Below are positions 1 to 64,000 of a DNA stretch of 64,000 bases, piece after piece. Source of the stretch: Flavobacteriales bacterium. GTDB lineage: Bacteria; Bacteroidota; Bacteroidia; Flavobacteriales; Schleiferiaceae. Numbering within the stretch: the stretch's first letter is position 1; every line of letters begins with the position of its first letter. The position numbers and the translations under genes are program-made. The stretch spans positions 930,001-994,000 of the forward strand of contig CP051243.1 in the NCBI GenBank assembly GCA_017795025.1, in the 5' to 3' direction. The notes beneath the pieces were generated by a model. That model worked only from the letters and a program-made list of their open reading frames with translations, made no database searches and was not told the origin of the DNA.

Positions 1-535
1 TTTTAAAGTATACCAATAGTTCTTCAGGGCTAAATATGTTCACCACCACCCATTTGCCTTCTACATTCTTTTCCACTAGAGCTTGATCCCCTAATAATGA
101 AATGCGTAGGTCGGCATTCGTGCGCAGTTCCTCAATAAGCTCCTCCTTGCCGGTTGGCTTTGGTTTTGGCGGAGCCAAATCCTTAACCTCAAACTGCACG
201 GTTTTGCTTTTAATTTTTTCACCATCCACCCAAATAGCGGGGGATTCAATTTCAAATTTCCCTTCCTGCATCGGGTGATAAATGAAGGTATAGGAACTTT
301 GGTGGGTAGTACGTCCCTCTTTGATTTCCATCGAAATGGAACGGCTAGTAGCAATAAGGTATTCGTCATTGACCGCTAGTTTCCCAAGGCTGTCAGCGAG
401 TGCATCTACTGTAAATTTGAAAATCACAGCTTCTAAACCTTCAGAACCCTTTTTATAGGTAATGGAAACCTCTAGGTTTTGCGCCTCTAATTGGAAAAAT
501 GGGACGATTAAAAGCAGTAGAAATTTATATTTCAT
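1..535 (-). CDS. BatD-like secreted protein, N-terminal part (gene runs off the window)
   Basis: The reading frame opens at the ATG at 535-533 and stays open to the window edge, giving 178 residues of the N-terminus. It begins with a signal peptide (MKYKFLLLLIVPFF, then QLEAQ). The body resembles the BatD oxygen-tolerance family: a 'VNDEYLI' strand near residue 55, then SISMEIKEGRTTHQSSYTF and a 'EGKFEIESPAIWVDGEKIKSK' type segment, the Ig-like pattern of BatD. In Bacteroidota BatD proteins usually sit with BatA/BatB/BatC in the periplasm or inner membrane. The C-terminal membrane anchor and any bat partners lie outside the window. The family call is from pattern memory, so moderate. Confidence 0.6.
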   Translation of the reverse strand, partial: MKYKFLLLLIVPFFQLEAQNLEVSITYKKGSEGLEAVIFKFTVDALADSLGKLAVNDEYLIATSRSISMEIKEGRTTHQSSYTFIYHPMQEGKFEIESPAIWVDGEKIKSKTVQFEVKDLAPPKPKPTGKEELIEELRTNADLRISLLGDQALVEKNVEGKWVVVNIFSPEELLVYFK

Positions 536-713
536 CAGGGCGCGGCGATTAGATTTCAAATATAGGGGCTATCCTCGTATGGCCATTCATTAAAAAGGTC
601 AGAATCTCTTTAACTGCGATTTTCATCAAATGGTCGACTAATCACCTGAATTTCATCGATTATAGGCTTTAAGCTAAAGATGCATTTCGGACCTTTAGCG
701 CAAAATAAAGCAG

Positions 714-1628
714 ATGCAAACCATTTTAGGCGCCGGTGGAATTATCGGTACAGAACTGGCCAGAGTTTTACCTGAGTATACCGATAAAGTAAGACTGGTG
801 GCCCGAAACCCAAAGGCTGTTACTGGGAAGGAGGAATTATTTAAGGCTGATTTAAGCGATGCTGAGTCGACCCTAAAAGCAGTAGCCGGTTCGGAAGTCG
901 TATATCTCTGCGTGGGCTTGAATTACCATTTACCGACCTGGCAAAAAATGTGGCCCATTATCATGCAAAATGTAATCGAGGCCTGTGCCAGTCATCAAGC
1001 TAAACTGGTGTTTTTCGATAATATCTATATGTATCATCCATCCGAAATTGGGGATATAAGAGAAACCTCTGTGAAAGATCCACAAACCGGAAAGGGGAAA
1101 GTACGACTGCAAATTTTGGAATTACTTTGGGCGGCACATCATGCCGGACGTATCCAAGCCACTGTAGCTCGCGCCGCCGATTTTTACGGTCCTAATGCAG
1201 GAAGTGTGAGTGTTTTAAATGAAGGCGTATTAAAGCCCTTAAAACTAGGTAAAGCGGCCAATTGGTTTGGACGCACCGATAAGAAGCACTCTTTTACCTA
1301 CACCATTGATGCTGCTAAGGCAACCGCCATTCTCGGAAACTCAGATATAGCTTGGGGCGAAGAATGGCATTTACCCACCGCCAAAAACCCCCTTAGCGGT
1401 GAAGAGTATATCCAAACTTTAGCCGCCCTAGTTGGTGCTAAACCCAAAAAGCAGGTAGCGGGTAAATTCATATTGGGAATATTAGGACTCTTTAATCCCT
1501 TGATGAAGGAGTTTGTGGAAATGCTGTATCAATACGACCGCGATTATATTTTCCACTCCGATAAATTCGAGCAAGCCTTCGAATTTGAAGTTACCCCTTA
1601 TAGCGAAGGCCTTAAGACCATCGTTTAA
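714..1628 (+). CDS. Atypical SDR / NAD(P)-dependent epimerase-like protein
   Basis: 304 residues. A Rossmann nucleotide-binding motif of the atypical (extended) SDR type lies at the very start (LGAGGIIGTEL, residues 5-15), followed by a VARNP segment after beta-2 that could favour NADP(H). A Tyr-containing segment (FFDNIYMYHPS, about residues 100-110) lies where the SDR active site is expected, but the canonical YxxxK is not clear, so the reaction cannot be named. The C-terminal half holds a substrate domain typical of nucleoside-sugar or flavonol-like epimerases. It is a single cytosolic gene, divergent from the BatD-like gene, with no partner that would point to a substrate. Confidence 0.75.
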   Translation: MQTILGAGGIIGTELARVLPEYTDKVRLVARNPKAVTGKEELFKADLSDAESTLKAVAGSEVVYLCVGLNYHLPTWQKMWPIIMQNVIEACASHQAKLVFFDNIYMYHPSEIGDIRETSVKDPQTGKGKVRLQILELLWAAHHAGRIQATVARAADFYGPNAGSVSVLNEGVLKPLKLGKAANWFGRTDKKHSFTYTIDAAKATAILGNSDIAWGEEWHLPTAKNPLSGEEYIQTLAALVGAKPKKQVAGKFILGILGLFNPLMKEFVEMLYQYDRDYIFHSDKFEQAFEFEVTPYSEGLKTIV

Positions 1629-1724
1629 AATTCGTATTCCCATTGGGAATAAAGGGTTTAATTCCTGAAGCAGCCCTGTTTTTATGGGCTTATTTTCTCA
1701 ACTTGCGGCTCATAAATTTAAGCG

Positions 1725-2840
1725 GTGCGAAAGTTTTTTAGATTCTTAAAAATGTTGGGGTATTCCATTTTAGGGCTGATTGTTTTGTTGATCCTGGCCG
1801 TTACTTTATTCTTAAATTTTGCACCAGCGATTGGTGAAACTCCGAAGGGAAAGGATTTGGAGCGCATAGCCCAATCACCTCATTGGCAAGATGGTAAGTT
1901 TGTTAATCTCATCCCCACTTCAGAAGGCGAACTAAAAGATGTATTTGGAACCCTTGCCGATTTTTTCACAGCAAAGAATACCAGTCCGAAGGATAGCCTG
2001 CCCGTTCATTTTGGGGAGGAAATAGGGCAGGAGGATAGCTTAACGTACATCACTTGGTACGGACATTCGGCCTTTCTTATTGAGATAAAAAACTTGCATG
2101 TTTTAATTGATCCCATGCTCGGGGATTACTCCGCACCTTTAAATTTTGGGAGTAAGCGTTTTCCCTACAAGAAGGCTATTCCAATCGATTCCATTCCTAA
2201 GATAGATCTCGTAATACTTTCTCACGATCATTACGACCATTTAGATTATCCAACCATCAAGAAGATTAAAGATCGTGTAGGCCATTTTTATACCGCCCTA
2301 GGAATGGGTTCGCATCTAAAATCTTGGGGTATACCCGAAAGCAAAATCACCGAATTAGATTGGTGGCAAGAGGCCTCCTGGCAAGGACTCCAATTAGTCG
2401 CTTGTCCTTCACGGCATTTCTCTGGTCGAGGTTTTAGTCGCAATAAAAGTCAATGGGCTTCCTGGGTACTTAAAACAGAAAAACGGAGTATTTACTTCAG
2501 TGGTGATGGTGGCTACGGTCCTCATTTTAAGGAAATTGGTGCACGTTTTGGTCCGTTCGATTTTGCAATGATGGAATGTGGACAGTACAATGAGGCTTGG
2601 AGTCAAATACATATGATGCCCGAGCAGAGTGTTCAGGCTGGTTTGGATGTTAAGGCGCAATTATTAATGCCCATTCACTGGGGTGCCTTTAGCTTGGCCG
2701 TGCATGAATGGACTGATCCTATCTCGCGCTTTGAGGCTAAGGCTGAGGAGCTTAAGGCCGATATCATCCATCCCATGATTGGTGAGCGTTTTGCCTTAGA
2801 GCGCGACCGTCCGAAAAAACGCTGGTGGTTACATTTGTAG
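1725..2840 (+). CDS. Membrane-anchored MBL-fold metallohydrolase (RomA/NAPE-PLD-like)
   Basis: 371 residues. A basic N-terminus (MRKFFRFLK) and one hydrophobic segment (about residues 11-33) anchor a periplasmic or cytoplasm-facing metallo-beta-lactamase domain. Metal-binding signatures are clear: GHSAFLIEI with IDPMLG (about 112-132), SHDHYDHLD (about 166-174), SRHFSGRG, FSGDGGYGPHF and a terminal PIHWGAF. This set is characteristic of the RomA/UlaG/NAPE-PLD branch of the fold, which cleaves phosphodiester or related bonds; the substrate is not known. The GTG start at 1725 is preferred because it supplies the positive charges before the membrane segment; ATG at 1752 is the alternative. The PrsW-like gene begins one base after its stop, so the two are probably co-translated. 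Confidence 0.85.
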   Translation: MRKFFRFLKMLGYSILGLIVLLILAVTLFLNFAPAIGETPKGKDLERIAQSPHWQDGKFVNLIPTSEGELKDVFGTLADFFTAKNTSPKDSLPVHFGEEIGQEDSLTYITWYGHSAFLIEIKNLHVLIDPMLGDYSAPLNFGSKRFPYKKAIPIDSIPKIDLVILSHDHYDHLDYPTIKKIKDRVGHFYTALGMGSHLKSWGIPESKITELDWWQEASWQGLQLVACPSRHFSGRGFSRNKSQWASWVLKTEKRSIYFSGDGGYGPHFKEIGARFGPFDFAMMECGQYNEAWSQIHMMPEQSVQAGLDVKAQLLMPIHWGAFSLAVHEWTDPISRFEAKAEELKADIIHPMIGERFALERDRPKKRWWLHL

Positions 2841-2841
2841 G

Positions 2842-4194
2842 ATGCTATACGTATATATCCTGATTGCCGCTTTTATTGCCGCTATTTGGCTTCGCTATTT
2901 TCGTGATATTGATGTTTTTGAGCGAGAGCAATGGCTACCAATGGTGGTGAGTTTCCTATTGGGAGGCGCTTCGGTGTTCCTGCTTTTCGGATTAAATGAT
3001 TGGTTTTTAGATGCTTTTTATCTGCCGCTTAGCGGAGTTTGGTATGAAGATCTCCTGTTTATCGCATTAAAAGTTGCTGGTCCAGAGGAAGGGGTAAAGG
3101 TGATAGCCTTTCTAGTTTCCTTTTTAGTGATGCGCAAGCATTTTAATGAGCCATTGGACTATTTAATCTACTGTTCGCTTTCGGCCCTCGGTTTTTCTGC
3201 CGTCGAAAATGTACTTTATTTTAATTCTTCGGGTGCCTCCATTATAGTAGCGCGAGGGATATTATCTACCGTTGGGCATATGTTCGACACCGCTTTATTT
3301 GCCTATGGCCTGATATTATATCGTTTTCGTTATCAAGGAACTAAGCCTTGGTTATTGGTAATTTACTTTAGCCTCGCGGTTTTAGCGCATACGACCTATA
3401 ACTTCCCCTTAATGCATGAAGGTTTGGAATTAGTAGGTTTTATGATTACCATTTTATTTTTTCTGTTTACCATTAGCATTTATGCGGTGATTTTAAACAA
3501 TGCCTTAAACCAATCGCCCTACTTTAAGCAGGAAATTGTAGTCGATTCGTCCAAAGTTAGCAGCCGTTTAATCACCTCTTATCTCATTTTACTGCTTATT
3601 CAAGTTGGCTTGATTTATTACCAAGAACGCAAGCTTTTAAACAGTGTACTTTATTTTCGGTCGGAACTCTTTTCCACTGGTATTATCGTACTCATAAGCA
3701 GTGTTAGGCTAAGTCGCTTTTTACTCATTCCAGGTCGCTGGCTGCCCTTTAAATTCGAATTACCCTTTGGTATTCCCAGCGTAGACCCAATCCCGATAGA
3801 GCGGGGAGGAGGTCGCTATTTGTACATTAAAGGCGAGTCATACGATGGCCTAAGGGTTCATAGCTATTTTGGGAAAACCGCTAAAATTCGACCACTAAAT
3901 CGCAAGCGTAGTCGATTGAAAGGCGATCCAAGTATTCAGTTAATCTCCAAACATTTTATTGCCCAAGACCTCATCATCTTTAAAGCGAAGTTTGAAGAGG
4001 ATGGGCAGGTTTTTGGTTTAATCCCCAAACGACAAGGCAAGAACTTCATTTCCGAAGACAACCATCCGGTACTGGGTAGCTTCGCCTGGACAGAAGACTT
4101 TGATAATGATGAGTTTATAGCAAGCCTCGAAGCTGAGGATATGAAAATCCATGAATGGATCGTGCTATTACCCGAAGATTATATCGACTATTAA
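2842..4194 (+). CDS. PrsW-family intramembrane metalloprotease with C-terminal extension
   Basis: 450 residues. Several hydrophobic helices carry the PrsW/CPBP-like signatures: an EE pair in GPEEGVK (residues 82-86), VENVLYF (121-127), a His in VGHMFDTALF (146) and another in AHTTYNF (183). These are the residues that bind metal in this glutamic/metallo intramembrane protease clan. Two or three more membrane helices follow (about 190-290). Unlike typical PrsW proteins of about 220-300 residues, this one ends in about 150 soluble residues of unknown fold. Family members cleave membrane-bound anti-sigma factors, but no sigma/anti-sigma pair lies nearby. It is translationally close to the upstream MBL-fold gene (1-bp gap) and shares a TTAA stop palindrome with the convergent gene at 4191. 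Confidence 0.8.
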   Translation: MLYVYILIAAFIAAIWLRYFRDIDVFEREQWLPMVVSFLLGGASVFLLFGLNDWFLDAFYLPLSGVWYEDLLFIALKVAGPEEGVKVIAFLVSFLVMRKHFNEPLDYLIYCSLSALGFSAVENVLYFNSSGASIIVARGILSTVGHMFDTALFAYGLILYRFRYQGTKPWLLVIYFSLAVLAHTTYNFPLMHEGLELVGFMITILFFLFTISIYAVILNNALNQSPYFKQEIVVDSSKVSSRLITSYLILLLIQVGLIYYQERKLLNSVLYFRSELFSTGIIVLISSVRLSRFLLIPGRWLPFKFELPFGIPSVDPIPIERGGGRYLYIKGESYDGLRVHSYFGKTAKIRPLNRKRSRLKGDPSIQLISKHFIAQDLIIFKAKFEEDGQVFGLIPKRQGKNFISEDNHPVLGSFAWTEDFDNDEFIASLEAEDMKIHEWIVLLPEDYIDY

Positions 4195-4778
4195 AAGAGG
4201 GCGGCTGCAATTTCCTTCGGAAGGATTTTCTCCATCATTAGCTTTTGATTCTTCTCCACTGGAATAAACTTCCAGTCTGAAGCACCATTTTCGGAAATTG
4301 CCACGGCATCCTTTACGGGGCTTAAAATAAAGCTGTCGTTTTCCTTGTCGAAGCGTACATTTTCCTCCCCAAATTGCTCAATAAAGGCTTTTTCCATCTG
4401 GTTTAGTAAGATTCGCTTTTTATTGGGCTGCATGCCTTTGGTAACTAATTGCATTTTAATTCTTGTGCGGTATTTTAGGGTCGCATAATAACTACCCTCG
4501 ACCTCCTTGACCTCGCTAGTTTCCAGCACCTCAGCTTCCATAATCTCACTATTAATCATAGGATTATTAGCCATGGTTTTCAAAACCTGAAGCATTTTCT
4601 TTTTAGGAAAGACCTCGAATAACTTAGGGTGCACGTACTGCATGGACGCCTCAAACTGACTCTCTTGCAGCAGTTTTTGATAGGCCATAAAGGCCCCTTC
4701 AATATTGTTTTGTCCTTGCGCAGTTGAAAATGATATGGTTAAAACACTAATGAATAGGAGATAGGTGTATTTAATCAT
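4191..4778 (-). CDS. Secreted protein of unknown function
   Basis: 195 residues with a signal peptide (MIKYTYLLFISVLTISFSTAQG). The mature part starts with a helical segment (EGAFMAYQKLLQESQFEASMQYVHPKL; cited only in pieces) typical of NTF2/DUF-like periplasmic proteins that open with 'a population of residues at risk' helix, followed by beta strands (about 85-120). I do not recognise the family. It is the last gene of a leftward set that may include the AI-2E-family permease (142-bp gap) and the META-domain lipoprotein. Its stop overlaps the stop of the PrsW-like gene by 4 bp, tail to tail. Confidence 0.7.
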   Translation of the reverse strand: MIKYTYLLFISVLTISFSTAQGQNNIEGAFMAYQKLLQESQFEASMQYVHPKLFEVFPKKKMLQVLKTMANNPMINSEIMEAEVLETSEVKEVEGSYYATLKYRTRIKMQLVTKGMQPNKKRILLNQMEKAFIEQFGEENVRFDKENDSFILSPVKDAVAISENGASDWKFIPVEKNQKLMMEKILPKEIAAALF

Positions 4779-4920
4779 GATAATAATATTGGAAATAGTT
4801 GGTGGAAGCTAAGGGAAAATTTGGCCCAATTCTAAGGTTAAGGGGTATTTAACGAAACTTTTATTAACGGAGAATTTGCTTCCTGCAATCAATCTCAAAT
4901 AGCCTAAACCAACTTCCCAT

Positions 4921-6093
4921 TTAGGGCTTGAGGCCTTCCGTCCTTGTGTGCTCTGGAAACCAATAAGGGAAAAGGTGTCGCTTAAGGTAAATAATCCCTA
5001 AGCTGGTTAAAGGGATCCCAATAAGCACGCCCCAGGTTCCGAGTAAATAGGTCCAAAAACTAAGGCCTAAAATCATGATGACCGGGTTTATGCCAATGTT
5101 CTCTTCCATGATGCGTGGGATTAACACCGCTTCCTCCAGGATACTGTTCAAAATGAAGGTAAGTAGGATTAAGCCGTAAACCAGCCAATAGGCCCATTGC
5201 AGCTCTGTGCTAACCACTAAGGCAGAAAGCGCCATAGGGAGCAGTAAAATATAATGGAGATAGGGGATGTACAGCAATAGGAATACAAGGATTAGATAGA
5301 GGAAGGTTCCGGGTAAATCCAATAAAACAAAGGATAAAATAAATAGTGGCATTTGCCAAGCGATAATCCGGCTCCGCAGCCGAAAGTACCTTACAAAGCT
5401 TTGCTCAAAGTCTCGCCAAAATAGGCTGGCGGTTTCACTGAGATGCGATTTTCCATATCGTTTTTTCAAACCCTCGAAATAATCGTAATACAAAAGGCCC
5501 ATCACAAAATAGAGTAAGAAGGAGCCCAACTGGTACCAAAAACCGAATTTAGGCCATTCTATGAGCTGGCTTTCTTCCGTCTCTTTTGGTATAAAAAGAC
5601 GCTTTACTTTGTCGAAACCAGATGAAATCGCCTCGACATCAAGTTGATCCTTTAGGCTAGAACTGTCTTTGGAGGCCTGCAAGGCCTTCATCTGCTCCTG
5701 TAATTCTGCTTCCAAATCCTCTGCAGGATAGATGGTGTTTAACCAGTCTACAACCTCTTGTGCGCCCCGGTCGAGGTTTTCTTTATTATCCGACCATAAG
5801 AGTTCAAAACTCTGATTAAAGCGTTCCAAATCACGAAGAATAAAGCCCGCACTAAGACTGAAAAACAAGAGCAAGCCTAATACTACCGCTATTAAAAAAC
5901 TACTTACAGTTAAAGTCCAGTTTTTAAGTCGTTTTTGCCAAAGCCTCAAGCTGGGTCCCAACCAATAAACTAGGGCTAAAGCTAAAATGAAGGGTAGAAA
6001 AAGTCCGTGGTAAAAAACTAAAACGCCAAGAAGGGCTAGGCTAAAAAGGCCAGGTAAATAGCCACGGATTTTTTGGGAAAGGCTTGTTTTCAT
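4921..6093 (-). CDS. AI-2E family permease
   Basis: 390 residues. The architecture is that of the AI-2E transporter (TqsA/PerM) family: a pair of N-terminal membrane helices, a third helix near residue 60-80, a long extracytoplasmic acidic/helical insertion (about 90-170, rich in Glu, Gln and Lys), then five or so C-terminal helices ending with PVIMILGLSFWTYLLGTWG and LIGIPLTSLG, the family's most conserved part. Members export small molecules or act as Na+/H+ antiporters; the substrate cannot be inferred from sequence. It lies 29 bp downstream of the META-domain lipoprotein gene on the same strand, suggesting co-transcription. Confidence 0.88.
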   Translation of the reverse strand: MKTSLSQKIRGYLPGLFSLALLGVLVFYHGLFLPFILALALVYWLGPSLRLWQKRLKNWTLTVSSFLIAVVLGLLLFFSLSAGFILRDLERFNQSFELLWSDNKENLDRGAQEVVDWLNTIYPAEDLEAELQEQMKALQASKDSSSLKDQLDVEAISSGFDKVKRLFIPKETEESQLIEWPKFGFWYQLGSFLLYFVMGLLYYDYFEGLKKRYGKSHLSETASLFWRDFEQSFVRYFRLRSRIIAWQMPLFILSFVLLDLPGTFLYLILVFLLLYIPYLHYILLLPMALSALVVSTELQWAYWLVYGLILLTFILNSILEEAVLIPRIMEENIGINPVIMILGLSFWTYLLGTWGVLIGIPLTSLGIIYLKRHLFPYWFPEHTRTEGLKP

Positions 6094-6122
6094 CTTCGCA
6101 AGGCAAGTTGCAAAAAACTTCT

Positions 6123-6833
6123 TTAGAAATCCTCCAATAGGGAGGAACGTCGCAGGTATAGTATTTCCTGCCGATTAGAATCTAAAAGTCTTAAATGCTT
6201 CGGGTCCCGAAAGTGATAATAGCGCACCAATCGTAAGGACTGACTAAAAAGCGCTTCCAAGTCCATTTGCTTATCGCAGAGCAATAAGGTAGTGGTGATT
6301 TCTGGAAACTGTAAGCCATCCATGCTATCCTTTACGTAAGTCCCTCCATAGGAGTTGCAACCACTAAAACCCCCAAAGATGCTATCCTTCATGATACTGA
6401 GGTTTAAGGGCGTTTGTGGCGAGGTGCCTAGGTATTGGTCCCTCACTTGCACGCATATCCAGTTTTGAAAAAGGTAATTGCTATCTGGTTTTAATCTTTC
6501 GAAGCTCAGCTTAGGAAAACCCGGTAAACTCCCGGTAGAATCTGAGCTTAATACAAATTGCTGTTTGTTTTGCCATTTGATCAGTAAGGAATCACCCTTA
6601 AGCAAGGACCTGCCGCTAAGCTTTTCCTTGCTGCGCTCCCGCAAATCATCAATAGCCAATTGGTACTTTAAATTTTGGTCAATGAGTAACTCAAAATTTA
6701 GGTAGGTGGAATCATTGCGGACTTGGCCTTGATAATGTCCCGACCATTGCGCTATTTGGGCCTCGGAATACTTAGGTCCCAGGCTACATGCATGCAGGCT
6801 TAATAGCAAGACAACGATGGAAATACGAATCAT
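6123..6833 (-). CDS. META/NlpE-like lipoprotein
   Basis: 236 residues. A lipoprotein signal ends in LHAC (Cys16). The first half (GHYQGQVRNDSTYLNFELLI, about 32-51) looks like the NlpE-type N-terminal beta barrel found in envelope-stress lipoproteins. The second half matches the META domain (DUF306, HslJ type): a W near residue 125, GGFSGCNSYGGTY (about 153-165), FPEITTTLLLC with the paired Cys, then an LEALFSQSLRLV helix and LRLLD. Such proteins sit in the envelope and are linked to heat or copper stress in other bacteria, but the role here is inferred. It is the first gene of a likely operon with the AI-2E permease. Confidence 0.8.
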   Translation of the reverse strand: MIRISIVVLLLSLHACSLGPKYSEAQIAQWSGHYQGQVRNDSTYLNFELLIDQNLKYQLAIDDLRERSKEKLSGRSLLKGDSLLIKWQNKQQFVLSSDSTGSLPGFPKLSFERLKPDSNYLFQNWICVQVRDQYLGTSPQTPLNLSIMKDSIFGGFSGCNSYGGTYVKDSMDGLQFPEITTTLLLCDKQMDLEALFSQSLRLVRYYHFRDPKHLRLLDSNRQEILYLRRSSLLEDF

Positions 6834-7027
6834 ATGCTAAGCTAAGAAAAGCCTGATTCCATTTTTTAATCGGACAAATCAAACTATTTGCGCATTGCGA
6901 AATTTTAAAACTAGAGTTGGCGTCCAGATCACAGGTTTTAGCACATATAATCCGTGAAAATTAGCGCTTAAAAAGGGGATTAATCCTTTTTAACCGAAAT
7001 GTCCTTATCTCGATTAAGCAATTAACT

Positions 7028-7064
7028 AAAAAGCCGCCACGATATAATATCGAGACGGCTTTTT
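7028..7064 (-). terminator. Rho-independent terminator downstream of fabH
   Basis: A perfect 9-bp outer stem (AAAAAGCCG at 7028-7036 with CGGCTTTTT at 7056-7064) encloses a second short stem (CGATA/TATCG at 7040-7052). On the minus strand it ends in a T run and lies 19 bp after the fabH stop. The opposite face also has T residues, so it could work both ways. Confidence 0.75.
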
Positions 7065-7082
7065 ACCATTTGGCGGGTTTCT

Positions 7083-8096
7083 TTAAAACTGTATCAAGGC
7101 ACTTCCCCAAGTAAAGCCACTACCAAAAGCGGCTAAACAAAGAAGGTCTCCCTTTTTAAGCTTCCCCGCTTCATTTGCCTCGCTTAAAGCAATTGGAATA
7201 GAGGCGGCGGCGGTATTACCGTATTTCATAATGTTGTTAAACACCTTATCGGGCGCTAAGCCCATTTTGGCTTGAACGTACTGCGAAATTCGCAAATTCG
7301 CCTGATGAGGAATCAATAAGTCGATATCCTCCGGGCCTTTATTTACATCTTGTAAAGCCTCGTGAATCACCTCTTGGAAACGGGTAACGGCATGCTTAAA
7401 TACAAAGTTCCCATTCATATAAGGATAATAGCTCATATCCTCTGGGTCGTTCTCTTCAATAATGCGATCCACCCAGCGCGAAGTAGCGGGTCCTAAAAGA
7501 GCTAACTCCTTGGCATGCTTGCCTTCCGAATGCAATTTGGTCGTTAAGATGCCTTTTGTTTGATCATCTGTTCCTTGTAAGACCACTGCTCCGGCACCAT
7601 CACCAAAAATTACCGAAACCCCACGGCCACGAGTGGTTTTATCCAAACCTCCGCTATGCAATTCTGAGCCAATCAGCAGCACATTTTTATACATGCCTGT
7701 TTTGATGAACTGATCTGCGACCGATAAGCCGTAAACAAATCCACTACACTGATTACGTACGTCCAAGGCTCCAACAGTATCGATACCTAGGTTTTCCTGC
7801 ACTTGCACACCAGGTCCCGGAAAATAGTAATCGGGAGAAAGGGTGGCGAAAATGATAAAGTCAATGTCCGATGGTTCTAAACCTGCATCTGCTATAGCTT
7901 TGCGGGCCGCTTTAGTCCCCATACCTGAGGTTGTGTCTTCCCCTTCAGCACTTACCCATCTACGCTCCTTAATACCGGTGCGCTCCTGAATCCACGCATC
8001 GTTAGTATCCATGATTTTGGATAAATCGTGATTACTCACCACGTTTTCGGGAACATAATGCCCCATCCCGGCTATTATCGTTCTTTTCATTGTCAT
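7083..8096 (-). CDS. fabH: 3-oxoacyl-ACP synthase III (FabH)
   Basis: 337 residues from the ATG at 8096, chosen because AAGGA lies about 7 bases upstream; an in-frame TTG at 8120 is less likely. The catalytic triad of KAS III is visible: Cys117 in NQCSGFVYG, His264 in PHQANLRI and Asn294 in YGNTAAASIP, with the terminal GSGFTWGSALI signature. It condenses an acyl-CoA starter with malonyl-ACP in the cytosol to start fatty-acid synthesis. It is not next to plsX or other fab genes; instead it follows an acyl-CoA transferase/hydrolase gene (54-bp gap, same strand). It may thus be a second fabH copy used with a particular starter, which is inference. Confidence 0.93.
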   Translation of the reverse strand: MTMKRTIIAGMGHYVPENVVSNHDLSKIMDTNDAWIQERTGIKERRWVSAEGEDTTSGMGTKAARKAIADAGLEPSDIDFIIFATLSPDYYFPGPGVQVQENLGIDTVGALDVRNQCSGFVYGLSVADQFIKTGMYKNVLLIGSELHSGGLDKTTRGRGVSVIFGDGAGAVVLQGTDDQTKGILTTKLHSEGKHAKELALLGPATSRWVDRIIEENDPEDMSYYPYMNGNFVFKHAVTRFQEVIHEALQDVNKGPEDIDLLIPHQANLRISQYVQAKMGLAPDKVFNNIMKYGNTAAASIPIALSEANEAGKLKKGDLLCLAAFGSGFTWGSALIQF

Positions 8097-8150
8097 AGTT
8101 TGTTCCTTAGCAGAACACAAATAAAACTAAAAAGATTGAGAGCTCTTCTA

Positions 8151-9416
8151 CTAATGAATCGCGTCAAAGTAATCTTTAAGTATACTTTCGCGGTGATCTG
8201 GGTGCGCAATATTGGCTAAAGCCTGAGCCCGTTGCTTTAAAGTTTTACCGTATAAATCAGCAATACCGTACTCCGTTACGATGTAATGCACATGCGAACG
8301 GGTGGTCACTACACCAGCTCCTTCTTTCAAAAAGGGAACAATCCGAGTTAAACCTTTACGAGTAGTAGAAGGAAGGGCAATGATGGGTTTACCTCCTTTT
8401 GAAAGCATCGCTCCACGGATAAAGTCCATTTGTCCGCCTACACCGCTATACATCTTGGCCCCAATACTATCGGCGCATACCTGACCAGTTAAATCAATCT
8501 CAACGGCAGAGTTAATACTAATGGCCTTGGGGTTCTTACGAATAACCGCGGTATCATTCACATAACCAATGTCCAGCAAGTTAACCTGTGGGTTATCATC
8601 AATAAAATCATACAGCTTTTGAGAACCCATCACAAAACCACTGATGATTTTACCTGGATGGGTTTTTTTCTCCGATCCGGTTATGACGCCTTTTTCAACC
8701 AAGTCCATAATGCCGTCCGAAAACATCTCGGTATGGATACCTAAGTTTTTTAAATGGCCCATCTGACTTAAAGCCGCATTGGGAATCGCGCCAATACCCA
8801 TTTGCAAACAAGAACCATCCTCTACCAAGGAGGCTACATGTTTACCAATTTCCATTTCTACCGCAGTAGGACTTACCGGTGCATGGGAAGGGACGGCCTC
8901 ATCAACTTCGACTAGGGAGTCGAATTTAGATACATGAATTAAGCTATCTCCATGGGTGCGAGGTACTTGTTTATTTACCTGAGCAATCACGTGGCTGGCC
9001 GAATTGGCGGCTGCTAAACTAGCATCTACGGAAGTGCCCAAAGAACAAAAGCCATGTTTATCAGGAGGGGAAACCTGCATTAGAGCGACGTCTATCGGTA
9101 ATACTCTCTTCCGGAACAAATAGGGGATTTCAGACAAAAAAACCGGTGTATAAGATCCGTTTCCGGCTTTAATGGTATGCCGCACATTAGCGCCAATAAA
9201 CAGCGAGTTTACGTGAAAGCTTTCCCGATATTTTGGGTCGGCATAAGGAGCTTCGCCCTCAATGTGTAAATGCACTACTTCTACATTGCGCAATTCGGCA
9301 TGGCGAGCAGTCATGGCTTTGATGAGTTGCTGAGGGGCCATGGATACAGAATGAATGTACACTCGATCGTTACTCTGGATCACTTTTACGGCTTCGTCAG
9401 CGCTACAATATTTCAT
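8151..9416 (-). CDS. Acetyl-CoA hydrolase / 4-hydroxybutyrate CoA-transferase family
   Basis: 421 residues of the Cat1/Cat2 class I CoA-transferase family. Visible features: YCSADEAVKVI at the N-terminus, VEVVHLH, DVALMQVSPPDKHGFCSLG (about 116-134), LQMGIGAIPNAAL, SDGIMDL, INSAVEIDLTGQV (about 298-310, containing the Glu expected to form the CoA thioester), and the C-terminal VTEYGIADLYGKTL/ RAQALANIAHPDHRE pattern. It moves CoA between acetyl-CoA and a carboxylate or hydrolyses acyl-CoA in the cytosol. Substrate is not readable from sequence. It is divergent from htpG; the 203-bp gap between them carries a repeated TGTCAR motif. fabH follows on the same strand. Confidence 0.9.
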   Translation of the reverse strand: MKYCSADEAVKVIQSNDRVYIHSVSMAPQQLIKAMTARHAELRNVEVVHLHIEGEAPYADPKYRESFHVNSLFIGANVRHTIKAGNGSYTPVFLSEIPYLFRKRVLPIDVALMQVSPPDKHGFCSLGTSVDASLAAANSASHVIAQVNKQVPRTHGDSLIHVSKFDSLVEVDEAVPSHAPVSPTAVEMEIGKHVASLVEDGSCLQMGIGAIPNAALSQMGHLKNLGIHTEMFSDGIMDLVEKGVITGSEKKTHPGKIISGFVMGSQKLYDFIDDNPQVNLLDIGYVNDTAVIRKNPKAISINSAVEIDLTGQVCADSIGAKMYSGVGGQMDFIRGAMLSKGGKPIIALPSTTRKGLTRIVPFLKEGAGVVTTRSHVHYIVTEYGIADLYGKTLKQRAQALANIAHPDHRESILKDYFDAIH

Positions 9417-9473
9417 GGTGTTTCAAAAATTTATACAAGATTACTGCGGCTTCGAGGCTTAAACTATGATGCT

Positions 9474-9534
9474 TGTCAGGGTTTCCATTTCCTTCTGTCA
9501 GAAGGCTGTCAAAATGAACTTTGATTCCTGTCAG
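9474..9534. promoter_or_regulatory. Helically phased TGTCAR motif array upstream of htpG
   Basis: The hexamer TGTCAR occurs at 9474, 9496, 9507 and 9529, that is at offsets 0, 22, 33 and 55, all multiples of 11 bp, so the copies would face the same side of the helix. A related CGTCAG lies at 9556, out of phase. The array sits between the divergent CoA-transferase gene (start 9416) and htpG (start 9620). A role as a heat-shock or other operator is inferred from position only. Confidence 0.45.
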
Positions 9535-9619
9535 AATTTAAGCATCGCGACGAATCGTCAGTTTAAATCCTCTGGTATGGGCTTTGCCTTTCCGCAAGTG
9601 ACCAAAATCAAAATTAGCT

Positions 9620-11509
9620 ATGAGTACGGGTAAAATTAACGTAACGGCCGACAATATTTTTCCAATCATCAAGAAGTTCCTCTACAGTGATCACGAGATC
9701 TTCTTACGTGAATTAGTATCCAATGCGGTGGATGCAAGTCAAAAGCTTAAAACCTTAAGCCGAATCGGCGAGTCCAAGGCAGAATTGGGTGACCTTACCA
9801 TTAAAATTAAGGTCGATAAAGAGCAAAAAACCTTAACAATTTCTGACCGAGGAATTGGGATGAGTCCTGAAGAAATTGATAAGTACATTAATCAATTAGC
9901 TTTCTCAGGGGCCGAGGAATTTGTGCAGAAATATGAAGATAAGGCCGATGGTGCCGCTATCATCGGACACTTTGGTTTAGGCTTTTATTCTTCTTTCATG
10001 GTAGCCGATAAAGTGGAGATCTTCTCTCGCTCCCATAATGAGGAGGCCAAAGGTTCTTATTGGTCTTGCGATGGTTCCCCAGAGTTTACTTTGGAAGAGA
10101 GCGATCAAAAAACCGAGCGCGGAACCGATATCGTTTTACACATTAATGAAGATTCCACTGAATTTTTAGAAGAATCTCGGATTAGCGAATTACTGAAGAA
10201 GTATTGTCGCTTTTTACCGGTTCCGATTCAGTTTGGCGAAAAGGAGATCACCGAGACCGAAGGAGAGGGCGATGATAAAAAGGAAACTAAGAAAATGGTT
10301 CCTGAGATTATCAATGTTACCGATCCTGCTTGGACTAAGGCACCGGCCGATTTGGAAGGGGATGATTACAAAGAGTTTTACCGTCAACTGTATCCTTTCA
10401 CCTTCGAAGAGCCCTTATTCCATATCCACTTAAATGTGGACTATCCCTTCGACTTAAACGGAATCCTTTTCTTCCCACGCATCAAGCCTAATATGGACTT
10501 GCAGCGAAACAAAATCCAGTTGTACCAAAACCAGGTTTTTGTTACGGATAATCTCGAAGGTATTGTCCCCGATTTCTTAACCCTTTTACACGGGGTAATC
10601 GACTCCAAAGATATTCCGCTTAATGTGAGCCGCTCTTACCTGCAAGCCGATGGAGCGGTGAAGAAAATTAGTGGTCATATCACTAAAAAAGTCGCTGATA
10701 AGCTGAGTAGTTTATTTAAGAAGGATCGGGCCGACTTCGAATCCAAGTGGAACGATATTAAAGTGATTATTGAGTATGGTATGCTCAGTGATGATAAGTT
10801 TTTCGAGAAATCCGAGAAATTTGCACTTTACCAAAATGTAGAGGATCAATACTTCACCTTCGAAGAGTACCTCGAAAAAATCAAAGCCAATCAAACCGAT
10901 AAAGACGGCAATTTGGTAGTGCTTTACGCAGCGCATAAAGAAGGCCAGCACGCCTACATCAAAAAAGCGCAGAATAAAGACTACGATGTACTTTTAATGG
11001 AAGGCCCTCTGGTAAGTCACTTAATGCAAAAACTGGAAGGTGGAGAGCAGAAAGTGAAATTCGCGCGAGTAGACAGCGATAGCATTGATAAACTGATTGC
11101 CAAAGATGAGGAGCAAGTTTCCCTTCTTAGTGAAGAGCAAAAAGAAAAGCTAAAACCATTAATTGAGGCACAAGTAGACAAAGCTTCTTACACTGTGGTG
11201 ATGGAAGCCTTAGATAGTTCGGAAGCGCCCTTTACCATTACCGTCCCAGAGTTTATGCGCCGTATGAAAGAAATGAGCGCTACCGGTGGCGGAGGCATGA
11301 TGGGAATGGGGGATATGCCCGATATGTACAATTTGATTGTAAATACCAACCATCCTGTAATCAGTACTATCTTAGAGGAAAGTGATGAAGAGAAACGCAA
11401 TGCCTTAATTAGCAGAGGAAAAAACTTAGCTCTTTTGGCGCAAAATCTCTTACATGGTGAAGCGCTAACCAATTTCGTAGAACAACAGTTCGCCGAATTA
11501 AAAGCTTGA
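9620..11509 (+). CDS. htpG: Molecular chaperone HtpG (Hsp90)
   Basis: 629 residues, full length. The N-terminal GHKL ATPase domain shows EIFLRELVSNAVDAS (about 25-39), DRGIGM (about 77-82) and GHFGLGFYSSFMVADKV (about 115-131). The middle domain holds GILFFPR and LQRNKIQLYQNQVFVTDN, and the conserved DSKDIPLNVSRSYLQ follows. The C-terminal dimerisation domain ends near LLHGEAL. A charged linker (about 205-222, Glu/Lys rich) separates the first two domains. A Met/Gly-rich insertion (GGGGMMGMGDMPDM, about 560) precedes the last helices. It is a cytosolic ATP-dependent chaperone. A strong terminator follows directly and the upstream gap has a phased hexamer array. Confidence 0.97.
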   Translation: MSTGKINVTADNIFPIIKKFLYSDHEIFLRELVSNAVDASQKLKTLSRIGESKAELGDLTIKIKVDKEQKTLTISDRGIGMSPEEIDKYINQLAFSGAEEFVQKYEDKADGAAIIGHFGLGFYSSFMVADKVEIFSRSHNEEAKGSYWSCDGSPEFTLEESDQKTERGTDIVLHINEDSTEFLEESRISELLKKYCRFLPVPIQFGEKEITETEGEGDDKKETKKMVPEIINVTDPAWTKAPADLEGDDYKEFYRQLYPFTFEEPLFHIHLNVDYPFDLNGILFFPRIKPNMDLQRNKIQLYQNQVFVTDNLEGIVPDFLTLLHGVIDSKDIPLNVSRSYLQADGAVKKISGHITKKVADKLSSLFKKDRADFESKWNDIKVIIEYGMLSDDKFFEKSEKFALYQNVEDQYFTFEEYLEKIKANQTDKDGNLVVLYAAHKEGQHAYIKKAQNKDYDVLLMEGPLVSHLMQKLEGGEQKVKFARVDSDSIDKLIAKDEEQVSLLSEEQKEKLKPLIEAQVDKASYTVVMEALDSSEAPFTITVPEFMRRMKEMSATGGGGMMGMGDMPDMYNLIVNTNHPVISTILEESDEEKRNALISRGKNLALLAQNLLHGEALTNFVEQQFAELKA

Positions 11510-11532
11510 TTAAGCTTTGATATAGATTCCTT

Positions 11533-11561
11533 AAAGCCCCTTTAGCAAGGGGCTTTTTTTT
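11533..11561 (+). terminator. Rho-independent terminator of htpG
   Basis: Stem AAAGCCCC (11533-11540) pairs with GGGGCTTT (11549-11556) around an 8-base loop and runs into eight T residues ending at 11561. It lies 24 bp after the htpG stop. Confidence 0.9.
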
Positions 11562-11602
11562 GGTTAATTTTCAGGCTTATAACAAGCCCCATAATTCCTC
11601 CA

Positions 11603-13369
11603 ATGCGACACTTAGTCCTTCTTTACACCCTTCTTTATACGGCTCTGGTATCGGCTCAGCCTAGTCCATATGGCAACGGTTATATTTTAAATCAGTCGCT
11701 CGACACTTTACAAGTAGATACCTTTTACCAGTCTCACGCTGGGGATAGCTTTAGTGTAAACCATTATCTAAACTCGCATAATTACCATCTCTACATCCCA
11801 AATTCTTATGATGGCACTGAGGCCTACGGGCTTATCACTTTTGTCAATGCCGGAAATGTGGGGAATATTTGGGGCGATTGGTTTAATGTATTGGAACAAA
11901 AGAAACTGATCGTAATTGCCGGGAACGGAATTGGTAACAGCATCAGCGTACCGACTCGTTTGGGAGTTGCACTGGCCGGGGCGCATGCTATTAACAAAGA
12001 ATTGAATATCGACCCCAATCGCATCTATACCTCTGGGAACTCGGGTGGGGGACGAACCGCCAGTGTGCTGATGTATTTGTTTCCGGAGTTTTTTACCGGA
12101 ATGATTCCTAATTGCGGATCGGCCTATTTAAGGCAAGTGGCTCAGGATTATGAAACCCATCAGCCCAATTCCCACTATGAGTATATCTATCCCTTTACTT
12201 CTACCGAGCTTGACTATGTTCAGTCTTTCAATCCGAAAATAGCCCTGCTCACCGCCTACGATGATTTTAGAGAAGGGGATTTGATGAATATCTATCACAA
12301 TGGTATGGAGCCCGATGGTTTCTCTTCCAAACTGCTTGAAATTCCAGGTAATCATTGCGCTACTAGTGAACAGCACTTTAGAGACGGTATTAATTTTTTA
12401 GAACATCCGCGCATCACCTGGATCCTTGATTCGTTCCACTTGTCGGGGCCTCAGGTGGGTGAAGGGTTTAGCAGTAATGCCAGCATTCATTTAAATGATG
12501 GATTGGTGCTGCAGGATACGCTAAATACGGTTCGTTTTCGAAACGCCATTAACTGGAACGACCCCCAAGGGGCAATCATCCGCCTAAATTTCACCTTCAA
12601 TACCAGTTCTTCCGCTCAAAATAGCGCCTTTAACTTTGGCTTATTCGACCTTCAAAACGGACAGCTTTGGGACTCTATGCCTTCGAGCACCGGCAATAGC
12701 AATCGGTCTCACCTGTTGCTGCGAATTTTAGCAGATAGCCTTCAGCCCAAGGCCGTGGTGCTTTTAAATAACCCTGCTTTAGGTATTCAGAAGGACACGC
12801 TTTTTCAAGGACGCTTTAGCGATTGGGATCCTCAGAAGGTTCAAAAAGTGAAGATTCATGCCTGGGATAATGAGATTCGCCTGGAGTTCGGTGCCCATTT
12901 TAAGGGGAGTGGTCTAATTGTGAATCAAAGCAAACTTTTAGACGATGGTCGCTCCCTGCAAATTTTAAATAACAATAGCTGGGATAGCCTGAGTTTTGGC
13001 GAATCCATGGTGTTTATTAGTGCGCAAAGGCAGAGTACCGGCATGCAAGAGGCTCCTCGCTTAAACAGTTTTCAGGCTATTGTTGCCGACACTAGCCAAT
13101 CTGGAATATTGTCTAGAAGAGAAGAATCCAAGACGAGCCCTTTTAGTTTTGAGGTATTCCCTAATCCCAGTGAGGATAAGGTGTGGATTCGCACAGTTTA
13201 TCCTGCTATTCACGACATGACACTGACCGACCTTCAAGGTAGAACCCTTAAATATCATCAGCATGAGGGCCATCAATCGGAATTAAGCATAAGTGATTTG
13301 CCTAAGGGGATTTATATTTTAAAAGGCAATCCGACCGATGCACAAGGACAACTAATAATAAAGCAATAG
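11603..13369 (+). CDS. Secreted esterase/depolymerase-like alpha/beta hydrolase with T9SS sorting domain
   Basis: 588 residues. Signal peptide MRHLVLLYTLLYTALVSAQ. Residues 60-270 form an alpha/beta hydrolase domain of the PHB-depolymerase/feruloyl-esterase sort: YHLYIPNSYDG, then RIYTSGNSGGGRTA with the nucleophile Ser147 in a GxSxG-like GNSGG, and a late NHCAT segment that could supply the catalytic His (about 250). The middle (about 280-500) is beta-rich and unidentified. The C-terminus is a type A T9SS sorting domain: FEVFPNPSEDKVWI, MTLTDLQGRTL, then LPKGIYILK. The protein should therefore cross the outer membrane by type IX secretion and be attached to or released from the surface. The exact ester substrate is unknown. 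Confidence 0.8.
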   Translation: MRHLVLLYTLLYTALVSAQPSPYGNGYILNQSLDTLQVDTFYQSHAGDSFSVNHYLNSHNYHLYIPNSYDGTEAYGLITFVNAGNVGNIWGDWFNVLEQKKLIVIAGNGIGNSISVPTRLGVALAGAHAINKELNIDPNRIYTSGNSGGGRTASVLMYLFPEFFTGMIPNCGSAYLRQVAQDYETHQPNSHYEYIYPFTSTELDYVQSFNPKIALLTAYDDFREGDLMNIYHNGMEPDGFSSKLLEIPGNHCATSEQHFRDGINFLEHPRITWILDSFHLSGPQVGEGFSSNASIHLNDGLVLQDTLNTVRFRNAINWNDPQGAIIRLNFTFNTSSSAQNSAFNFGLFDLQNGQLWDSMPSSTGNSNRSHLLLRILADSLQPKAVVLLNNPALGIQKDTLFQGRFSDWDPQKVQKVKIHAWDNEIRLEFGAHFKGSGLIVNQSKLLDDGRSLQILNNNSWDSLSFGESMVFISAQRQSTGMQEAPRLNSFQAIVADTSQSGILSRREESKTSPFSFEVFPNPSEDKVWIRTVYPAIHDMTLTDLQGRTLKYHQHEGHQSELSISDLPKGIYILKGNPTDAQGQLIIKQ

Positions 13370-13463
13370 TGCAGTTAATCCGCCGCCAAGGCAAAAGAAA
13401 TAGCCTGCATTTATAAAGCTGAAATAGGACCTTTAGTTTAACTTAGCGGTAAAATCAATTAGC

Positions 13464-14162
13464 ATGTTACGAATATTATCCTTATTCGCCGTTTGCTTTT
13501 TCTTAAACTCCTGTATTGTAGGTGTTTCTGGCAACGGAAAAGTTCAAGAGGAAAACCGAACTACCGACGAATTCCATGGTATTCACGCCAGTGGGATGTA
13601 TGAAATTCATCTGGTTCAAGATGAAGATTATCGCCTTAAAGTGGTGGCCGACGAAAATCTTTTGAGCCTAATTCGGACCGAAGTAAATGGAGGGATCTTA
13701 GAGATTCGTAGTGAAGAAAACATCAGGGAAGCGGAGGCGCTCGACATTTACATCTCTGCTCCAAATATCGATGAAATTGACCTCTCCGGTGCAGTGGAGC
13801 TTAGGGGAAAAGGCGTGTTTAAAGGCAAGGAATTAAAGATCGAATCCAGTGGAGCCGCTCAAATTGATCTCAGTTTGGGTGTAGATCGCCTTAGTTTAGA
13901 CCTTAGCGGGGCCTCGGAAGTAAAATTATCAGGTGCTGCAGATCGGGTACGCATTGAATCCAGTGGGGCCTCGGAGATTAAGATGTTCAGCTTAAAAGCC
14001 CAGTATGTATCTGTTGATGTAAGCGGAGCCTCCGACCTTGAGCTATATGCCGAGGAAGAGCTTCAGATTGAGGCTTCCGGCGCATCAGAAATTGAATATG
14101 TAGGAAATGCCCGCATCACTCGCCAAAACCTTAGTGGTGCTTCCAATGTAAAAAAGAGATAA
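13464..14162 (+). CDS. DUF2807 (GIN domain) lipoprotein
   Basis: 232 residues. Lipoprotein signal with lipobox LNSC (Cys17). The rest is a right-handed beta-solenoid-like 'head GIN' domain, recognisable from FHGIHASGMYEIHLVQ (about 38-53) and from a run of repeated turns: LSGAVEL, SSGAAQID, LSGASEV, SSGASEI, VSGASDL, ASGASEIEY, LSGASNV. Each turn has the S-G-A core. Such proteins are common in Bacteroidota envelopes and their function is unknown. It ends 23 bp before the phosphohexomutase gene on the same strand, but the products are unrelated, so co-transcription has no clear meaning. Confidence 0.88.
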   Translation: MLRILSLFAVCFFLNSCIVGVSGNGKVQEENRTTDEFHGIHASGMYEIHLVQDEDYRLKVVADENLLSLIRTEVNGGILEIRSEENIREAEALDIYISAPNIDEIDLSGAVELRGKGVFKGKELKIESSGAAQIDLSLGVDRLSLDLSGASEVKLSGAADRVRIESSGASEIKMFSLKAQYVSVDVSGASDLELYAEEELQIEASGASEIEYVGNARITRQNLSGASNVKKR

Positions 14163-14185
14163 TCCAACCTAGAACAAAACAAACT

Positions 14186-15892
14186 ATGACTGCAGCAGAA
14201 AGAGCACAAGCTTGGCTCCAATCACCTTACGACCCAGAAACCCAAAAAGCTACTCAAGCCCTTTTAGATGAGGGAGGGGACGCGCTTAACGATGCCTTTT
14301 ATCAAGATCTCGATTTTGGAACCGGTGGTTTAAGAGGGATAATGGGGGTTGGAACCAATCGTATCAATAAATACACCCTTGCCGCTGCCACGCAAGGATT
14401 AGCCAATTACCTAAATCAACAATTTAAGGACCAGCAGATTAGTGTCGCCATTGCACACGATAGTCGTCATAATTCCAAGCCTTTTGCACGTCAGGTAGCC
14501 GAGGTATTATCAGCCAATGGCATTAAGGTTTACCTGTACGAGGATTTACGCCCTACGCCGGCGCTTTCTTTCGCCATTCGCCATTTAAATTGTCAAAGTG
14601 GTATTGTTTTAACCGCTTCTCATAATCCCCCTGCCTATAACGGTTACAAGGTTTACTGGAGCGATGGCGGTCAATTGGTTCCTCCGCATGATAAGGCTGT
14701 TATTAGCGAGGTTCGTGCCGTAAAACCAGAAGAGGTGCGTTACGATGCCAATCCGGATTTAATCGAAATGATTGGCGAAGAAATAGATCAAGCCTACCTG
14801 GCGGAAGTCAACAAGCAAAGTTTAAGTAAAGAAGGCAAGAGAGATCTTTCGGTAGTTTTTACCAGTATTCATGGTACCAGCATCACCTTGGTGCCGCCAG
14901 CCTTAAAAAACGCGGGATTTGAGAAGGTTTCTATTGTAGAGGAACAGGCCGAACCCAATGGTGATTTCCCTACCGTTAAATCGCCCAACCCCGAGGAGGC
15001 TGAGGCTTTAAACATGGCCTTGGAACAAGCGGAAAGAATTGGTGCTGACATGGTTATTGGCACCGATCCAGATGCCGATCGCGTAGGTATTGCCGTGCGC
15101 AACCTTGCGGGGGAAATGGAGCTTTTAAATGGTAACCAGGCCGCCTCGGTATTAATTTACTACCTCCTGGAGCGTTGGAAGGAGCAAGGTCGATTAAGCG
15201 GAAATGAATTTGTGGCCAAAACTATTGTTACCACCGATTTGATTAAAGCTATTGCAGATGGCTACAATGTGCCTTGTCCGGAGTGTTTAACCGGCTTTAA
15301 ATGGATTGCCGACATTATCCGTAAAAGGGAAGGAGAAGCCACTTTTATTGGCGGAGGTGAGGAAAGCTATGGCTACATGATTGGTGACTTTGTGCGCGAT
15401 AAAGACGCAGTTGCCTCGGCGATGATGTTGGCTGAAACAGCCGCCTACGCTAAGGCTCAGGGCAGTAGCTTTTATGAAATGCTCATCGACGTTTACCATC
15501 AGTTTGGATTTTACCTCGAAAAATTGGTTTCACTTAAGCGTGAAGGCATGAAAGGACAGGAGGAAATCGCCCAAATGATGGAGGATTTCCGAACCAAAAC
15601 TCCCAGCAGTATTGCCGGAGAAAAGGTGATTTCTGTATTAGACTATCAAAGCTCGGTGCAGCGAAACTTGGTGGATGGAAGCAGTGTTGAGATCGATTTA
15701 CCCAAAAGCAATGTGGTGCAATTTGTAACAGAAAAGGCTACGAAGATCACGGCCCGTCCGAGTGGCACCGAACCGAAAATTAAATTCTACGTTAGTGTGA
15801 ATGATCAATTAAAGGACAAAGCCGACTTTGCTGTCATGAAGGCAAAGCTGGAACGTCAGATTGATAGCATTACCAAAGAATTAGGATTATGA
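14186..15892 (+). CDS. Phospho-sugar mutase (phosphoglucomutase/phosphomannomutase)
   Basis: 568 residues, the long-form alpha-D-phosphohexomutase. Domain landmarks: substrate loop FGTGGLRGIMGVG (about 47-59), the phosphoserine loop LTASHNPPAYNGYK (about 143-156), the metal loop GTDPDADRVGIAV (about 293-305), the sugar-specificity loop GGEESYGY (about 391-398) and the phosphate-binding loop RPSGTEPKIKFY (about 523-534). It interconverts hexose 1- and 6-phosphates in the cytosol, feeding nucleotide sugars or glycogen. Which sugar is preferred (glucose, mannose or ribose type) cannot be settled by eye. Its stop overlaps the start of the next gene by 4 bp (ATGA). Confidence 0.93.
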   Translation: MTAAERAQAWLQSPYDPETQKATQALLDEGGDALNDAFYQDLDFGTGGLRGIMGVGTNRINKYTLAAATQGLANYLNQQFKDQQISVAIAHDSRHNSKPFARQVAEVLSANGIKVYLYEDLRPTPALSFAIRHLNCQSGIVLTASHNPPAYNGYKVYWSDGGQLVPPHDKAVISEVRAVKPEEVRYDANPDLIEMIGEEIDQAYLAEVNKQSLSKEGKRDLSVVFTSIHGTSITLVPPALKNAGFEKVSIVEEQAEPNGDFPTVKSPNPEEAEALNMALEQAERIGADMVIGTDPDADRVGIAVRNLAGEMELLNGNQAASVLIYYLLERWKEQGRLSGNEFVAKTIVTTDLIKAIADGYNVPCPECLTGFKWIADIIRKREGEATFIGGGEESYGYMIGDFVRDKDAVASAMMLAETAAYAKAQGSSFYEMLIDVYHQFGFYLEKLVSLKREGMKGQEEIAQMMEDFRTKTPSSIAGEKVISVLDYQSSVQRNLVDGSSVEIDLPKSNVVQFVTEKATKITARPSGTEPKIKFYVSVNDQLKDKADFAVMKAKLERQIDSITKELGL

Positions 15893-17124
15893 GAATAAAA
15901 TTGGCCTTAGGAGGCTTAGTACTTTTCGCATTTGCCGCTTGTCAAACTGAGCCCCAAAAGAGCGATGAAAGTTCGGCCCTAAGCGAAGGAATATGGCAAG
16001 CGACTATTCTTCAAAATGATAGCACAGAGTTGAAGTTCAACTTTAATCTGGAACATGTAAACGACAGTTTATCATACGCTACCATTCAAAATGCTGAAGA
16101 AAGACTAAAGGCCAAAGTTCTCAAGATAGCTGAGGATAGCTTCCGAATCGAAATGCCGGTTTTTGCGAACCACTTTATTGTTAAAAGAGAAGGAGATGCT
16201 TTAAAAGGCTATTACATAAACCCTGATGCATCGGGCGATTATCGCTTGCCCTTTACCGCCAAGGCGGGCGTTTCCGAACGATACGAAAACACCCAGCACT
16301 TATTTGCAATGGATGGCTATTGGAAGGTGGTTTTTGAGCCCGGAACCGAAGAGGAGTACTACGGTCTGGCCTTTTTTGAATGGGAAGAGTCTAAGGGGGT
16401 GTATGGAACGATTATGACCGCAACGGGCGATTATCGTTATTTGGAAGGTTCGGGAGCGGCTGGAATGCTGCAAATGTCTGCATTTGATGGAGCTCACCTT
16501 TTCACTTTTAAAGCCGAGTTGCATGATACTTTAAGGGGGCATTTCTACTCCGGGCGTTCCTATCATGCCAATTGGATCGCATATCGCGATTCGAGCTTTA
16601 GCTTACCGGACCCTGATACGCTTACCTATATTAAAGAAGGTTACGCGGGCTTTGATTTTGCCTTTCCAGACCTAAATGGAGATACGATAAGCTTAGCTGA
16701 TGAACGCTTTGCCAATAAGGCTATGGTGATTCAGATTAGTGGCTCCTGGTGCCCAAACTGCTACGATGAAAGTCGCTATTTATCGGAAGTGTATGAGAAA
16801 TACCAATCCCAAGGACTGGAAATCGTTTGTTTAAGCTTTGAGCGCACCCGCGATTATCCAACAGCACAGATGCGTTTAGCCAAAATGAAGCGGGATTTGC
16901 AAATGCCATACACAGTGCTCTTGGCCGGGGCTACACGAGAAGATAAGGCCAGTGAGAAGCTTCCTATGCTAAATCATATTATGAGTTACCCAACCGCTAT
17001 ATACCTCGATAAAAATCATCAGGTACGAAAAATCCATACGGGATTTGCCGGTCCAGGAACTCCCGTTTGGGAAGACTTTGTGAGCGAAAATGATGCATTT
17101 TTGCAAAAGCTATTGAACGAATAA
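15889..17124 (+). CDS. TlpA-like thioredoxin-fold lipoprotein
   Basis: 411 residues. Lipoprotein signal ends FAAC (Cys19). A beta-rich N-terminal half (about 30-250) is followed by an AhpC/TSA-TlpA thioredoxin domain: FDFAFPDLNGDTISLAD (about 257-273), then SGSWCPNCYDESRYL with the redox pair CPNC (about 286-289), and later a cis-Pro region MSYPTAIYLD. The family keeps periplasmic proteins reduced, for example during cytochrome maturation. The N-terminal half resembles the DUF4369-like partners seen in other Bacteroidota TlpA proteins but was not firmly identified. Translationally coupled (ATGA) to the phosphohexomutase, an unexpected pairing. Confidence 0.87.
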   Translation: MRIKLALGGLVLFAFAACQTEPQKSDESSALSEGIWQATILQNDSTELKFNFNLEHVNDSLSYATIQNAEERLKAKVLKIAEDSFRIEMPVFANHFIVKREGDALKGYYINPDASGDYRLPFTAKAGVSERYENTQHLFAMDGYWKVVFEPGTEEEYYGLAFFEWEESKGVYGTIMTATGDYRYLEGSGAAGMLQMSAFDGAHLFTFKAELHDTLRGHFYSGRSYHANWIAYRDSSFSLPDPDTLTYIKEGYAGFDFAFPDLNGDTISLADERFANKAMVIQISGSWCPNCYDESRYLSEVYEKYQSQGLEIVCLSFERTRDYPTAQMRLAKMKRDLQMPYTVLLAGATREDKASEKLPMLNHIMSYPTAIYLDKNHQVRKIHTGFAGPGTPVWEDFVSENDAFLQKLLNE

Positions 17125-17146
17125 ATACACCTCTTAAATCAACACA

Positions 17147-18034
17147 ATGCAGAAAATAGCAGTGATTGGAGCGGGAACCATGGGGAATGGTATTGCCCAT
17201 GTTTTTGCTCAAAATGACTTTGAAGTTAACCTTGTCGATATTTCAGACGAAGCCTTGGATCGTGGTCTACAAACCATTACCAAGAACTTAGATCGAATGA
17301 TCAAAAAAGGGGCAATTGATGAAGCCAAGAAAGAGGCGACTCTTAAAAACCTCAGTGCTTCTACCGATATGGCTCTTGCCCTTGAAGATGCCGATTTGGT
17401 TGTGGAGGCCGCTACTGAAAATGTGGACCTCAAGCTTAAGATTTTTGCCAATATGGACTCTTACGCTAAGCCAGAGGCCATCTTAGCCTCAAATACGTCC
17501 TCTATTAGTCTAACCCAAATCGCAGCGGTAACCTCGCGTCCCGACAAGGTTATTGGTATGCATTTTATGAATCCCGTACCGGTAATGAAGCTGGTAGAGG
17601 TGATTCGCGGTTATGCCACTTCAGACGAGACGACTAAAACCATTATGGAGCTTTCCGAAAAGCTCGGAAAGGTGCCTACAGAATGTAACGACTATCCTGG
17701 TTTTGTTTCCAATCGGATTTTGATGCCCATGATTAATGAGGCCATCATTACCTTATTTGAAGGTGTGGCTGGGGTTAAGGAAATTGATACCATTATGAAA
17801 TTAGGAATGGCGCATCCGATGGGTCCTTTAAAGTTAGCCGATTTTATTGGTTTGGATGTATGCCTCTCAATCCTCAATGTACTGTATGAAGGCTTTGGTA
17901 ATCCTAAGTACGCGCCTTGCCCATTGCTCGTAAACATGGTTCGTGCAGGTAAACTAGGTGCCAAATCCGGGGAAGGATTTTACGATTATAGTGAAGGTCC
18001 AAAAAGCGAAACTGTTTCTCCGCAGTTCAGCTAA
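17147..18034 (+). CDS. 3-hydroxybutyryl-CoA dehydrogenase / 3-hydroxyacyl-CoA dehydrogenase
   Basis: 295 residues, single-domain short form. The NAD fold opens with IGAGTMGNGIAHVFA (about 6-20) and VDISDEAL; catalytic residues are seen in ASNTSSISLTQIA (Ser/Asn about 116-120), GMHFMNPVPVMKLVEVI (His about 138) and NDYPGFVSNRILMPMINEAI (about 182-201), then HPMGPLKLADFIGLD. It oxidises 3-hydroxybutyryl-CoA or a related acyl-CoA with NAD+, in butyrate/PHB-type metabolism or phenylacetate catabolism (PaaH-like). No partner thiolase or crotonase is adjacent. A strong terminator lies 22 bp after its stop. Confidence 0.93.
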   Translation: MQKIAVIGAGTMGNGIAHVFAQNDFEVNLVDISDEALDRGLQTITKNLDRMIKKGAIDEAKKEATLKNLSASTDMALALEDADLVVEAATENVDLKLKIFANMDSYAKPEAILASNTSSISLTQIAAVTSRPDKVIGMHFMNPVPVMKLVEVIRGYATSDETTKTIMELSEKLGKVPTECNDYPGFVSNRILMPMINEAIITLFEGVAGVKEIDTIMKLGMAHPMGPLKLADFIGLDVCLSILNVLYEGFGNPKYAPCPLLVNMVRAGKLGAKSGEGFYDYSEGPKSETVSPQFS

Positions 18035-18056
18035 AATGCCCACTAGCAGAAATTTT

Positions 18057-18084
18057 AAGGCCTCCCGAACCGGAGGCCTTTTTT
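18057..18084 (+). terminator. Rho-independent terminator
   Basis: Perfect 9-bp stem AAGGCCTCC (18057-18065) and GGAGGCCTT (18072-18080), loop of six bases, then T residues to 18084. It terminates the hydroxyacyl-CoA dehydrogenase transcript. Confidence 0.9.
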
Positions 18085-18125
18085 ATGGTTTTAATCTATA
18101 TACTTATCAATAAGCTTGGTGTCTT

Positions 18126-18791
18126 ATGTCATTTTCGATGAGGAGCAACGTCAATACCTTGCAAACCGAAAATAATAGCACTATGAACGATACAGCCGTG
18201 GAAATAAAAGCATACTCCTATCAGGAATACCGGGATTTGATTAAAAGGTTGCGTTACGAAGGGATGGCCACCGGAGGCTCTACTTCGGAAGACTTTCTTC
18301 GTTATACCGATTTAAACATGGCCCGCATGGATAAATGGGATAAACGTTATGAGCTCTCTGAGGAGCTTAAAGCGGCCCTAGACCAGCTTAAGCAAAAAGA
18401 AAAATGGGTAGTCCTTAGTGAGGGCTGGTGTGGGGATGCAGCCCATAGTCTGCCTGTTTTAGCTAAAATTGCCGAATACAGCCCAAATATTGAATTGGAA
18501 ATTCGCTTGCGCGATGAAAACCTTGAATTGATGGATCAACACCTTACCAATGGAGGGCGCTCCATTCCGAAGTTAATCCGATATTCTGAAAACGAGGAAA
18601 TCATTAATACTTGGGGACCACGACCCAATGCCGCACAGCAAATCCATTTAGATGGAAAAGCCACGGGAAGACCTAAGGCAGAAGTAACAATCGATTTACA
18701 AAAATGGTATGCCCGGGACCGTGGAGAAACTATTGGTCGAGAGTTGGCGGAATTAGTGCTTGGAGAAAAGAGCATAGAGCCTAGAGCCTAG
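18126..18791 (+). CDS. Thioredoxin-like family protein (Thioredoxin_9 type)
   Basis: 221 residues from ATG 18126; ATG 18183 (MNDTAVEIK) is an equally possible start because neither has a clear ribosome site. After a helical N-terminus comes a thioredoxin-like core: KWVVLSEGWCGDAAHSLPVL (about 98-117), LEIRLRDENLELMDQHL, then GGRSIPKLI with the cis-Pro. The active site WCGDA has one Cys instead of CxxC, which is usual for this Bacteroidota/Firmicutes subfamily and argues against disulfide exchange as a CxxC enzyme. No signal peptide, so cytosolic. The last codons lie inside a 7-bp tandem repeat. Function unknown. Confidence 0.78.
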   Translation: MSFSMRSNVNTLQTENNSTMNDTAVEIKAYSYQEYRDLIKRLRYEGMATGGSTSEDFLRYTDLNMARMDKWDKRYELSEELKAALDQLKQKEKWVVLSEGWCGDAAHSLPVLAKIAEYSPNIELEIRLRDENLELMDQHLTNGGRSIPKLIRYSENEEIINTWGPRPNAAQQIHLDGKATGRPKAEVTIDLQKWYARDRGETIGRELAELVLGEKSIEPRA

Positions 18792-18798
18792 AGCCTAG
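18775..18798 (+). repeat. Heptanucleotide tandem repeat spanning a stop codon
   Basis: The unit CTAGAGC occurs at 18781-18787 and 18788-18794, flanked by partial copies (TAGAGC at 18775-18780 and CTAG at 18795-18798). The stop codon of the thioredoxin-like gene (18789-18791) is inside it. Gain or loss of one unit would shift the reading frame at the extreme C-terminus. Confidence 0.8.
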
Positions 18799-18817
18799 CA
18801 ACCTGCGTTTAAAAGTT

Positions 18818-18850
18818 AACCCCGCTGTAATGATTTACAGCGGGGTTTTT
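18818..18850. terminator. Terminator between convergent genes
   Basis: A perfect 13-bp stem (AACCCCGCTGTAA at 18818-18830, TTACAGCGGGGTT at 18835-18847) with a 4-base loop and a T run to 18850. It separates the thioredoxin-like gene from the convergent 84-residue gene and has some T residues on the reverse face as well. Confidence 0.88.
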
Positions 18851-18871
18851 AATGCTTAAAATTGTGCTGAT

Positions 18872-19126
18872 TTACTTGGGCTCCTCGAGGTTACGGTCAG
18901 CAGAAGCCTTGTAGTTTTTATACATCGCTTCAAAGATGCGATAGGCTTCCTCACTAAATTCTTGATCAAGCCACTTTTGTACTTCGGCCTGACTGCTGGC
19001 CCTTGCTTTAGGAATCTTAAAGCATTGTTTCATAGGGCCGGTTTCAATTTCTACATACCAATGTTGCTCCAAAGCGTATAGCACTACCTTAAACTTGGGA
19101 TGGGAGAGGGGGCCAACAATTCTCAT
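18872..19126 (-). CDS. Small protein of unknown function
   Basis: 84 residues, no signal peptide or membrane segment. Predicted to open with a beta hairpin (FKVVLYALEQHWYVEIETG) and end in a charged helix (QAEVQKWLDQEFSEEAYRIFEAMYKN, cited as a region about residues 47-72). I do not recognise the family. Its ATG overlaps the stop of the upstream FAD oxidoreductase gene (ATGA), so it is translated with it and may serve that enzyme or simply be carried along. The strong terminator at 18818 ends the unit. Confidence 0.65.
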   Translation of the reverse strand: MRIVGPLSHPKFKVVLYALEQHWYVEIETGPMKQCFKIPKARASSQAEVQKWLDQEFSEEAYRIFEAMYKNYKASADRNLEEPK

Positions 19127-20361
19127 GCTGGTTGATGATTTAGAATTAATGCTTTTGCCGCCAATTCACCGCTAAGCATGGCCGCATTTAAACTAGGATT
19201 TAAAAGATAGTCACCCGCTAAGTAGATGCCATCGCTTAATCGAGTCTCTTCAAATGCCCGTTCATACACCACCGAATCTACCACAGGCAAAGCTTGTTTA
19301 ATATGATAGCTTCGAATTAATACCCATCGTGAGGCCTCAGGACCAATGTAGTCTTGTAACTCCTGCTGTACTTCTAGCTGCAGCTCCTTTTCGGTTAAAT
19401 CAAGGCTTTTTCGAAAGCTTACGGAATACAATTGCTTCGACTGTTTAGCGTATTTAGGTTGCACCTTACTTAAGCAAGCAATGTTGTTGATGATGCTCTC
19501 TTTACCAAAACTGAGGGAGATAAAATCGGAACTAAATTTACCCTCAGGGCCAATGAAATAGGCTTGTAGAGTTTGATTCCACTGTAAAGGCCCTTCCAGT
19601 TGCGGAAGAATTTTACCTGGTTCGGTAGCCACAATGATTTGGGAGGCCTGGATTTCTCCTCCACCTTCTAAAATCACCTTCCCTTTTTCTAGCCTTTCCA
19701 CCTTTGAATTAAGGCGAAACTCAGTCTTCTTAAGCTGAGACTTTAATTGAAAAGCAATTTCGGCCATGCCTTTAGCGGGTAAAGCGGCCTTGCCCTCCGC
19801 AAACATTTTAAATATGAACAGGAACTGTCGCGCCGAGGTACGAAGCTCATGTTCCAGAAATATGCCGCCAAAAAAGGGCTTAAAAAAGCGATTTATAATT
19901 TTCTCCGAAAAGCCATAAGCTTTCAGGTAACTAAGGGTATCTTCTTCCTTGATTTCGAATACTTCTTCAATCGAAAGACTTAAAACCATTTTCCGCAAGC
20001 GGGCCATTTTAAGCTTGTCGCCAAAAGTGCCAACCGGACTAAAAAGCATTCGCAAAGCCATCCATGGACTGTCGCTCACTTTAAAGAATTGCATCTCGCC
20101 AAATATTTGGGCACCCGATGCGAAGGTCTTTAAACGGAGGGCATTTAGGTTTAAATGCTTTTTAACCATGGGATAGGCGGTAAGTAATACCTGAAAGCCA
20201 TGGTCTAATAGGTATCCATCGTAATTATCCGTTCGCAATCTCCCGCCCACCTGAGGAGCGGCATCGATAACCAAAGTTTTAAGCTTATAGCCTTCCAGTT
20301 CTTTAGCCGCAACTAAGCCCGCTGCACCAGCGCCAATGATCACTGCATCGTATGATGACAT
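19123..20361 (-). CDS. FAD-dependent amine oxidase / phytoene-desaturase-like oxidoreductase
   Basis: 412 residues. FAD-binding Rossmann motif at the start (VIIGAGAAGLVAAKELEG, about 7-24), then VIDAAPQVGGRLRTD (the GG-R-R-S/T motif of the flavin amine-oxidase/HemY/CrtI superfamily, about 33-47), and a C-terminal FAD segment GIYLAGDYLLNPSLNAAMLSGE (about 376-397, in pieces). The middle region is the substrate domain and is not diagnostic. Catalysed reaction unknown; members of this branch act on amines, carotenoids or porphyrinogens. It begins 5 bp after the BNR-repeat gene and is coupled to the 84-residue gene behind it. Confidence 0.85.
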   Translation of the reverse strand: MSSYDAVIIGAGAAGLVAAKELEGYKLKTLVIDAAPQVGGRLRTDNYDGYLLDHGFQVLLTAYPMVKKHLNLNALRLKTFASGAQIFGEMQFFKVSDSPWMALRMLFSPVGTFGDKLKMARLRKMVLSLSIEEVFEIKEEDTLSYLKAYGFSEKIINRFFKPFFGGIFLEHELRTSARQFLFIFKMFAEGKAALPAKGMAEIAFQLKSQLKKTEFRLNSKVERLEKGKVILEGGGEIQASQIIVATEPGKILPQLEGPLQWNQTLQAYFIGPEGKFSSDFISLSFGKESIINNIACLSKVQPKYAKQSKQLYSVSFRKSLDLTEKELQLEVQQELQDYIGPEASRWVLIRSYHIKQALPVVDSVVYERAFEETRLSDGIYLAGDYLLNPSLNAAMLSGELAAKALILNHQPA

Positions 20362-20366
20362 CTGCT

Positions 20367-23300
20367 CTATAGATTTAGGTTGAATTGTGCTCGCAAAGAT
20401 TCGAATTTAAGCCAATCTTCCTCTACAAATTGCTGCCATTCTTCAAGAAATTCGGATTGGGCCTTAGCATAGGCTTCTGCTAGAATTTGCGCCTGTTGGG
20501 GAACGCCTTCCCAGTTTCGCCAAATGTAACCGGATATCGCACCGTACTTAGCATTAAGTGTCTCAGGTTGATCATAATAACCATCCACCTCACGTCCGTA
20601 GATCTGCTCGCTTAAGGCTTTTAAACCTTTCTTTAAAGGCTTTAAAGAGTCGGAAAGCGCTTTGAGTTCCTCTGCCTCCAATTCAATTTCGGCGATTTTC
20701 TCCAAAACCTCGATTTTAATCTTTGCCTCTTTTAGCCAATCATTTGCCTCATGCAAGGGGCTTAAACTATTATCTAATTCTTGTTTCCATTCAAATTGAG
20801 CTTGCATTTGCGCAAGGTCAATACGATCGGCCAAGCGTGGATCTACCTCGTAGCGAATCGAAGCTTCTGCTTCTTCCTCGCCATAAGAAATTCGAATCTT
20901 ATAATCTCCGCAGGGCAGGGGAATAGGCGCTTGTTCACTGGTATCACTAAGACTTCTGGTTTTAGAAGGGAAACCTAAACCTTTGTGGCTTAACCAAATT
21001 CCATAGGCCTCAAGTCCTTCCTTTGGTTTTAGGTATAAATGGCGCAAAACTTCACCCTCCGGGTTTAGTATTTCTGCGGTAATACGTTTTTGCTTTATCG
21101 AATCGGCGGCCGTAAATCCATTGTAAACGAAGACCTTCAAACCAAAAGAACGATTCTCTCCCTTAAAAACCCCATCGGCTGGGAAGCGAGATCCATCGGC
21201 CCTTTTGGTGGCAAGCTTATAGGTGTGTTCGGGTGCAAATAAAGCGAGCTTAGTTGTGCTTCCTTCAAGGATCTTAAGGGATTCTCGCAATTGTTCTAAA
21301 TCATCTAAAATCCAGGCTGCTCGGCCAAAAGTACCCACGATTAAATCATGTTCACGAGGATGAATTTTTAAATCAGCCACCGGTACCGTAGGAAAATCCT
21401 TTCCCCACTTTTGCCAATGTTCACCCATGTCCCAACTAAAGAACAATCCTCTTTGGGTGCCAGCAAACAGTAGTTTTGGGTTTACGGGGTCTTGCACTAC
21501 CGATAGCACGTAAGCCGGCAATTGAGCTCCGATATTTTTAAAGCTCTTACCATAATTATCCGTGTAAAACAGGAAGGGGCTTTCATCGCCACGACGGTAA
21601 TCATTGGCCACTACAAAGGCCGCACCTTCTTTATGGGCAGATTTCACGATTTGTGGAATCCAGGCACCTTCGGGCATCCCTTTTAAGCCTTTACTTAGAT
21701 CGGTCCAGTTTTGTCCACCGTCTTTAGTGAGGTGTAATTTCCCATCGTCAGAGCTTACCCATAATTCTCCTTGGGCATCTCCAGGCTCTATACATAGTAG
21801 GGTGGTGTAGTTTTCGGCGCCGGTAACATCATAGGTTAATCCTCCACTTTCACCGAAATTCTGTTTGGTGATATCATTGCTCGTAAGGTCCGGAGAAATG
21901 AGCTGCCAGGATTGGCCTTGATCACTTGACTTAAAAACATATTGAGCTCCGAAATAGATGGTGTTGGCATCAAAAGGGTCTTGAGCAATCGGGGCATTCC
22001 AGTTAAAGCGCAGTTTTTTGTTTTCTGGATGCACTGGGCGGATGCTGGGTGTATAGCCCGTTTCAACGTCTACGCGACCGACATAACCTTCCTGACTCAT
22101 CGCATACACATAGCGATTGTCCTCTGGGTCCGGAACTACGTCGAAACCATCACCAAAGTAGAGCTCTTCCCAATAATCATTGCGAATCCCATCCGCTTTC
22201 CAAACATAAGCAGGACCTTTCCAGGAGCCATTATCCTGCATTCCACCATAAACATTATAAGGAATTTCCATATCATAGTTGATATGGTAAAACTGAGCTA
22301 GTGGCAGGTTATTCACGAATCGCCAGGTGCGTCCACGATCCTTGCTAATATTCATGCCACCATCATTGCCATTAATAATGTAATTGGGGTTATCGGGGTG
22401 AATGTAAAAGGCGTGGTGATCGGGATGAATGTAAGAGTAGGGGGCTATCACCTCCCAAGTTTTCCCGCCATCTTCGGAACGGCTTATCACCGACCAAATA
22501 CTGTATACCCGATTTTCATTCTGTGGATCCACGTAAATCTCCGCGTAATAAAAGGGGCGGTTTCCAATATTATCATCTTGAGAAATCATGCGCCATTTTT
22601 CTCCACCATCCTCACTGCGGTACAGCGCGTTTTTACCTTTCTTTTCTATAAAGGCATAAACCCGATTGGGCTGAGAGGCGGCAATAGCAATGCCCATGCG
22701 GCCTAACTCTCCTTTCGGTAAACCATGATCTTCGGTTTTCTCCTTCCAAGTTTCTCCACCATCATAACTAATAAATAGCCCACTGCCGGGTCCGCCCGAT
22801 TTAAAAAACCATGGATTACGACGGTGTTCCCACATATTTACCATCAGCTTTTGCGGATTTTGTGGGTCCATTACCATCTCCGCTGCACCGGTGCGCTCAT
22901 TGCGATATAAAACTTTGTCCCAGCTCTTACCCCCATCGGTTGATTTATAAACCCCGCGGTGAGGAGAGTCGGCCCAAGGATTACCGATAGCTGCAACATA
23001 AATAATACTGGGGTCATTGGGGTTTATCAGAATGCGATGTATATGACGGGTTTCGGCCAATCCCATGAGCTTCCAGGTTTTTCCACCATCGATAGACTGA
23101 TAAATTCCAGCACCCCCCGTATTAGAGTTTCGAGGATTACCTTCACCGGTACCCACCCAAATAATATCTGGGTTCTGTGGATCTAGGGCTAAAGCACCTA
23201 CACTGCTTACCGCTTCATTATTGAAGATGCAGCGCCATGAGGTGCCACCATTTTCGCTGAGCCATAATCCTCCTGAAGCCGAACCAGCATAAATACGCTC

Positions 23301-23465
23301 TGGATTGCGCGGATCTACCTTAATCGCGGTAACCCTTCCGCTCATGCCCGCAGGACCAATAGAGCGAAAGCTGATGTCGTTTAATAAATTTTTAGGGATG
23401 CTATCTTGAGCAATACTTCCTAATGAAATTAAGAGACTGACTAGTAAAAATCGAATGTTTCTCAT
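20367..23465 (-). CDS. Large secreted BNR-repeat (VPS10/sortilin-like propeller) protein
   Basis: 1032 residues with signal peptide MRNIRFLLVSLLISLGSIAQ. Residues about 30-720 carry some ten Asp-box turns of the type SxDxGxxW: SENGGTSW, SIDGGKTW, STDGGKSW, SYDGGETW, SEDGGEKW, SEDGGKTW, SKDRGRTW, SSDQGQSW, TKDGGQNW. These make two or more beta-propellers as in sortilin/VPS10 and xyloglucanase-like 'WD40/YVTN/BNR-like' proteins. The last 300 residues include a beta-sandwich-like part (about 770-870) and a helical tail (about 890-1030). Asp boxes are structural, so no enzyme activity is implied; peptidase-associated or glycan-binding roles are both seen in relatives. No T9SS sorting domain at the C-terminus, so likely periplasmic. 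Confidence 0.85.
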   Translation of the reverse strand: MRNIRFLLVSLLISLGSIAQDSIPKNLLNDISFRSIGPAGMSGRVTAIKVDPRNPERIYAGSASGGLWLSENGGTSWRCIFNNEAVSSVGALALDPQNPDIIWVGTGEGNPRNSNTGGAGIYQSIDGGKTWKLMGLAETRHIHRILINPNDPSIIYVAAIGNPWADSPHRGVYKSTDGGKSWDKVLYRNERTGAAEMVMDPQNPQKLMVNMWEHRRNPWFFKSGGPGSGLFISYDGGETWKEKTEDHGLPKGELGRMGIAIAASQPNRVYAFIEKKGKNALYRSEDGGEKWRMISQDDNIGNRPFYYAEIYVDPQNENRVYSIWSVISRSEDGGKTWEVIAPYSYIHPDHHAFYIHPDNPNYIINGNDGGMNISKDRGRTWRFVNNLPLAQFYHINYDMEIPYNVYGGMQDNGSWKGPAYVWKADGIRNDYWEELYFGDGFDVVPDPEDNRYVYAMSQEGYVGRVDVETGYTPSIRPVHPENKKLRFNWNAPIAQDPFDANTIYFGAQYVFKSSDQGQSWQLISPDLTSNDITKQNFGESGGLTYDVTGAENYTTLLCIEPGDAQGELWVSSDDGKLHLTKDGGQNWTDLSKGLKGMPEGAWIPQIVKSAHKEGAAFVVANDYRRGDESPFLFYTDNYGKSFKNIGAQLPAYVLSVVQDPVNPKLLFAGTQRGLFFSWDMGEHWQKWGKDFPTVPVADLKIHPREHDLIVGTFGRAAWILDDLEQLRESLKILEGSTTKLALFAPEHTYKLATKRADGSRFPADGVFKGENRSFGLKVFVYNGFTAADSIKQKRITAEILNPEGEVLRHLYLKPKEGLEAYGIWLSHKGLGFPSKTRSLSDTSEQAPIPLPCGDYKIRISYGEEEAEASIRYEVDPRLADRIDLAQMQAQFEWKQELDNSLSPLHEANDWLKEAKIKIEVLEKIAEIELEAEELKALSDSLKPLKKGLKALSEQIYGREVDGYYDQPETLNAKYGAISGYIWRNWEGVPQQAQILAEAYAKAQSEFLEEWQQFVEEDWLKFESLRAQFNLNL

Positions 23466-23568
23466 TGCTTGGTTTTGAAGGAGCCCGAATTTAGGACAAA
23501 TCTTTGAGGCCTTTTAACTCATTTCGTGGCGCATGGTTCAAATAGATAAAATAATGCTTGCTAAGCTA

Positions 23569-23600
23569 TTGACAGGTAAGGCTATGGATTTGTATTTTTG
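23569..23600 (+). promoter_or_regulatory. Bacteroidota-type promoter of alkB
   Basis: TTG at 23569-23571, 21 bp spacer, then TATTTTTG at 23593-23600, an exact fit to the TTG-N19-21-TAnnTTTG consensus of Bacteroidota primary sigma factors. The start codon is at 23606, only 5 bp beyond the -7 element, so the transcript should have almost no leader. Confidence 0.7.
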
Positions 23601-23605
23601 AAGGG

Positions 23606-26310
<2,705 letters not shown>

Positions 26311-26414
26311 TTATTGGGCTGAGAATAGGATTAGGACTTTGACTTTGAGAATGTAAATTGCCAATAAATCGTGGCATCTTCGCAGCCCGAAAACCTTAAT
26401 CTGGTGATTTTTTG

Positions 26415-26663
26415 ATGGAAGAAAAACCTAAATGTCCCGTTTGTGAATGGTCCCCAAACCCAGGTAAACACTGGAATTGCTTGGAGTGTGGAGTGGATAT
26501 GGACCACTTTGATAATGTTGCGCGTTGCTCTAATTGCGGGTATACGCACGAGCTCACTTATTGCCCCGAACACTTAGGAGGATGCGGTCAAAGCAGTGCG
26601 CATATGGACTGGTACGGAAACTTCGATCGCAAGCTCCGAGAAATAGACATCTTTAATCTGTAG
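26415..26663 (+). CDS. Small cysteine-rich zinc-ribbon protein
   Basis: 82 residues from ATG 26415 (an in-frame TTG lies one codon earlier). Three CxxC knuckles (CPVC, CLEC, CSNC) and a CPEHLGGC segment suggest two zinc-binding sites; the residues between are acidic and aromatic. No signal peptide. Small proteins of this kind are widespread in Bacteroidota and unnamed. It lies alone on the plus strand between the divergent ABC-F gene and the convergent AlbA_2 gene, whose 3' end it overlaps by 11 bp. Confidence 0.75.
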   Translation: MEEKPKCPVCEWSPNPGKHWNCLECGVDMDHFDNVARCSNCGYTHELTYCPEHLGGCGQSSAHMDWYGNFDRKLREIDIFNL

Positions 26664-27351
26664 GGTCTTCCTTTAGGCGAAAGCGAATCCCTTTGTCATT
26701 CGCGTAGTAGATAATGACTTCCCACTTTAAGAATAAAGCCAAGATTTTCTCGGCTCTAAAGAGGGGAATCTTAGCCATTCGAGAAAACTTACTCACCGAG
26801 ATTTCTTCATGCTCACTTAAATAATCGAATAAGAGCCTTTCCGCTGGACCATAAGCCACTAGATTCTTGCGTTCCGTATCGGGTTTACGATCTTGCAAAT
26901 AGCGAATAATTACTTTATTGGCTACAAAGTTTTCATCTGCTTGCCGTATGTAAGCTAGCTTTCGACCGTCCTTTTCTTTTACCCGGTGGGGCCTTTCGGC
27001 AGATGGTGGAACGTCAATTAACAAGACTAGCTTTTCATCAACCTCAAATAATTCGTAATCAAATTTTACGGGAGGTTCGCAATAAACGTCCGCCGCGCCT
27101 TCAATCATAAAATACTCTTCTTCGGCATCAACCCCGGTAATCTTGCCATTGTCTTTCACACCAATTAGCAGCCTGCCACCATCCGTATTGGCGAAGGCTA
27201 CCAAAGTTCTTGCAATCTTTAAGTTACTGTCTATGCGAAACTTAAAGTCTTGCTCTTGATGTTCTCCTTCACGTATTAACTGATGTAGTTCGTCGGGGTC
27301 ACCAAAGGCCCTCTCCAAATTACGATGTTCGGCTCCGCTGCTGTAATCCAT
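26653..27351 (-). CDS. AlbA_2 (Schlafen-like) domain protein
   Basis: 232 residues. Residues about 15-150 match the AlbA_2/Schlafen nucleic-acid-binding domain: LIREGEHQEQDFKF (the E-x-E..FK motif), IARTLVAFANTDGGRLLIGVKDNGKITGV (about 46-75, quoted in part), YCEPPVKFDYEL, DVPPSAERPH and YIRQADENFVAN. A winged-helix-like C-terminus follows (about 165-225: LLFDYLSEHEEISVSKFSR). Such proteins are often called ATP-binding regulators but the domain itself binds RNA or DNA; the role is unknown. It lies 6 bp downstream of the PhzF-like gene and probably ends a three-gene operon with that gene and the MFS exporter. Confidence 0.8.
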   Translation of the reverse strand: MDYSSGAEHRNLERAFGDPDELHQLIREGEHQEQDFKFRIDSNLKIARTLVAFANTDGGRLLIGVKDNGKITGVDAEEEYFMIEGAADVYCEPPVKFDYELFEVDEKLVLLIDVPPSAERPHRVKEKDGRKLAYIRQADENFVANKVIIRYLQDRKPDTERKNLVAYGPAERLLFDYLSEHEEISVSKFSRMAKIPLFRAEKILALFLKWEVIIYYANDKGIRFRLKEDPTD

Positions 27352-27357
27352 GATCTG

Positions 27358-28143
27358 TTAGATCCTAAATTCTCCCTTTACAAATAAGCGCCCTTGTCCT
27401 TTAAGTAGCACTTGATTCATATGCATCTCACAGGTAAAAGCACCTCCACGAGGACTTAACTGCAAGGCTTTCATGGATTTCTTCATCAAGCGCTCACTCC
27501 AAAAAGGCGTTAAAACCGCATGGGATGAACCGGTTGCATGATCTTCCAATTGTTGCACTTTGGGAACTAAGGTTCGAGAGACAAAATCCACCTCTTTACC
27601 TGGTGCCGTTACCGCATAACCAAAGGCCTCCATTTTAGCCAGACGCTCGAAATCGGGCTTCATCCTCCGCAAATCATCTTCCGATTTAACCAAAACAATA
27701 TCCTTATTGGAAGTGCTAAAATAATCATGTACCTCAATGCCTAGGGCCTCTGCCAGGCCTTCGGGCTTGGGCAAATGATCAATAATTTCAATGGGCTCTA
27801 TCCATAAGAAGTAATCCCCTTCTTTAAAGCCCACCTTCACATGTCCATCGGTAAAATGTAAGGTGGCTTTGGTTTCTCCTTTAAACTCCTTCAAATAAAC
27901 TGCTGCCGCTAGGGAACCATGTCCACAAAGGTCAATCTCCCCATCAGGGGCAAACCAATATACTTGGTAGTGGCCCTCCTTTAGTGGAATTAAAAAGGTG
28001 GTTGCAGGTTGATTGATATCAGCTGCAAAAGCTTGCAATTGTTCCCTGCTTAGCTCTTTATCCAGCTCAAGCACCGCGGCATTATTGCCTAAGAAGGCAA
28101 GCTTTTCATCAATAAAAACAGATGCGATACAGAAATTATCCAT
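27358..28143 (-). CDS. PhzF-family isomerase-like protein
   Basis: 261 residues, full length for the family, with its two-fold pseudo-symmetry. Conserved elements: FCIASVF, GNNAAVLEL (19-27, GNPAAVV in others), FAPDGEIDLCGHGSLAAA (64-81) and DHATGSSHAVLTPFW (about 200-214). The Glu that acts as the acid/base in phenazine PhzF normally sits in an S-E-T-T-F motif; here the same place reads P-A-T-T-F (46-50), so the known isomerase chemistry is doubtful. Cytosolic. Its start overlaps the MFS exporter stop by 8 bp (ATGGATAA), suggesting coupled translation. Confidence 0.87.
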   Translation of the reverse strand: MDNFCIASVFIDEKLAFLGNNAAVLELDKELSREQLQAFAADINQPATTFLIPLKEGHYQVYWFAPDGEIDLCGHGSLAAAVYLKEFKGETKATLHFTDGHVKVGFKEGDYFLWIEPIEIIDHLPKPEGLAEALGIEVHDYFSTSNKDIVLVKSEDDLRRMKPDFERLAKMEAFGYAVTAPGKEVDFVSRTLVPKVQQLEDHATGSSHAVLTPFWSERLMKKSMKALQLSPRGGAFTCEMHMNQVLLKGQGRLFVKGEFRI

Positions 28144-29338
28144 GGGGTAAAACTTTTGAAGATTGTACTTGCCACTTAGGGTACCAGAGTAAGGCTAGTA
28201 AGATGATTGCGCTAAGCGTCATTAAGGAAACCATAGGCCAAGCGGAGGCATCGTGGAAAACTGAAATATAGGCGCTTGCCAAAGTGGCCACTAACATGCG
28301 CAAGGCCCCAATTAAAGCCGCCGCAGAGCCTGCCTGGGCTTTGAAAGGTTCAAGTGCTAAAGCTTGTAAATTGGGGTTTATAAATCCTAACATGGACAGG
28401 AATAGTAGGAAATTGACTAAAAAGAGCGCAACGGAAGGAATCCCCAAGGCCGTATTCACTGCCAAGCCGATGCCTAAAACGGCGAATATTAAACTCACAA
28501 CCTTACTGGTTTTAAGAACCTCAAAACGCTTTAAAATTAAGCGGTTAACTTGGCTTGCGCCGATATAAGCTAGCGCATTTCCCCCAAAAACCATCGCATA
28601 GTTCATTTCATCAAAACCCAAAACTTCACGCACCACATAAGGAGAGCCGGAGATGTAAGCAAACATGGCCATCATACCAAAGCCACTGGATAAGGCATAA
28701 AGCAAGAATCGAGGATCAGCGATTAGTTGTCCGTAGCCCTTAGCGATGTCTAAGGGCTTAAGAGAGTAATCCTCTTGTGGACCGCGAATGTCCTTTAAAA
28801 ATCGAATGATTAAGAACAAAATGAGGAGCCCATATACCGCCAAGGCTACAAAATTATAGCGCCAGCCGTAGTTGGCTAAGATGTACGACCCTAAAAAAGG
28901 GGCGAGGATAGGGGCGGTTCCAAAAACCAGGATTAACATCGAAAAGGCCCGGGCAATCTCTTGATGCTCAAAATTATCGCGAATAAGAGCCCGCGTGGCA
29001 ACCATGCCTACCGATCCACCTAAGGCCATAATAAAGCGCAAGGCGATAAGCATATAAATATCGGGGGCGAAGGCACATCCCAAGCCGCTAATCACATAAA
29101 TTGATACGCCGATGATAAGGGGCTTTTTACGTCCAAAACGATCGAGGAGGGGACCATTAATAAGTTGCCCAATGGCGATACCAATAAAGTAGGCCGTAAG
29201 GGTAAGACTCACATAGTTAATAGGCGTATTTAAATCTTTACCAATCTCTGGAAAGCCTGATAAGTATAAGTCAATGGATAAAGGTCCTAAAGCCGCAATG
29301 ATGCCAAGCAGGAGGATGAGTTGGTTTTTAGTTTTCAA
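28136..29338 (-). CDS. Bcr/CflA-type MFS drug exporter
   Basis: 400 residues with twelve hydrophobic segments. Family signatures: IAALGPLSIDLYLSGFPEI in helix 1 (16-33), GQLINGPLLDRFGRKKPL (the MFS A-motif after helix 2, about 57-74), and ALGGSVGMVATRALIRD (about 105-121, the drug-exporter C-like region). Start is TTG at 29338, since no other start codon exists in frame before helix 1. It exports drugs or small molecules using the proton gradient in the inner membrane; the substrate is unknown. It is the first gene of a likely operon with the PhzF-like and AlbA_2 genes, an arrangement that may link export with modification of a metabolite, which is inference. Confidence 0.9.
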   Translation of the reverse strand: MKTKNQLILLLGIIAALGPLSIDLYLSGFPEIGKDLNTPINYVSLTLTAYFIGIAIGQLINGPLLDRFGRKKPLIIGVSIYVISGLGCAFAPDIYMLIALRFIMALGGSVGMVATRALIRDNFEHQEIARAFSMLILVFGTAPILAPFLGSYILANYGWRYNFVALAVYGLLILFLIIRFLKDIRGPQEDYSLKPLDIAKGYGQLIADPRFLLYALSSGFGMMAMFAYISGSPYVVREVLGFDEMNYAMVFGGNALAYIGASQVNRLILKRFEVLKTSKVVSLIFAVLGIGLAVNTALGIPSVALFLVNFLLFLSMLGFINPNLQALALEPFKAQAGSAAALIGALRMLVATLASAYISVFHDASAWPMVSLMTLSAIILLALLWYPKWQVQSSKVLPHG

Positions 29339-29382
29339 AACAAGCTTTTACTATTTACCAGTCGGCGGGCGAATTGTTTTCC

Positions 29383-30711
29383 TTAATCCTTCTTACCAGA
29401 ATGAGAAGAATGGCCTTTAGGACCCGAGTTTCTACCTTGGCCTCCTTTGGATTTAGATGATTTTTGTGGCCCCCGATTGGATTTCCCCTTAAAGGAACCT
29501 TTCCCTTTGCGGTTATTGCCGTAGCGCGATTTTCCTCGCGGTCGTGATCTAATGGGGCTATCCGACCACTCTGGTGCCTTACCTAATTCCTCGGGTGGAT
29601 TGAGTTTTTCGTAATTGCGCTCCACAAATTGTTCAATGCGCTTAAACTTGTAGATATCGTCGCTATTAATAAAGGTGATCGCCATCCCTTTAGCCGCTGC
29701 TCTGGCGGTTCGCCCTACACGGTGCACGTAATCCTCCGCATCATTAGGCACATCGTAATTAATGACCAGGTCAATGTCTTTGATATCAATTCCTCGACTT
29801 AACACATCGGTTGCCACCAAAATGCGCGTTCGCCTCGCTTTAAATTGCAGGAGGATTTTTTCCCGTTCACTTTGCTCATAATCGCTGGAAATCCCATCCA
29901 CATTCATCCCTTTCCTTTGCAAGCTAGCCACCAGTTTACTGATCTTCTTTTTGGTGGAGCAGAAAATAATGATGCTTTTAAAGTCTTCATGTTGCCCAAT
30001 AATATGGCGCGCCAAGCCTTGTTTTTGCTCCTCGTGAGCCATGTAAACAAGCTGAGTAACACCTTCGGCTGGTTTGGATACGGCTAAGTTTACTTCTTCC
30101 GGGTTTTGAAGAATCTCCTTGGCTAGTTTGCGAATCTTAGGGGCCATAGTGGCCGAAAACATTAAGGACTGTCGCTGGGGTGGACATTCGCCAATAATCT
30201 TCTTGATATCGTCATAAAAGCCAATATCTAACATGCGATCCGCCTCATCGAGGATTAAAAACTGTAATTGATCCAGTTTTACGTATTCGTTCCGGATATG
30301 CGCTAAAAGCCGACCAGGAGTGGCGATGATAATATCGGTTCCTTCACTTAGGGCGCGGCGTTCGGCTTCCCATTCCGGACCGGTTCCTCCGCCGTATACC
30401 GCATAGGAAGTTAAATCCGAGAAGTAGGCTAAACCCTGAATTTGCTGTTCAATTTGAATGGCTAATTCTCGAGTAGGACAAAGAATTAAGCTATCTATAT
30501 GGCCTTTTTTGCGGCTTTTAATTAATCGATGGAGCACGGGTAATACAAAGGCAGCTGTTTTTCCGGTACCGGTTTGGGCGCAACCTATAAGGTCTTTGCC
30601 TTCTAAGATTACGGGAATTGCTTGTTCTTGTATAGGAGTTGCCTCCTCGAAGTTCATATAGGATAAGGACTCGAGCAGGTCTTCGTTGAGTTTAAAGTCT
30701 GAAAATTTCAT
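29383..30711 (-). CDS. DEAD-box RNA helicase (RhlE type)
   Basis: 442 residues. Motifs in order: Q motif F-x17-ATPIQEQAIP (about 3-32), Walker A AQTGTGKT (about 44-51), PTRELAIQI, GG, TPGRL, DEAD in LILDEADRML (about 150-159), SAT in MFSATM, then the second RecA domain with ATDVLSRGIDI and HRVGRTARA. The C-terminal 60 residues are basic and rich in Gly, Ser, Lys and Arg (RYGNNRKGKGSFKGKSNRG), a common RNA-binding tail. It unwinds structured RNA in ribosome assembly or decay. Single-gene transcription unit by position. Confidence 0.95.
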   Translation of the reverse strand: MKFSDFKLNEDLLESLSYMNFEEATPIQEQAIPVILEGKDLIGCAQTGTGKTAAFVLPVLHRLIKSRKKGHIDSLILCPTRELAIQIEQQIQGLAYFSDLTSYAVYGGGTGPEWEAERRALSEGTDIIIATPGRLLAHIRNEYVKLDQLQFLILDEADRMLDIGFYDDIKKIIGECPPQRQSLMFSATMAPKIRKLAKEILQNPEEVNLAVSKPAEGVTQLVYMAHEEQKQGLARHIIGQHEDFKSIIIFCSTKKKISKLVASLQRKGMNVDGISSDYEQSEREKILLQFKARRTRILVATDVLSRGIDIKDIDLVINYDVPNDAEDYVHRVGRTARAAAKGMAITFINSDDIYKFKRIEQFVERNYEKLNPPEELGKAPEWSDSPIRSRPRGKSRYGNNRKGKGSFKGKSNRGPQKSSKSKGGQGRNSGPKGHSSHSGKKD

Positions 30712-30898
30712 AGTTTAAGAATGCACTATTGATGCATGAGTTTCGAAAGGTCTTAAATAATAGTGGGTTTAGAATAAGCCTTCCATAATTTCATGAAAGG
30801 TAGTTTGTTAACAAAGTAAAAGCAGGCTAGGGGCTAGAAATATTTCGGCGATTGGCCTTTGGGTCTTAAATTAGCTGCCATCCAAAATTAAAAAGACC

Positions 30899-31396
30899 AT
30901 GCGTAAATTTCTTTATCTGGCTTTAGTTCCAATGTTCTTTGCTTGTCAGAGTACAGTTACGGATCAAAGTCAAAGCATTTCCTTCCAAGTAAGTAACGAT
31001 ATGCTTTTCTCGGGGCCCAATAGCTTGCAAGGCGAAGGGACGCTCGATTTAGTAACTCTAGCAGAAAACATTGGCGCTCAGAGTGAAAACATCAAGAAGA
31101 TTACGGTAAGCGAGGCGAAAATTGGCATGGCTCCTAGCGGTCAGGCAATTACCGAAAGCCTTCTTTTGCAAATAGTGTCCAACAATAATGACCTTAAAAC
31201 CGTTGGTACCTTAAGTCCTGTGCCGGCCGAGGGTAATTTGCAATTAAACTTAGCTCAGGATATGGACTTACTTCCATACTTAAAAGATGAAGGCATGGCA
31301 TGGGTTTTGGATTTAAACCTTACCGAAGATCATATGGATATGATGCGCGCCAAGGGCGAAGTAAAATTGAATATTGAATACACCGAAAGCAAGTAA
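30899..31396 (+). CDS. Lipoprotein of unknown function
   Basis: 165 residues. Lipoprotein signal ending FFAC (Cys16). The mature part is mostly beta strand with alternating polar/apolar pattern (for example SISFQV, GTLDLV, KKITVSEAKIGM, NLQLNLAQ, EVKLNIEY), consistent with an immunoglobulin-like or lipocalin-like sandwich, but I do not recognise the family. It is followed after 7 bp by a DUF2147 gene on the same strand, so both are likely one operon of envelope proteins, ended by the hairpin at 31877. Confidence 0.72.
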   Translation: MRKFLYLALVPMFFACQSTVTDQSQSISFQVSNDMLFSGPNSLQGEGTLDLVTLAENIGAQSENIKKITVSEAKIGMAPSGQAITESLLLQIVSNNNDLKTVGTLSPVPAEGNLQLNLAQDMDLLPYLKDEGMAWVLDLNLTEDHMDMMRAKGEVKLNIEYTESK

Positions 31397-31403
31397 TTGA
31401 ATT

Positions 31404-31856
31404 ATGAAAAAGCTGATTTTAAGTTTATTAGTAAGCGTTTTTAGTTTAGGAATAAGCTCCGCCCAAAGTGATGGAGACAAGCTAATCGGCGTTTGGCAGC
31501 CCAGTGAGGGTACCGCCTACGTGAAGATTGAGAAAATTGGAAATAAATACTACGGTCGGATCGTATGGCTTAAAGAACCAATGAATGAAAAGGGGGAGCC
31601 CAAAACCGATGTCAACAATCCCGATGAATCCCTTCGCAGTACACCATTAAAGGGATATCGAATTCTCAAGGATTTTGTTTGGAACGAAGAAGAAGGCATT
31701 TGGTCGGATGGTACCATTTACGACCCTAAAAATGGAACCACCTATAATTGCAAGATTGAACTCACCGAAGAAAATAAAATAGAGGTTCGTGGTTTTGTTG
31801 GAACCGCCGTTTTTGGTCGAACCGACGTATGGACCCGCTTAGTGAAGAAAAAATAA
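31404..31856 (+). CDS. DUF2147 secreted protein
   Basis: 150 residues with signal peptide MKKLILSLLVSVFSLGISSAQ. The mature domain matches DUF2147: LIGVWQPSEGTAYVKI, YYGRIVWLK (about 52-60), a central acidic Asn/Pro segment, then GTIYDPKNGTTYNCKIEL (about 107-124) and VRGFVGTAVFGRTDVWTRL. The fold is lipocalin/streptavidin-like and the ligand is unknown; periplasmic. Preceded by the lipoprotein gene (7-bp gap) and ended by a strong terminator. Confidence 0.9.
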   Translation: MKKLILSLLVSVFSLGISSAQSDGDKLIGVWQPSEGTAYVKIEKIGNKYYGRIVWLKEPMNEKGEPKTDVNNPDESLRSTPLKGYRILKDFVWNEEEGIWSDGTIYDPKNGTTYNCKIELTEENKIEVRGFVGTAVFGRTDVWTRLVKKK

Positions 31857-31876
31857 AAAAGGATTGTAATCCTATT

Positions 31877-31912
31877 AAGCCACTTCAATGCAAAATTGAA
31901 GTGGCTTTTTTT
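31877..31912 (+). terminator. Rho-independent terminator
   Basis: Perfect 13-bp stem AAGCCACTTCAAT (31877-31889) and ATTGAAGTGGCTT (31895-31907), 5-base loop, then T residues to 31912. It ends the lipoprotein-DUF2147 unit. Confidence 0.92.
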
Positions 31913-32192
31913 ATGCTATTTATCTTTTTAATAGATGAAAGAGTTTATTATTAATAATGAGATTCATTTAAAGCTTCCCACCAAATAATCTCCCTTCAAT
32001 TTAAGTTAATTCCGCTCTCAACGACCTTTCCCTCAGGTGGCAATGACCTTTCGATGACCATCCATCGACCTTTCGTTAAGACAGCAGGGACCTTTTCATG
32101 ACCATCCATCGACCTTTCGTTGAGGCAGCGGGGACCTTTTTCCGCTTTTGAATAAAAACTTAGGTGAAGAAAGTGTGAAATATCGACCTCCT
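31913..32192. other. Longest gene-free gap (with 31857-31912): terminator plus repeat array
   Basis: No credible gene lies between the DUF2147 stop (31856) and the stop of the convergent gene (32193). The gap holds the terminator at 31877-31912, an A/T-rich part (31913-32020) with no recognised signal, and the 22-bp repeat array (32023-32154). No tRNA, small RNA or promoter could be recognised. Confidence 0.6.
32023..32154 (+). repeat. 22-bp tandem repeat array, six units
   Basis: GACCTTT begins at 32023, 32045, 32067, 32089, 32111 and 32133, an exact 22-bp period. Units 2 and 4 share the tail ATGACCATCCATC, units 3 and 5 share CGTT.AG.CAGC.GG, so the array is also a 44-bp dimer repeat with units 1 and 6 more degenerate. 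It lies between two converging genes. It is not a CRISPR array: the repeat is short and there are no spacers. Confidence 0.8.
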
Positions 32193-32819
32193 TTATGGGG
32201 CTACCGCTATTAAAAAGGAGTCTAATTCACTAAGCTGTCTATAATAATTAAAACCCTGTACTCTTGTGTATAAAACTAAATCCCCAGGGATGATTTCCGC
32301 CAATCGTTCTTTAGATACCTGCGTCAACTTAGAGTCATTATTGAGCCAGTGAGAAACCACTTCACCATCCCGCAAATGATAAATTTCAAAGCTAATCACC
32401 TTGAGGTTAAGGCCATCGCCAAGGTAAATTTTTGATTTTAGCTCCAAATTCCCTTCTAGAATCGCAGCTTTTTTCAAGCTAATCCCAGAGCTTCGACTAT
32501 AGAGATATACGGCCGGTAAAGGCAGAGAGTCAACATATAAGCTTACCGATTCTGTGCGTTGCCTATCTATATTCACATTAAAGTTGTAGACCCCTACGCT
32601 CTCCGCCCTAAAGTATAGATGGCCCTCCTCTGTAGAAAGATAAGAACTGTCTCGAACGGAGCTTAAAGAATCTATTTGAACCCTTTCATTAAAGCGGTAA
32701 GGAACCCTTAAGTAAACGCATATCGTATCCCTTAAAATAGAATCGACTTGAGCCTTAAGTGAAAATGAATGCAGAATGATAATTACTCCAAACAACCATT
32801 TAAGCGGAGAAATCAACAT
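32193..32819 (-). CDS. Secreted protein with possible GldM C-terminal-like domain
   Basis: 208 residues. An N-terminal hydrophobic stretch (about 7-21) ending in LKAQ acts as signal peptide. Residues about 97-208 follow the spacing of the last domain of GldM, the periplasmic T9SS motor protein: LPLPAVYLY, a Gly/Ser turn, SLKKAAILEGNLELKSKI, VISFEIYHLRDGEVV, then RLAEIIPGDLVLYTRVQGF and LDSFLIAV. In GldM this part reads roughly 'PxPVA... ISKAALSAQxGVIAEL... FTVxSF... IKRxxxGDKVYxExI'. The N-terminal half (about 25-95) is beta-rich and unassigned. There is no membrane anchor like that of GldM. It sits 18 bp downstream of an outer-membrane protein gene. The domain match is from memory and needs profile search. 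Confidence 0.5.
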   Translation of the reverse strand: MLISPLKWLFGVIIILHSFSLKAQVDSILRDTICVYLRVPYRFNERVQIDSLSSVRDSSYLSTEEGHLYFRAESVGVYNFNVNIDRQRTESVSLYVDSLPLPAVYLYSRSSGISLKKAAILEGNLELKSKIYLGDGLNLKVISFEIYHLRDGEVVSHWLNNDSKLTQVSKERLAEIIPGDLVLYTRVQGFNYYRQLSELDSFLIAVAP

Positions 32820-32837
32820 AGATAAATTACACTAGCC

Positions 32838-33923
32838 CTAAGGGCTAACATAGCTTAAGCCGATAGTAAAATAGGGCGTGTTGCCCAAGCCGTTCTCGAA
32901 TAAATAAGGATCATCGCTACCAAAGAAGCGTAAGAAATCGCCTCCTTGATCGACGCTGTAACTGTAATTGATTCGATAACCTGCTTCCACCGACATCCAA
33001 AAGAATCCGCTTAACTGACGGGCATATTGTAATCCGGCTCTAATTTCGGAGCGTCGTAATTCCAAATCATTGGAAACGGGGACGCTTCCTATGTTAAATG
33101 GTCTGGGTAAACTAGATTGATAGGTGTCTAAGCTGTAGCTGGCTCCATTTACATTGAAGCCAATGCCGGCATAACTTAAGCTATTAAAGCGATACCGTAA
33201 TAAAGCGCGCGCAGGCAGCAAGGCCTCTATGCCCCATTTCTGGTTTTGGAAGGTATGGTAGTAGTAAATAATCGGTACGTAGTTTAATGCTCCTCCTAGG
33301 TAAGTACGCGATAATCCAAATCCATACATTAAACGATCATTGGATTTCCAACCGTAAAGTGCGGCTATAGGAAAGCGCAAATTGCCAAAGTCGATATTAT
33401 CGGCAGTATAATCTCCATTAAGCTCTGTTTGGGCCTGTATCAAAACGAAGTTTTTAGAGTTTAAGGGCTTAAAGAGGGTGGCCGTAATATTCCCACGGTG
33501 TAGGGTATTATCCTCCAAGCTTTGAGCAAAGGCGTTTGAGCCGGTATTATCGAAGGTATAGCGTTGCTGCTGATACGTTACGCCGAGGTTAATCAAGATA
33601 TTATTACGCGAAATCAAGGGGAAGTTACCTACAAAAGCAATTTGCTGAGCGGCAGCAATTTCGGCATCTGCGCGGGAAGGAGCATTTTGGTCTAGATTGT
33701 TAGCTACTTCCAAAGTATGTGGAAATTGATGGTTGTAATAAATCCCTAATAAACTGGTTGGACTTTGCCCTAAAACCTTATTCGTACAATAGGCTTTAGC
33801 CGGAGGAGCGGCTGGTTCAAAATCCGAAAAATCAAACTCATCTTCATCTGAGGCAGTAGTATCTACCTGTGCCTGAGATACAAAACCGGTTAAAAGAATA
33901 CCAAGGAAAATGTAGTACTTCAT
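32838..33923 (-). CDS. Outer-membrane beta-barrel protein (DUF6268-like)
   Basis: 361 residues from ATG 33923; an in-frame TTG at 33935 is less likely. Signal peptide MKYYIFLGILLTGFVSQAQ, an acidic linker (DEDEFDFSDFEP), then alternating amphipathic strands with aromatic girdles (for example FVLIQAQTELNG, RLMYGFGLSRTYLGG, FWMSVEAGYRINYSYS) to a C-terminal strand YFTIGLSYVSP. This is the layout of porin-like barrels of Bacteroidota. Family name is tentative. It forms a probable operon with the following GldM-C-like gene and is divergent from the NTF2-like gene, the two starts being 74 bp apart. Confidence 0.75.
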   Translation of the reverse strand: MKYYIFLGILLTGFVSQAQVDTTASDEDEFDFSDFEPAAPPAKAYCTNKVLGQSPTSLLGIYYNHQFPHTLEVANNLDQNAPSRADAEIAAAQQIAFVGNFPLISRNNILINLGVTYQQQRYTFDNTGSNAFAQSLEDNTLHRGNITATLFKPLNSKNFVLIQAQTELNGDYTADNIDFGNLRFPIAALYGWKSNDRLMYGFGLSRTYLGGALNYVPIIYYYHTFQNQKWGIEALLPARALLRYRFNSLSYAGIGFNVNGASYSLDTYQSSLPRPFNIGSVPVSNDLELRRSEIRAGLQYARQLSGFFWMSVEAGYRINYSYSVDQGGDFLRFFGSDDPYLFENGLGNTPYFTIGLSYVSP

Positions 33924-33996
33924 GTTTGATAGCAATTATTCGCTACTAAAATACACAGCGGAGTCGGTTCTTTGTAATTTTCCTGAAAAGAAGAAA

Positions 33997-34458
33997 ATGA
34001 AAAATATCCTCATTCTCATTCTGAGCACCTTTACCGGACTCGGTTTCTCGCTTCAAGCACAAGTTAATACGGAAGAGCTGGATTCCATCATGGATGCTTG
34101 GCATCAAGCTGCTGCTGAGGCAGACGCCGAGGCTTTTTTTGGGGCCATGGCTAAAGAAGGAGTTTATATTGGCACCGATGCTAGTGAGCGCTGGCTTAGA
34201 GATGAATTAAGAGAATGGGCGAAGTCAGCCTTTGAGCGCTCTTCGGCCTGGACCTTTACGCCACTCGAAAGAAACTGGCATTACCTAAGTGCCGATGTGC
34301 TAATAGGAGATGAGTTGTTGGACACCTGGATGGGGCCTTGTCGGTCCACCATGGTTTTAAAAAAGGTGGATGGAAAGTGGCTTATCTATCATTATCAACT
34401 CTCGGTTACCGTGCCCAATGATCGAATTGAAGAGTTTAAGGCCCTTTTATACGATTAG
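33997..34458 (+). CDS. Secreted SnoaL/DUF4440-like (NTF2 fold) protein
   Basis: 153 residues from ATG 33997, which opens a signal peptide (MKNILILILSTFTGLGFSLQAQ); the frame is open further upstream but without a good start. The mature part has the NTF2-like pattern: LDSIMDAWHQAAAEADAEAFFGAMAKEGVYIGTD (helices 1-2, about 30-62, quoted in part), W/TFTPLERNWHYL, STMVLKKVDGKWLIYHYQLS (about 120-139). Such domains bind small ligands or act as weak isomerases; no catalytic residue set is clear. Probably periplasmic. Divergent from the outer-membrane protein gene. Confidence 0.8.
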   Translation: MKNILILILSTFTGLGFSLQAQVNTEELDSIMDAWHQAAAEADAEAFFGAMAKEGVYIGTDASERWLRDELREWAKSAFERSSAWTFTPLERNWHYLSADVLIGDELLDTWMGPCRSTMVLKKVDGKWLIYHYQLSVTVPNDRIEEFKALLYD

Positions 34459-34568
34459 CGGAATATGCATTTCTTGCCTATTTAATCGATAATCTTAGCA
34501 GCATTAGCGTTTTATGACCTTAAGGGAGGTATTTCTTTTGTGTTTATCAAACCTTTAAAAAACGTTTT

Positions 34569-34934
34569 ATGCGAACCTGTTTAGCTTGTCAAACCAAATT
34601 AAGTGGTCGAATCGACAAAAAGTACTGTGATCACAATTGCCGAAATGCTTACCATAATGAGTTGAATCGCTGCAGTAAAAAGTACATCCATCTGGTCAAT
34701 AAAAACCTCAGTAAGAACTATAAAATCTTAGAGGAGCTCACCAAACATGAAGTATTTGAAGTAAAAGGTTCAGTATTAAAGGCCATGGGATTTGACTATC
34801 AATACTTTACTTCGATGGTTAATGATCCCGATGAAGGGGTCCTTCTCTTTATTTATGACTTGTGTTATCAACAATTTGATCAAGACATTGTAATTAAGAT
34901 ACGGGAATTAGAAACCTATCGAAATAGCGCATGA
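34569..34934 (+). CDS. Small zinc-finger protein, unknown function
   Basis: 121 residues. The N-terminus holds a four-Cys finger: CLAC (4-7) and KYCDHNCRNAYHNE (about 20-33), close to the zinc ribbons seen in DUF2116/Trash-like and 'CxxC..CxxxC' small proteins. The remainder is helical and charged with no recognised domain (YQYFTSMVND, FIYDLCYQQF). No signal peptide. Its stop overlaps the start of the next gene by 4 bp (ATGA), so it begins a three-gene unit with the small membrane protein and the CrtA-like protein. Confidence 0.72.
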   Translation: MRTCLACQTKLSGRIDKKYCDHNCRNAYHNELNRCSKKYIHLVNKNLSKNYKILEELTKHEVFEVKGSVLKAMGFDYQYFTSMVNDPDEGVLLFIYDLCYQQFDQDIVIKIRELETYRNSA

Positions 34935-35173
34935 GTTTAAAATCCAAATGGCTCCTTTACAGTATCCTAGGTTTACTTTTAGTAGGCGGCGGACTCAGTG
35001 TATTTGGAGAAGCTTTAATCATCAAGACCCTGACTCCCGAAAGTCGGGGTTCTTGGTTTATATGGGGTACAGGAAGTTTAATTTTAATAAATGCTGGGTT
35101 AAGCTTTATTGGGCAGGCGGTAATTTTTAAAGTAAAATTGGAGCGCCAAAAAGAGAACCACCTTGACCGATAA
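34931..35173 (+). CDS. Small two-helix membrane protein
   Basis: 80 residues with two hydrophobic segments: about 8-30 (LLYSILGLLLVGGGLSVFGE) and about 42-66 (WFIWGTGSLILINAGLSFIG), a short charged tail. Small membrane partner or regulator, family unknown. Coupled to the genes on either side: ATGA overlap with the zinc-finger gene and an 11-bp overlap with the CrtA-like gene. Confidence 0.65.
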   Translation: MSLKSKWLLYSILGLLLVGGGLSVFGEALIIKTLTPESRGSWFIWGTGSLILINAGLSFIGQAVIFKVKLERQKENHLDR

Positions 35174-35870
35174 TCAGGATTATATACGTTTAAGCTTTTT
35201 CCATTTTAAGGATCGCCGTTCGCGATGGTGGGCATTTAAGCAAATGCAAGAAGCTCATCCTTCGCTTGTTAAACTGGAAGGACTTAAGTTTTATAAGCTC
35301 TTAGGGAGTGGAGCAGGTGAGGGTTTCAGCTTAAAACCCGACTTCAGTACCTATGCACTTTTACAAGTATGGGAGTCCAAGGAAGCCATGCTTAAAGCAG
35401 ATGGTGAATCATGGCTAAAAGAGGCTTATAAGCAATCCGACGGTCAGTATCATTTTATTTTAGCGCCTTATATGACGAAAGGAACTTGGTCGGGACAGCG
35501 CCCTTTTGAGGCCGTGAATTCAGACGAAACTCCGCTAATGGCGGTGATTACTAGGGCTCGGATAAAACCTTCTAAACTTATTTCCTTTTGGTTATCCGTA
35601 CCTTCGGTTTCCAAGGTTATTAAGAAACAAAAGGCACTTTTATTTCAAAAGGGTCTAGGCGAATGGCCTTTAATTGAGCAAGCGACCTTTTCAATTTGGA
35701 ACCGAGAAGCCGCAATGAAAACCTTTGCCTACCAAGATGAGGCGCATCGTAAGGTGGTGCAAAAAACCCGGCGCCTAGACTGGTATTCGGAAGAACAATT
35801 TACCCGTTTCATGGTAATGGAACATCAGGGAAACTGGCCTAACCAACAATTTGATAAACTACAGAGCTAA
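35163..35870 (+). CDS. CrtA-like (spheroidene monooxygenase family) protein
   Basis: 235 residues. Start is TTG at 35163; no other start codon is available near the conserved part. The pattern of the CrtA/DUF3291-like family is visible: LSFFHFKDRRSRWWAFKQMQ (about 9-28), GLKFYKLLGSGAGEGFSLKPDFSTYALLQVWES (about 39-71, quoted in part), TRARIKPSKLISFW (about 129-142), VSKVIKKQKALLFQKGLGEWPLIEQATFSIWN. CrtA oxygenates carotenoids in phototrophs; relatives in non-phototrophic bacteria have no assigned substrate, so function is open. It overlaps the small membrane protein by 11 bp and ends 9 bp before nhaA. No carotenoid gene is nearby in the window. Confidence 0.7.
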   Translation: MTDNQDYIRLSFFHFKDRRSRWWAFKQMQEAHPSLVKLEGLKFYKLLGSGAGEGFSLKPDFSTYALLQVWESKEAMLKADGESWLKEAYKQSDGQYHFILAPYMTKGTWSGQRPFEAVNSDETPLMAVITRARIKPSKLISFWLSVPSVSKVIKKQKALLFQKGLGEWPLIEQATFSIWNREAAMKTFAYQDEAHRKVVQKTRRLDWYSEEQFTRFMVMEHQGNWPNQQFDKLQS

Positions 35871-35879
35871 ACCCAAATA

Positions 35880-37217
35880 ATGACTCAAACAAAAATCGAA
35901 CGAGAACCTATTGATAAGCTCCAAAAGCGGATCAACATCCTTACGCATAACGACAGCAGTATTGGATTCTTGCTCTTTATTAGTGCCCTTGCCGCTTTAA
36001 TTTTCGCCAACCTCGAAGCAACTAAGCATTGGTATCACCACCTATGGGAAACACCCATCGCCATTTCTTTTGCCGACCATAGTTTTACCATGAGCCTCCA
36101 TCATTTGATTAATGATGGTTTAATGGCCATCTTCTTCTTTTTAGTGGGCTTAGAAATTAAGCGGGAATTTTTAATTGGAAGCTTAAGCTCTTGGAAAAAA
36201 GCCTCTCTACCCATTGGAGCGGCCATAGGAGGGATGCTATTCCCCGCTTTAATTTACCTTCTCTTTACTTCTGGAGATGAGCAAAACGGCTGGGGTATTC
36301 CCATGGCTACCGATATTGCCTTCACTTTAGGCTTAATAAATTTAGTGCGTAACCGAATTATGAAATCGGTTAAGGTGTTTGTGACCTCCTTGGCGGTAGT
36401 CGACGACATTGGAGCCGTACTGGTAATTGCCTTATTTTACACCTCCGAGCTGCATTTAGAGCAATTGTATTACGCCGCAGGAGTATTGGCTTTTCTGTTT
36501 GTCGCCAACCGACTAGGCGTGCGATCCGTGCTGTTTTACAGTTTCTTCGGAATCTTAGGTATTTGGGCGGCATTCTTTTACGCTGGCATTCACCCCAGTA
36601 TTGCCGGCATACTGCTAGCCTTTACTATTCCTGCTCGCACCAAAATTAGCCGCCGCAGTTTTATGCACTATGGACGTAAACTCTTTAATGCTTACGACCG
36701 AACCCGCAGTTTGGATGATCGCCATAACTCTCCAAAAGAGGACAAGCTTTTAGAGGAGATGGAGCAGCTTGGAGATGAGGCACGTGCTCCTTTGCAAAAA
36801 ATTGAATCCGGTCTTCATCAGTTCGTATACTTCATCATCATGCCATTATTTGCCTTTGCCAATGCAGGTGTAGAGTTAAACGGCAATTTCTTAGAGCTCC
36901 TGAGCGGAGGGATTGCATTAGGGATTTTATTCGGTTTAATTGCTGGTAAAATGCTGGGCATTAGCCTTTTTAGTCGGACCTTAATTGCTTTAGGTTTATC
37001 CGAGATGCCAGAAGGTGCAAATTGGCGTCAGCTCATAGGCGTCGCTTTTTTAGCCGGCATAGGTTTTACGATGTCTTTATTTATCTCCGACCTGGCCTTT
37101 AGTTCCAATATGGACATCGCCATGGCCAAAACGGCAGTACTCTTAGCCAGTACGATTGCCGCTATAATTGGGCTACTCATCCTTAGGTCGGGCAAAGAGC
37201 TGCAAAGGACTTCTTGA
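35880..37217 (+). CDS. nhaA: Na+/H+ antiporter NhaA
   Basis: 445 residues with about twelve membrane helices. Family marks: FFFLVGLEIKREFLIGSL (about 81-98), the ATDIAFTLG stretch (about 142-150) and the essential Asp pair in VVDDIGAVLVIALFY (about 170-184). The loop near residues 260-310 is unusually long and charged (RTRSLDDRHNSPKEDKLLEEME, quoted in part), longer than in the E. coli protein. It exports Na+ for H+ at the inner membrane, as expected for a marine or salt-exposed bacterium. It lies 9 bp downstream of the CrtA-like gene. Confidence 0.94.
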   Translation: MTQTKIEREPIDKLQKRINILTHNDSSIGFLLFISALAALIFANLEATKHWYHHLWETPIAISFADHSFTMSLHHLINDGLMAIFFFLVGLEIKREFLIGSLSSWKKASLPIGAAIGGMLFPALIYLLFTSGDEQNGWGIPMATDIAFTLGLINLVRNRIMKSVKVFVTSLAVVDDIGAVLVIALFYTSELHLEQLYYAAGVLAFLFVANRLGVRSVLFYSFFGILGIWAAFFYAGIHPSIAGILLAFTIPARTKISRRSFMHYGRKLFNAYDRTRSLDDRHNSPKEDKLLEEMEQLGDEARAPLQKIESGLHQFVYFIIMPLFAFANAGVELNGNFLELLSGGIALGILFGLIAGKMLGISLFSRTLIALGLSEMPEGANWRQLIGVAFLAGIGFTMSLFISDLAFSSNMDIAMAKTAVLLASTIAAIIGLLILRSGKELQRTS

Positions 37218-37307
37218 TTCTTGCCATTTAATGCTGCTTTTTGAAGGTCAATAAAGGCATATGCCTTATTTTCGCAGCCTAATAATGGCAAATCCAAATT
37301 CGCAATA

Positions 37308-38177
37308 ATGAGCGTACTTGTAAACAAAGATTCGAAGGTTATCGTACAAGGATTTACCGGAAGTGAAGGAACTTTTCACGCCGGTCAAATGATTGAAGCA
37401 GGAACCAATGTGGTTGGTGGTGTAACTCCAGGAAAAGGAGGACAAAGTCACTTAGACCGTCCTGTATTTAATACTGTTGCAGATGCAGTGAAAGAAACCG
37501 GAGCAAATGTTTCCATCATTTTTGTACCGCCCGCCTTCGCAGGTGATGCGATTATGGAAGCCGCAGAAGCTGGAATTGAGGTTATCGTAGCGATTACGGA
37601 AGGAATTCCTGTAAAAGATATGATTACCGTTAAGGAATACATCAGCGATAAAAATTGCCGTTTAATCGGTCCTAACTGCCCAGGGGTAATGACTCCAGGT
37701 GGAGCTAAGGTGGGCATTATGCCAGCCTTTATCTTTAACCCAGGTCGTATCGGTATCGTTTCTAAGTCAGGTACTCTTACTTACGAAGCAGTAGACCAAA
37801 TTACCAAAGCGGGTATGGGGCAAAGCACCGCTATCGGTATTGGTGGTGACCCGATTATCGGTACCTCCATGAAAGAAGCGATTGAGCTTTTAATGAATGA
37901 CAGCGAAACCGACGGTATCGTTATGATTGGAGAAATTGGCGGACAAATGGAAGCCGAAGCCGCTCGTTGGATTAAAGAAAACGGCACGAAACCAGTAGTT
38001 GGTTTTATCGCTGGCGAAACTGCACCTAAAGGACGTACTATGGGTCACGCCGGTGCAATTGTAGGGGGTAGTGAAGACACTGCTCAGGCTAAAAAAGCAA
38101 TTATGCGCGAATGCGGCATTCATGTGGTTGATTCACCGGCCGATATTGGCAGCAAAATGACCGAGGCCCTAGCTTAA
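37308..38177 (+). CDS. sucD: Succinyl-CoA synthetase alpha subunit
   Basis: 289 residues. The CoA-binding Rossmann domain opens with [35 protein letters not shown] (about 12-46, quoted in part), and the ligase domain carries [21 protein letters not shown] and GHAGAIVGG (about 243-251), whose His is phosphorylated. With SucC it makes succinyl-CoA to succinate plus GTP/ATP in the TCA cycle. The beta-subunit gene sucC is not in the window, so the pair is split in this genome. The element TATTTTCG (37267-37274) resembles a -7 box for this gene. Confidence 0.97.
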
Positions 38178-38203
38178 GTCTGGCCTAACTAATATTGTAC
38201 ATT

Positions 38204-38240
38204 AGTCTCGATAGGATTTAATCTTATCGAGACTTTTTTT
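38204..38240 (+). terminator. Terminator of sucD abutting the prmC start
   Basis: Perfect 10-bp stem AGTCTCGATA (38204-38213) and TATCGAGACT (38225-38234), then T residues to 38240. The next base begins the ATG of the following gene, so read-through mRNA would carry this hairpin as its whole leader. Confidence 0.85.
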
Positions 38241-39089
38241 ATGAGTAATCTGAAAAACATATTATCCGCTTTTTTAAAAGGAGTAGAGGAAGAGCAGGTC
38301 TCCGAGCGCAAAGCGCAGTTCTTCTATTTACTGGCCGAAAAATATGCTTATTCCCGCTTAGATTACCTTATGGGTAAACCCTTTGAGCAGACTCATCTCG
38401 AAGACCTTCAGGAGGATTTAAAGCAAATCCAAAGGAATTATCCCATCCAGTACCTAATCGGACACAGTAGTTTTAGAGGCCTGCGATTGAAACTCAGTCC
38501 CGATGTTTTAATCCCCCGATCCGAAACGGAAGAATTGATTGACTTAGTTTGGCAACGGCTGGAAAGCAAGGCGCAGAAAGCAATTGACCTAGGTACGGGC
38601 AGCGGCTGTATTGCTTTGTCTTTGGCTCAAAAAATTCCGGTGGTATATGGTTTAGATAAAAGTGCTGCTGCCTTAGAAATCGCTCGCTATAATGCTCAAG
38701 AGCATCAACTCTCCATCAATTGGATAGAGGATGATATTTTAAATCCACAGAAAGCCTGGCCTAGGGATTTGGATTTAATCATCAGTAATCCACCTTACGT
38801 TCGCGACCTAGAGCGAAAGGACATGGAAGCTAATGTGCTCGAGCATGAGCCGCATATGGCCCTATTTGTATCTAATGAAGAGCCTTTAATCTATTATCGG
38901 GCCATTGCCCATTATGCTGCTAAGGCTTTAAAGCCAGAAGGTTTACTGGCCTTGGAAGTCAATCAATACCTTGGTGAAGATTTAAAAGCCTTACTCAAGC
39001 TTTCCTTTGAGGAAGTGGAGCTATTAGAAGATAGCTTCTCCAATTTAAGGTTTGCCTTTTGTCGCAGACCACTGTTAAAAGGGAAGTAG
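38241..39089 (+). CDS. prmC: Peptide chain release factor glutamine methyltransferase (PrmC/HemK)
   Basis: 282 residues. The N-terminal helical domain is followed by a class I SAM methyltransferase: YPIQYLIGHSSFRGL (about 74-88), VLIPRSETEELI (about 95-106), AIDLGTGSGCIALSLA (about 118-133) and the NPPY tetrapeptide in IISNPPYVRDLE (about 181-192), which holds the Gln of RF1/RF2. It N5-methylates the GGQ Gln of release factors. The ATG at 38241 gives the normal family N-terminus, yet it directly follows the T run of the sucD terminator, leaving no room for a normal ribosome site. Confidence 0.94.
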   Translation: MSNLKNILSAFLKGVEEEQVSERKAQFFYLLAEKYAYSRLDYLMGKPFEQTHLEDLQEDLKQIQRNYPIQYLIGHSSFRGLRLKLSPDVLIPRSETEELIDLVWQRLESKAQKAIDLGTGSGCIALSLAQKIPVVYGLDKSAAALEIARYNAQEHQLSINWIEDDILNPQKAWPRDLDLIISNPPYVRDLERKDMEANVLEHEPHMALFVSNEEPLIYYRAIAHYAAKALKPEGLLALEVNQYLGEDLKALLKLSFEEVELLEDSFSNLRFAFCRRPLLKGK

Positions 39090-39093
39090 GGGC

Positions 39094-39120
39094 AAAAAAA
39101 AATCCGCCCATTGGGCGGAT
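39094..39120 (-). terminator. Terminator of the HU gene
   Basis: Stem ATCCGCCCA (39102-39110) with TGGGCGGAT (39112-39120), flanked by an A run at 39094-39102 that is a T tail on the minus strand. It lies 22 bp after the HU stop and within 5 bp of the prmC stop, so it probably serves the convergent pair. Confidence 0.88.
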
Positions 39121-39141
39121 CTTCAAGAAATATTGTAATTC

Positions 39142-39411
39142 TTAAAGCTTGCTGTTAAGCTCAGAACCAGCTTTAAACTTGGCAACAGTTTTGGCTGGAA
39201 TTTTAATAGTTTGGCCGGTTTGTGGGTTACGACCTTCACGCGCTGAGCGCTCGGAAGTAGAGAAAGTACCGAATCCAACTAGGGATACGCGACCACCAGA
39301 AGATAGAGTTTCAGTCACTTTATCAGTGAATGCATCTAGAGCTTTTTTAGCAGCAGCTTTAGAGATACCTGCCTCAGCAGCCATAGCGTCAATAAGATCA
39401 GCTTTGTTCAT
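39142..39411 (-). CDS. HU family DNA-binding protein
   Basis: 89 residues, the full HU/IHF length. [30 protein letters not shown] gives the dimer helices, followed by [26 protein letters not shown] (about 40-66, quoted in part), which carries the DNA-bending arm with its Pro-tip RNPQTG, and [15 protein letters not shown]. It is a nucleoid architectural protein. A perfect-spacing promoter lies upstream at 39453-39482. In some Bacteroidota HU variants carry extended arms; this is the plain form. Confidence 0.96.
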
Positions 39412-39452
39412 TTCTTTAATTTTTGGTTAGACAATTGTGATTCGAACACCAA

Positions 39453-39482
39453 CAAAAATAACCGAAACCCGCTATCTACCAA
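39453..39482 (-). promoter_or_regulatory. Bacteroidota-type promoter of the HU gene
   Basis: On the minus strand TTG (39482-39480), 19-bp spacer, then TATTTTTG (39460-39453), an exact fit to TTG-N19-21-TAnnTTTG. The predicted transcript starts near 39447, about 36 bases before the HU ATG at 39411. Confidence 0.72.
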
Positions 39483-39569
39483 CAAATCAGCCCAAAAAAG
39501 CCCTCCATTGTTAAAAATTACGAAGAGCTGTTAATAACCCAAAACAGTAAAACCCTGTAAATCAAGTTT

Positions 39570-40511
39570 TTAAAAAATATGGCTGTTTTCATCAATTTCC
39601 TGTCCATTGAGGAAATCCAAGGCTTTCAGGCGTTTTTTACCTTGTAATTGCAGACTTAATACCTCTAAAACGCCATCGGCGCAAGCCAAATAAATCTTTT
39701 TCCCTTCCGACCAAAGCTTACCCGCAGGCGCTCCTTGTTCTTCGCTATTAGCAATACGCGTTTCGAAAATTTTCAGGATTCCTTCAAAGTCGGCAAGCTT
39801 AACTTCGCACCAAGCCGTAGGGAAGGGCGACATCCCTCGGATCAGGTTATGAACTTCTACAACACTTTGATTCGGGTCTATCCGTAAATCTTCTTTAAAA
39901 ATCTTTGGGGCTTCTTTTAAATCTTCGCTAGTCTCCTGAATGGTCGTCTCGACCTGGTTATTTTGGATAAGATCAAGTGTCTTCGCCACCAGCTTGGCCC
40001 CCACAACCATCATACGATCGTGCAAAGAGCCCGCGGTCTCATTTTCTCCGATATCCATTTTCTCCTGAAGGATTACCGCGCCCGTGTCTATCTTTTCATC
40101 AATAAAAAAGGTACTGAGGCCCGTTTCCTTCTCTCCATTTACTATCGCCCAATTAATAGGTGCCGCTCCGCGATATTGCGGGAGTAAGGAGGCGTGTAAA
40201 TTAAAGGTACCTTTTGCAGGCATCGCCCAAACTTCTTTAGGCAACATCCTAAAAGCCACCACCACAAAAACATCAGCCTTAAAAGCGGCCAGCTCCTCTA
40301 TAAACTGAGGATTCTTAAGCTTCTCGGGTTGTAGAACTGGGATATCCAGCTCCAGGGCTCGCTCTTTTACCGCGGAGGCCTTTAGCTTTCGGCCGCGACC
40401 AGAAGGTTTATCAGTGGCTGTTACCACCGCTGCTAATTCGTGATTTGACTGCTGAATAGCATCTAAAATAGAAACCGCAAAAGGCGGTGTCCCCATAAAA
40501 ATTACGCGCAT
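39570..40511 (-). CDS. fmt: Methionyl-tRNA formyltransferase
   Basis: 313 residues. FMGTPPFAVSIL at the start (4-15), the catalytic segment FNLHASLLPQYRGAAPINWAI (about 102-122, with Asn, His and the later Asp in IDTGAVILQ), and a C-terminal OB-fold domain with GKLW and a late VLSLQLQGKKRL. It formylates Met-tRNA(fMet) with 10-formyl-THF so that translation can start. It is 9 bp from the DUF6588-like gene upstream on the same strand. Confidence 0.96.
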   Translation of the reverse strand: MRVIFMGTPPFAVSILDAIQQSNHELAAVVTATDKPSGRGRKLKASAVKERALELDIPVLQPEKLKNPQFIEELAAFKADVFVVVAFRMLPKEVWAMPAKGTFNLHASLLPQYRGAAPINWAIVNGEKETGLSTFFIDEKIDTGAVILQEKMDIGENETAGSLHDRMMVVGAKLVAKTLDLIQNNQVETTIQETSEDLKEAPKIFKEDLRIDPNQSVVEVHNLIRGMSPFPTAWCEVKLADFEGILKIFETRIANSEEQGAPAGKLWSEGKKIYLACADGVLEVLSLQLQGKKRLKALDFLNGQEIDENSHIF

Positions 40512-40520
40512 GAAAGAGCT

Positions 40521-41540
40521 TTATAAATCCCAACTAATGCCAAGGCTAAGATTGGCGGCATTAAAGGTGCCAAAGGTATAATCAGCGCTTACATATCCAA
40601 GCATTAAAAACTTAAAGCGTACGCCCAAATTGGCGGCTAATCCACTGCCTCCGGTACTGCTAATATCCACAGGGTCGGTAATGGTTTGTTCTGGGTTCAG
40701 AAGATCCCCCGGATTGATGTATTCATAAGTCCCAGAAACCTTAATTCCAGAGTTTAAATAGTTATATCCTACACCACCATAAAAGGTGATAAAGAGCACC
40801 TTCTTACTCAGCAGGATTCGAGTTACCAGTGCATTCGCGGTAACATCAATGCGTTTATCATTATTCGCGTTGGGCTCAATATCTTGACCTAAATCAAATT
40901 GGGTGTAGGAAGCAAAAGCAGAAATACTAAATGGAATCGCTTTACCACCTGGGATATAACGCGTAAGATCGTGTTTAAGCCCAAGGCCCCATAGGCCAAT
41001 TTCGGAACCCTCTAAAAGCGGAATTGCGGTGCTTGGCAAATAGCGTCCACTCAATTCGAAGTCAAAGGGGAGCCCAATACCCGCTTGAAGCGTCATCATT
41101 GGGGCAATGGCATAACCCAATCCCGCAGGCATATTAAAACTTGAGTTTGCCAAACCCTGTAAGGCTGGTTCGGAATACTGAAGCGCAACCCCTGGTGCAT
41201 CCTCGCCAAAAACTGTAGGGGTTTCGGCATTATTAGGGTCTACCAATTCCAGTTCTTGTAATTCGGCAGGGTCGATAATAAAACTTTGGGACTCGCTAGG
41301 CATCAAGGTGAGGGAAGGCGTAAAGCCTATTTCGAAGCGAAACGTCTTTTTCACTTTCGCGGTATTATACCATCCATTCGTTAATCCAAAGGCCAGGCCT
41401 TCGCCGAAAGGACCAAGATAACCCGAAGCTAAATAGTTAATATCGCTCTGTGTTCCGGCGATAGAGGGTCCAAGAGAAATTTGCGCGTTTCCTTGTAAAG
41501 TCAGGACTACAAAGAAAAGGAGAGTGGTAATTTTTTTCAT
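40521..41540 (-). CDS. Outer-membrane protein (DUF6588-like)
   Basis: 339 residues with signal peptide MKKITTLLFFVVLTLQGNAQ. The rest is a small beta-barrel: strands such as FRFEIGFTPSLTLM (about 66-79), MTLQAGIGLPFDFELSGRYLP, VLFITFYGGVGYNYL and a terminal ANLSLGISWDL. This matches the Bacteroidota DUF6588 family, function unknown. Co-directional with recQ (35-bp gap) and fmt (9-bp gap). Confidence 0.83.
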   Translation of the reverse strand: MKKITTLLFFVVLTLQGNAQISLGPSIAGTQSDINYLASGYLGPFGEGLAFGLTNGWYNTAKVKKTFRFEIGFTPSLTLMPSESQSFIIDPAELQELELVDPNNAETPTVFGEDAPGVALQYSEPALQGLANSSFNMPAGLGYAIAPMMTLQAGIGLPFDFELSGRYLPSTAIPLLEGSEIGLWGLGLKHDLTRYIPGGKAIPFSISAFASYTQFDLGQDIEPNANNDKRIDVTANALVTRILLSKKVLFITFYGGVGYNYLNSGIKVSGTYEYINPGDLLNPEQTITDPVDISSTGGSGLAANLGVRFKFLMLGYVSADYTFGTFNAANLSLGISWDL

Positions 41541-41575
41541 GATTGGGCTTTTACCAAAGGTATAAAATCCTTTTG

Positions 41576-43468
41576 CTAAAAGTTCATGAAAATCAGCTCT
41601 CCTTCGATTCTAATTTTTTCGGTCGCTAACCATTGCCTAATTTGCTCCTTAGCTTGCGCTTGATTAGGACATAGTGCGATTAAGTCCTCGAATTTATAAG
41701 CTTGCTTTCGCAAGGCTTTTTCCATTGTGCCTGCGCAATTTGATGGCTTTCCCTGACTGCGCTTTCGCCGACAAACATCACAAGTTCCACAGTCCTCTGT
41801 AATTTTTTCACCAAAGTAGGCGAGTAGCGTTTTTAAACGACAAGTCTCATCCTTCATTACAAAATCAATCACCGCCTGAATTCGGGCCAATAATTCGGCC
41901 TTGCGTTTCTCTATAAACTCCTCGCTTAAATTGAGTTCCTTAAAATGCTGTCGGTCTTGCAATAAAGCAATAGATCCCGTTTCTCCAGCTTCGAGGTAAT
42001 CGACCAAACCGTGACCCTGCATTTCTTTTAAGGCCTTTTTAATTTTATAGGTACTACTGTTAATTCGTCGGGCAATCAGGTTTTCATCAATCCGACTGTA
42101 ATCCAAATCCAAACCTCCGTAAGAACGAAGTAGCACTTTTAAAATGCGGTCCATGGCAGGATTGCGCAGTTGGTAATCGTAGAGCGTTCGTCGATCTGCC
42201 TTTAAATGCAATAAGGAATGATAACGACCTTGTATATTGAATTCGAGGATAGCCTCCTTATTTAAGATTTCCAAGGCTTGAATTACCTGTTGTGGACCCA
42301 AGCGATATTGCTGACAAAAAACGGAAAGGTCAAAGTCGTACTGACTACCTTCGGCACTGCCTATTCCTATTTGAAGATGGTTAAGAAGGGCTCGATAAAC
42401 CCGTACAATGTCTTCCCGCTTGGGGAAGCTGGCTAAAAACTTTTGCTTTAATTGTGCGACATCGGAGGGTCCTACCAGCACAAAAGACCAAGCTTTTGCG
42501 CCATCCCGAGCGGCCCGACCCGCTTCTTGAAAATAGGCTTCGAGGGAGTCGGGGAGGTCTAAGTGAATAACTAATCGCACATCGGGCTTGTCGATTCCCA
42601 TACCAAAGGCATTGGTGCAAACCATAATTCGACACTCATTTTCAATCCAGGCCCTTTGTTTCACCTGTCGCTGAGCAACACTTAAACCCGCATGGTAAAA
42701 ATCGGCTTGATACCCCATGTGCTTTAACCACTGCGCCACTTCCATAGTACCCTTGCGGTTGCGTAAATAAATTAAGGCCGTACCCGGCACCTTATCGAGT
42801 AAGCTTTTGCACTGTCCCCATTTATCTTCGGTTTTAAGCACATTATAGGCTAACTCTGGTCGAACAAAGCTTTTGCGAAAAACCTGAGCCTCATCTTTAA
42901 AATGCAGCCTATCCTGAATATCCTGAACTACCTTTTCGGTTGCGGTGGCGGTAAGGGCCATCATTGGACAATCGGGGAAGATATTCCGGAGCTTATGAAT
43001 TTCTAAATAAGGCGGTCGGAAATCGTAACCCCACTGACTAATGCAATGCGCTTCATCGACTACAATGAAGTTCACATTTAAAAAGCTTAGGCGATTGAGC
43101 AGTTTTTCCGATTGTAAGCTCTCCGGCGAGAGGTAGATGAATTTATAATAGCCATTGCTAGCATTGTGAAGCGCTAACTCTCTTTGCGAGGCATTAAGCG
43201 AAGAATTGAGGGCAATGGCAGGAATTCCGGCTTTTTTCAGGTTTTCCACCTGATCACTCATCAAGGCAATTAAAGGTGAGATAACTATAGCGCATCCTTC
43301 GCGGGCTAAGGCTGGTACCTGAAAGCAGATGGATTTTCCACCACCGGTTGGTAAAAGCGCTAAAGTATCTTGCTGTGCTAATACGGATCTGATAATCGAT
43401 TCCTGCAGCGGTCTAAACTGATCATAGCCCCAATATTGTTTGAGTATTTCGTGGATATCCTTATCCAT
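41576..43468 (-). CDS. recQ: ATP-dependent DNA helicase RecQ
   Basis: 630 residues from ATG 43468. Helicase motifs: FRPLQ (about 16-20), LPTGGGKSICFQVPA (motif I, about 37-51), DEAHCISQWGYDFRP (motif II plus the RecQ loop, about 137-151), LTATAT (III), AFGMGIDKPDVR (V) and QEAGRAARDG (VI). A zinc-binding RQC region follows with CR..C-G-T-C-D-V-C near residues 548-574. No HRDC domain is evident. It unwinds forks and recombination intermediates. Its start overlaps the stop of the upstream P-loop gene by 8 bp (ATGGATAA). Confidence 0.95.
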   Translation of the reverse strand: MDKDIHEILKQYWGYDQFRPLQESIIRSVLAQQDTLALLPTGGGKSICFQVPALAREGCAIVISPLIALMSDQVENLKKAGIPAIALNSSLNASQRELALHNASNGYYKFIYLSPESLQSEKLLNRLSFLNVNFIVVDEAHCISQWGYDFRPPYLEIHKLRNIFPDCPMMALTATATEKVVQDIQDRLHFKDEAQVFRKSFVRPELAYNVLKTEDKWGQCKSLLDKVPGTALIYLRNRKGTMEVAQWLKHMGYQADFYHAGLSVAQRQVKQRAWIENECRIMVCTNAFGMGIDKPDVRLVIHLDLPDSLEAYFQEAGRAARDGAKAWSFVLVGPSDVAQLKQKFLASFPKREDIVRVYRALLNHLQIGIGSAEGSQYDFDLSVFCQQYRLGPQQVIQALEILNKEAILEFNIQGRYHSLLHLKADRRTLYDYQLRNPAMDRILKVLLRSYGGLDLDYSRIDENLIARRINSSTYKIKKALKEMQGHGLVDYLEAGETGSIALLQDRQHFKELNLSEEFIEKRKAELLARIQAVIDFVMKDETCRLKTLLAYFGEKITEDCGTCDVCRRKRSQGKPSNCAGTMEKALRKQAYKFEDLIALCPNQAQAKEQIRQWLATEKIRIEGELIFMNF

Positions 43469-44003
43469 CAATTTGCAGATGCTCCAATATGAAGTGCATG
43501 CGTTCTTCTGGTCCTACTTTAGGTACTTCAATTACCTGATAGCCAAATCGGCTGTACATGGATCTTAAAGCCTTATCAATGGAGCGCATTAAATCTAAAT
43601 CCTCCCAACGAACGGAATCATTGCTGTAAATCTCTTCCCATGGAGGCATTAAAAAAATATCGGGATGGTAGGGGTAATCCTTGGCTTGCTGCTCCAAGCT
43701 TTCGTTTGGACATTCGTCCCGACGTAAGTAGGCCAAATTATCTAGGATCCCTCGATCGTAAAAGTTTACACCTTCCTGTGCGTCCTGATATTGCTGTACT
43801 TGTCTTTTAAACAGCTCTAAACCAAAACTGGGATGATCTAACCAAGGTACCATAGTGGAGTTCTCTATCGCCTGCTGTTCGGCAATCAGCTCTCGAGCCA
43901 TTTCTGGCAAAACAGGAAAACCTTTAGCAGTGAGCAAGTTAAGTACCGTGCTTTTGCCGGTTCCTGGAGCGCCGGTAACCACAACACGTTTAAAATTTGG
44001 CAT
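43461..44003 (-). CDS. P-loop ATPase/kinase-like protein (AAA_28, NadR-like)
   Basis: 180 residues from ATG 44003, one base after the stop of the Mpo1-like gene. Walker A GAPGTGKSTVLNLL (about 11-24), a conserved FPVLPEMARELIAEQ (about 29-43) that fits the AAA_28/NadR ribosylnicotinamide-kinase-like family, and an FYDRGILDNLAYLR segment (about 81-94) with a Walker-B-like Asp and lid residues. A kinase role on a nucleoside or small metabolite is likely, substrate unknown. Overlaps recQ by 8 bp. Confidence 0.82.
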   Translation of the reverse strand: MPNFKRVVVTGAPGTGKSTVLNLLTAKGFPVLPEMARELIAEQQAIENSTMVPWLDHPSFGLELFKRQVQQYQDAQEGVNFYDRGILDNLAYLRRDECPNESLEQQAKDYPYHPDIFLMPPWEEIYSNDSVRWEDLDLMRSIDKALRSMYSRFGYQVIEVPKVGPEERMHFILEHLQIDG

Positions 44004-44004
44004 A

Positions 44005-44484
44005 CTAGTATTTAAGCCCAAATTTTCGGTAGATAAATCCTAAAATCCAAGCCGGACCGATTAATAAAAATTGCAAATCCTGAAAAAAGGATGGTTTAGC
44101 TCCTTCAATCTTATGTCCGAAAAACTGACCAATCCATGCCACGACGAAAATGCTAAGGCTGCTTTGCCATAATGGGATACTGCTTAGCATTAATAATTTG
44201 GTGAAGTAGAGGCATAGAGCCGAAAAAAGCGCAATGCCGATAAAAAGAGGAATGCTTAAACGCAGATAGAATAACAATCCAAAAACAATAAGGACTGTTC
44301 CAAAGTGAAGGTAGGGCTTAAGTCCCTCGGAAGCCCAGCTATTTAAAAAGTCGTGAGGAATACTAGCTAAAAGGGCAATTATGCTGAAAAAGATAGCAGG
44401 CACACAAATGAAATGAATCAATTTGTTTTGGGGGTTTTGATGGCTTACGGCGTACTCATCAAACCAATTTTGAATGCTTTTCAT
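44005..44484 (-). CDS. Mpo1-like (DUF962) membrane protein
   Basis: 159 residues. Four hydrophobic segments and the two diagnostic stretches of the Mpo1/YGL010w family: HQNPQNKLIHFICVPAI (about 15-31) and AWIGQFFGHKIEGAKPSFFQDLQFLL (about 114-139, quoted in part). The yeast enzyme is an iron-dependent dioxygenase that alpha-oxidises 2-hydroxy fatty acids; the bacterial role is inferred. It heads a tightly packed unit with the P-loop protein and recQ. Confidence 0.88.
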   Translation of the reverse strand: MKSIQNWFDEYAVSHQNPQNKLIHFICVPAIFFSIIALLASIPHDFLNSWASEGLKPYLHFGTVLIVFGLLFYLRLSIPLFIGIALFSALCLYFTKLLMLSSIPLWQSSLSIFVVAWIGQFFGHKIEGAKPSFFQDLQFLLIGPAWILGFIYRKFGLKY

Positions 44485-44534
44485 AATGTTTTTTTGGTAT
44501 TGCCTAAGTTAAAGAAGTTTTCAACTTTTGCGGA

Positions 44535-44816
44535 ATGGATTCCCGTAAGGAAAAGTATCAGAAGTTATTGGCCCAATTAACCGAAGGATTTGATTGGCCA
44601 ACCGTTTACATGTTCAAGTTTATTGTTCCGGCCGACAATGTGAAAATCGCTCAGGTAGAGCAGCTTTTCGATGCCAATGAAGCCGAGATCAGTATTCGAA
44701 ATTCACGCAAAGGAAACTTTGTGAGCATCACCGCCAAGGAAATGATGTTAAGTCCGGAAAAGGTGATTGAGCGCTATATGGCAGCCGAGCACATTGAAGG
44801 CTTAATGTCGCTTTAG
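44535..44816 (+). CDS. DUF493 family protein
   Basis: 93 residues, alpha/beta ferredoxin-like fold of the DUF493/YbeD family: TEGFDWPTVYMFKFIVPA (about 16-33), ISIRNSRKGNFVSITAKEMMLSPEKVIERY (about 51-80, quoted in part). Cytosolic. YbeD-type proteins interact with enzymes of lipoate/octanoyl transfer in enterics but here no partner gene is adjacent; function unknown. Divergent from the Mpo1-like gene, with ATG near a CAACTTTTG box resembling a -7 element. Confidence 0.9.
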   Translation: MDSRKEKYQKLLAQLTEGFDWPTVYMFKFIVPADNVKIAQVEQLFDANEAEISIRNSRKGNFVSITAKEMMLSPEKVIERYMAAEHIEGLMSL

Positions 44817-44818
44817 GC

Positions 44819-45001
44819 TTACTGCTCGATAGAATTAGCTTCGAAGCTCACAATTTCAGCTTCTGCCACCTGCACCCGAAACTCAATGGGATTGCAGCAG
44901 CGTTCGCAATCCTCAATATACTCCTGGCTTAAGATGGAAAGGTCTACTAAAACCGAAACTGTGCTAAAGCAATAGGGGCAAGTATAAAAATGCTCTTCCA
45001 T
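44819..45001 (-). CDS. CPXCG motif-containing cysteine-rich protein
   Basis: 60 residues. Two cysteine knuckles, CPYC (8-11) and CERC-C (about 33-37), place it in the small CPXCG zinc-binding family; the usual Gly after the first CPxC is Phe here. The C-terminus is acidic. Starts exactly where the fpg/nei gene ends (TAA followed by ATG), so it is probably co-translated with the DNA glycosylase. No function is known. Confidence 0.85.
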   Translation of the reverse strand: MEEHFYTCPYCFSTVSVLVDLSILSQEYIEDCERCCNPIEFRVQVAEAEIVSFEANSIEQ

Positions 45002-45790
45002 TTAAATGCTTTGTTTTTCGGGAACAATAAAGGTTCCTCGGCCGCCTACCACCAAGCGCTCTACCGGACTATTGGGGTAATCGGGATGTAAAGCACCTTC
45101 TTTCCTATAATTCACAAAAAAGTGCTTTGGAAAATCCCCATAATGGGTATCCGTCTTAATCGCCTCCTTTACAATGTCTTTCGCTTCTTCGCAAAGCTGC
45201 CCTAATTGTTGCTCATTTAGTTTAGTGCAAGGCGTTTGCGGATGAACCCCACAGTTAAAAAGCATTTCATCAGCAATCCAATTACCGATACCGGCAAAGT
45301 GCTTTTGATCGAGTAGGGCCGTTTTAATCGCCACTTTACGTGCTTGCAAAGCGCTAACGAAATCGCTGCTCGTCACCTTAAGTAAATCGACACCTAATTT
45401 ATTATCTGCCTGGTAGGCTTGGGGATTATCCACCAATTCAATCACCCCAAATTTTCGCAAGTCTCTGAAAGCTAGCTTATCCCCATCGGTAAAGCCCATT
45501 ACAAAACGTGTATACTTTGGAAGTTCCTCCGATCGAAACAATTCTAAATCGCCGGTCATTCCAAAATGCAAATGCAGCCATTTCCCGGAGCTCAGCCGTG
45601 CAAACAAGTACTTGCCAATTCTTTCGGTGCTGAGGAACTTTTGACCCACGAGACCTTTCTCCAATACTTCAGGCTCGGTTTTAAATACCTTTAACAGGGG
45701 ATCATGAAACTCTAAAAACTCAATTTCTTTATGCAAAGCGGCATTTTCAAAATAGGACCGCATGATTTCAACTTCTGGTAATTCGGGCAT
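45002..45790 (-). CDS. Fpg/Nei family DNA glycosylase, zinc-less
   Basis: 262 residues. The N-terminal MPELPEVEIM gives the catalytic Pro2/Glu3; the beta-sandwich Lys60 (IGKYLFARL), the helix-two-turn-helix HFAGIGNWIADEML (164-177) and the terminal VVGGRGTFIVPEKQ (247-260, with Arg251) are kept. The four Cys that bind zinc in MutM are absent: the region after YRKEG is LHPDYPNSPVERL, so this is a 'zincless finger'. It excises oxidised bases in DNA repair; whether it prefers 8-oxoG or pyrimidines cannot be read from sequence. Confidence 0.92.
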   Translation of the reverse strand: MPELPEVEIMRSYFENAALHKEIEFLEFHDPLLKVFKTEPEVLEKGLVGQKFLSTERIGKYLFARLSSGKWLHLHFGMTGDLELFRSEELPKYTRFVMGFTDGDKLAFRDLRKFGVIELVDNPQAYQADNKLGVDLLKVTSSDFVSALQARKVAIKTALLDQKHFAGIGNWIADEMLFNCGVHPQTPCTKLNEQQLGQLCEEAKDIVKEAIKTDTHYGDFPKHFFVNYRKEGALHPDYPNSPVERLVVGGRGTFIVPEKQSI

Positions 45791-45837
45791 GGATATCTTT
45801 GTACTTTAGGAGCTAATAATACCCAAAAAAAAGCGCA

Positions 45838-47187
45838 TTGTTTGCTGTTGTAGATATTGAAACCACTGGATCTTATGCCCGAGGAAATGGCATGACCGAA
45901 ATCGCGATTTTTATTACCGATGGTCAAAAGATTACCCAGCAATACAGCACGCTCTTAAACCCCCAGCAGCCAATACCTTATCACATCCAAAGGCTTACCG
46001 GTATAAATGATAATATGGTGGCAGATGCCCCCAGCTTTGCCGAAAAAGCGGAGGAAATCAGAAGTATTTTGGGAGATCACATTTTTGTGGCGCACAATGT
46101 GAATTTTGATTTAGGCTTTGTTCAAGCGGCCTTTAAGGAGATAGGGGTGGAGTATCGACCGCGACGCTTGTGTACGGTGCGCTATGCCCGCCGGGTAATG
46201 CCTGGTCTAAAATCCTATAGCTTGGCCAATTTATGCAAGCACTTTAATTATAAGAACGAACAAGCACACCGGGCAGCAGCTGACACTGAGGTGACCAGTA
46301 AAATTTTAATTCAGCTGCTTAAGCAAGATCTCGAGGGCCAATGGCAGAATATGATTAAGCAAAACAAGGGAGAGCTTAATTTACCGGCCAATTTACCCGC
46401 TAAAGAGTTTCATGATTTACCGATGGCCGCCGGGGTTTATTACTTCTACAATGATAAAGGGGAAATCATGTACATCGGCAAGGCTTCGAAGCTGAAGTCG
46501 CGGGTGGCTAGTCATTTTAGTGCCGATAAAACAACTGCTCGCAGCGCGGGCTTTAAACGCGAGATCTGCCATATTCACTATGAACTTTGCGGAAACATCC
46601 TAATAGCTGGATTACTCGAGGATCACGAAATACGCCGCTATTGGCCGCCTTACAACCGGGCACAAAAGAATCCCAAATTGCGTTTTGGGGTATTCGCTTA
46701 CCGGAATCAGCAAAATGATTGGTGCTTAGGAATCAATAGAATAGGGGGGCAACAGGCCTTTTTAGCCAAGTTTCACAGTCTCGAAAAAGCTAGAACTTGG
46801 CTTGCGCAAGAAGTGGAAAAGGGAGACTTAAATCCTGCCTTATGCGGTTTCCCCAAATCTGGTGAAGTGGCCAGTGAAGCACATAACCAAGCGGTACAAG
46901 AATTAATGCAGGAGCTAAAGCGCAGTAATAAAGCCGAAATTTGGCTGGGTGCCGGAAGAAGTCCGGAGGAGCGTGGCTTTGTTTATTTTAATCGGGAAGG
47001 CTTTCAAGGAATTGGCTTTATTCCTAAAGATCAGCAGGTGATAGGAGCCGAGGACTTAGAACCTTATCTAAAGCCATTATCCAAAAGTGCCAGTACCGAT
47101 GGTATTTTGAAAGACGGGCGAAAACGCTTACGCCTAGAGCTTATAGAGCTTGCTTCAGAAATTCCAGTGAGTGGTCGACTTTTTTAA
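45838..47187 (+). CDS. Exonuclease/GIY-YIG endonuclease fusion protein
   Basis: 449 residues. Start is TTG at 45838, the only start codon after an in-frame stop, giving MFAVVDIETTG. Domain 1 (1-165): DnaQ-type 3'-5' exonuclease with DIETTG (Exo I), HNVNFDLGF (about 82-90, Exo II) and HRAAADTEVT (Exo III). Domain 2 (about 195-285): GIY-YIG nuclease with GVYYFYNDKGEIMYIGKASKLKSRVASHF (quoted in part). The last 160 residues are unassigned. Such fusions are annotated as DNA polymerase III epsilon or Cho-like nicking proteins, but the pairing with GIY-YIG points to DNA repair rather than replication. TATCTTTG at 45794-45801 could be the -7 box. Confidence 0.9.
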   Translation: MFAVVDIETTGSYARGNGMTEIAIFITDGQKITQQYSTLLNPQQPIPYHIQRLTGINDNMVADAPSFAEKAEEIRSILGDHIFVAHNVNFDLGFVQAAFKEIGVEYRPRRLCTVRYARRVMPGLKSYSLANLCKHFNYKNEQAHRAAADTEVTSKILIQLLKQDLEGQWQNMIKQNKGELNLPANLPAKEFHDLPMAAGVYYFYNDKGEIMYIGKASKLKSRVASHFSADKTTARSAGFKREICHIHYELCGNILIAGLLEDHEIRRYWPPYNRAQKNPKLRFGVFAYRNQQNDWCLGINRIGGQQAFLAKFHSLEKARTWLAQEVEKGDLNPALCGFPKSGEVASEAHNQAVQELMQELKRSNKAEIWLGAGRSPEERGFVYFNREGFQGIGFIPKDQQVIGAEDLEPYLKPLSKSASTDGILKDGRKRLRLELIELASEIPVSGRLF

Positions 47188-47998
47188 GACTGGCCTCGGG
47201 TAAGCATTCTTCTTCCCAAGGGTGTTTTCTTCCAAAGGTATGTCCGGTATCGGGAATGATGGCCACTTTAGCCTCTGGATTCCAAGACTTTAAATCGTAA
47301 GCCTCCTTAATAAAAACCGCTTCATCTTCTTCGCCGTGAATAATCAGCCAATCTTGTTGGATGCCGCGTGCAGCGGTTTCCAAGTCAAGGGCCTCACGGT
47401 TCGCTTTAAACTCTTCGTATAGGCTGTAGCCGATGGGCAGATCTTGCTTTGTTCGGCCATTTTTTCGACTGAAATAACCTTTATCGCGCCAAGCTTTAAT
47501 TTCATCTGCATCCAGCGAGCGCCAAGGCGTTTGAGCATGGGAGGTGGAAGCCCAGGTAATTAGCGCTTTTACATCAGGATGGTTCTTACTGAACAAAATG
47601 GCATCAGCGCCTCCGCGACTATGACCGATTAAAGCTATTCTTTGAAGATCGATTTTTAACTCGGGATGTGGCGAATGAATAAAATGAAGAATCCGCTCTA
47701 AATCAAACTGCCGCTTGAGATAAGTGTCGTTTTGATAGGCCTCCAAATCATAAAACTCGGTTGGACGGGCAGGGGTAGTGCCATTATGCGAGAAGTTAAA
47801 TTTGAGAAAGGCATATCCCGCCTCAGCGAATTTTTGGGCAATTAAGTTCATGCCTCCCCAATCTTTAAAGCCATTAATGCCATGAGCGTAGATCACCACC
47901 GGCAAGGCTTTTTTAGCTTCGGCCGGAAAATGGATATCTACCGCCATGGGAATCGAATTGGAACCACTAACGATGTATTCTAAATGCTTTATCTCCAC
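47141..47998 (-). CDS. Alpha/beta hydrolase (dienelactone-hydrolase-like)
   Basis: 285 residues from a GTG at 47998; a longer reading frame upstream runs through a terminator hairpin and is rejected. Hydrolase marks: PVVIYAHGINGFKDWGG (oxyanion region, about 37-53), IALIGHSRGGADAILFSK (nucleophile Ser, about 140-157), and DTGHTFGRKHPWEEE near the end (His). No signal peptide. The family includes cytosolic dienelactone hydrolase-like and acyl-peptide hydrolase-like enzymes. The 3' end overlaps the 3' end of the convergent exonuclease gene by 47 bp, so the two C-termini are coded antisense to one another. Confidence 0.85.
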   Translation of the reverse strand: MEIKHLEYIVSGSNSIPMAVDIHFPAEAKKALPVVIYAHGINGFKDWGGMNLIAQKFAEAGYAFLKFNFSHNGTTPARPTEFYDLEAYQNDTYLKRQFDLERILHFIHSPHPELKIDLQRIALIGHSRGGADAILFSKNHPDVKALITWASTSHAQTPWRSLDADEIKAWRDKGYFSRKNGRTKQDLPIGYSLYEEFKANREALDLETAARGIQQDWLIIHGEEDEAVFIKEAYDLKSWNPEAKVAIIPDTGHTFGRKHPWEEECLPEASLKKVDHSLEFLKQAL

Positions 47999-48013
47999 GT
48001 GTAATTGGGTTTT

Positions 48014-48090
48014 AAAAAAAAATCCTGACGATCGGCGGACTTTCCACCGAAGGTCAGGACTTTCAGCTGTTTGCAAGCGGTGAGCTGAAA
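48014..48090 (-). terminator. Double-hairpin terminator after the DUF2911 gene
   Basis: Two inverted repeats follow the DUF2911 stop on the minus strand: TTTCAGCT/AGCTGAAA (48061-48068, 48083-48090), then TCCTGAC/GTCAGGA (48023-48029, 48053-48059) that ends in an A run (48014-48022), a T tail on the minus strand. Confidence 0.8.
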
Positions 48091-48091
48091 T

Positions 48092-48952
48092 TTATTTATT
48101 GGTACTCCAAGATTCAATCATTCCCTCTACCAAACCGGTATATTGGAATTCTTGATCATTAGCTTCGGCTTCAGCAATACCCATTTCCATAGCTTCCTTG
48201 GCCGTTTTAATAGCTTCTTTGGCCATTCCTGAGTTGTACATCACTTCTGCTTTAACCAGCACACTATACCAAGATTTAGGGTTCAATTCCAAAGAAGTAT
48301 TAATAAACTTCATGGCCTTTTCTTGATCAATGTCGTTACGAGAATAGTAGGTTGCCGCATTGCGGTTTACGCGCCATAGGTCTTCCTTATCCGAATTTCT
48401 GAGCGCCATTTCAATATTGGCAACCGCTTGATTTTGGATATCCACTTCAATGGGAATAGCGATTTGCATATTAGACCAAGCAATCACCATTTCTGCTTTA
48501 GCACCCATAATGTTTTGGAAATCAATCGTGAAGGTTTCTAAGCTCTCAATTTTGCTCGCTTCAACTTCCATGCGAAGTACATCCATTTCCTCATCATAAC
48601 CATCGGTACCCCAAAGCTCGGTGTTCTTGTTAAGGATAAAGATCCAGGCCTCTTCACTAGGGATAGTGAAAATACTGTAGGTACCGGCTTCCACTTTAGT
48701 TTCGCCAATCACGGCATCAGTACTTAAAGTTAGTGCAGTGGCCTTATTGGCGCCTGTTCTCCATAGTTCATTAAAAGGAACTAGGCTGCCGAAAATCTCC
48801 CGACCTTTCATGCCCGGACGCGAATAGTCTACCGTGAAATCGGTTAAACCTACCCGCTGGGTTAATTTTGCGCTTGGACTTGGTTGTGGAAGTTCTTGGG
48901 CATTTAATCCCATGCTTCCCAAAAGAAATAGTGCTGCTAATAGTTTTTTCAT
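48092..48952 (-). CDS. DUF2911 domain secreted protein
   Basis: 286 residues from ATG 48952; a TTG codon upstream is not needed. Signal peptide MKKLLAALFLLGSMGLNAQ. The DUF2911 core reads GLTDFTVDYSRPGMKGREIFG (about 35-55), FNELWRTGANKATAL, GETKVEAGTYSIFTIPS and VIAWSNMQIAIPIEVD (about 156-171). The C-terminus is helical with a TPR-like segment (FINTSLELNPKSWYSVLVKA, quoted in part). The fold is a periplasmic beta-sandwich of unknown role, frequent in Bacteroidota. A double-hairpin terminator follows. Confidence 0.9.
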   Translation of the reverse strand: MKKLLAALFLLGSMGLNAQELPQPSPSAKLTQRVGLTDFTVDYSRPGMKGREIFGSLVPFNELWRTGANKATALTLSTDAVIGETKVEAGTYSIFTIPSEEAWIFILNKNTELWGTDGYDEEMDVLRMEVEASKIESLETFTIDFQNIMGAKAEMVIAWSNMQIAIPIEVDIQNQAVANIEMALRNSDKEDLWRVNRNAATYYSRNDIDQEKAMKFINTSLELNPKSWYSVLVKAEVMYNSGMAKEAIKTAKEAMEMGIAEAEANDQEFQYTGLVEGMIESWSTNK

Positions 48953-48997
48953 GTGCTGCTTAATTTTAGAGTTCAAACATAGAAAATCTGATTCGGT

Positions 48998-49702
48998 TTA
49001 AGCCAAATCGAAATTTCCCGATTTATAAACATAGGATTGCAGTTTTAAAGAAGATAAAGCCTCTTTAAACTGTGCGTATTCGGATTGCCCGCCAATAAAC
49101 TCTTGAACCACATCTGTGTAATTCCCCATTAAGCCTAAGAGCAACTCGCAAATTTCACGCACGGCATGTTCGTTTCCCTGACTAGCAGTGATGTAATCGG
49201 CCATATCAGAGCCAGCCACTAATCCTAAGAATAGGGGATTGGCCAATCGACCTACACAAAAACGCATGCTTACCTTTTGCGCCACCGCTAAATCCAAAAC
49301 ATCATCATATACATAGCATACTTCCTCGGCCTTTAAGCCCGATTCTTTTAGGAAGTGCTCTAATGCTTGGCCCTTGCGAATAGCACCTTGGTAAACTACC
49401 TGCGCTTGCTGACTTTCCATTAAACTTAGCGCCACGGGGTTATGAGCGCCGGTAATGACTCCCAACTGTGGGATGGTACCATAGCGCTTATAATGACCAT
49501 ATCGCAACATTCGCAATCCGGCCGAATCGACCTCACTAAAACCGCTCCCTTCCTTACCATGCTTAGCTCCATCATTAAAAACACCATCCCAATCAAACAA
49601 ATAGGCCTTAATGTTGGCCAATTTTTTTTGGAGATCAAAGCCGCTTGTTAAGAATTGTCCGCCTATATCCGTAAAGTGGTCTTCCAGTTCAATAAGTTCC
49701 AT
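48998..49702 (-). CDS. KdsC-like HAD phosphatase
   Basis: 234 residues from ATG 49702. HAD motif I AYLFDWDGVFNDG (about 34-46), motif II-like LGVITGAHNP (about 82-91), motif III-like IRKGQALEHFL and motif IV CYVYDDVLDLAV (about 129-140), with the KdsC-type GNEHAVREICELLL tail (about 178-191). Nucleophile Asp and the acid Asp are both present. KdsC removes phosphate from KDO-8-P in LPS synthesis; the sequence differs from standard KdsC, with an extra N-terminal stretch of about 30 residues and a longer C-terminus, so the substrate is not certain. LPS genes are not adjacent, but an LpxH-like gene is divergent. Confidence 0.75.
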   Translation of the reverse strand: MELIELEDHFTDIGGQFLTSGFDLQKKLANIKAYLFDWDGVFNDGAKHGKEGSGFSEVDSAGLRMLRYGHYKRYGTIPQLGVITGAHNPVALSLMESQQAQVVYQGAIRKGQALEHFLKESGLKAEEVCYVYDDVLDLAVAQKVSMRFCVGRLANPLFLGLVAGSDMADYITASQGNEHAVREICELLLGLMGNYTDVVQEFIGGQSEYAQFKEALSSLKLQSYVYKSGNFDLA

Positions 49703-49851
49703 CACATTGTATTTATCCTACGAAGTTACCGAATGCCAAGGGGAAGCTTAAGGAAATGAACAATTGTCTTTTAAAAAGATAAACTGATTTAACCTCGGAG
49801 TAATTCACACTTCACATCTACTATCATTATTTGCCGCAAATACAGCGTATT

Positions 49852-50697
49852 ATGGCTAAACGAAAGCTTAAAGTTGCGGTAATCTCCGATGTCCATTTGG
49901 GCACCTATGGCTGCCGGGCAAAGGAACTTTATCAGTATTTAAAGTCCATCCAACCTGAGACCTTAATCTTGAACGGTGACATTATTGATATCTGGCAGTT
50001 CCGTAAGAGCTATTTCCCGAAAGCGCATTTAAAGGTGCTCAAGCAAATTATAGCGATGGCTTCTAAAGGGGTAAAGGTGTACTATTTAACTGGAAATCAT
50101 GATGAGGCCTTACGCCGCTTCAGCGATTTCACCCTAGGTAATATTTGTTTGGCGGATAAGCTCGTTTTACATCTGCCGGAAGGCAAGGCCTGGTTTTTCC
50201 ACGGGGATATATTCGATGCCTCTATTCAAAGTGCCAAGTGGTTAGCGAAATTAGGAGGCTGGGGTTACGACCTTTTAATTATGATCAATAGTCTCCTAAA
50301 TTGGGGATTAGAGAAAATGGGTCGTGAACGGTACAGTTTATCCAAGAAAATTAAGAACAGCGTTAAAAAAGCCGTGACTTATATCCAGAGTTTTGAGAAT
50401 ACCGCTGCGGAGCTAGCGATTGATCAGAATTATAAATTTGTGGTTTGCGGACATATTCACCAACCTCAAATGCGCGAAGTCCGTTCCACAAAGGGCAGCT
50501 GTGTTTATTTGAATTCGGGAGATTGGATTGAAAATCTATCGGCTTTGGAGTATCACGAAAACCAGGGTTGGAAATTGTACCAATACGAACTGGATGTTCC
50601 CCAAGAAGAAAAGGATGAAGTGGATGAATTGAACGATTTGGATTTAAATCGAATTATTGAAAAAGTAACCTTTAATGACTCAGAACTGGCCTCCTAA
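49852..50697 (+). CDS. LpxH-like UDP-2,3-diacylglucosamine diphosphatase
   Basis: 281 residues from ATG 49852; the frame opens a little earlier with TTG but ATG gives the family N-terminus. Calcineurin-type metallophosphoesterase motifs: SDVHLG (about 12-17), NGDIIDIW (about 42-49), TGNHDEALR (about 80-88), FHGDIFD and CGHIHQPQ (about 199-206). It fits the LpxH-like enzymes of lipid A synthesis in Bacteroidota. It overlaps the following glycosyltransferase gene by 23 bp, so the pair may work on the same glycolipid. Confidence 0.85.
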   Translation: MAKRKLKVAVISDVHLGTYGCRAKELYQYLKSIQPETLILNGDIIDIWQFRKSYFPKAHLKVLKQIIAMASKGVKVYYLTGNHDEALRRFSDFTLGNICLADKLVLHLPEGKAWFFHGDIFDASIQSAKWLAKLGGWGYDLLIMINSLLNWGLEKMGRERYSLSKKIKNSVKKAVTYIQSFENTAAELAIDQNYKFVVCGHIHQPQMREVRSTKGSCVYLNSGDWIENLSALEYHENQGWKLYQYELDVPQEEKDEVDELNDLDLNRIIEKVTFNDSELAS

Positions 50698-51700
50698 GCC
50701 ACGCATACTATACGCCTTTCAAGGGACTGGAAATGGCCATGCCTCGCGAGCCACAGAGCTTATTCCTATCTTAAAAAAGCATGCTGATATTGATGTCTTA
50801 TGCAGCGGCGCTAATCGGCAGTTGGACCTAAACTTTACGATTGACTTTCAATATGAAGGTCTGAGCTTTTACTACAATAGTTCCGGAGGCTTGGACTACC
50901 TCAAAAGCATGCGGAAAGCGAAGTTTGCCAATTTCTATCGGGAGGTAAAAAGCCTCGACCTAAAAGCTTATGATTTAGTTCTTAATGACTTTGAACCCGT
51001 TTCTGCCTATGCCGCTAAAAGGCAGGATGTTCCTTGTTTAGGTCTGAGTCATCAAGCCTCCTTTTTAAGTGCGAAAAGCCCTCGTCCCAGTAAAAGACAG
51101 ACCTTTCCCGAATGGGTGTTTAGGCATTACGCTCCAGTGAAAAAAGCGATTGGTTTTCATTTTAAAAGCTATGATGATTTTATTGAGCCCCCGGTAATTC
51201 GGGAAGAAATAAAAATGCTTGAACGCAGTAAGAACGGTAAGTATGTGGTGTATTTACCCGCTTACAGTGAAGCCTATTTAAAACAAAGCCTGGCCCGCAT
51301 AAGCAATAAAAATTGGTTGGTGTTTAGCAAGGAGTGTGAAAAGCCTTACCAATTTAGAAATGTAAGTTTCCGACCCATAAGCTCTAAATCATTTTTAGAG
51401 CAATTGGCGGCTTGTGAAGGCTTGCTCTGCTCTGCAGGTTTCGAAGCACCTGCGGAAGCCCTGTATTTAAAGAAAAAGCTCTTTGTAATCCCCATCAAAG
51501 GTCAGTACGAGCAGGAATGCAATGCCGCAGCCCTAAGGGAAATGGGAGTGGGGTCCTGCACCGAACTCAATCAGAAAGGCTTAAAACTCCTAGAAGATTG
51601 GGCTTACAACGAAAAAGAAGAAATAGAAGCTTTAAAGGTAGCTGATCCTCAAGGCTTAATCCCAGCCATTTTAGGTGAATACCTTTCTGTAAAATCCTGA
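50675..51700 (+). CDS. Glycosyltransferase (GT28/MurG-like)
   Basis: 341 residues, no signal peptide. N-terminal donor-domain loop ILYAFQGTGNGHASRATELI (about 10-30, GxGxGH motif of GT-B enzymes) and a C-terminal UDP-sugar domain with LCSAGFEAPAEALYLKKKLFVIPIKGQYEQECNA (about 252-286, quoted in part). This layout matches the GT28/MJ1255-like 'glycosyl transferase family' of UDP-GlcNAc or related sugars on lipids. It overlaps the LpxH-like gene by 23 bp and its leader hairpin region (51706) follows. Acceptor unknown. Confidence 0.82.
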   Translation: MTQNWPPKPRILYAFQGTGNGHASRATELIPILKKHADIDVLCSGANRQLDLNFTIDFQYEGLSFYYNSSGGLDYLKSMRKAKFANFYREVKSLDLKAYDLVLNDFEPVSAYAAKRQDVPCLGLSHQASFLSAKSPRPSKRQTFPEWVFRHYAPVKKAIGFHFKSYDDFIEPPVIREEIKMLERSKNGKYVVYLPAYSEAYLKQSLARISNKNWLVFSKECEKPYQFRNVSFRPISSKSFLEQLAACEGLLCSAGFEAPAEALYLKKKLFVIPIKGQYEQECNAAALREMGVGSCTELNQKGLKLLEDWAYNEKEEIEALKVADPQGLIPAILGEYLSVKS

Positions 51701-51705
51701 TTAAA

Positions 51706-51733
51706 GGTTTAGGAGCGTACTATTTCCTAAACC
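51706..51733 (+). terminator. Hairpin between the glycosyltransferase gene and bamD
   Basis: A perfect 9-bp inverted repeat, GGTTTAGGA (51706-51714) and TCCTAAACC (51725-51733), with a 10-base loop, right after the glycosyltransferase stop. There is no T run behind it, so it may be a weak or factor-dependent terminator or an operator near the bamD promoter. Confidence 0.45.
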
Positions 51734-51756
51734 ATGCGTTATTCTTTAGGAATTTG

Positions 51757-51764
51757 TACTTTTG
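51757..51764 (+). promoter_or_regulatory. Putative -7 promoter element of bamD
   Basis: TACTTTTG matches TAnnTTTG exactly and ends 11 bp before the bamD ATG (51776). No clear TTG lies at the usual -33 distance, so the call is moderate. A transcript from here would have a leader of only a few bases. Confidence 0.5.
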
Positions 51765-51775
51765 CCAGCTGATTT

Positions 51776-52585
51776 ATGAAGAAGAATTTCCCAATCTTAT
51801 TCAGTTTAGTCCTAATGCTATTCGTGAGCTCTTGCAACGAATACCAGAAGGTATTGAAAAGCCCTAATGTTGACTTCAAATACGAGAAGGCGGTTGAGTA
51901 CTTCAACGAAGGGGAATACGACAAGGCTTATCCCTTATTTGATGAGCTTCTAATCCTTTATCGCGGATCGGAGAAAGCGGCTGATGTGTATTACTATTAT
52001 GCCATGTGCAGCTTCGAGATGGGGGACTTTATTCTTGGTGCTTATCACTTCAAGAATTTCGCGAAAACCTTCCCCAATCACCCCAAAACAGAAATGGCCT
52101 ATTACATGGTAGGCTATTGTCATTATCTCGAGTCGCCCTCATACAGCTTAGACCAAGACTACACCTTTAAGGCGATTAATGATTTACAGTTGTTTGCCAA
52201 TCTCTACCCACGTAGCGATATGCTTTTGAGCACCAACGAATTAATTGAGGAGCTCCGGGCCAAATTAGAGCGAAAGTCATTTGAAAGAGCCATGCAGTAT
52301 TTCAATATGGAATACTATCAATCAGCGGTAGTAAGCTTCAATAATGTTATTGATGACTATCCCGATACCGAATTCAGGGAAGAGGCCTTATTTCATAAAT
52401 GCATTGCGGCGTTCCGTTTAGCCGAAAATAGCATCAGCGAAAAGCAATTACAGCGCTACATTGAAAGTAGAACCGCCTATTTGGAGTTCAAAGAATACTT
52501 TCCCGAAAGCGATTACCTAAAAACTTTAGATCGAATGTTCAGCAACATCGATCAAACTATTAATGATCTTAAACCACAATCCTAA
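51776..52585 (+). CDS. bamD: Outer-membrane assembly lipoprotein BamD
   Basis: 269 residues. Lipoprotein signal ending VSSC (Cys21). Then five TPR-like repeats: YEKAVEYFNEGEYDKAYPLFDELLILYRGS (about 38-67, quoted in part), VYYYYAMCSFEMGDFILGAYHF, AYYMVGYCHY, and FERAMQYFNMEYYQSAVVSFNNVIDDYPDTEF. BamD joins BamA in the outer-membrane beta-barrel assembly complex. It heads the conserved Bacteroidota run bamD-rpoZ-coaBC-DUF4835-recN. Confidence 0.95.
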   Translation: MKKNFPILFSLVLMLFVSSCNEYQKVLKSPNVDFKYEKAVEYFNEGEYDKAYPLFDELLILYRGSEKAADVYYYYAMCSFEMGDFILGAYHFKNFAKTFPNHPKTEMAYYMVGYCHYLESPSYSLDQDYTFKAINDLQLFANLYPRSDMLLSTNELIEELRAKLERKSFERAMQYFNMEYYQSAVVSFNNVIDDYPDTEFREEALFHKCIAAFRLAENSISEKQLQRYIESRTAYLEFKEYFPESDYLKTLDRMFSNIDQTINDLKPQS

Positions 52586-52596
52586 TACTACATCCT

Positions 52597-52929
52597 ATGG
52601 ATTTTAAGAAAGTAGACGCCCCACGCAACACCATCACCCGCGATCATAACGATATTGATCAACCAACGGGCAATATCTACGAAGCAGTATCCATCTTATC
52701 GAAGCGCGCTGATCAGATTGCTGAGGATATGAAAGTGGAGCTTCATGAAAAACTGAATGAGTTTGCGACACACAACGAGTCTTTAGAAGAGATTTTCGAG
52801 AACAAGGAGCAAATTGAAGTTTCTCGTTTTTACGAAAGCTTACCTAAGCCTCATCATATTGCTGCGACGGAGTGGAAAAACGACGAAGTATATTTCCGTC
52901 GTCCAAGCGAAGAGCAAAAAGAAGACTAA
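52597..52929 (+). CDS. rpoZ: RNA polymerase omega subunit (Bacteroidota form)
   Basis: 110 residues, the long omega type of Bacteroidota: an N-terminal extension (MDFKKVDAPRNTITRDH) and then the core GNIYEAVSILSKRADQIAEDMKVELHEKL (about 27-55), the Rpb6/omega fold that wraps the beta-prime C-terminus. It promotes RNA polymerase assembly. It lies 11 bp after bamD and 3 bp before coaBC. Confidence 0.9.
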   Translation: MDFKKVDAPRNTITRDHNDIDQPTGNIYEAVSILSKRADQIAEDMKVELHEKLNEFATHNESLEEIFENKEQIEVSRFYESLPKPHHIAATEWKNDEVYFRRPSEEQKED

Positions 52930-52932
52930 AAA

Positions 52933-54144
52933 ATGTTTAGCGGAAAAAAGGTACTACTGGGGGTAACCGGTGGTATTGCCGCATATAAAACTACGTACCT
53001 CGTGCGTCTGCTCATTAAGGCAGGTGCCGAGGTACGCGTGGTTTTAAGCCCTGCTGCTCGAGATTTTGTAAGTCCTTTAAGTTTAGCTACTCTCAGCAAA
53101 AACCCAGTGTATTGGGAGTATTACGATAAGGACAGCGAGAATGGACTTTGGCACAACCACGTGGAATTAGGCCTGTGGGCCGATTTGATGATTTTAGCGC
53201 CGCTCACGGCAAACAGCATGGCTAAAATCGCCCATGGGCAATCGGATAACTTTTTAATGGCGGTCTATCTTTCAGCCAAATGCCCCGTTTTCTTTGCTCC
53301 GGCTATGGATTTGGATATGTACAAGCATCCGGCCACCAAAGCCAATATGGAAAGCTTACAGTCCTTTGGACATTATTTAATTCCGGCCGAAAGTGGCGAG
53401 TTAGCTAGTGGCTTAGAAGGGAAGGGGCGTATGGCAGAGCCCGAGACCATTATGGCGAAGATTGAGGCTCAATTGAAGGAGAACGCTCCTTTAAATGGAA
53501 AGCGCATCCTCATAAATGCTGGCCCCACCTACGAACCTATCGACCCGGTGCGCTTTATTGGTAACCGTTCTTCAGGTAAAATGGGCATGGCTTTGGCCGA
53601 AGCGGCCGCCAATTACGGAGCCAGCGTGCACTTAGTTTTGGGGCCCTCGGCTCTAGATACGCAAAACCCCAACATTAAGGTTGAAAGAGTAGAAACCACT
53701 CGAGAAATGTTTGAAGCGAGCCGAGCCGCCTTCGAACATGCCGATTGGGCGATATTAAGCGCAGCCGTATCAGATTATCGGCCTAAGGAAACCGCGAATC
53801 AAAAGATAAAGAAGAGTGGTAGTTCCTTAAGTTTGGACCTGGTAGAAAATCCAGACATCCTTAAGCATTTAGGAGGGATGAAAACCGAGGAACAGGTAGT
53901 AGTTGGCTTCGCCCTAGAAACTGAAAATGCGGAGGCGAATGCCTTAAAAAAGCTTGATACCAAAAATTGCGATTGGATCGTTTTGAACCAGGCCGATGAC
54001 AGTGCCAGGGGATTTGGACACGATACCAATGAAGTACTACTGATTAAGCGCAGTGGTGAAAAAGAAAAACTAGAACTTAAACCGAAGAAGCAATTAGCTT
54101 ATGAAATATTGGATCGCTTGCTTAAGCATCATTCTGCTAAGTAA
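52933..54144 (+). CDS. coaBC: Bifunctional phosphopantothenoylcysteine decarboxylase / synthase CoaBC
   Basis: 403 residues. CoaC part: VLLGVTGGIAAYKTTYLVRLL (FMN-binding, about 7-27), NHVELGLWADLMILAPLTANSMAKIAHG (about 75-102, quoted in part), PAMDLDMYKHPAT (about 126-138). CoaB part: ILINAGPTYEPIDPVRFIGNRSSGKMG (about 195-221, quoted in part), AVSDYRP and KIKKSG. It converts 4-phosphopantothenate and cysteine to 4'-phosphopantetheine, the CoA pathway. Its 3' end overlaps the DUF4835 gene by 44 bp in another frame. Confidence 0.96.
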   Translation: MFSGKKVLLGVTGGIAAYKTTYLVRLLIKAGAEVRVVLSPAARDFVSPLSLATLSKNPVYWEYYDKDSENGLWHNHVELGLWADLMILAPLTANSMAKIAHGQSDNFLMAVYLSAKCPVFFAPAMDLDMYKHPATKANMESLQSFGHYLIPAESGELASGLEGKGRMAEPETIMAKIEAQLKENAPLNGKRILINAGPTYEPIDPVRFIGNRSSGKMGMALAEAAANYGASVHLVLGPSALDTQNPNIKVERVETTREMFEASRAAFEHADWAILSAAVSDYRPKETANQKIKKSGSSLSLDLVENPDILKHLGGMKTEEQVVVGFALETENAEANALKKLDTKNCDWIVLNQADDSARGFGHDTNEVLLIKRSGEKEKLELKPKKQLAYEILDRLLKHHSAK

Positions 54145-55003
54145 TACTTTAAGTGCTCAGGAGCTAAATGCTAGAGTACAGGTTCTTACACCTAATATCC
54201 AAGCTACAAATAAGCAGCTTTACACTACCATGGAAACGGCCATTCGCGAGTTTCTCAACAACCGCAAATGGACCGATGAAAACTACGCTTTGGAAGAGCG
54301 CATTGATTGCCAATTTGTCCTCACCATCAACTCTCGGAACAACAATAGCTTTAGTGGTCATCTTCAGGTTTTTTACAGTCGACCCATCCATAATTCGGAT
54401 TATTCCTCGCCCATTCTCGTGCATCGCGATAATGACCTGGCTTTTGAATACCTCGAATTCGACCGTCTTGATTTTGCTCCAAACACCTTTATCTCCAACT
54501 TAACCAGTGTTTTAGCCTTTTATTCCTACATCATTATTGGTTTAGATCATGATAGCTTTGCGCCCTTAAGCGGAACGGAGTATTACAATATGGCCCAAAA
54601 TGTTGTAGGAAATGCCCAAACCAGTAACTACGGAGGCTGGGACAGCTTTGGTGGCAGCAATAAAAACCGCTATTGGTTGGTGGATAACCTAATCAGTCCG
54701 GCTTTCGATAATTTCCGAACCTGCCTTTACACCTATCACCGCCAAGGTTTAGACCTGATGAGCGATCCTTCTAAAATTCGCACCGCGAAGCTTAATATTA
54801 AAGAGGCGCTAAAAAGCCTTAAAAAGGTAAATGACCAAAGAAGAAACAGCTTTGTACTGCAACTTTGGTTTGATGCCAAGCAAGCCGAGATTGTTAAGGT
54901 CTTTAGTGATGGCGCCTCCATTCCAACTGCCGATTTAAAAGAAGTACTGATTGAGCTTGACCCTAACAATGCCTCAGAATACCAAAAGGTCGGCCAAGGT
55001 TAA
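54101..55003 (+). CDS. DUF4835 secreted protein
   Basis: 300 residues with signal peptide MKYWIACLSIILLSNTLSAQ encoded inside the coaBC 3' end. The DUF4835 pattern is present: LNARVQVLTPNIQATNKQLYTTMETAIREFLN (about 22-53, quoted in part), FVLTINSRNNNSFSGHLQVFYSRPI, FAPNTFISNLTSVLAFYSYIIIGLDHDSFAPLSG (about 123-156, quoted in part), and WLVDNLISPAF. A Bacteroidota envelope protein of unknown role, usually placed between coaBC and recN. Confidence 0.92.
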   Translation: MKYWIACLSIILLSNTLSAQELNARVQVLTPNIQATNKQLYTTMETAIREFLNNRKWTDENYALEERIDCQFVLTINSRNNNSFSGHLQVFYSRPIHNSDYSSPILVHRDNDLAFEYLEFDRLDFAPNTFISNLTSVLAFYSYIIIGLDHDSFAPLSGTEYYNMAQNVVGNAQTSNYGGWDSFGGSNKNRYWLVDNLISPAFDNFRTCLYTYHRQGLDLMSDPSKIRTAKLNIKEALKSLKKVNDQRRNSFVLQLWFDAKQAEIVKVFSDGASIPTADLKEVLIELDPNNASEYQKVGQG

Positions 55004-55009
55004 TCGAAT

Positions 55010-56668
55010 ATGCTGCGTCACCTAAAAATATCCAACTTCGCCTTAATAGAGGAGCTTGATATCGCCTGGCAAGCGGGATTCACCACTATAACCGGTGAAA
55101 CAGGAGCCGGTAAATCCATTATGCTGGGTGCCTTAAATCATTTATTAGGGCAACGCGCGGATTTAAAAGCCTTAAAAAACCCCGATCAAAAATGCATTAT
55201 TGAAGGGATCTTTGCACTGCAAAAAGAAAGCTATCAAGCGCTATTTGAGTCCTTAGAGCTTGATTATGAGCCTGAAACTATTATCAGGCGGGAAATTTTA
55301 CCCAGTGGTAAATCACGGGCTTTTGTTAATGATAGTCCGGTACGATTGGAAAGTCTCAGTGAGCTCACTCGCCATCTAATTGATATTCATAGTCAGCACG
55401 ACACTCTTTTACTGAACGACAGCCGTTTTCAACTTGATTTAATCGACAGTTTCGGAAATCATCAAGCGCAACTTGATGATTATCAAAGCACTTTTAAAAG
55501 CTGGAAGCAAGCTCAAGCCGAATGGCAAAGCTTAAAGGAGACCAATGCTTCCGAAGGTGGAGATTTAGATTATTTGGAATTCCTGCATCAGGAATTGGAA
55601 GAGGCGAAATTAATTCCTGGAGAGTTTGAGGATATCGAGGCCAAACTCGATAACATGGAGCATTCGGGGAAAATTGACGCTGCATTATCCAGCATCGAAC
55701 AGTTGGCAAACGCCCAACCTCTGGGCCTGAGCGACATGTTGCGTCAATTGCAAACGGAATTAAAATCCATAGCGAACTACCATCCTAAGCTGCAAAGCTT
55801 TTCCGAACGAGCACAGTCTTTATTAATTGAATATGAAGACCTGCGTCAGGAATTGGAAGCCTACGCCACTGAAAGTCAGTTTGACCCCCAAGAAAAAGAA
55901 CAGCTTGATCAACGCATGAGCCAGTTGATCCATCTGCAAAGAAAGCATCAGCTTGATCTGGCGGAGGATTTGATCGCCACCCGCGATGCCCTCGACGCTA
56001 AAATGCAAGCGGCGGCAGACAGAGAAGTGCTCCTGCAGAAGCTGGAAGCGCAAATTAAGGACTTGGAAGAGCAGTTGACGGAGAGAGCCGAGGTTTTACA
56101 CCATGCCCGGATGACCTTAAAGCCCAAGCTAGAAAAAGCGGTACTTGCCTTACTTAAGGACCTCAATATGTCGGCGGCTAGTTTTGAGATTGAAATCAGT
56201 CGACTGGAGAAATTCGATAGTCGAGGGAACAATCAGCTACAGTTTCTTTTTAGCGCCAACCCTGGTCAGGCGATGAAACCCTTGCAAAAAGTGGCTTCAG
56301 GAGGGGAACTATCACGAGTAATGCTTTCTTTAAAAGCCATTTTAGCTACTTCTCAAAATTTGCCAAGTATCATTTTCGATGAGATTGACACCGGGGTAAG
56401 TGGAGAAACGGCGCTTAAAATTGGGGTTATCCTCAAAACTATGGGACAGTCGATGCAAGTGATTGCGATTAGTCATTTAGCCCAGATTGCCTCCAAGGGT
56501 GGTCAGCATTACCTCGTTAAAAAGGAGATGGGGAGTTCGAACACTCGAACAGACATCATTCCTTTAGAGGGGGAGCAAAGATTAAGGGAAGTGGCCCGTT
56601 TACTGGCCGGCGATACACCCTCTGAGGCCGCCCTTGCCAATGCACGAGAACTCATTGAGGCTAATTAG
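55010..56668 (+). CDS. recN: DNA repair protein RecN
   Basis: 552 residues, SMC-like ATPase. Head-N: FALIEELDIAWQAGFTTITGETGAGKSIMLGALNHLLGQRAD (Walker A about 31-40; quoted in part), IDIHSQHDTLLL. Two long coiled-coil stretches (about 160-370) with a central break. Head-C: VASGGELSRVMLSLKAIL (signature, about 424-441) and IIFDEIDTGVSG (Walker B, about 456-467), then AISHLAQIAS. It acts in double-strand-break repair with RecA. Follows the DUF4835 gene by 6 bp. Confidence 0.96.
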   Translation: MLRHLKISNFALIEELDIAWQAGFTTITGETGAGKSIMLGALNHLLGQRADLKALKNPDQKCIIEGIFALQKESYQALFESLELDYEPETIIRREILPSGKSRAFVNDSPVRLESLSELTRHLIDIHSQHDTLLLNDSRFQLDLIDSFGNHQAQLDDYQSTFKSWKQAQAEWQSLKETNASEGGDLDYLEFLHQELEEAKLIPGEFEDIEAKLDNMEHSGKIDAALSSIEQLANAQPLGLSDMLRQLQTELKSIANYHPKLQSFSERAQSLLIEYEDLRQELEAYATESQFDPQEKEQLDQRMSQLIHLQRKHQLDLAEDLIATRDALDAKMQAAADREVLLQKLEAQIKDLEEQLTERAEVLHHARMTLKPKLEKAVLALLKDLNMSAASFEIEISRLEKFDSRGNNQLQFLFSANPGQAMKPLQKVASGGELSRVMLSLKAILATSQNLPSIIFDEIDTGVSGETALKIGVILKTMGQSMQVIAISHLAQIASKGGQHYLVKKEMGSSNTRTDIIPLEGEQRLREVARLLAGDTPSEAALANARELIEAN

Positions 56669-56722
56669 GGTTTGCCATATCCCGGCATTGGTGTATTTTT
56701 AACCGTCTGTAATGAAGAACCT

Positions 56723-57835
56723 ATGAAACGAATCATACTTTTTGCCCTAGGCCTTTTAATCTTTACTGCCTGTGAAGATGATGATAATGGTGATGATGGT
56801 AGCAACGATCCCGGCGCCGGTTTTCAACAAACGGCTTTAATTGGTATTGAGGGCACCTCACCAAACGGCATTAGTAGTTTGGCAGCCTATAATATCACCA
56901 ACCAAACGGTTGAAAATAATGTATTTCGTAAGGCGAATATTAACCCAATGGGTTCGCAGTTAAGTGATATGTTCTTTGATCAGGAGCGCAATCAATTGGT
57001 ATTACTCATTCCCGGCTCCGAGAAGATTATTTACGCTGATGCCAAGACCTATGAAATCAAAAAACAGATCAATGATCTGATGATGGTGCGCAAGGGAGCA
57101 AAGGTGATGGATAACCTTTATTATGTGACTAGCCCCGAAATCCCTGGCTTTTATGTTCTTAATGCCAATAATGGCAATGTGGTTGCAGAGGTAGAAAATT
57201 TAGGCAAAACCAATCCCACCGAATTGCAAGTTTGGGAAGACATGGCCTTTATCTGTAATAATGGCGATGCCATAGTGAAAGACAGCACGGTAAGTATTTT
57301 CAGAACAACTGAAGACACCCTTATTACGCACCTGATGGTTGGTCATAGTCCTAATAGTATGGTGGTAGATGAAGAGAACCACTTATGGATTTTATGCAGT
57401 GGGGACTTTAATTCTGCCAACCCTCTTTTAAGTGGCCTCGGTTCCTTGTGGAAATACAATCTCGACACCATGAAAATGGCCATCGACTCCGGCTGGACCA
57501 TCAGCCCAGACACCGTTAAGTATTTCACCAATAACCAGTTACGTCCCAATTCCCTCACTTACGACGACCAAGGAAAAAACTTCTATTACCTTGATGGCCT
57601 ACCAACTGGTAATATTGTTTTAACCGGAAGAGATCGCAATAAAATTGAGGAGTTCCCCTTGGTGAGTGATAACTTCTATTACATCACTTTTGACCCTCGT
57701 AATCTGGAACTATACGGGATGCGTGTACCATCTGATATTGAATCCAATGGCGATTTACAGGTTTTTGATCCGGTTGGAAACCTCAAAACCAGTCTTCGCA
57801 TTGGGGTGAAACCCAATAATGTCGTCTTTAAGTAA
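56723..57835 (+). CDS. Surface lipoprotein with beta-propeller (DUF5074/YncE, BtuG-like)
   Basis: 370 residues from ATG 56723. Lipoprotein signal ending LLIFTAC (Cys17), directly followed by EDDDNGDD, an acidic run of the kind that acts as surface-export signal (LES) in Bacteroidota; the other lipoproteins in the window lack it. The rest is propeller-like repeats of a YVTN/YncE sort (DMFFDQERNQLVLLIPGSEKIIYADAKTYE, MVVDEENHLWILCSG, SLTYDDQGKNFYYLDG; quoted in part). The Bacteroides protein BtuG is a surface propeller that captures vitamin B12. The overlap of 17 bp with a CobT-like gene supports that assignment, but it is inference. Confidence 0.7.
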   Translation: MKRIILFALGLLIFTACEDDDNGDDGSNDPGAGFQQTALIGIEGTSPNGISSLAAYNITNQTVENNVFRKANINPMGSQLSDMFFDQERNQLVLLIPGSEKIIYADAKTYEIKKQINDLMMVRKGAKVMDNLYYVTSPEIPGFYVLNANNGNVVAEVENLGKTNPTELQVWEDMAFICNNGDAIVKDSTVSIFRTTEDTLITHLMVGHSPNSMVVDEENHLWILCSGDFNSANPLLSGLGSLWKYNLDTMKMAIDSGWTISPDTVKYFTNNQLRPNSLTYDDQGKNFYYLDGLPTGNIVLTGRDRNKIEEFPLVSDNFYYITFDPRNLELYGMRVPSDIESNGDLQVFDPVGNLKTSLRIGVKPNNVVFK

Positions 57836-58826
57836 TAAATCTTTTGATTTAGCCGAGCTTAAGCCCCTGCACCCAGCTTTAAAAAAGCGGGTAAAGCAGG
57901 CTCATTGGCAGGATGATTTTTTCTCTGTAGAGCGTAAGAACTTCTTTCTCTGGCTTGCCAAGGTGCAAGGGCGTGAAAAACCCAGTTTAGTCGCAACCGA
58001 TTTAATCAGTTTTGCCGGAGATCACGGCATCCATAAAACTATTGAGGGGCCGAAATTTCGCAGTGGTGATTTTCTTTTGGAGGCTCTCCGAAAACCTAAT
58101 CAATTTGAGGGTTTTTCCGATCAACGCAGCTTTAAACACTACTGGGTCGATCTAGGGGTAGACTACCAGTTTGAATCTAATTTCAATTATTGGTTAAATC
58201 ACAGTAATAAGCTTATTAATAGCAAGGTAAAGCCGCGAACCGAAAGTTTTGATTTATACCCGGCTATGACCGATGACCAACTATCAATGGCCTTCTATAA
58301 TGGACGGAAATTAGTGGATCGCGCCTTCTATCAGGAAAGAGACTTAATCCTATTTCACAGCCTGGGTGAAGGGCAGTTGGCCAGTGTTTACGCTCTAGCT
58401 TGGGCCTTAAGCATTAGCGACTGCAAAGCCTGGGAAGGCTATCTTCCCGGGTATTTTAGCAAGTCCAGAGTAGCGGAGCTATTAAAGTCGACTAAGCGCC
58501 ATCCCATCAGTCACAATCCTTTTACCAACCTCTGTTTTTTCGGAGGCTTTGAAATTGTCTCGCTGGTTGGAGCGCAAATTAGGGCCGCTGAAAAGGGTAT
58601 TCCTTTTCTTTTGGCAGATCCAGCCTCTATTATCGCTTGGCAATATGCGGCCTTAATTTGTCCGGGAATAGAGTCTCGAGGCTACGCCATAGGTCGCTTT
58701 GCTAAACATTTAAGCAACCGCTTCGGTAAACTGAAGGACAATCTAAGCTACAGTCCAGAAGGAGAGGAGTGGTATCCTTTCCATTGGCAACTACTCCAGG
58801 AGATTCGACGATTTAACCAAAAATAA
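57819..58826 (+). CDS. Divergent CobT-like (nicotinate-nucleotide:dimethylbenzimidazole phosphoribosyltransferase) protein
   Basis: 335 residues, normal CobT length. CobT landmarks in order: FAGDHGIHKT (65-74), LYPAMTDDQ-x8-NGRKLVD (147-167), a degenerate FHSLGEGQLAS (179-189) where active enzymes have GEMGIGNT, FFGGFEIVSLVGAQIRAAEKGIPFLL (240-265, quoted in part), and a C-terminal SPEGEEW (312-318) where the catalytic GEGTGA stands. The Glu of the pair may be kept but the glycines are lost, so catalytic ability is uncertain. It would activate the lower ligand base in cobalamin assembly. Overlaps the BtuG-like gene by 17 bp. Confidence 0.75.
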   Translation: MSSLSNKSFDLAELKPLHPALKKRVKQAHWQDDFFSVERKNFFLWLAKVQGREKPSLVATDLISFAGDHGIHKTIEGPKFRSGDFLLEALRKPNQFEGFSDQRSFKHYWVDLGVDYQFESNFNYWLNHSNKLINSKVKPRTESFDLYPAMTDDQLSMAFYNGRKLVDRAFYQERDLILFHSLGEGQLASVYALAWALSISDCKAWEGYLPGYFSKSRVAELLKSTKRHPISHNPFTNLCFFGGFEIVSLVGAQIRAAEKGIPFLLADPASIIAWQYAALICPGIESRGYAIGRFAKHLSNRFGKLKDNLSYSPEGEEWYPFHWQLLQEIRRFNQK

Positions 58827-58850
58827 AAAAGCACCTTGAAAGGTGCTTTT
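58827..58850. terminator. Bidirectional terminator between convergent genes
   Basis: Stem AAAAGCACCTT (58827-58837) and AAGGTGCTTTT (58840-58850), effectively GCACCT-TGAA-AGGTGC with a T run on the plus strand and an A run (T on the minus strand) on the other side. It ends both the CobT-like gene and the DUF6580 gene. Confidence 0.88.
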
Positions 58851-58871
58851 AATAGTATATGGAGCTTCTGT

Positions 58872-59417
58872 TTACGCTTTTACCTTAGCTAATTCGCGGT
58901 TGGTGCTTAAGTAGTAATGTAATCCTACAATAAGACCACTGTAGGCAAGAGTACCTAAAACCTGATTAAATAGGAAGGGGAGTCCCATGGTATATGACTC
59001 CAATAAACCTACGAAACTTTGCGGGTACATCGGATTACCTAACCAGGCGCCAAAGTTGGTTAGCAAGTAAAATAAAAGAGTACCTGCTAAACCGGCACCA
59101 AATAGGAAACTGTATTTGGACTTCACCACTTTAGCTGTCCCTAATAAGGCAATTAATAGGTATGAGCCATATAGCCAGCCAGCCCCTTCGGTTAACCAAT
59201 GATTGCCTAAATAAGCATAGAGGGTGTTATTAATGATCAAGTCACTAATGAAAAGGGCCACAATAGGGAGGAGGATGCCTAGGTAACGCTTCCCGAATAA
59301 CATTCCACCGGTAACCGCTACAGCTGTCATGGCCGTAAAGTTGGACCAAGGTGCGATTAAACGGCTACCCACCGCTAAGATTACTAAAAGAATAAAATAG
59401 AGGGTCTGTCTTTTCAT
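58872..59417 (-). CDS. DUF6580-like integral membrane protein
   Basis: 181 residues with about five hydrophobic segments: 5-20, 27-60, 80-100, 105-125 and 145-165. The N-terminal SRLIAPWSNFTAMTAVAVTGGMLFG (about 18-42, quoted in part) fits the DUF6580 family, which looks like the substrate-binding (S) component of ECF vitamin transporters. Its location against a CobT-like gene hints at cobalamin-precursor uptake, an inference. A -7 box (TAAATTTG at 59441-59434, minus strand) lies upstream, so it has its own promoter. Confidence 0.72.
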   Translation of the reverse strand: MKRQTLYFILLVILAVGSRLIAPWSNFTAMTAVAVTGGMLFGKRYLGILLPIVALFISDLIINNTLYAYLGNHWLTEGAGWLYGSYLLIALLGTAKVVKSKYSFLFGAGLAGTLLFYLLTNFGAWLGNPMYPQSFVGLLESYTMGLPFLFNQVLGTLAYSGLIVGLHYYLSTNRELAKVKA

Positions 59418-59433
59418 AGTCTAAATTCTGCCG

Positions 59434-59441
59434 CAAATTTA
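59434..59441 (-). promoter_or_regulatory. Putative -7 promoter element of the DUF6580 gene
   Basis: On the minus strand TAAATTTG fits TAnnTTTG and ends 17 bp before the ATG at 59417. No clear TTG at the -33 spacing. Confidence 0.4.
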
Positions 59442-59458
59442 AGAAGCATAAATCAAAG

Positions 59459-60010
59459 TCAGGCCTCCGGACGGTATTCTCTAAAACTTCCGTCCTTATA
59501 AAAGAAAACGATTCGCTCTATATCCTTACCTGTAGACCGATTAACATTTGTGTATACATTTGTTAATTCGTGCTCACCTTGCCCCTCAGGATTAGGCTTC
59601 TCCTTTGGTTCTGAAGAATAGGCTTTAGCTTCTGCATCATTGGCGGGCTCTAGAACATCACTTGTATACGCTCTCGGCTTCGGGGCACCGCTAGGAGGCG
59701 CGACATATCTTGCCCCGGGAGGTAGGGTTGCGGCTTGATTAGAGGAACTTTCCGTTTCTATTGGACTACTATTTACTTCATGATCAATAGAATCACTCAT
59801 TAAATCCCCTTCACCATTCAAAAGATAATTCAAATTAACATTTGTATATACATTTGTAATTTGCTGAATGAGATTTAAGGAAGGGTTATTTCTCCCAGAG
59901 AGAACATGGCTAATAATAGCAGGGGTAACGCCTATGCTTTCGGCGAAGTCTTTGTTGTTTAAAGCTAGATGTTCAATAAGTTCCTTGATGCGTTGGGCAA
60001 TATCGTGCAT
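59459..60010 (-). CDS. XRE-family helix-turn-helix regulator with internal repeat
   Basis: 183 residues. N-terminal XRE HTH (1-60): IKELIEHLALNNKDFAESIGVTPAIISHVLSGRNNPSLNLIQQI (quoted in part), the recognition helix around PAIISHVLSGRN. Residues 70-145 form a low-complexity Pro/Ser/Ala/Glu linker, then a conserved tail (163-183: DIERIVFFYKDGSFREYRPEA, quoted in part) known from other Bacteroidota XRE proteins. The octapeptide TNVYTNVN occurs at 52-59 and again at 150-157, coded by nearly identical DNA (23 of 24 bases). Target genes unknown; autoregulation is likely because its promoter sits within a 10-bp inverted repeat. Confidence 0.85.
   Translation of the reverse strand: MHDIAQRIKELIEHLALNNKDFAESIGVTPAIISHVLSGRNNPSLNLIQQITNVYTNVNLNYLLNGEGDLMSDSIDHEVNSSPIETESSSNQAATLPPGARYVAPPSGAPKPRAYTSDVLEPANDAEAKAYSSEPKEKPNPEGQGEHELTNVYTNVNRSTGKDIERIVFFYKDGSFREYRPEA
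59540..59563 (-). repeat. Coding repeat, copy 2 (TNVYTNVN)
   Basis: 24 bp reading ATTAACATTTGTGTATACATTTGT on the plus strand (20 or so bases quoted as two halves: ATTAACATTTGT and GTATACATTTGT). It contains ACATTTGT twice and differs from the copy at 59834 by one base. Confidence 0.85.
59834..59857 (-). repeat. Coding repeat, copy 1 (TNVYTNVN)
   Basis: 24 bp, plus-strand halves ATTAACATTTGT and ATATACATTTGT, containing ACATTTGT twice. It codes the end of the HTH domain, and its partner at 59540 codes part of the linker tail. Confidence 0.85.
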
Positions 60011-60013
60011 AAA

Positions 60014-60047
60014 AAAAGGCTTTGATACAAATGTAAAAAAGCCTTTT
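60014..60047 (-). promoter_or_regulatory. Inverted repeat and -7 box at the XRE promoter
   Basis: A perfect 10-bp inverted repeat, AAAAGGCTTT (60014-60023) and AAAGCCTTTT (60038-60047), encloses 14 bp that hold TACATTTG on the minus strand (60034-60027), an exact TAnnTTTG -7 match. The same octamer ACAAATGT lies inside (60028-60035). The ATG is at 60010. A bound repressor would cover the promoter, as in autoregulated XRE genes. Confidence 0.55.
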
Positions 60048-60164
60048 GAAATATGAAAGAGTTATTTTTCGAGGTAGTGAACTAAGTCTTTAAAGCAATA
60101 GTTTTATATCATTGAATATTAATACTATACGGGACAAATCACCACCCTATATACTTATGTGAAT

Positions 60165-61487
60165 CTACTGATTTAAGCTCCATTGGTAGATAATCTCTCC
60201 TTGACTATTATAATACACCAATTCGAGTACCCGTTCCTTCCGCTTGCCAGAAATACGCATCACGGCAAAATTTCGCTCTTGAATTAAAGATCCTTCTACG
60301 CGATTCTCATTCGTCTCAGTCACACTAGTAGCCGCGCCACTGGTAAGCGGACTTACGGTAAACTCATAGATCATGTTTCCATTGGAGAGTTTTAGGCTGT
60401 TTACCTCACTATGGTGACGGTCGCCACTAATAAAGATGACATTATTAAGACCTTCTTCGGTTAATCGATTAATAATGTATTGACGCTCTTCCTCGTAATT
60501 ACTATGGTTTTCGTAAACCTTGGCGGTATTTAGCAACTGACCACCCGTTAGCACGAACTTAAAAGGCGCTCGGCTTTGCTTTAATAAGTCGATCATGCGA
60601 TCAATCTGCTCCTTACCAAAGATTTGCTCTGGGTGATTGGCATTGCTCGTTTCACTGCGATAATAGCGGTTATCCATCATAATGAAATCGCAGTCACGGT
60701 AATTCATCCCGCTAAAAGTACAGGGAAGGTCCTTATACCCGAAACTAGGGTTGGGCCAAAAAAGCTTAAACATCTCCAGGGCCATGTCGCGGTGAATCCA
60801 TGATCCACTGGCATCATTAGGTCCAAAATCATGGTCATCCCAAATTGCATAATTATTACAAGAAGCCATTAAGGCCTGTAATTCAGGGAGTTTACGGGTA
60901 TGGGTATAACGGGCTAAATAACCACTGCGGCTAAAGAAATCCGCTTCACGTAGGTAAATATTATCCCCCAACCAAAGCATAGCATCGGGCTTTAACTTGT
61001 GGATTTCATTAAGGATCTGATAATCGCCGCCATAAGGCTTACCCGGACGATCATAAGCTTCTTCATTAATATACAAGCAGCTTCCCATAGCCACTGTAAA
61101 ACTGGGCGGATCGGTACGGTAATCCCATAAAGGTTCCGTATCAAAGTTTAGGGGAAAGTCAAATTGCTGTACTTCTTCGTCGACCACAATCTGGTACTCG
61201 TACACCATACCGGGTTCTAAATTGCGAAAGTAGAGTTTAGCCGTATTGCCGGTATTGGCCGAAGTGCCTACGGACTCCGTATTAAACGACTTATCCTCTT
61301 CACCCTGAAGCCAGTAATTGGCGTAAACCATACCGCTCTCTTTGAGTTGAACCCAAACAATAGCCTCCCGCATTTCGGCATAGCCTAAAACAGGTCCTGA
61401 AAGCACCTTATCTGACTGTGCCTTAAGATTTAAACCTACCGCAATTAAAGCAGTAATCCATATAAAACTTCTCATCTTGAATTTCAT
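60165..61487 (-). CDS. PhoD-like alkaline phosphatase / phosphodiesterase
   Basis: 440 residues with signal peptide (MKFKMRSFIWITALIAVGLNLKAQ). A small beta-rich N-terminal domain (about 25-120) precedes a metallophosphoesterase core of the PhoD type: VAMGSCLYINEEAYDRPGKPYGG (about 132-154, quoted in part), MLWLGDNIYLREADF, YAIWDDHDFGPNDASGSW (about 214-231), LTGGQLL and FISGDRHHSEV (about 342-352). Binds Ca/Fe in characterised members. Likely periplasmic release of phosphate from phosphodiesters or monoesters. No Pho box seen. Confidence 0.9.
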   Translation of the reverse strand: MKFKMRSFIWITALIAVGLNLKAQSDKVLSGPVLGYAEMREAIVWVQLKESGMVYANYWLQGEEDKSFNTESVGTSANTGNTAKLYFRNLEPGMVYEYQIVVDEEVQQFDFPLNFDTEPLWDYRTDPPSFTVAMGSCLYINEEAYDRPGKPYGGDYQILNEIHKLKPDAMLWLGDNIYLREADFFSRSGYLARYTHTRKLPELQALMASCNNYAIWDDHDFGPNDASGSWIHRDMALEMFKLFWPNPSFGYKDLPCTFSGMNYRDCDFIMMDNRYYRSETSNANHPEQIFGKEQIDRMIDLLKQSRAPFKFVLTGGQLLNTAKVYENHSNYEEERQYIINRLTEEGLNNVIFISGDRHHSEVNSLKLSNGNMIYEFTVSPLTSGAATSVTETNENRVEGSLIQERNFAVMRISGKRKERVLELVYYNSQGEIIYQWSLNQ

Positions 61488-61599
61488 TTAAGTCTCCGAA
61501 AGTAAGCGTATTTTGCCTAAGCACTTCAGTCTTAACTTAATCTTAATGCCGTTATTTGTAAGAAGCTCAGTGAAACACTAAAATTGATAGAAACACTCT

Positions 61600-62757
61600 A
61601 TGAATCCTAGTTCTTCGAATGCCAAGAATATTGGCTCCTCCACCCTTATTCCAGAACATCGTTGGTTGCGTCCAAAGCACCTTGATTCCTTTTGGGAGTT
61701 TTACCAAAGTCAGGCAGGTTTTAAAGTGGAAGAATTTGGGAAGAGCGAAGAAAACCGAAGTCTACGCGCCATTCGCTGGGGTAGCGGTCCCAAAAGACTT
61801 TTACTGTGGTCGCAGATGCATGGTAATGAACCTACCGCAACCTTGGCTATCTCCGATTTACTAGAAGAGTTGGCTCAGCCACGATATGCCGAATTGGCCC
61901 AAGAATTGGAAATTGTCTTCATCCCAATGCTCAATCCGGATGGATCAGAGCGTTTTCAAAGACGAAATGCCTTGGGTATCGATTTAAACCGTGACGCGCT
62001 AAGCCAATCCTCTCGCGAAATGCAGGCTTTCTTTGGTTTTCTAGAACGCTTCAATCCACACTGGGCCTTTAATCTGCACGATCAGCGAAATATTTTTTCC
62101 GCGGGGCAGTCCCTCCAAACGGCAACCTTGAGTTTTTTGGCGCCTTCTGCCGATCAGGAGCGAACCTTAACTGATTTGCGTAAGAGTACTATGCAGCTTA
62201 TTGCCGGCATACATCAGCACCTTAAAGCCATGGCGCCCAAAAACTTTGGAAGGTATACGGATGAGTTTTACCCACGGGCTCTGGGCGATAATTTGATGAA
62301 AAAAGGGATTCCAACACTATTATTCGAATGCGGACACTATCCAGGCGACATGCTACGTAGAAAAGCTCGAAGCCTTAGCAGTACGGGGATATTGGCGGCC
62401 ATGACCTTAATTGCCGCTGATACCTGGTCAGAATATTCCGTAGAGGACTACTATCAGATTCCGGAAAACGGACAACAACTCCGGGATCTTCTCTTTCGCC
62501 AAGTGCAGTTTGAGGGACGAAGTTTCGACTTGAGCCTAATGCTAAAGGAAATCCCAAACTTCGAAACCGATCAGCTCGAACAGCTTTATTGGCTGGATGA
62601 TGTAGGGGACTTGCAACATTTGCAGGGTATTGAGGAGATACCTTCTGCCAATTTAGTGTCCTATAAAGAAATGCGTTTAGAGGCCCCCGCTAATTTTAAA
62701 ATGGAAGTGGGCCAAACCGAATACTTATTTAAAGATGGAATACTACGAAAGCATTGA
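61600..62757 (+). CDS. Cytosolic M14-family zinc carboxypeptidase
   Basis: 385 residues, no signal peptide. Zinc ligands and catalytic residues of the carboxypeptidase fold: HGNE (His74, Glu77), the distal NLHDQ (His160) and FECGHYPGD (catalytic Glu243). FIPMLNPDGSERFQRRNALGIDLNRD (about 108-132, quoted in part) is the Asn/Arg substrate pocket. It hydrolyses C-terminal or amide bonds of peptides or related compounds; without a secretion signal an intracellular peptide or peptidoglycan fragment is likely. Overlaps the next gene by 23 bp. Confidence 0.88.
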   Translation: MNPSSSNAKNIGSSTLIPEHRWLRPKHLDSFWEFYQSQAGFKVEEFGKSEENRSLRAIRWGSGPKRLLLWSQMHGNEPTATLAISDLLEELAQPRYAELAQELEIVFIPMLNPDGSERFQRRNALGIDLNRDALSQSSREMQAFFGFLERFNPHWAFNLHDQRNIFSAGQSLQTATLSFLAPSADQERTLTDLRKSTMQLIAGIHQHLKAMAPKNFGRYTDEFYPRALGDNLMKKGIPTLLFECGHYPGDMLRRKARSLSSTGILAAMTLIAADTWSEYSVEDYYQIPENGQQLRDLLFRQVQFEGRSFDLSLMLKEIPNFETDQLEQLYWLDDVGDLQHLQGIEEIPSANLVSYKEMRLEAPANFKMEVGQTEYLFKDGILRKH

Positions 62758-64000
62758 CCCTTATCGAGGGGAAAGCTTAGCGCGTAAGGCATTAGATAGC
62801 GACAAATCCCTAGAGGGAAAGGTAAGCAGAGGAGCGGACCTCAATCCTTTTGACCCAAAACATGCTTTATCTAAGCGCTTGAAATCAGTTCAAAAGTTAG
62901 CGGCTTCCTTACGAGCCGATTCCGCTTCCTTATCCCGAATGATGAGTAAGGAAATGGGCAAACCCCTTAAGGAAGCCCAAGCAGAGATGGAGAAGTGCGC
63001 CTGGCTCTGTGATTACTATTTCGAGGAGGCGGAGGGAATTCTCCAGGACCAAAAGCTCGAATTGGGGGAAGCTCATGTCATTCGTCACTATGAGCCTTTA
63101 GGACTGGTTTTAGGCATTATGCCCTGGAACTTCCCCTTTTGGCAGGTGTTTCGCTTTGCCGTCCCTGCGATTATTGCGGGGAATCGGGTTCTTTTAAAAC
63201 ATGCCCCTAACTGTGTGCTTTCGGCAGAATCCTTAGAAAATCTCTTTCAAGAGAGTGGCTTGGACCCCGCCTTTTATCAGGCAGTATACTTGAGTAATGA
63301 TCAGGTAGCCGAACTTTTAAAAAACCCTTTATTGAAAGCGGTGAGCCTTACCGGGAGTACCCAGGCCGGTAAAGCGGTTGCCCAGATAGCAGCTGCAAAC
63401 TTGAAACCGCAACTACTGGAACTTGGCGGATCAAATGCCTTTATCTTACACGAAAGTGCAGATGTGCAGAAAGCCGCAAAGCTCGCATCAACGGCACGTT
63501 TAATGAATGCCGGGCAAAGCTGTATTGCCGCCAAACGCTTTTTGGTACCAAAAAACTTGGAGCAAGACTTTATCGAGGCTCTCTGCAAGGAGTTTGAAAA
63601 CTATAAAATGGGGGATCCTTTAGAGGAGGGTACCGACATCGGTCCGCTGGCCAGAAGAGACCTCAAGGAAAAGGCTGAAGTTCAGGTGGAGCGCAGTTTA
63701 GTGATGGGCGCACGCCTCGAGTTTGGTGATAATGGTGAGGGTAATTTTATCACTCCTACCATTTTAAGCAATGTGAATGCGGAGATGCCCGTATTTAAGG
63801 AAGAGGTTTTTGCCCCGGTAGCGGGCATTATGGCCTACCAGGATTTTGATGAAGCGGTAAAACTCAGCAACCAAAGCCCGTATGGCTTAGGCGTGAGTTT
63901 GGTAGGAGAGGACCTTGACTTTTTAATGAAGCAGGTTTCCCGCTTCGAAGAAGGGGCGGTATTTATCAATGAATTAGTGAAAAGTGATCCCCGATTGCCT
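62735..64000 (+). CDS. NAD(P)-dependent aldehyde dehydrogenase, SSADH type, truncated at window end
   Basis: 422 residues to the edge of the window. ATG at 62735 starts within the M14 gene's last 23 bp. PWNFP with Asn132, SLTGSTQAGKAV, LELGGSN with Glu229, and NAGQSCIAAKRF with catalytic Cys263 are all present; EEVFAPVAG and SPYGLG follow. The short N-terminus and overall pattern point to the Sad/GabD1 succinate-semialdehyde branch. The last 30-40 residues are missing. Probably co-transcribed with the M14 gene. Confidence 0.9.
   Translation, partial: MEYYESIDPYRGESLARKALDSDKSLEGKVSRGADLNPFDPKHALSKRLKSVQKLAASLRADSASLSRMMSKEMGKPLKEAQAEMEKCAWLCDYYFEEAEGILQDQKLELGEAHVIRHYEPLGLVLGIMPWNFPFWQVFRFAVPAIIAGNRVLLKHAPNCVLSAESLENLFQESGLDPAFYQAVYLSNDQVAELLKNPLLKAVSLTGSTQAGKAVAQIAAANLKPQLLELGGSNAFILHESADVQKAAKLASTARLMNAGQSCIAAKRFLVPKNLEQDFIEALCKEFENYKMGDPLEEGTDIGPLARRDLKEKAEVQVERSLVMGARLEFGDNGEGNFITPTILSNVNAEMPVFKEEVFAPVAGIMAYQDFDEAVKLSNQSPYGLGVSLVGEDLDFLMKQVSRFEEGAVFINELVKSDPRLP

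Follow-up and report, generated by a model that had tools for sequence, protein, structure and literature searches.

The lac O2 and gal OI operators are intragenic auxiliary operators that lie within structural genes and strengthen repression by looping. A roadblock operator, consisting of a single repressor site inside a coding sequence, was reportedly described by He and Zalkin in 1992 for the PurR-purB system of E. coli. In the restriction-modification controller C.Kpn2I the regulator's own gene is concerned: according to its description (PMC6237814), its operator lies in its own coding region, and the bound protein stalls the elongating RNA polymerase and lowers the level of its own mRNA. 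The gene analyzed here encodes an XRE-family regulator of the Bacteroidota, and it appears from the comparison of related sequences that at predicted operators inside the regulator's own coding sequence it is the DNA, and not the protein, that has been conserved.

The gene lies in the window (the whole stretch of 64,000 nucleotides that was analyzed), and its features are collected in Table 1. The encoded protein matches HTH_3 (PF01381) with 31.7 bits, against a curated cut-off of 23, and thus belongs to the XRE / HTH_3 regulators. In the AlphaFold2 model (mean pLDDT 75, 22 sequences) five helices between residues 4 and 65 form a confident HTH domain, which is followed by a low-confidence linker and a C-terminal beta-hairpin (strands 167-170 and 176-179). 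The HTH stretch SH[IV]LSGRN is strongly conserved among the homologues, partly by selection, since the same stretch served as the homologue search pattern. Six neighboring proteins were scanned with Pfam and found to be PhoD, DUF6580, M14, DBI_PRT, a SMC/RecN-type protein and one protein without a Pfam match; as no restriction-modification gene is present among these six, the XRE gene is not classed as encoding a controller (C) protein. The DUF6580 gene, which in the window is adjoined by the DBI_PRT (phosphoribosyltransferase) gene, is probably in the same operon as the XRE gene, and a DUF6580 homologue is the next gene downstream in 19 of the 21 examined loci of the host family. In several other Bacteroidota loci (L112, L121, L134, L029, L147 and similar ones) a dihydroorotate dehydrogenase gene comes after the XRE gene, which suggests a link to pyrimidine synthesis; Pfam identifies the catalytic dihydroorotate dehydrogenase in L134 and the Fe-S/FAD electron-transfer subunit in L112, the other loci being named by eye.

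Table 1. Position and properties of the regulator gene, its neighbors and the candidate sites in the window.
Feature	Position	Strand	Basis or description
XRE-family regulator gene, 183 aa	59459..60010	-	ORF; Pfam HTH_3; AlphaFold2 model
Proximal candidate operator dyad	60025..60036	.	TTACATTTGTAT on gene strand, 1 mismatch; contains TACATTTG
Hairpin and T-run ending at ATG; operator forms the loop	60014..60047	-	Inverted repeat, 16-nt arms at 88%
Intragenic candidate operator pair A, codons 51-59, I-TNVYTNVN	59834..59859	.	Two contiguous 12-bp dyads, 1 + 2 mismatches, octamers 12 bp apart
Intragenic candidate pair C, codons 149-157, L-TNVYTNVN, linker tail	59540..59565	.	Exact octamers; 12-bp dyads with 2 + 3 mismatches
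PhoD-like phosphatase gene, co-directional upstream neighbor	60165..61487	-	Pfam PhoD, 77.3 bits
DUF6580 membrane protein gene, 41 bp downstream of XRE gene	58872..59417	-	Pfam DUF6580
M14 carboxypeptidase gene	61600..62757	+	Pfam Peptidase_M14

A preliminary description of this DNA had counted five copies of the octamer ACAAATGT or its complement within about 500 bp, and all five were recovered as exact matches, at 59544, 59556, 59838 and 59850 (minus strand) and at 60027 (plus strand). Those in the coding sequence are arranged as two tandem pairs, and within each pair the octamers are 12 bp apart. The near-identity of the coding copies (23 of 24 bases) was likewise borne out: 59540-59563 and 59834-59857 differ at a single base and both encode TNVYTNVN, and the ungapped repeat can be extended to 29 bp at 90% identity. 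As had been remarked, the two peptide copies belong to different parts of the protein, namely to the end of helix 4 and the following loop (residues 52-59) and to the low-confidence linker (residues 150-157). Since the peptides are identical, the informative part of the similarity is found in the synonymous positions that the copies have in common.

Across a set of 113 homologues the octamer proved to be the core of a 12-bp dyad, TTACANNTGTAA. The window holds six octamers (shuffle mean 2.24; six are reached in 3 of 100 shuffles) and four dyads with at most one mismatch (shuffle mean 2.04; reached in 18 of 100 shuffles), so that these counts alone are weak and the signal lies in the clustering. 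There are 54 octamers in the 3.44-Mb genome, which is near the number obtained by scaling up the Markov estimate for a 400-kb sample (order-6 estimate: 6.4 expected, 3 observed in the sample); about 0.008 octamers are therefore expected in 510 bp, for which the presence of five is extreme. Taken literally, an octamer that is about as frequent in the genome as expected speaks against the preliminary description, which had set its idea of operators against the chance frequency elsewhere, yet neither the local clustering nor the comparison across species depends on the genome-wide frequency. When codons were resampled according to genome usage with the protein kept fixed, four octamers were reached in 2 of 20,000 cases. 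An apparent genome-wide avoidance of the octamer (54 against 124 for the reversed-pattern control, and similar in the other six congeners) was dropped, as the Markov estimate from 400 kb is close to the observed number.

In the whole 3.44-Mb genome ACAAATGTN4ACAAATGT has two copies, both inside the regulator gene. The search for ACAAATGT-N4-ACAAATGT in 59 genomes, the own genome included, returned 14 matches, all inside this gene or its orthologues (reversed control: 0), and in 395 genomes of the order it returned 18 matches, 14 of them in this gene (reversed control: 2). The other four are three intergenic matches in one other genus and one match in a gene for a secreted-type protein. ACAAATGTAGAAACAAATGT was seen to be conserved in L045, L046 and L047, three genomes from a single genus, where it lies between two divergent genes that were named by eye as those of an EamA-like transporter and a PLP enzyme.

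The set of 113 homologues was obtained after removal of the duplicates L079, L080, L081 and L093 (of L003, L002, L013 and L017, respectively). L077 and L078, where no gene was found, were left out, as were L031-L044, L049-L064, L066-L068, L070 and L072, which repeat loci already included; L045-L048 were inspected separately. The host family is represented by 28 genes examined from 66 genomes with a match, and L025 and L027 were assigned to the flavobacterial set by similarity. A dyad is located within 60 bp upstream of 102 of the 113 homologues, while the same holds for 1 of 224 long ORFs elsewhere in the own genome and for 3 of 139 flanking genes. Because these promoters also served in part to define the site, the evidence is in this contrast with other genes and not in the absolute number. 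The dyad is thus established directly as a promoter feature of the regulator gene throughout the phylum. As a point against the operator interpretation, exact dyads are also present in flanking DNA (24 in 214 kb, compared with 18 in the 55 kb of all homologue coding sequences). A run of 22 bp is identical between pair A and the promoters of three Pontibacter loci (by record title, on which the group labels are based, the five "Pontibacter-like" loci include one of Botryobacter, and the run is found in three of Pontibacter).

Exact TTACANNTGTAA is rare in the seven congeners (0-3 places in each), and no regulon is proposed from this search; the 11 places are located at genes that look unrelated by eye, except for the XRE promoter in G004. 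A site observed in the own genome (L179:1440-1540; G000:C1:2277829) is the sole TTNACAWWTGTNAA there. It takes the form of the extended site TTTACATTTGTCAA, just preceded by the similar word TTGACTTTTGTAAA, and lies upstream of a 139-aa membrane-type ORF; it is possibly a second target or else the site of another regulator. Literature searches, which covered a minor part of the subscription literature, yielded no description of the regulator, and among the matches to the operator string that were listed (titles and abstract starts) none was recognizably on a Bacteroidota regulator.

In the promoter the dyad contains a match to TAnnTTTG, the published consensus of the Bacteroidota -7 box (PMC2483708; PMC7366714). 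At a distance of 22-23 nt ahead of the -7 match, a TTTG/TTG box was counted just 28 times over 97 promoters; none was seen in the window's own promoter. Because the candidate operator overlies the probable -7 box in the promoter of the regulator gene, we propose that the protein would repress its own transcription. The fit of TACATTTG to the consensus also allows another interpretation, in which the octamers are promoter elements, or are bound by another factor, and the antisense TACATTTG of the coding pairs could start an antisense RNA. By eye, however, no TTTG is found 22-23 nt before TACATTTG on the antisense strand of either pair. Moreover, the full dyad is conserved beyond TAnnTTTG and, as seen above, is rare before other genes, and the sites accompany one homologous gene across the phylum; we therefore consider such an interpretation unlikely.

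The preliminary description had placed the promoter octamer between the arms of an inverted repeat. The repeat is real, but it is more likely a terminator-type hairpin that carries the operator and the -7 box in its loop; it probably terminates transcription of the upstream phoD-type gene and holds the XRE promoter in its loop. The hairpin is present in six aligned congeners of the seven, with 97% of the cells paired and compensatory changes in two pairs, and the T-run that follows it ends at or beside the ATG; in the seventh congener, L006, none was seen by eye. A terminator scan, which accepts loops of 3-8 alone, reported none. A conserved and covarying leader hairpin would also be in line with sites that act in the RNA, where the coding ACAAAUGU would pair with ACAUUUGU in the hairpin loop of the leader and so control termination or translation. 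Indeed, the promoter copy reads ACATTTGT in six of the seven genomes of the genus, with a variant in L006, and on the sense strand of the coding sequence the copies read ACAAATGT, hence the two are complementary. The leader copy overlaps the probable -7 box, however, and would hence not be transcribed from that promoter. Relatives with ACAAATGT at the promoter and in the coding sequence alike (L010), or with other dyad centers, lose the complementarity but keep the DNA dyad, and in other taxa sites are located up to about 300 bp upstream. An action through RNA pairing is thus very unlikely.

Inside the gene, pair A is present in all seven congeners, the proteins of which are 52-58% identical to the window protein; pair C is complete in five, reduced to one half in another and absent in one. 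The dyads of pair C fit less well than those of pair A, having in the window and in the congeners two to three mismatches in the outer arms, with the octamer cores alone exact, and this slightly lowers the confidence in the operator interpretation. In the alignment of the seven congeners codons 1-70 are free of gaps. Within the octad TNVYTNVN (codons 52-59) a single codon is used in all seven species at 7 of the 8 invariant positions that have a synonymous choice, against 2 of 31 such positions in the remainder of codons 1-70 (Fisher p=1.8e-5). One of these two exceptions is Ile51, encoded by ATT, the TT of which forms the outer arm of the first dyad.

The codon data extend beyond the genus. 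From the codon usage of 282 ORFs, taken from the window and from the genome sample (ACA for 9.2% of Thr, AAT for 64% of Asn), a TNV tripeptide is expected to be encoded by the octamer in a fraction of 0.059 of the cases, and elsewhere in the genome sample this was found for 1 of 22. In the 113 homologues all 48 of 48 TNV tripeptides, including the four in the window gene, are encoded by ACAAATGT, although these come from related genes and are not independent events. The comparison of orthologues that the preliminary description had called for, between conservation of the DNA and of the peptide only, therefore returned no TNV peptide without the octamer. Conversely, three relatives from the host family keep the dyad in the tail with a changed peptide, TTACATATGTAA (TYV), TTACAGATGTAA (TDV) and TTACAATTGTAA (TIV), and the altered residue falls on the free center of an exact dyad. 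A constraint at the level of the DNA is thereby established directly. A protein motif that the DNA identity merely follows would account for peptides that are the same in both copies and nearly so across the congeners, but it is contradicted by the use of one codon combination throughout, by the relatives with an altered residue, and by the different contexts of the two copies in the protein; we regard it as highly improbable. The remaining proposal of the preliminary description, a recent segment copy, here taken as a functionless one of 29 bp, is hardly credible given that the first pair is found in all seven and both pairs in five of the seven congeners at this level of protein identity, with the other synonymous sites diverged, although the 29-bp repeat fits it and copying may have been the origin of pair C. 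In contrast, the sequence evidence lends good support to its proposal that operator sites are embedded in the gene, through the constraint beyond the peptide, the phylum-wide promoter dyad and the 22 bp shared with Pontibacter promoters.

The location of the intragenic sites varies among the homologues, the TNV tripeptides starting at residues 52 and 56; 56 and 75; 2, 56 and 116; 71 and 75; 78; or in the tail (counted from 1). At least one intragenic site is found in 21 of the 28 host-family genes and none in the other seven, and outside the family few genes have one. Nearly all sites with at most one mismatch (44 of 46) are read in one frame, the other two having the mismatch that removes the stop. 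Of the possible frames, TTA CAN NTG TAA contains a stop and another forces Tyr-x-Cys; xTT ACA NNT GTA Axx alone is mild and yields [F/I/L/V/Y]-T-x-V, so that the same peptide results in unrelated parts of the protein. Outside the host family the place of the first pair often has the sequence F-P-[D/E]-x. L016 has FPDVN there, encoded by TTCCAGATGTAA, which is one mismatch away from the operator, so that a single Pro-to-Thr change could create an operator.

Sites no more than 80 bp apart are preferentially spaced at about 12, 24, 35, 48, 57-58 and 69-70 bp. Collapsed per clade and distance (n=147) the spacings show a period of about 11.1 bp (R=0.447, compared with 0.360 at 10.5), and the observed maximum was reached in 0 of 2000 uniform draws; several of the spacings share a locus and are not fully independent, and 30 loci outside six named groups were each counted as a group of their own. 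R is 0.466 without the host family and 0.428 without the flavobacterial set, both values given without a separate null. The periodic spacing is a direct observation, and it suggests cooperating dimers that are aligned on one side of the helix. Pairs A and C are 225-333 bp apart in the five genomes that have both; as the helical phase is not kept, rigid looping between these pairs is not claimed. The looped autoregulation suggested in the preliminary description is possible, and a roadblock would be an equal option.

Upstream of the gene the lineages differ. Host-family (f1) genes carry on average 0.68 distal upstream and 1.93 intragenic sites, those of the flavobacterial set 3.40 and 0.08 (Spearman -0.57, which is essentially a comparison of two clades). 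However, most of the distal sites in the flavobacterial set (71 of 85) are found in the 160 bp preceding the start of a divergent neighbor, which is in most cases an M14 peptidase gene; they may thus control the divergent gene and not be auxiliary sites. This weakens the reading that upstream sites have "moved into the gene", which was set aside as the main one. A divergent upstream M14 homologue is found in 31 of 106 Bacteroidota XRE loci, in 82 of which an upstream ORF was called. Arrays of three or four dyads were seen at positions of roughly -230 to -315 relative to the XRE start in L104, L109, L125 and similar flavobacterial loci, just upstream of the divergent M14 gene, which makes this gene a candidate second target in flavobacteria; in the window no dyad with at most one mismatch is present in the 221 bp around the M14 start. 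In addition, the operator-like TTACAATGGTAA overlaps the start codon (Met-Val-Asn) in 14 loci (L025, L096, L104 and 11 others), where the N-terminal residues hence also look operator-determined.

The data are consistent with a DNA-binding regulator of the XRE family, from a lineage found across the Bacteroidota, that would have the 12-bp dyad as its operator. Elsewhere its homologues would use further, helically spaced operators upstream, in flavobacteria mostly by the divergent M14 start. The host family would have its extra operators in the coding sequence, in the present gene as the contiguous pair at codons 51-59 and the weaker-looking pair in the linker tail. Protein bound to the coding pairs would tighten autorepression, by blocking the elongating RNA polymerase, through cooperative contacts or a loop to the promoter site, or in both ways. 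That the regulator controls itself through its own operators, some of which are inside the gene in this lineage, we consider quite probable, although binding, repression and the route are deduced from sequence. For the wider picture the chances appear even: an autoregulatory array of helically spaced operators throughout the phylum, members of which came to lie inside the coding sequence in one family, fixing T-x-V wherever they landed and moving over evolution, so that part of the regulator's sequence would exist as its own operator.

Such a gene would be a natural case of overlapping codes, in which the site of a transcription factor constrains the codons and residues of the very factor presumed to bind it, and in which the sites shift along the gene while the DNA word stays. 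The dyad provides a ready operator consensus, and the gene a first candidate target, for a regulator family across the Bacteroidota that was not found described in the literature searched. The role of intragenic operators becomes testable in this gene through synonymous recoding alone.

Of the known repressors, DdrO, SinR and those of 434 and P22 resemble the window protein in the HTH_3-type DNA-binding domain, the comparison being of, and the match confined to, the HTH (best Foldseek E 2.5e-3). The PurR-purB site reportedly regulates a gene other than that of the repressor, unlike the sites in the window gene. Neither lac O2 nor gal OI is located in the repressor's own gene, and the looping that is seen there is in the present case put forward as an option. 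The closest precedent is C.Kpn2I, also an XRE-type regulator with an operator in its own coding region, which in the present case is predicted from sequence. The C.Kpn2I footprint extends from -14 to +34 of the start codon, whereas here the pairs are located at codons 51-59 and 149-157, in addition to the promoter operator. The C.Kpn2I gene is part of a restriction-modification system, whereas the window gene is found among PhoD, DUF6580 and M14 genes. Finally, a roadblock is here something we infer, and the pattern in the window gene is conserved across the genus and, with moved sites, across the family.
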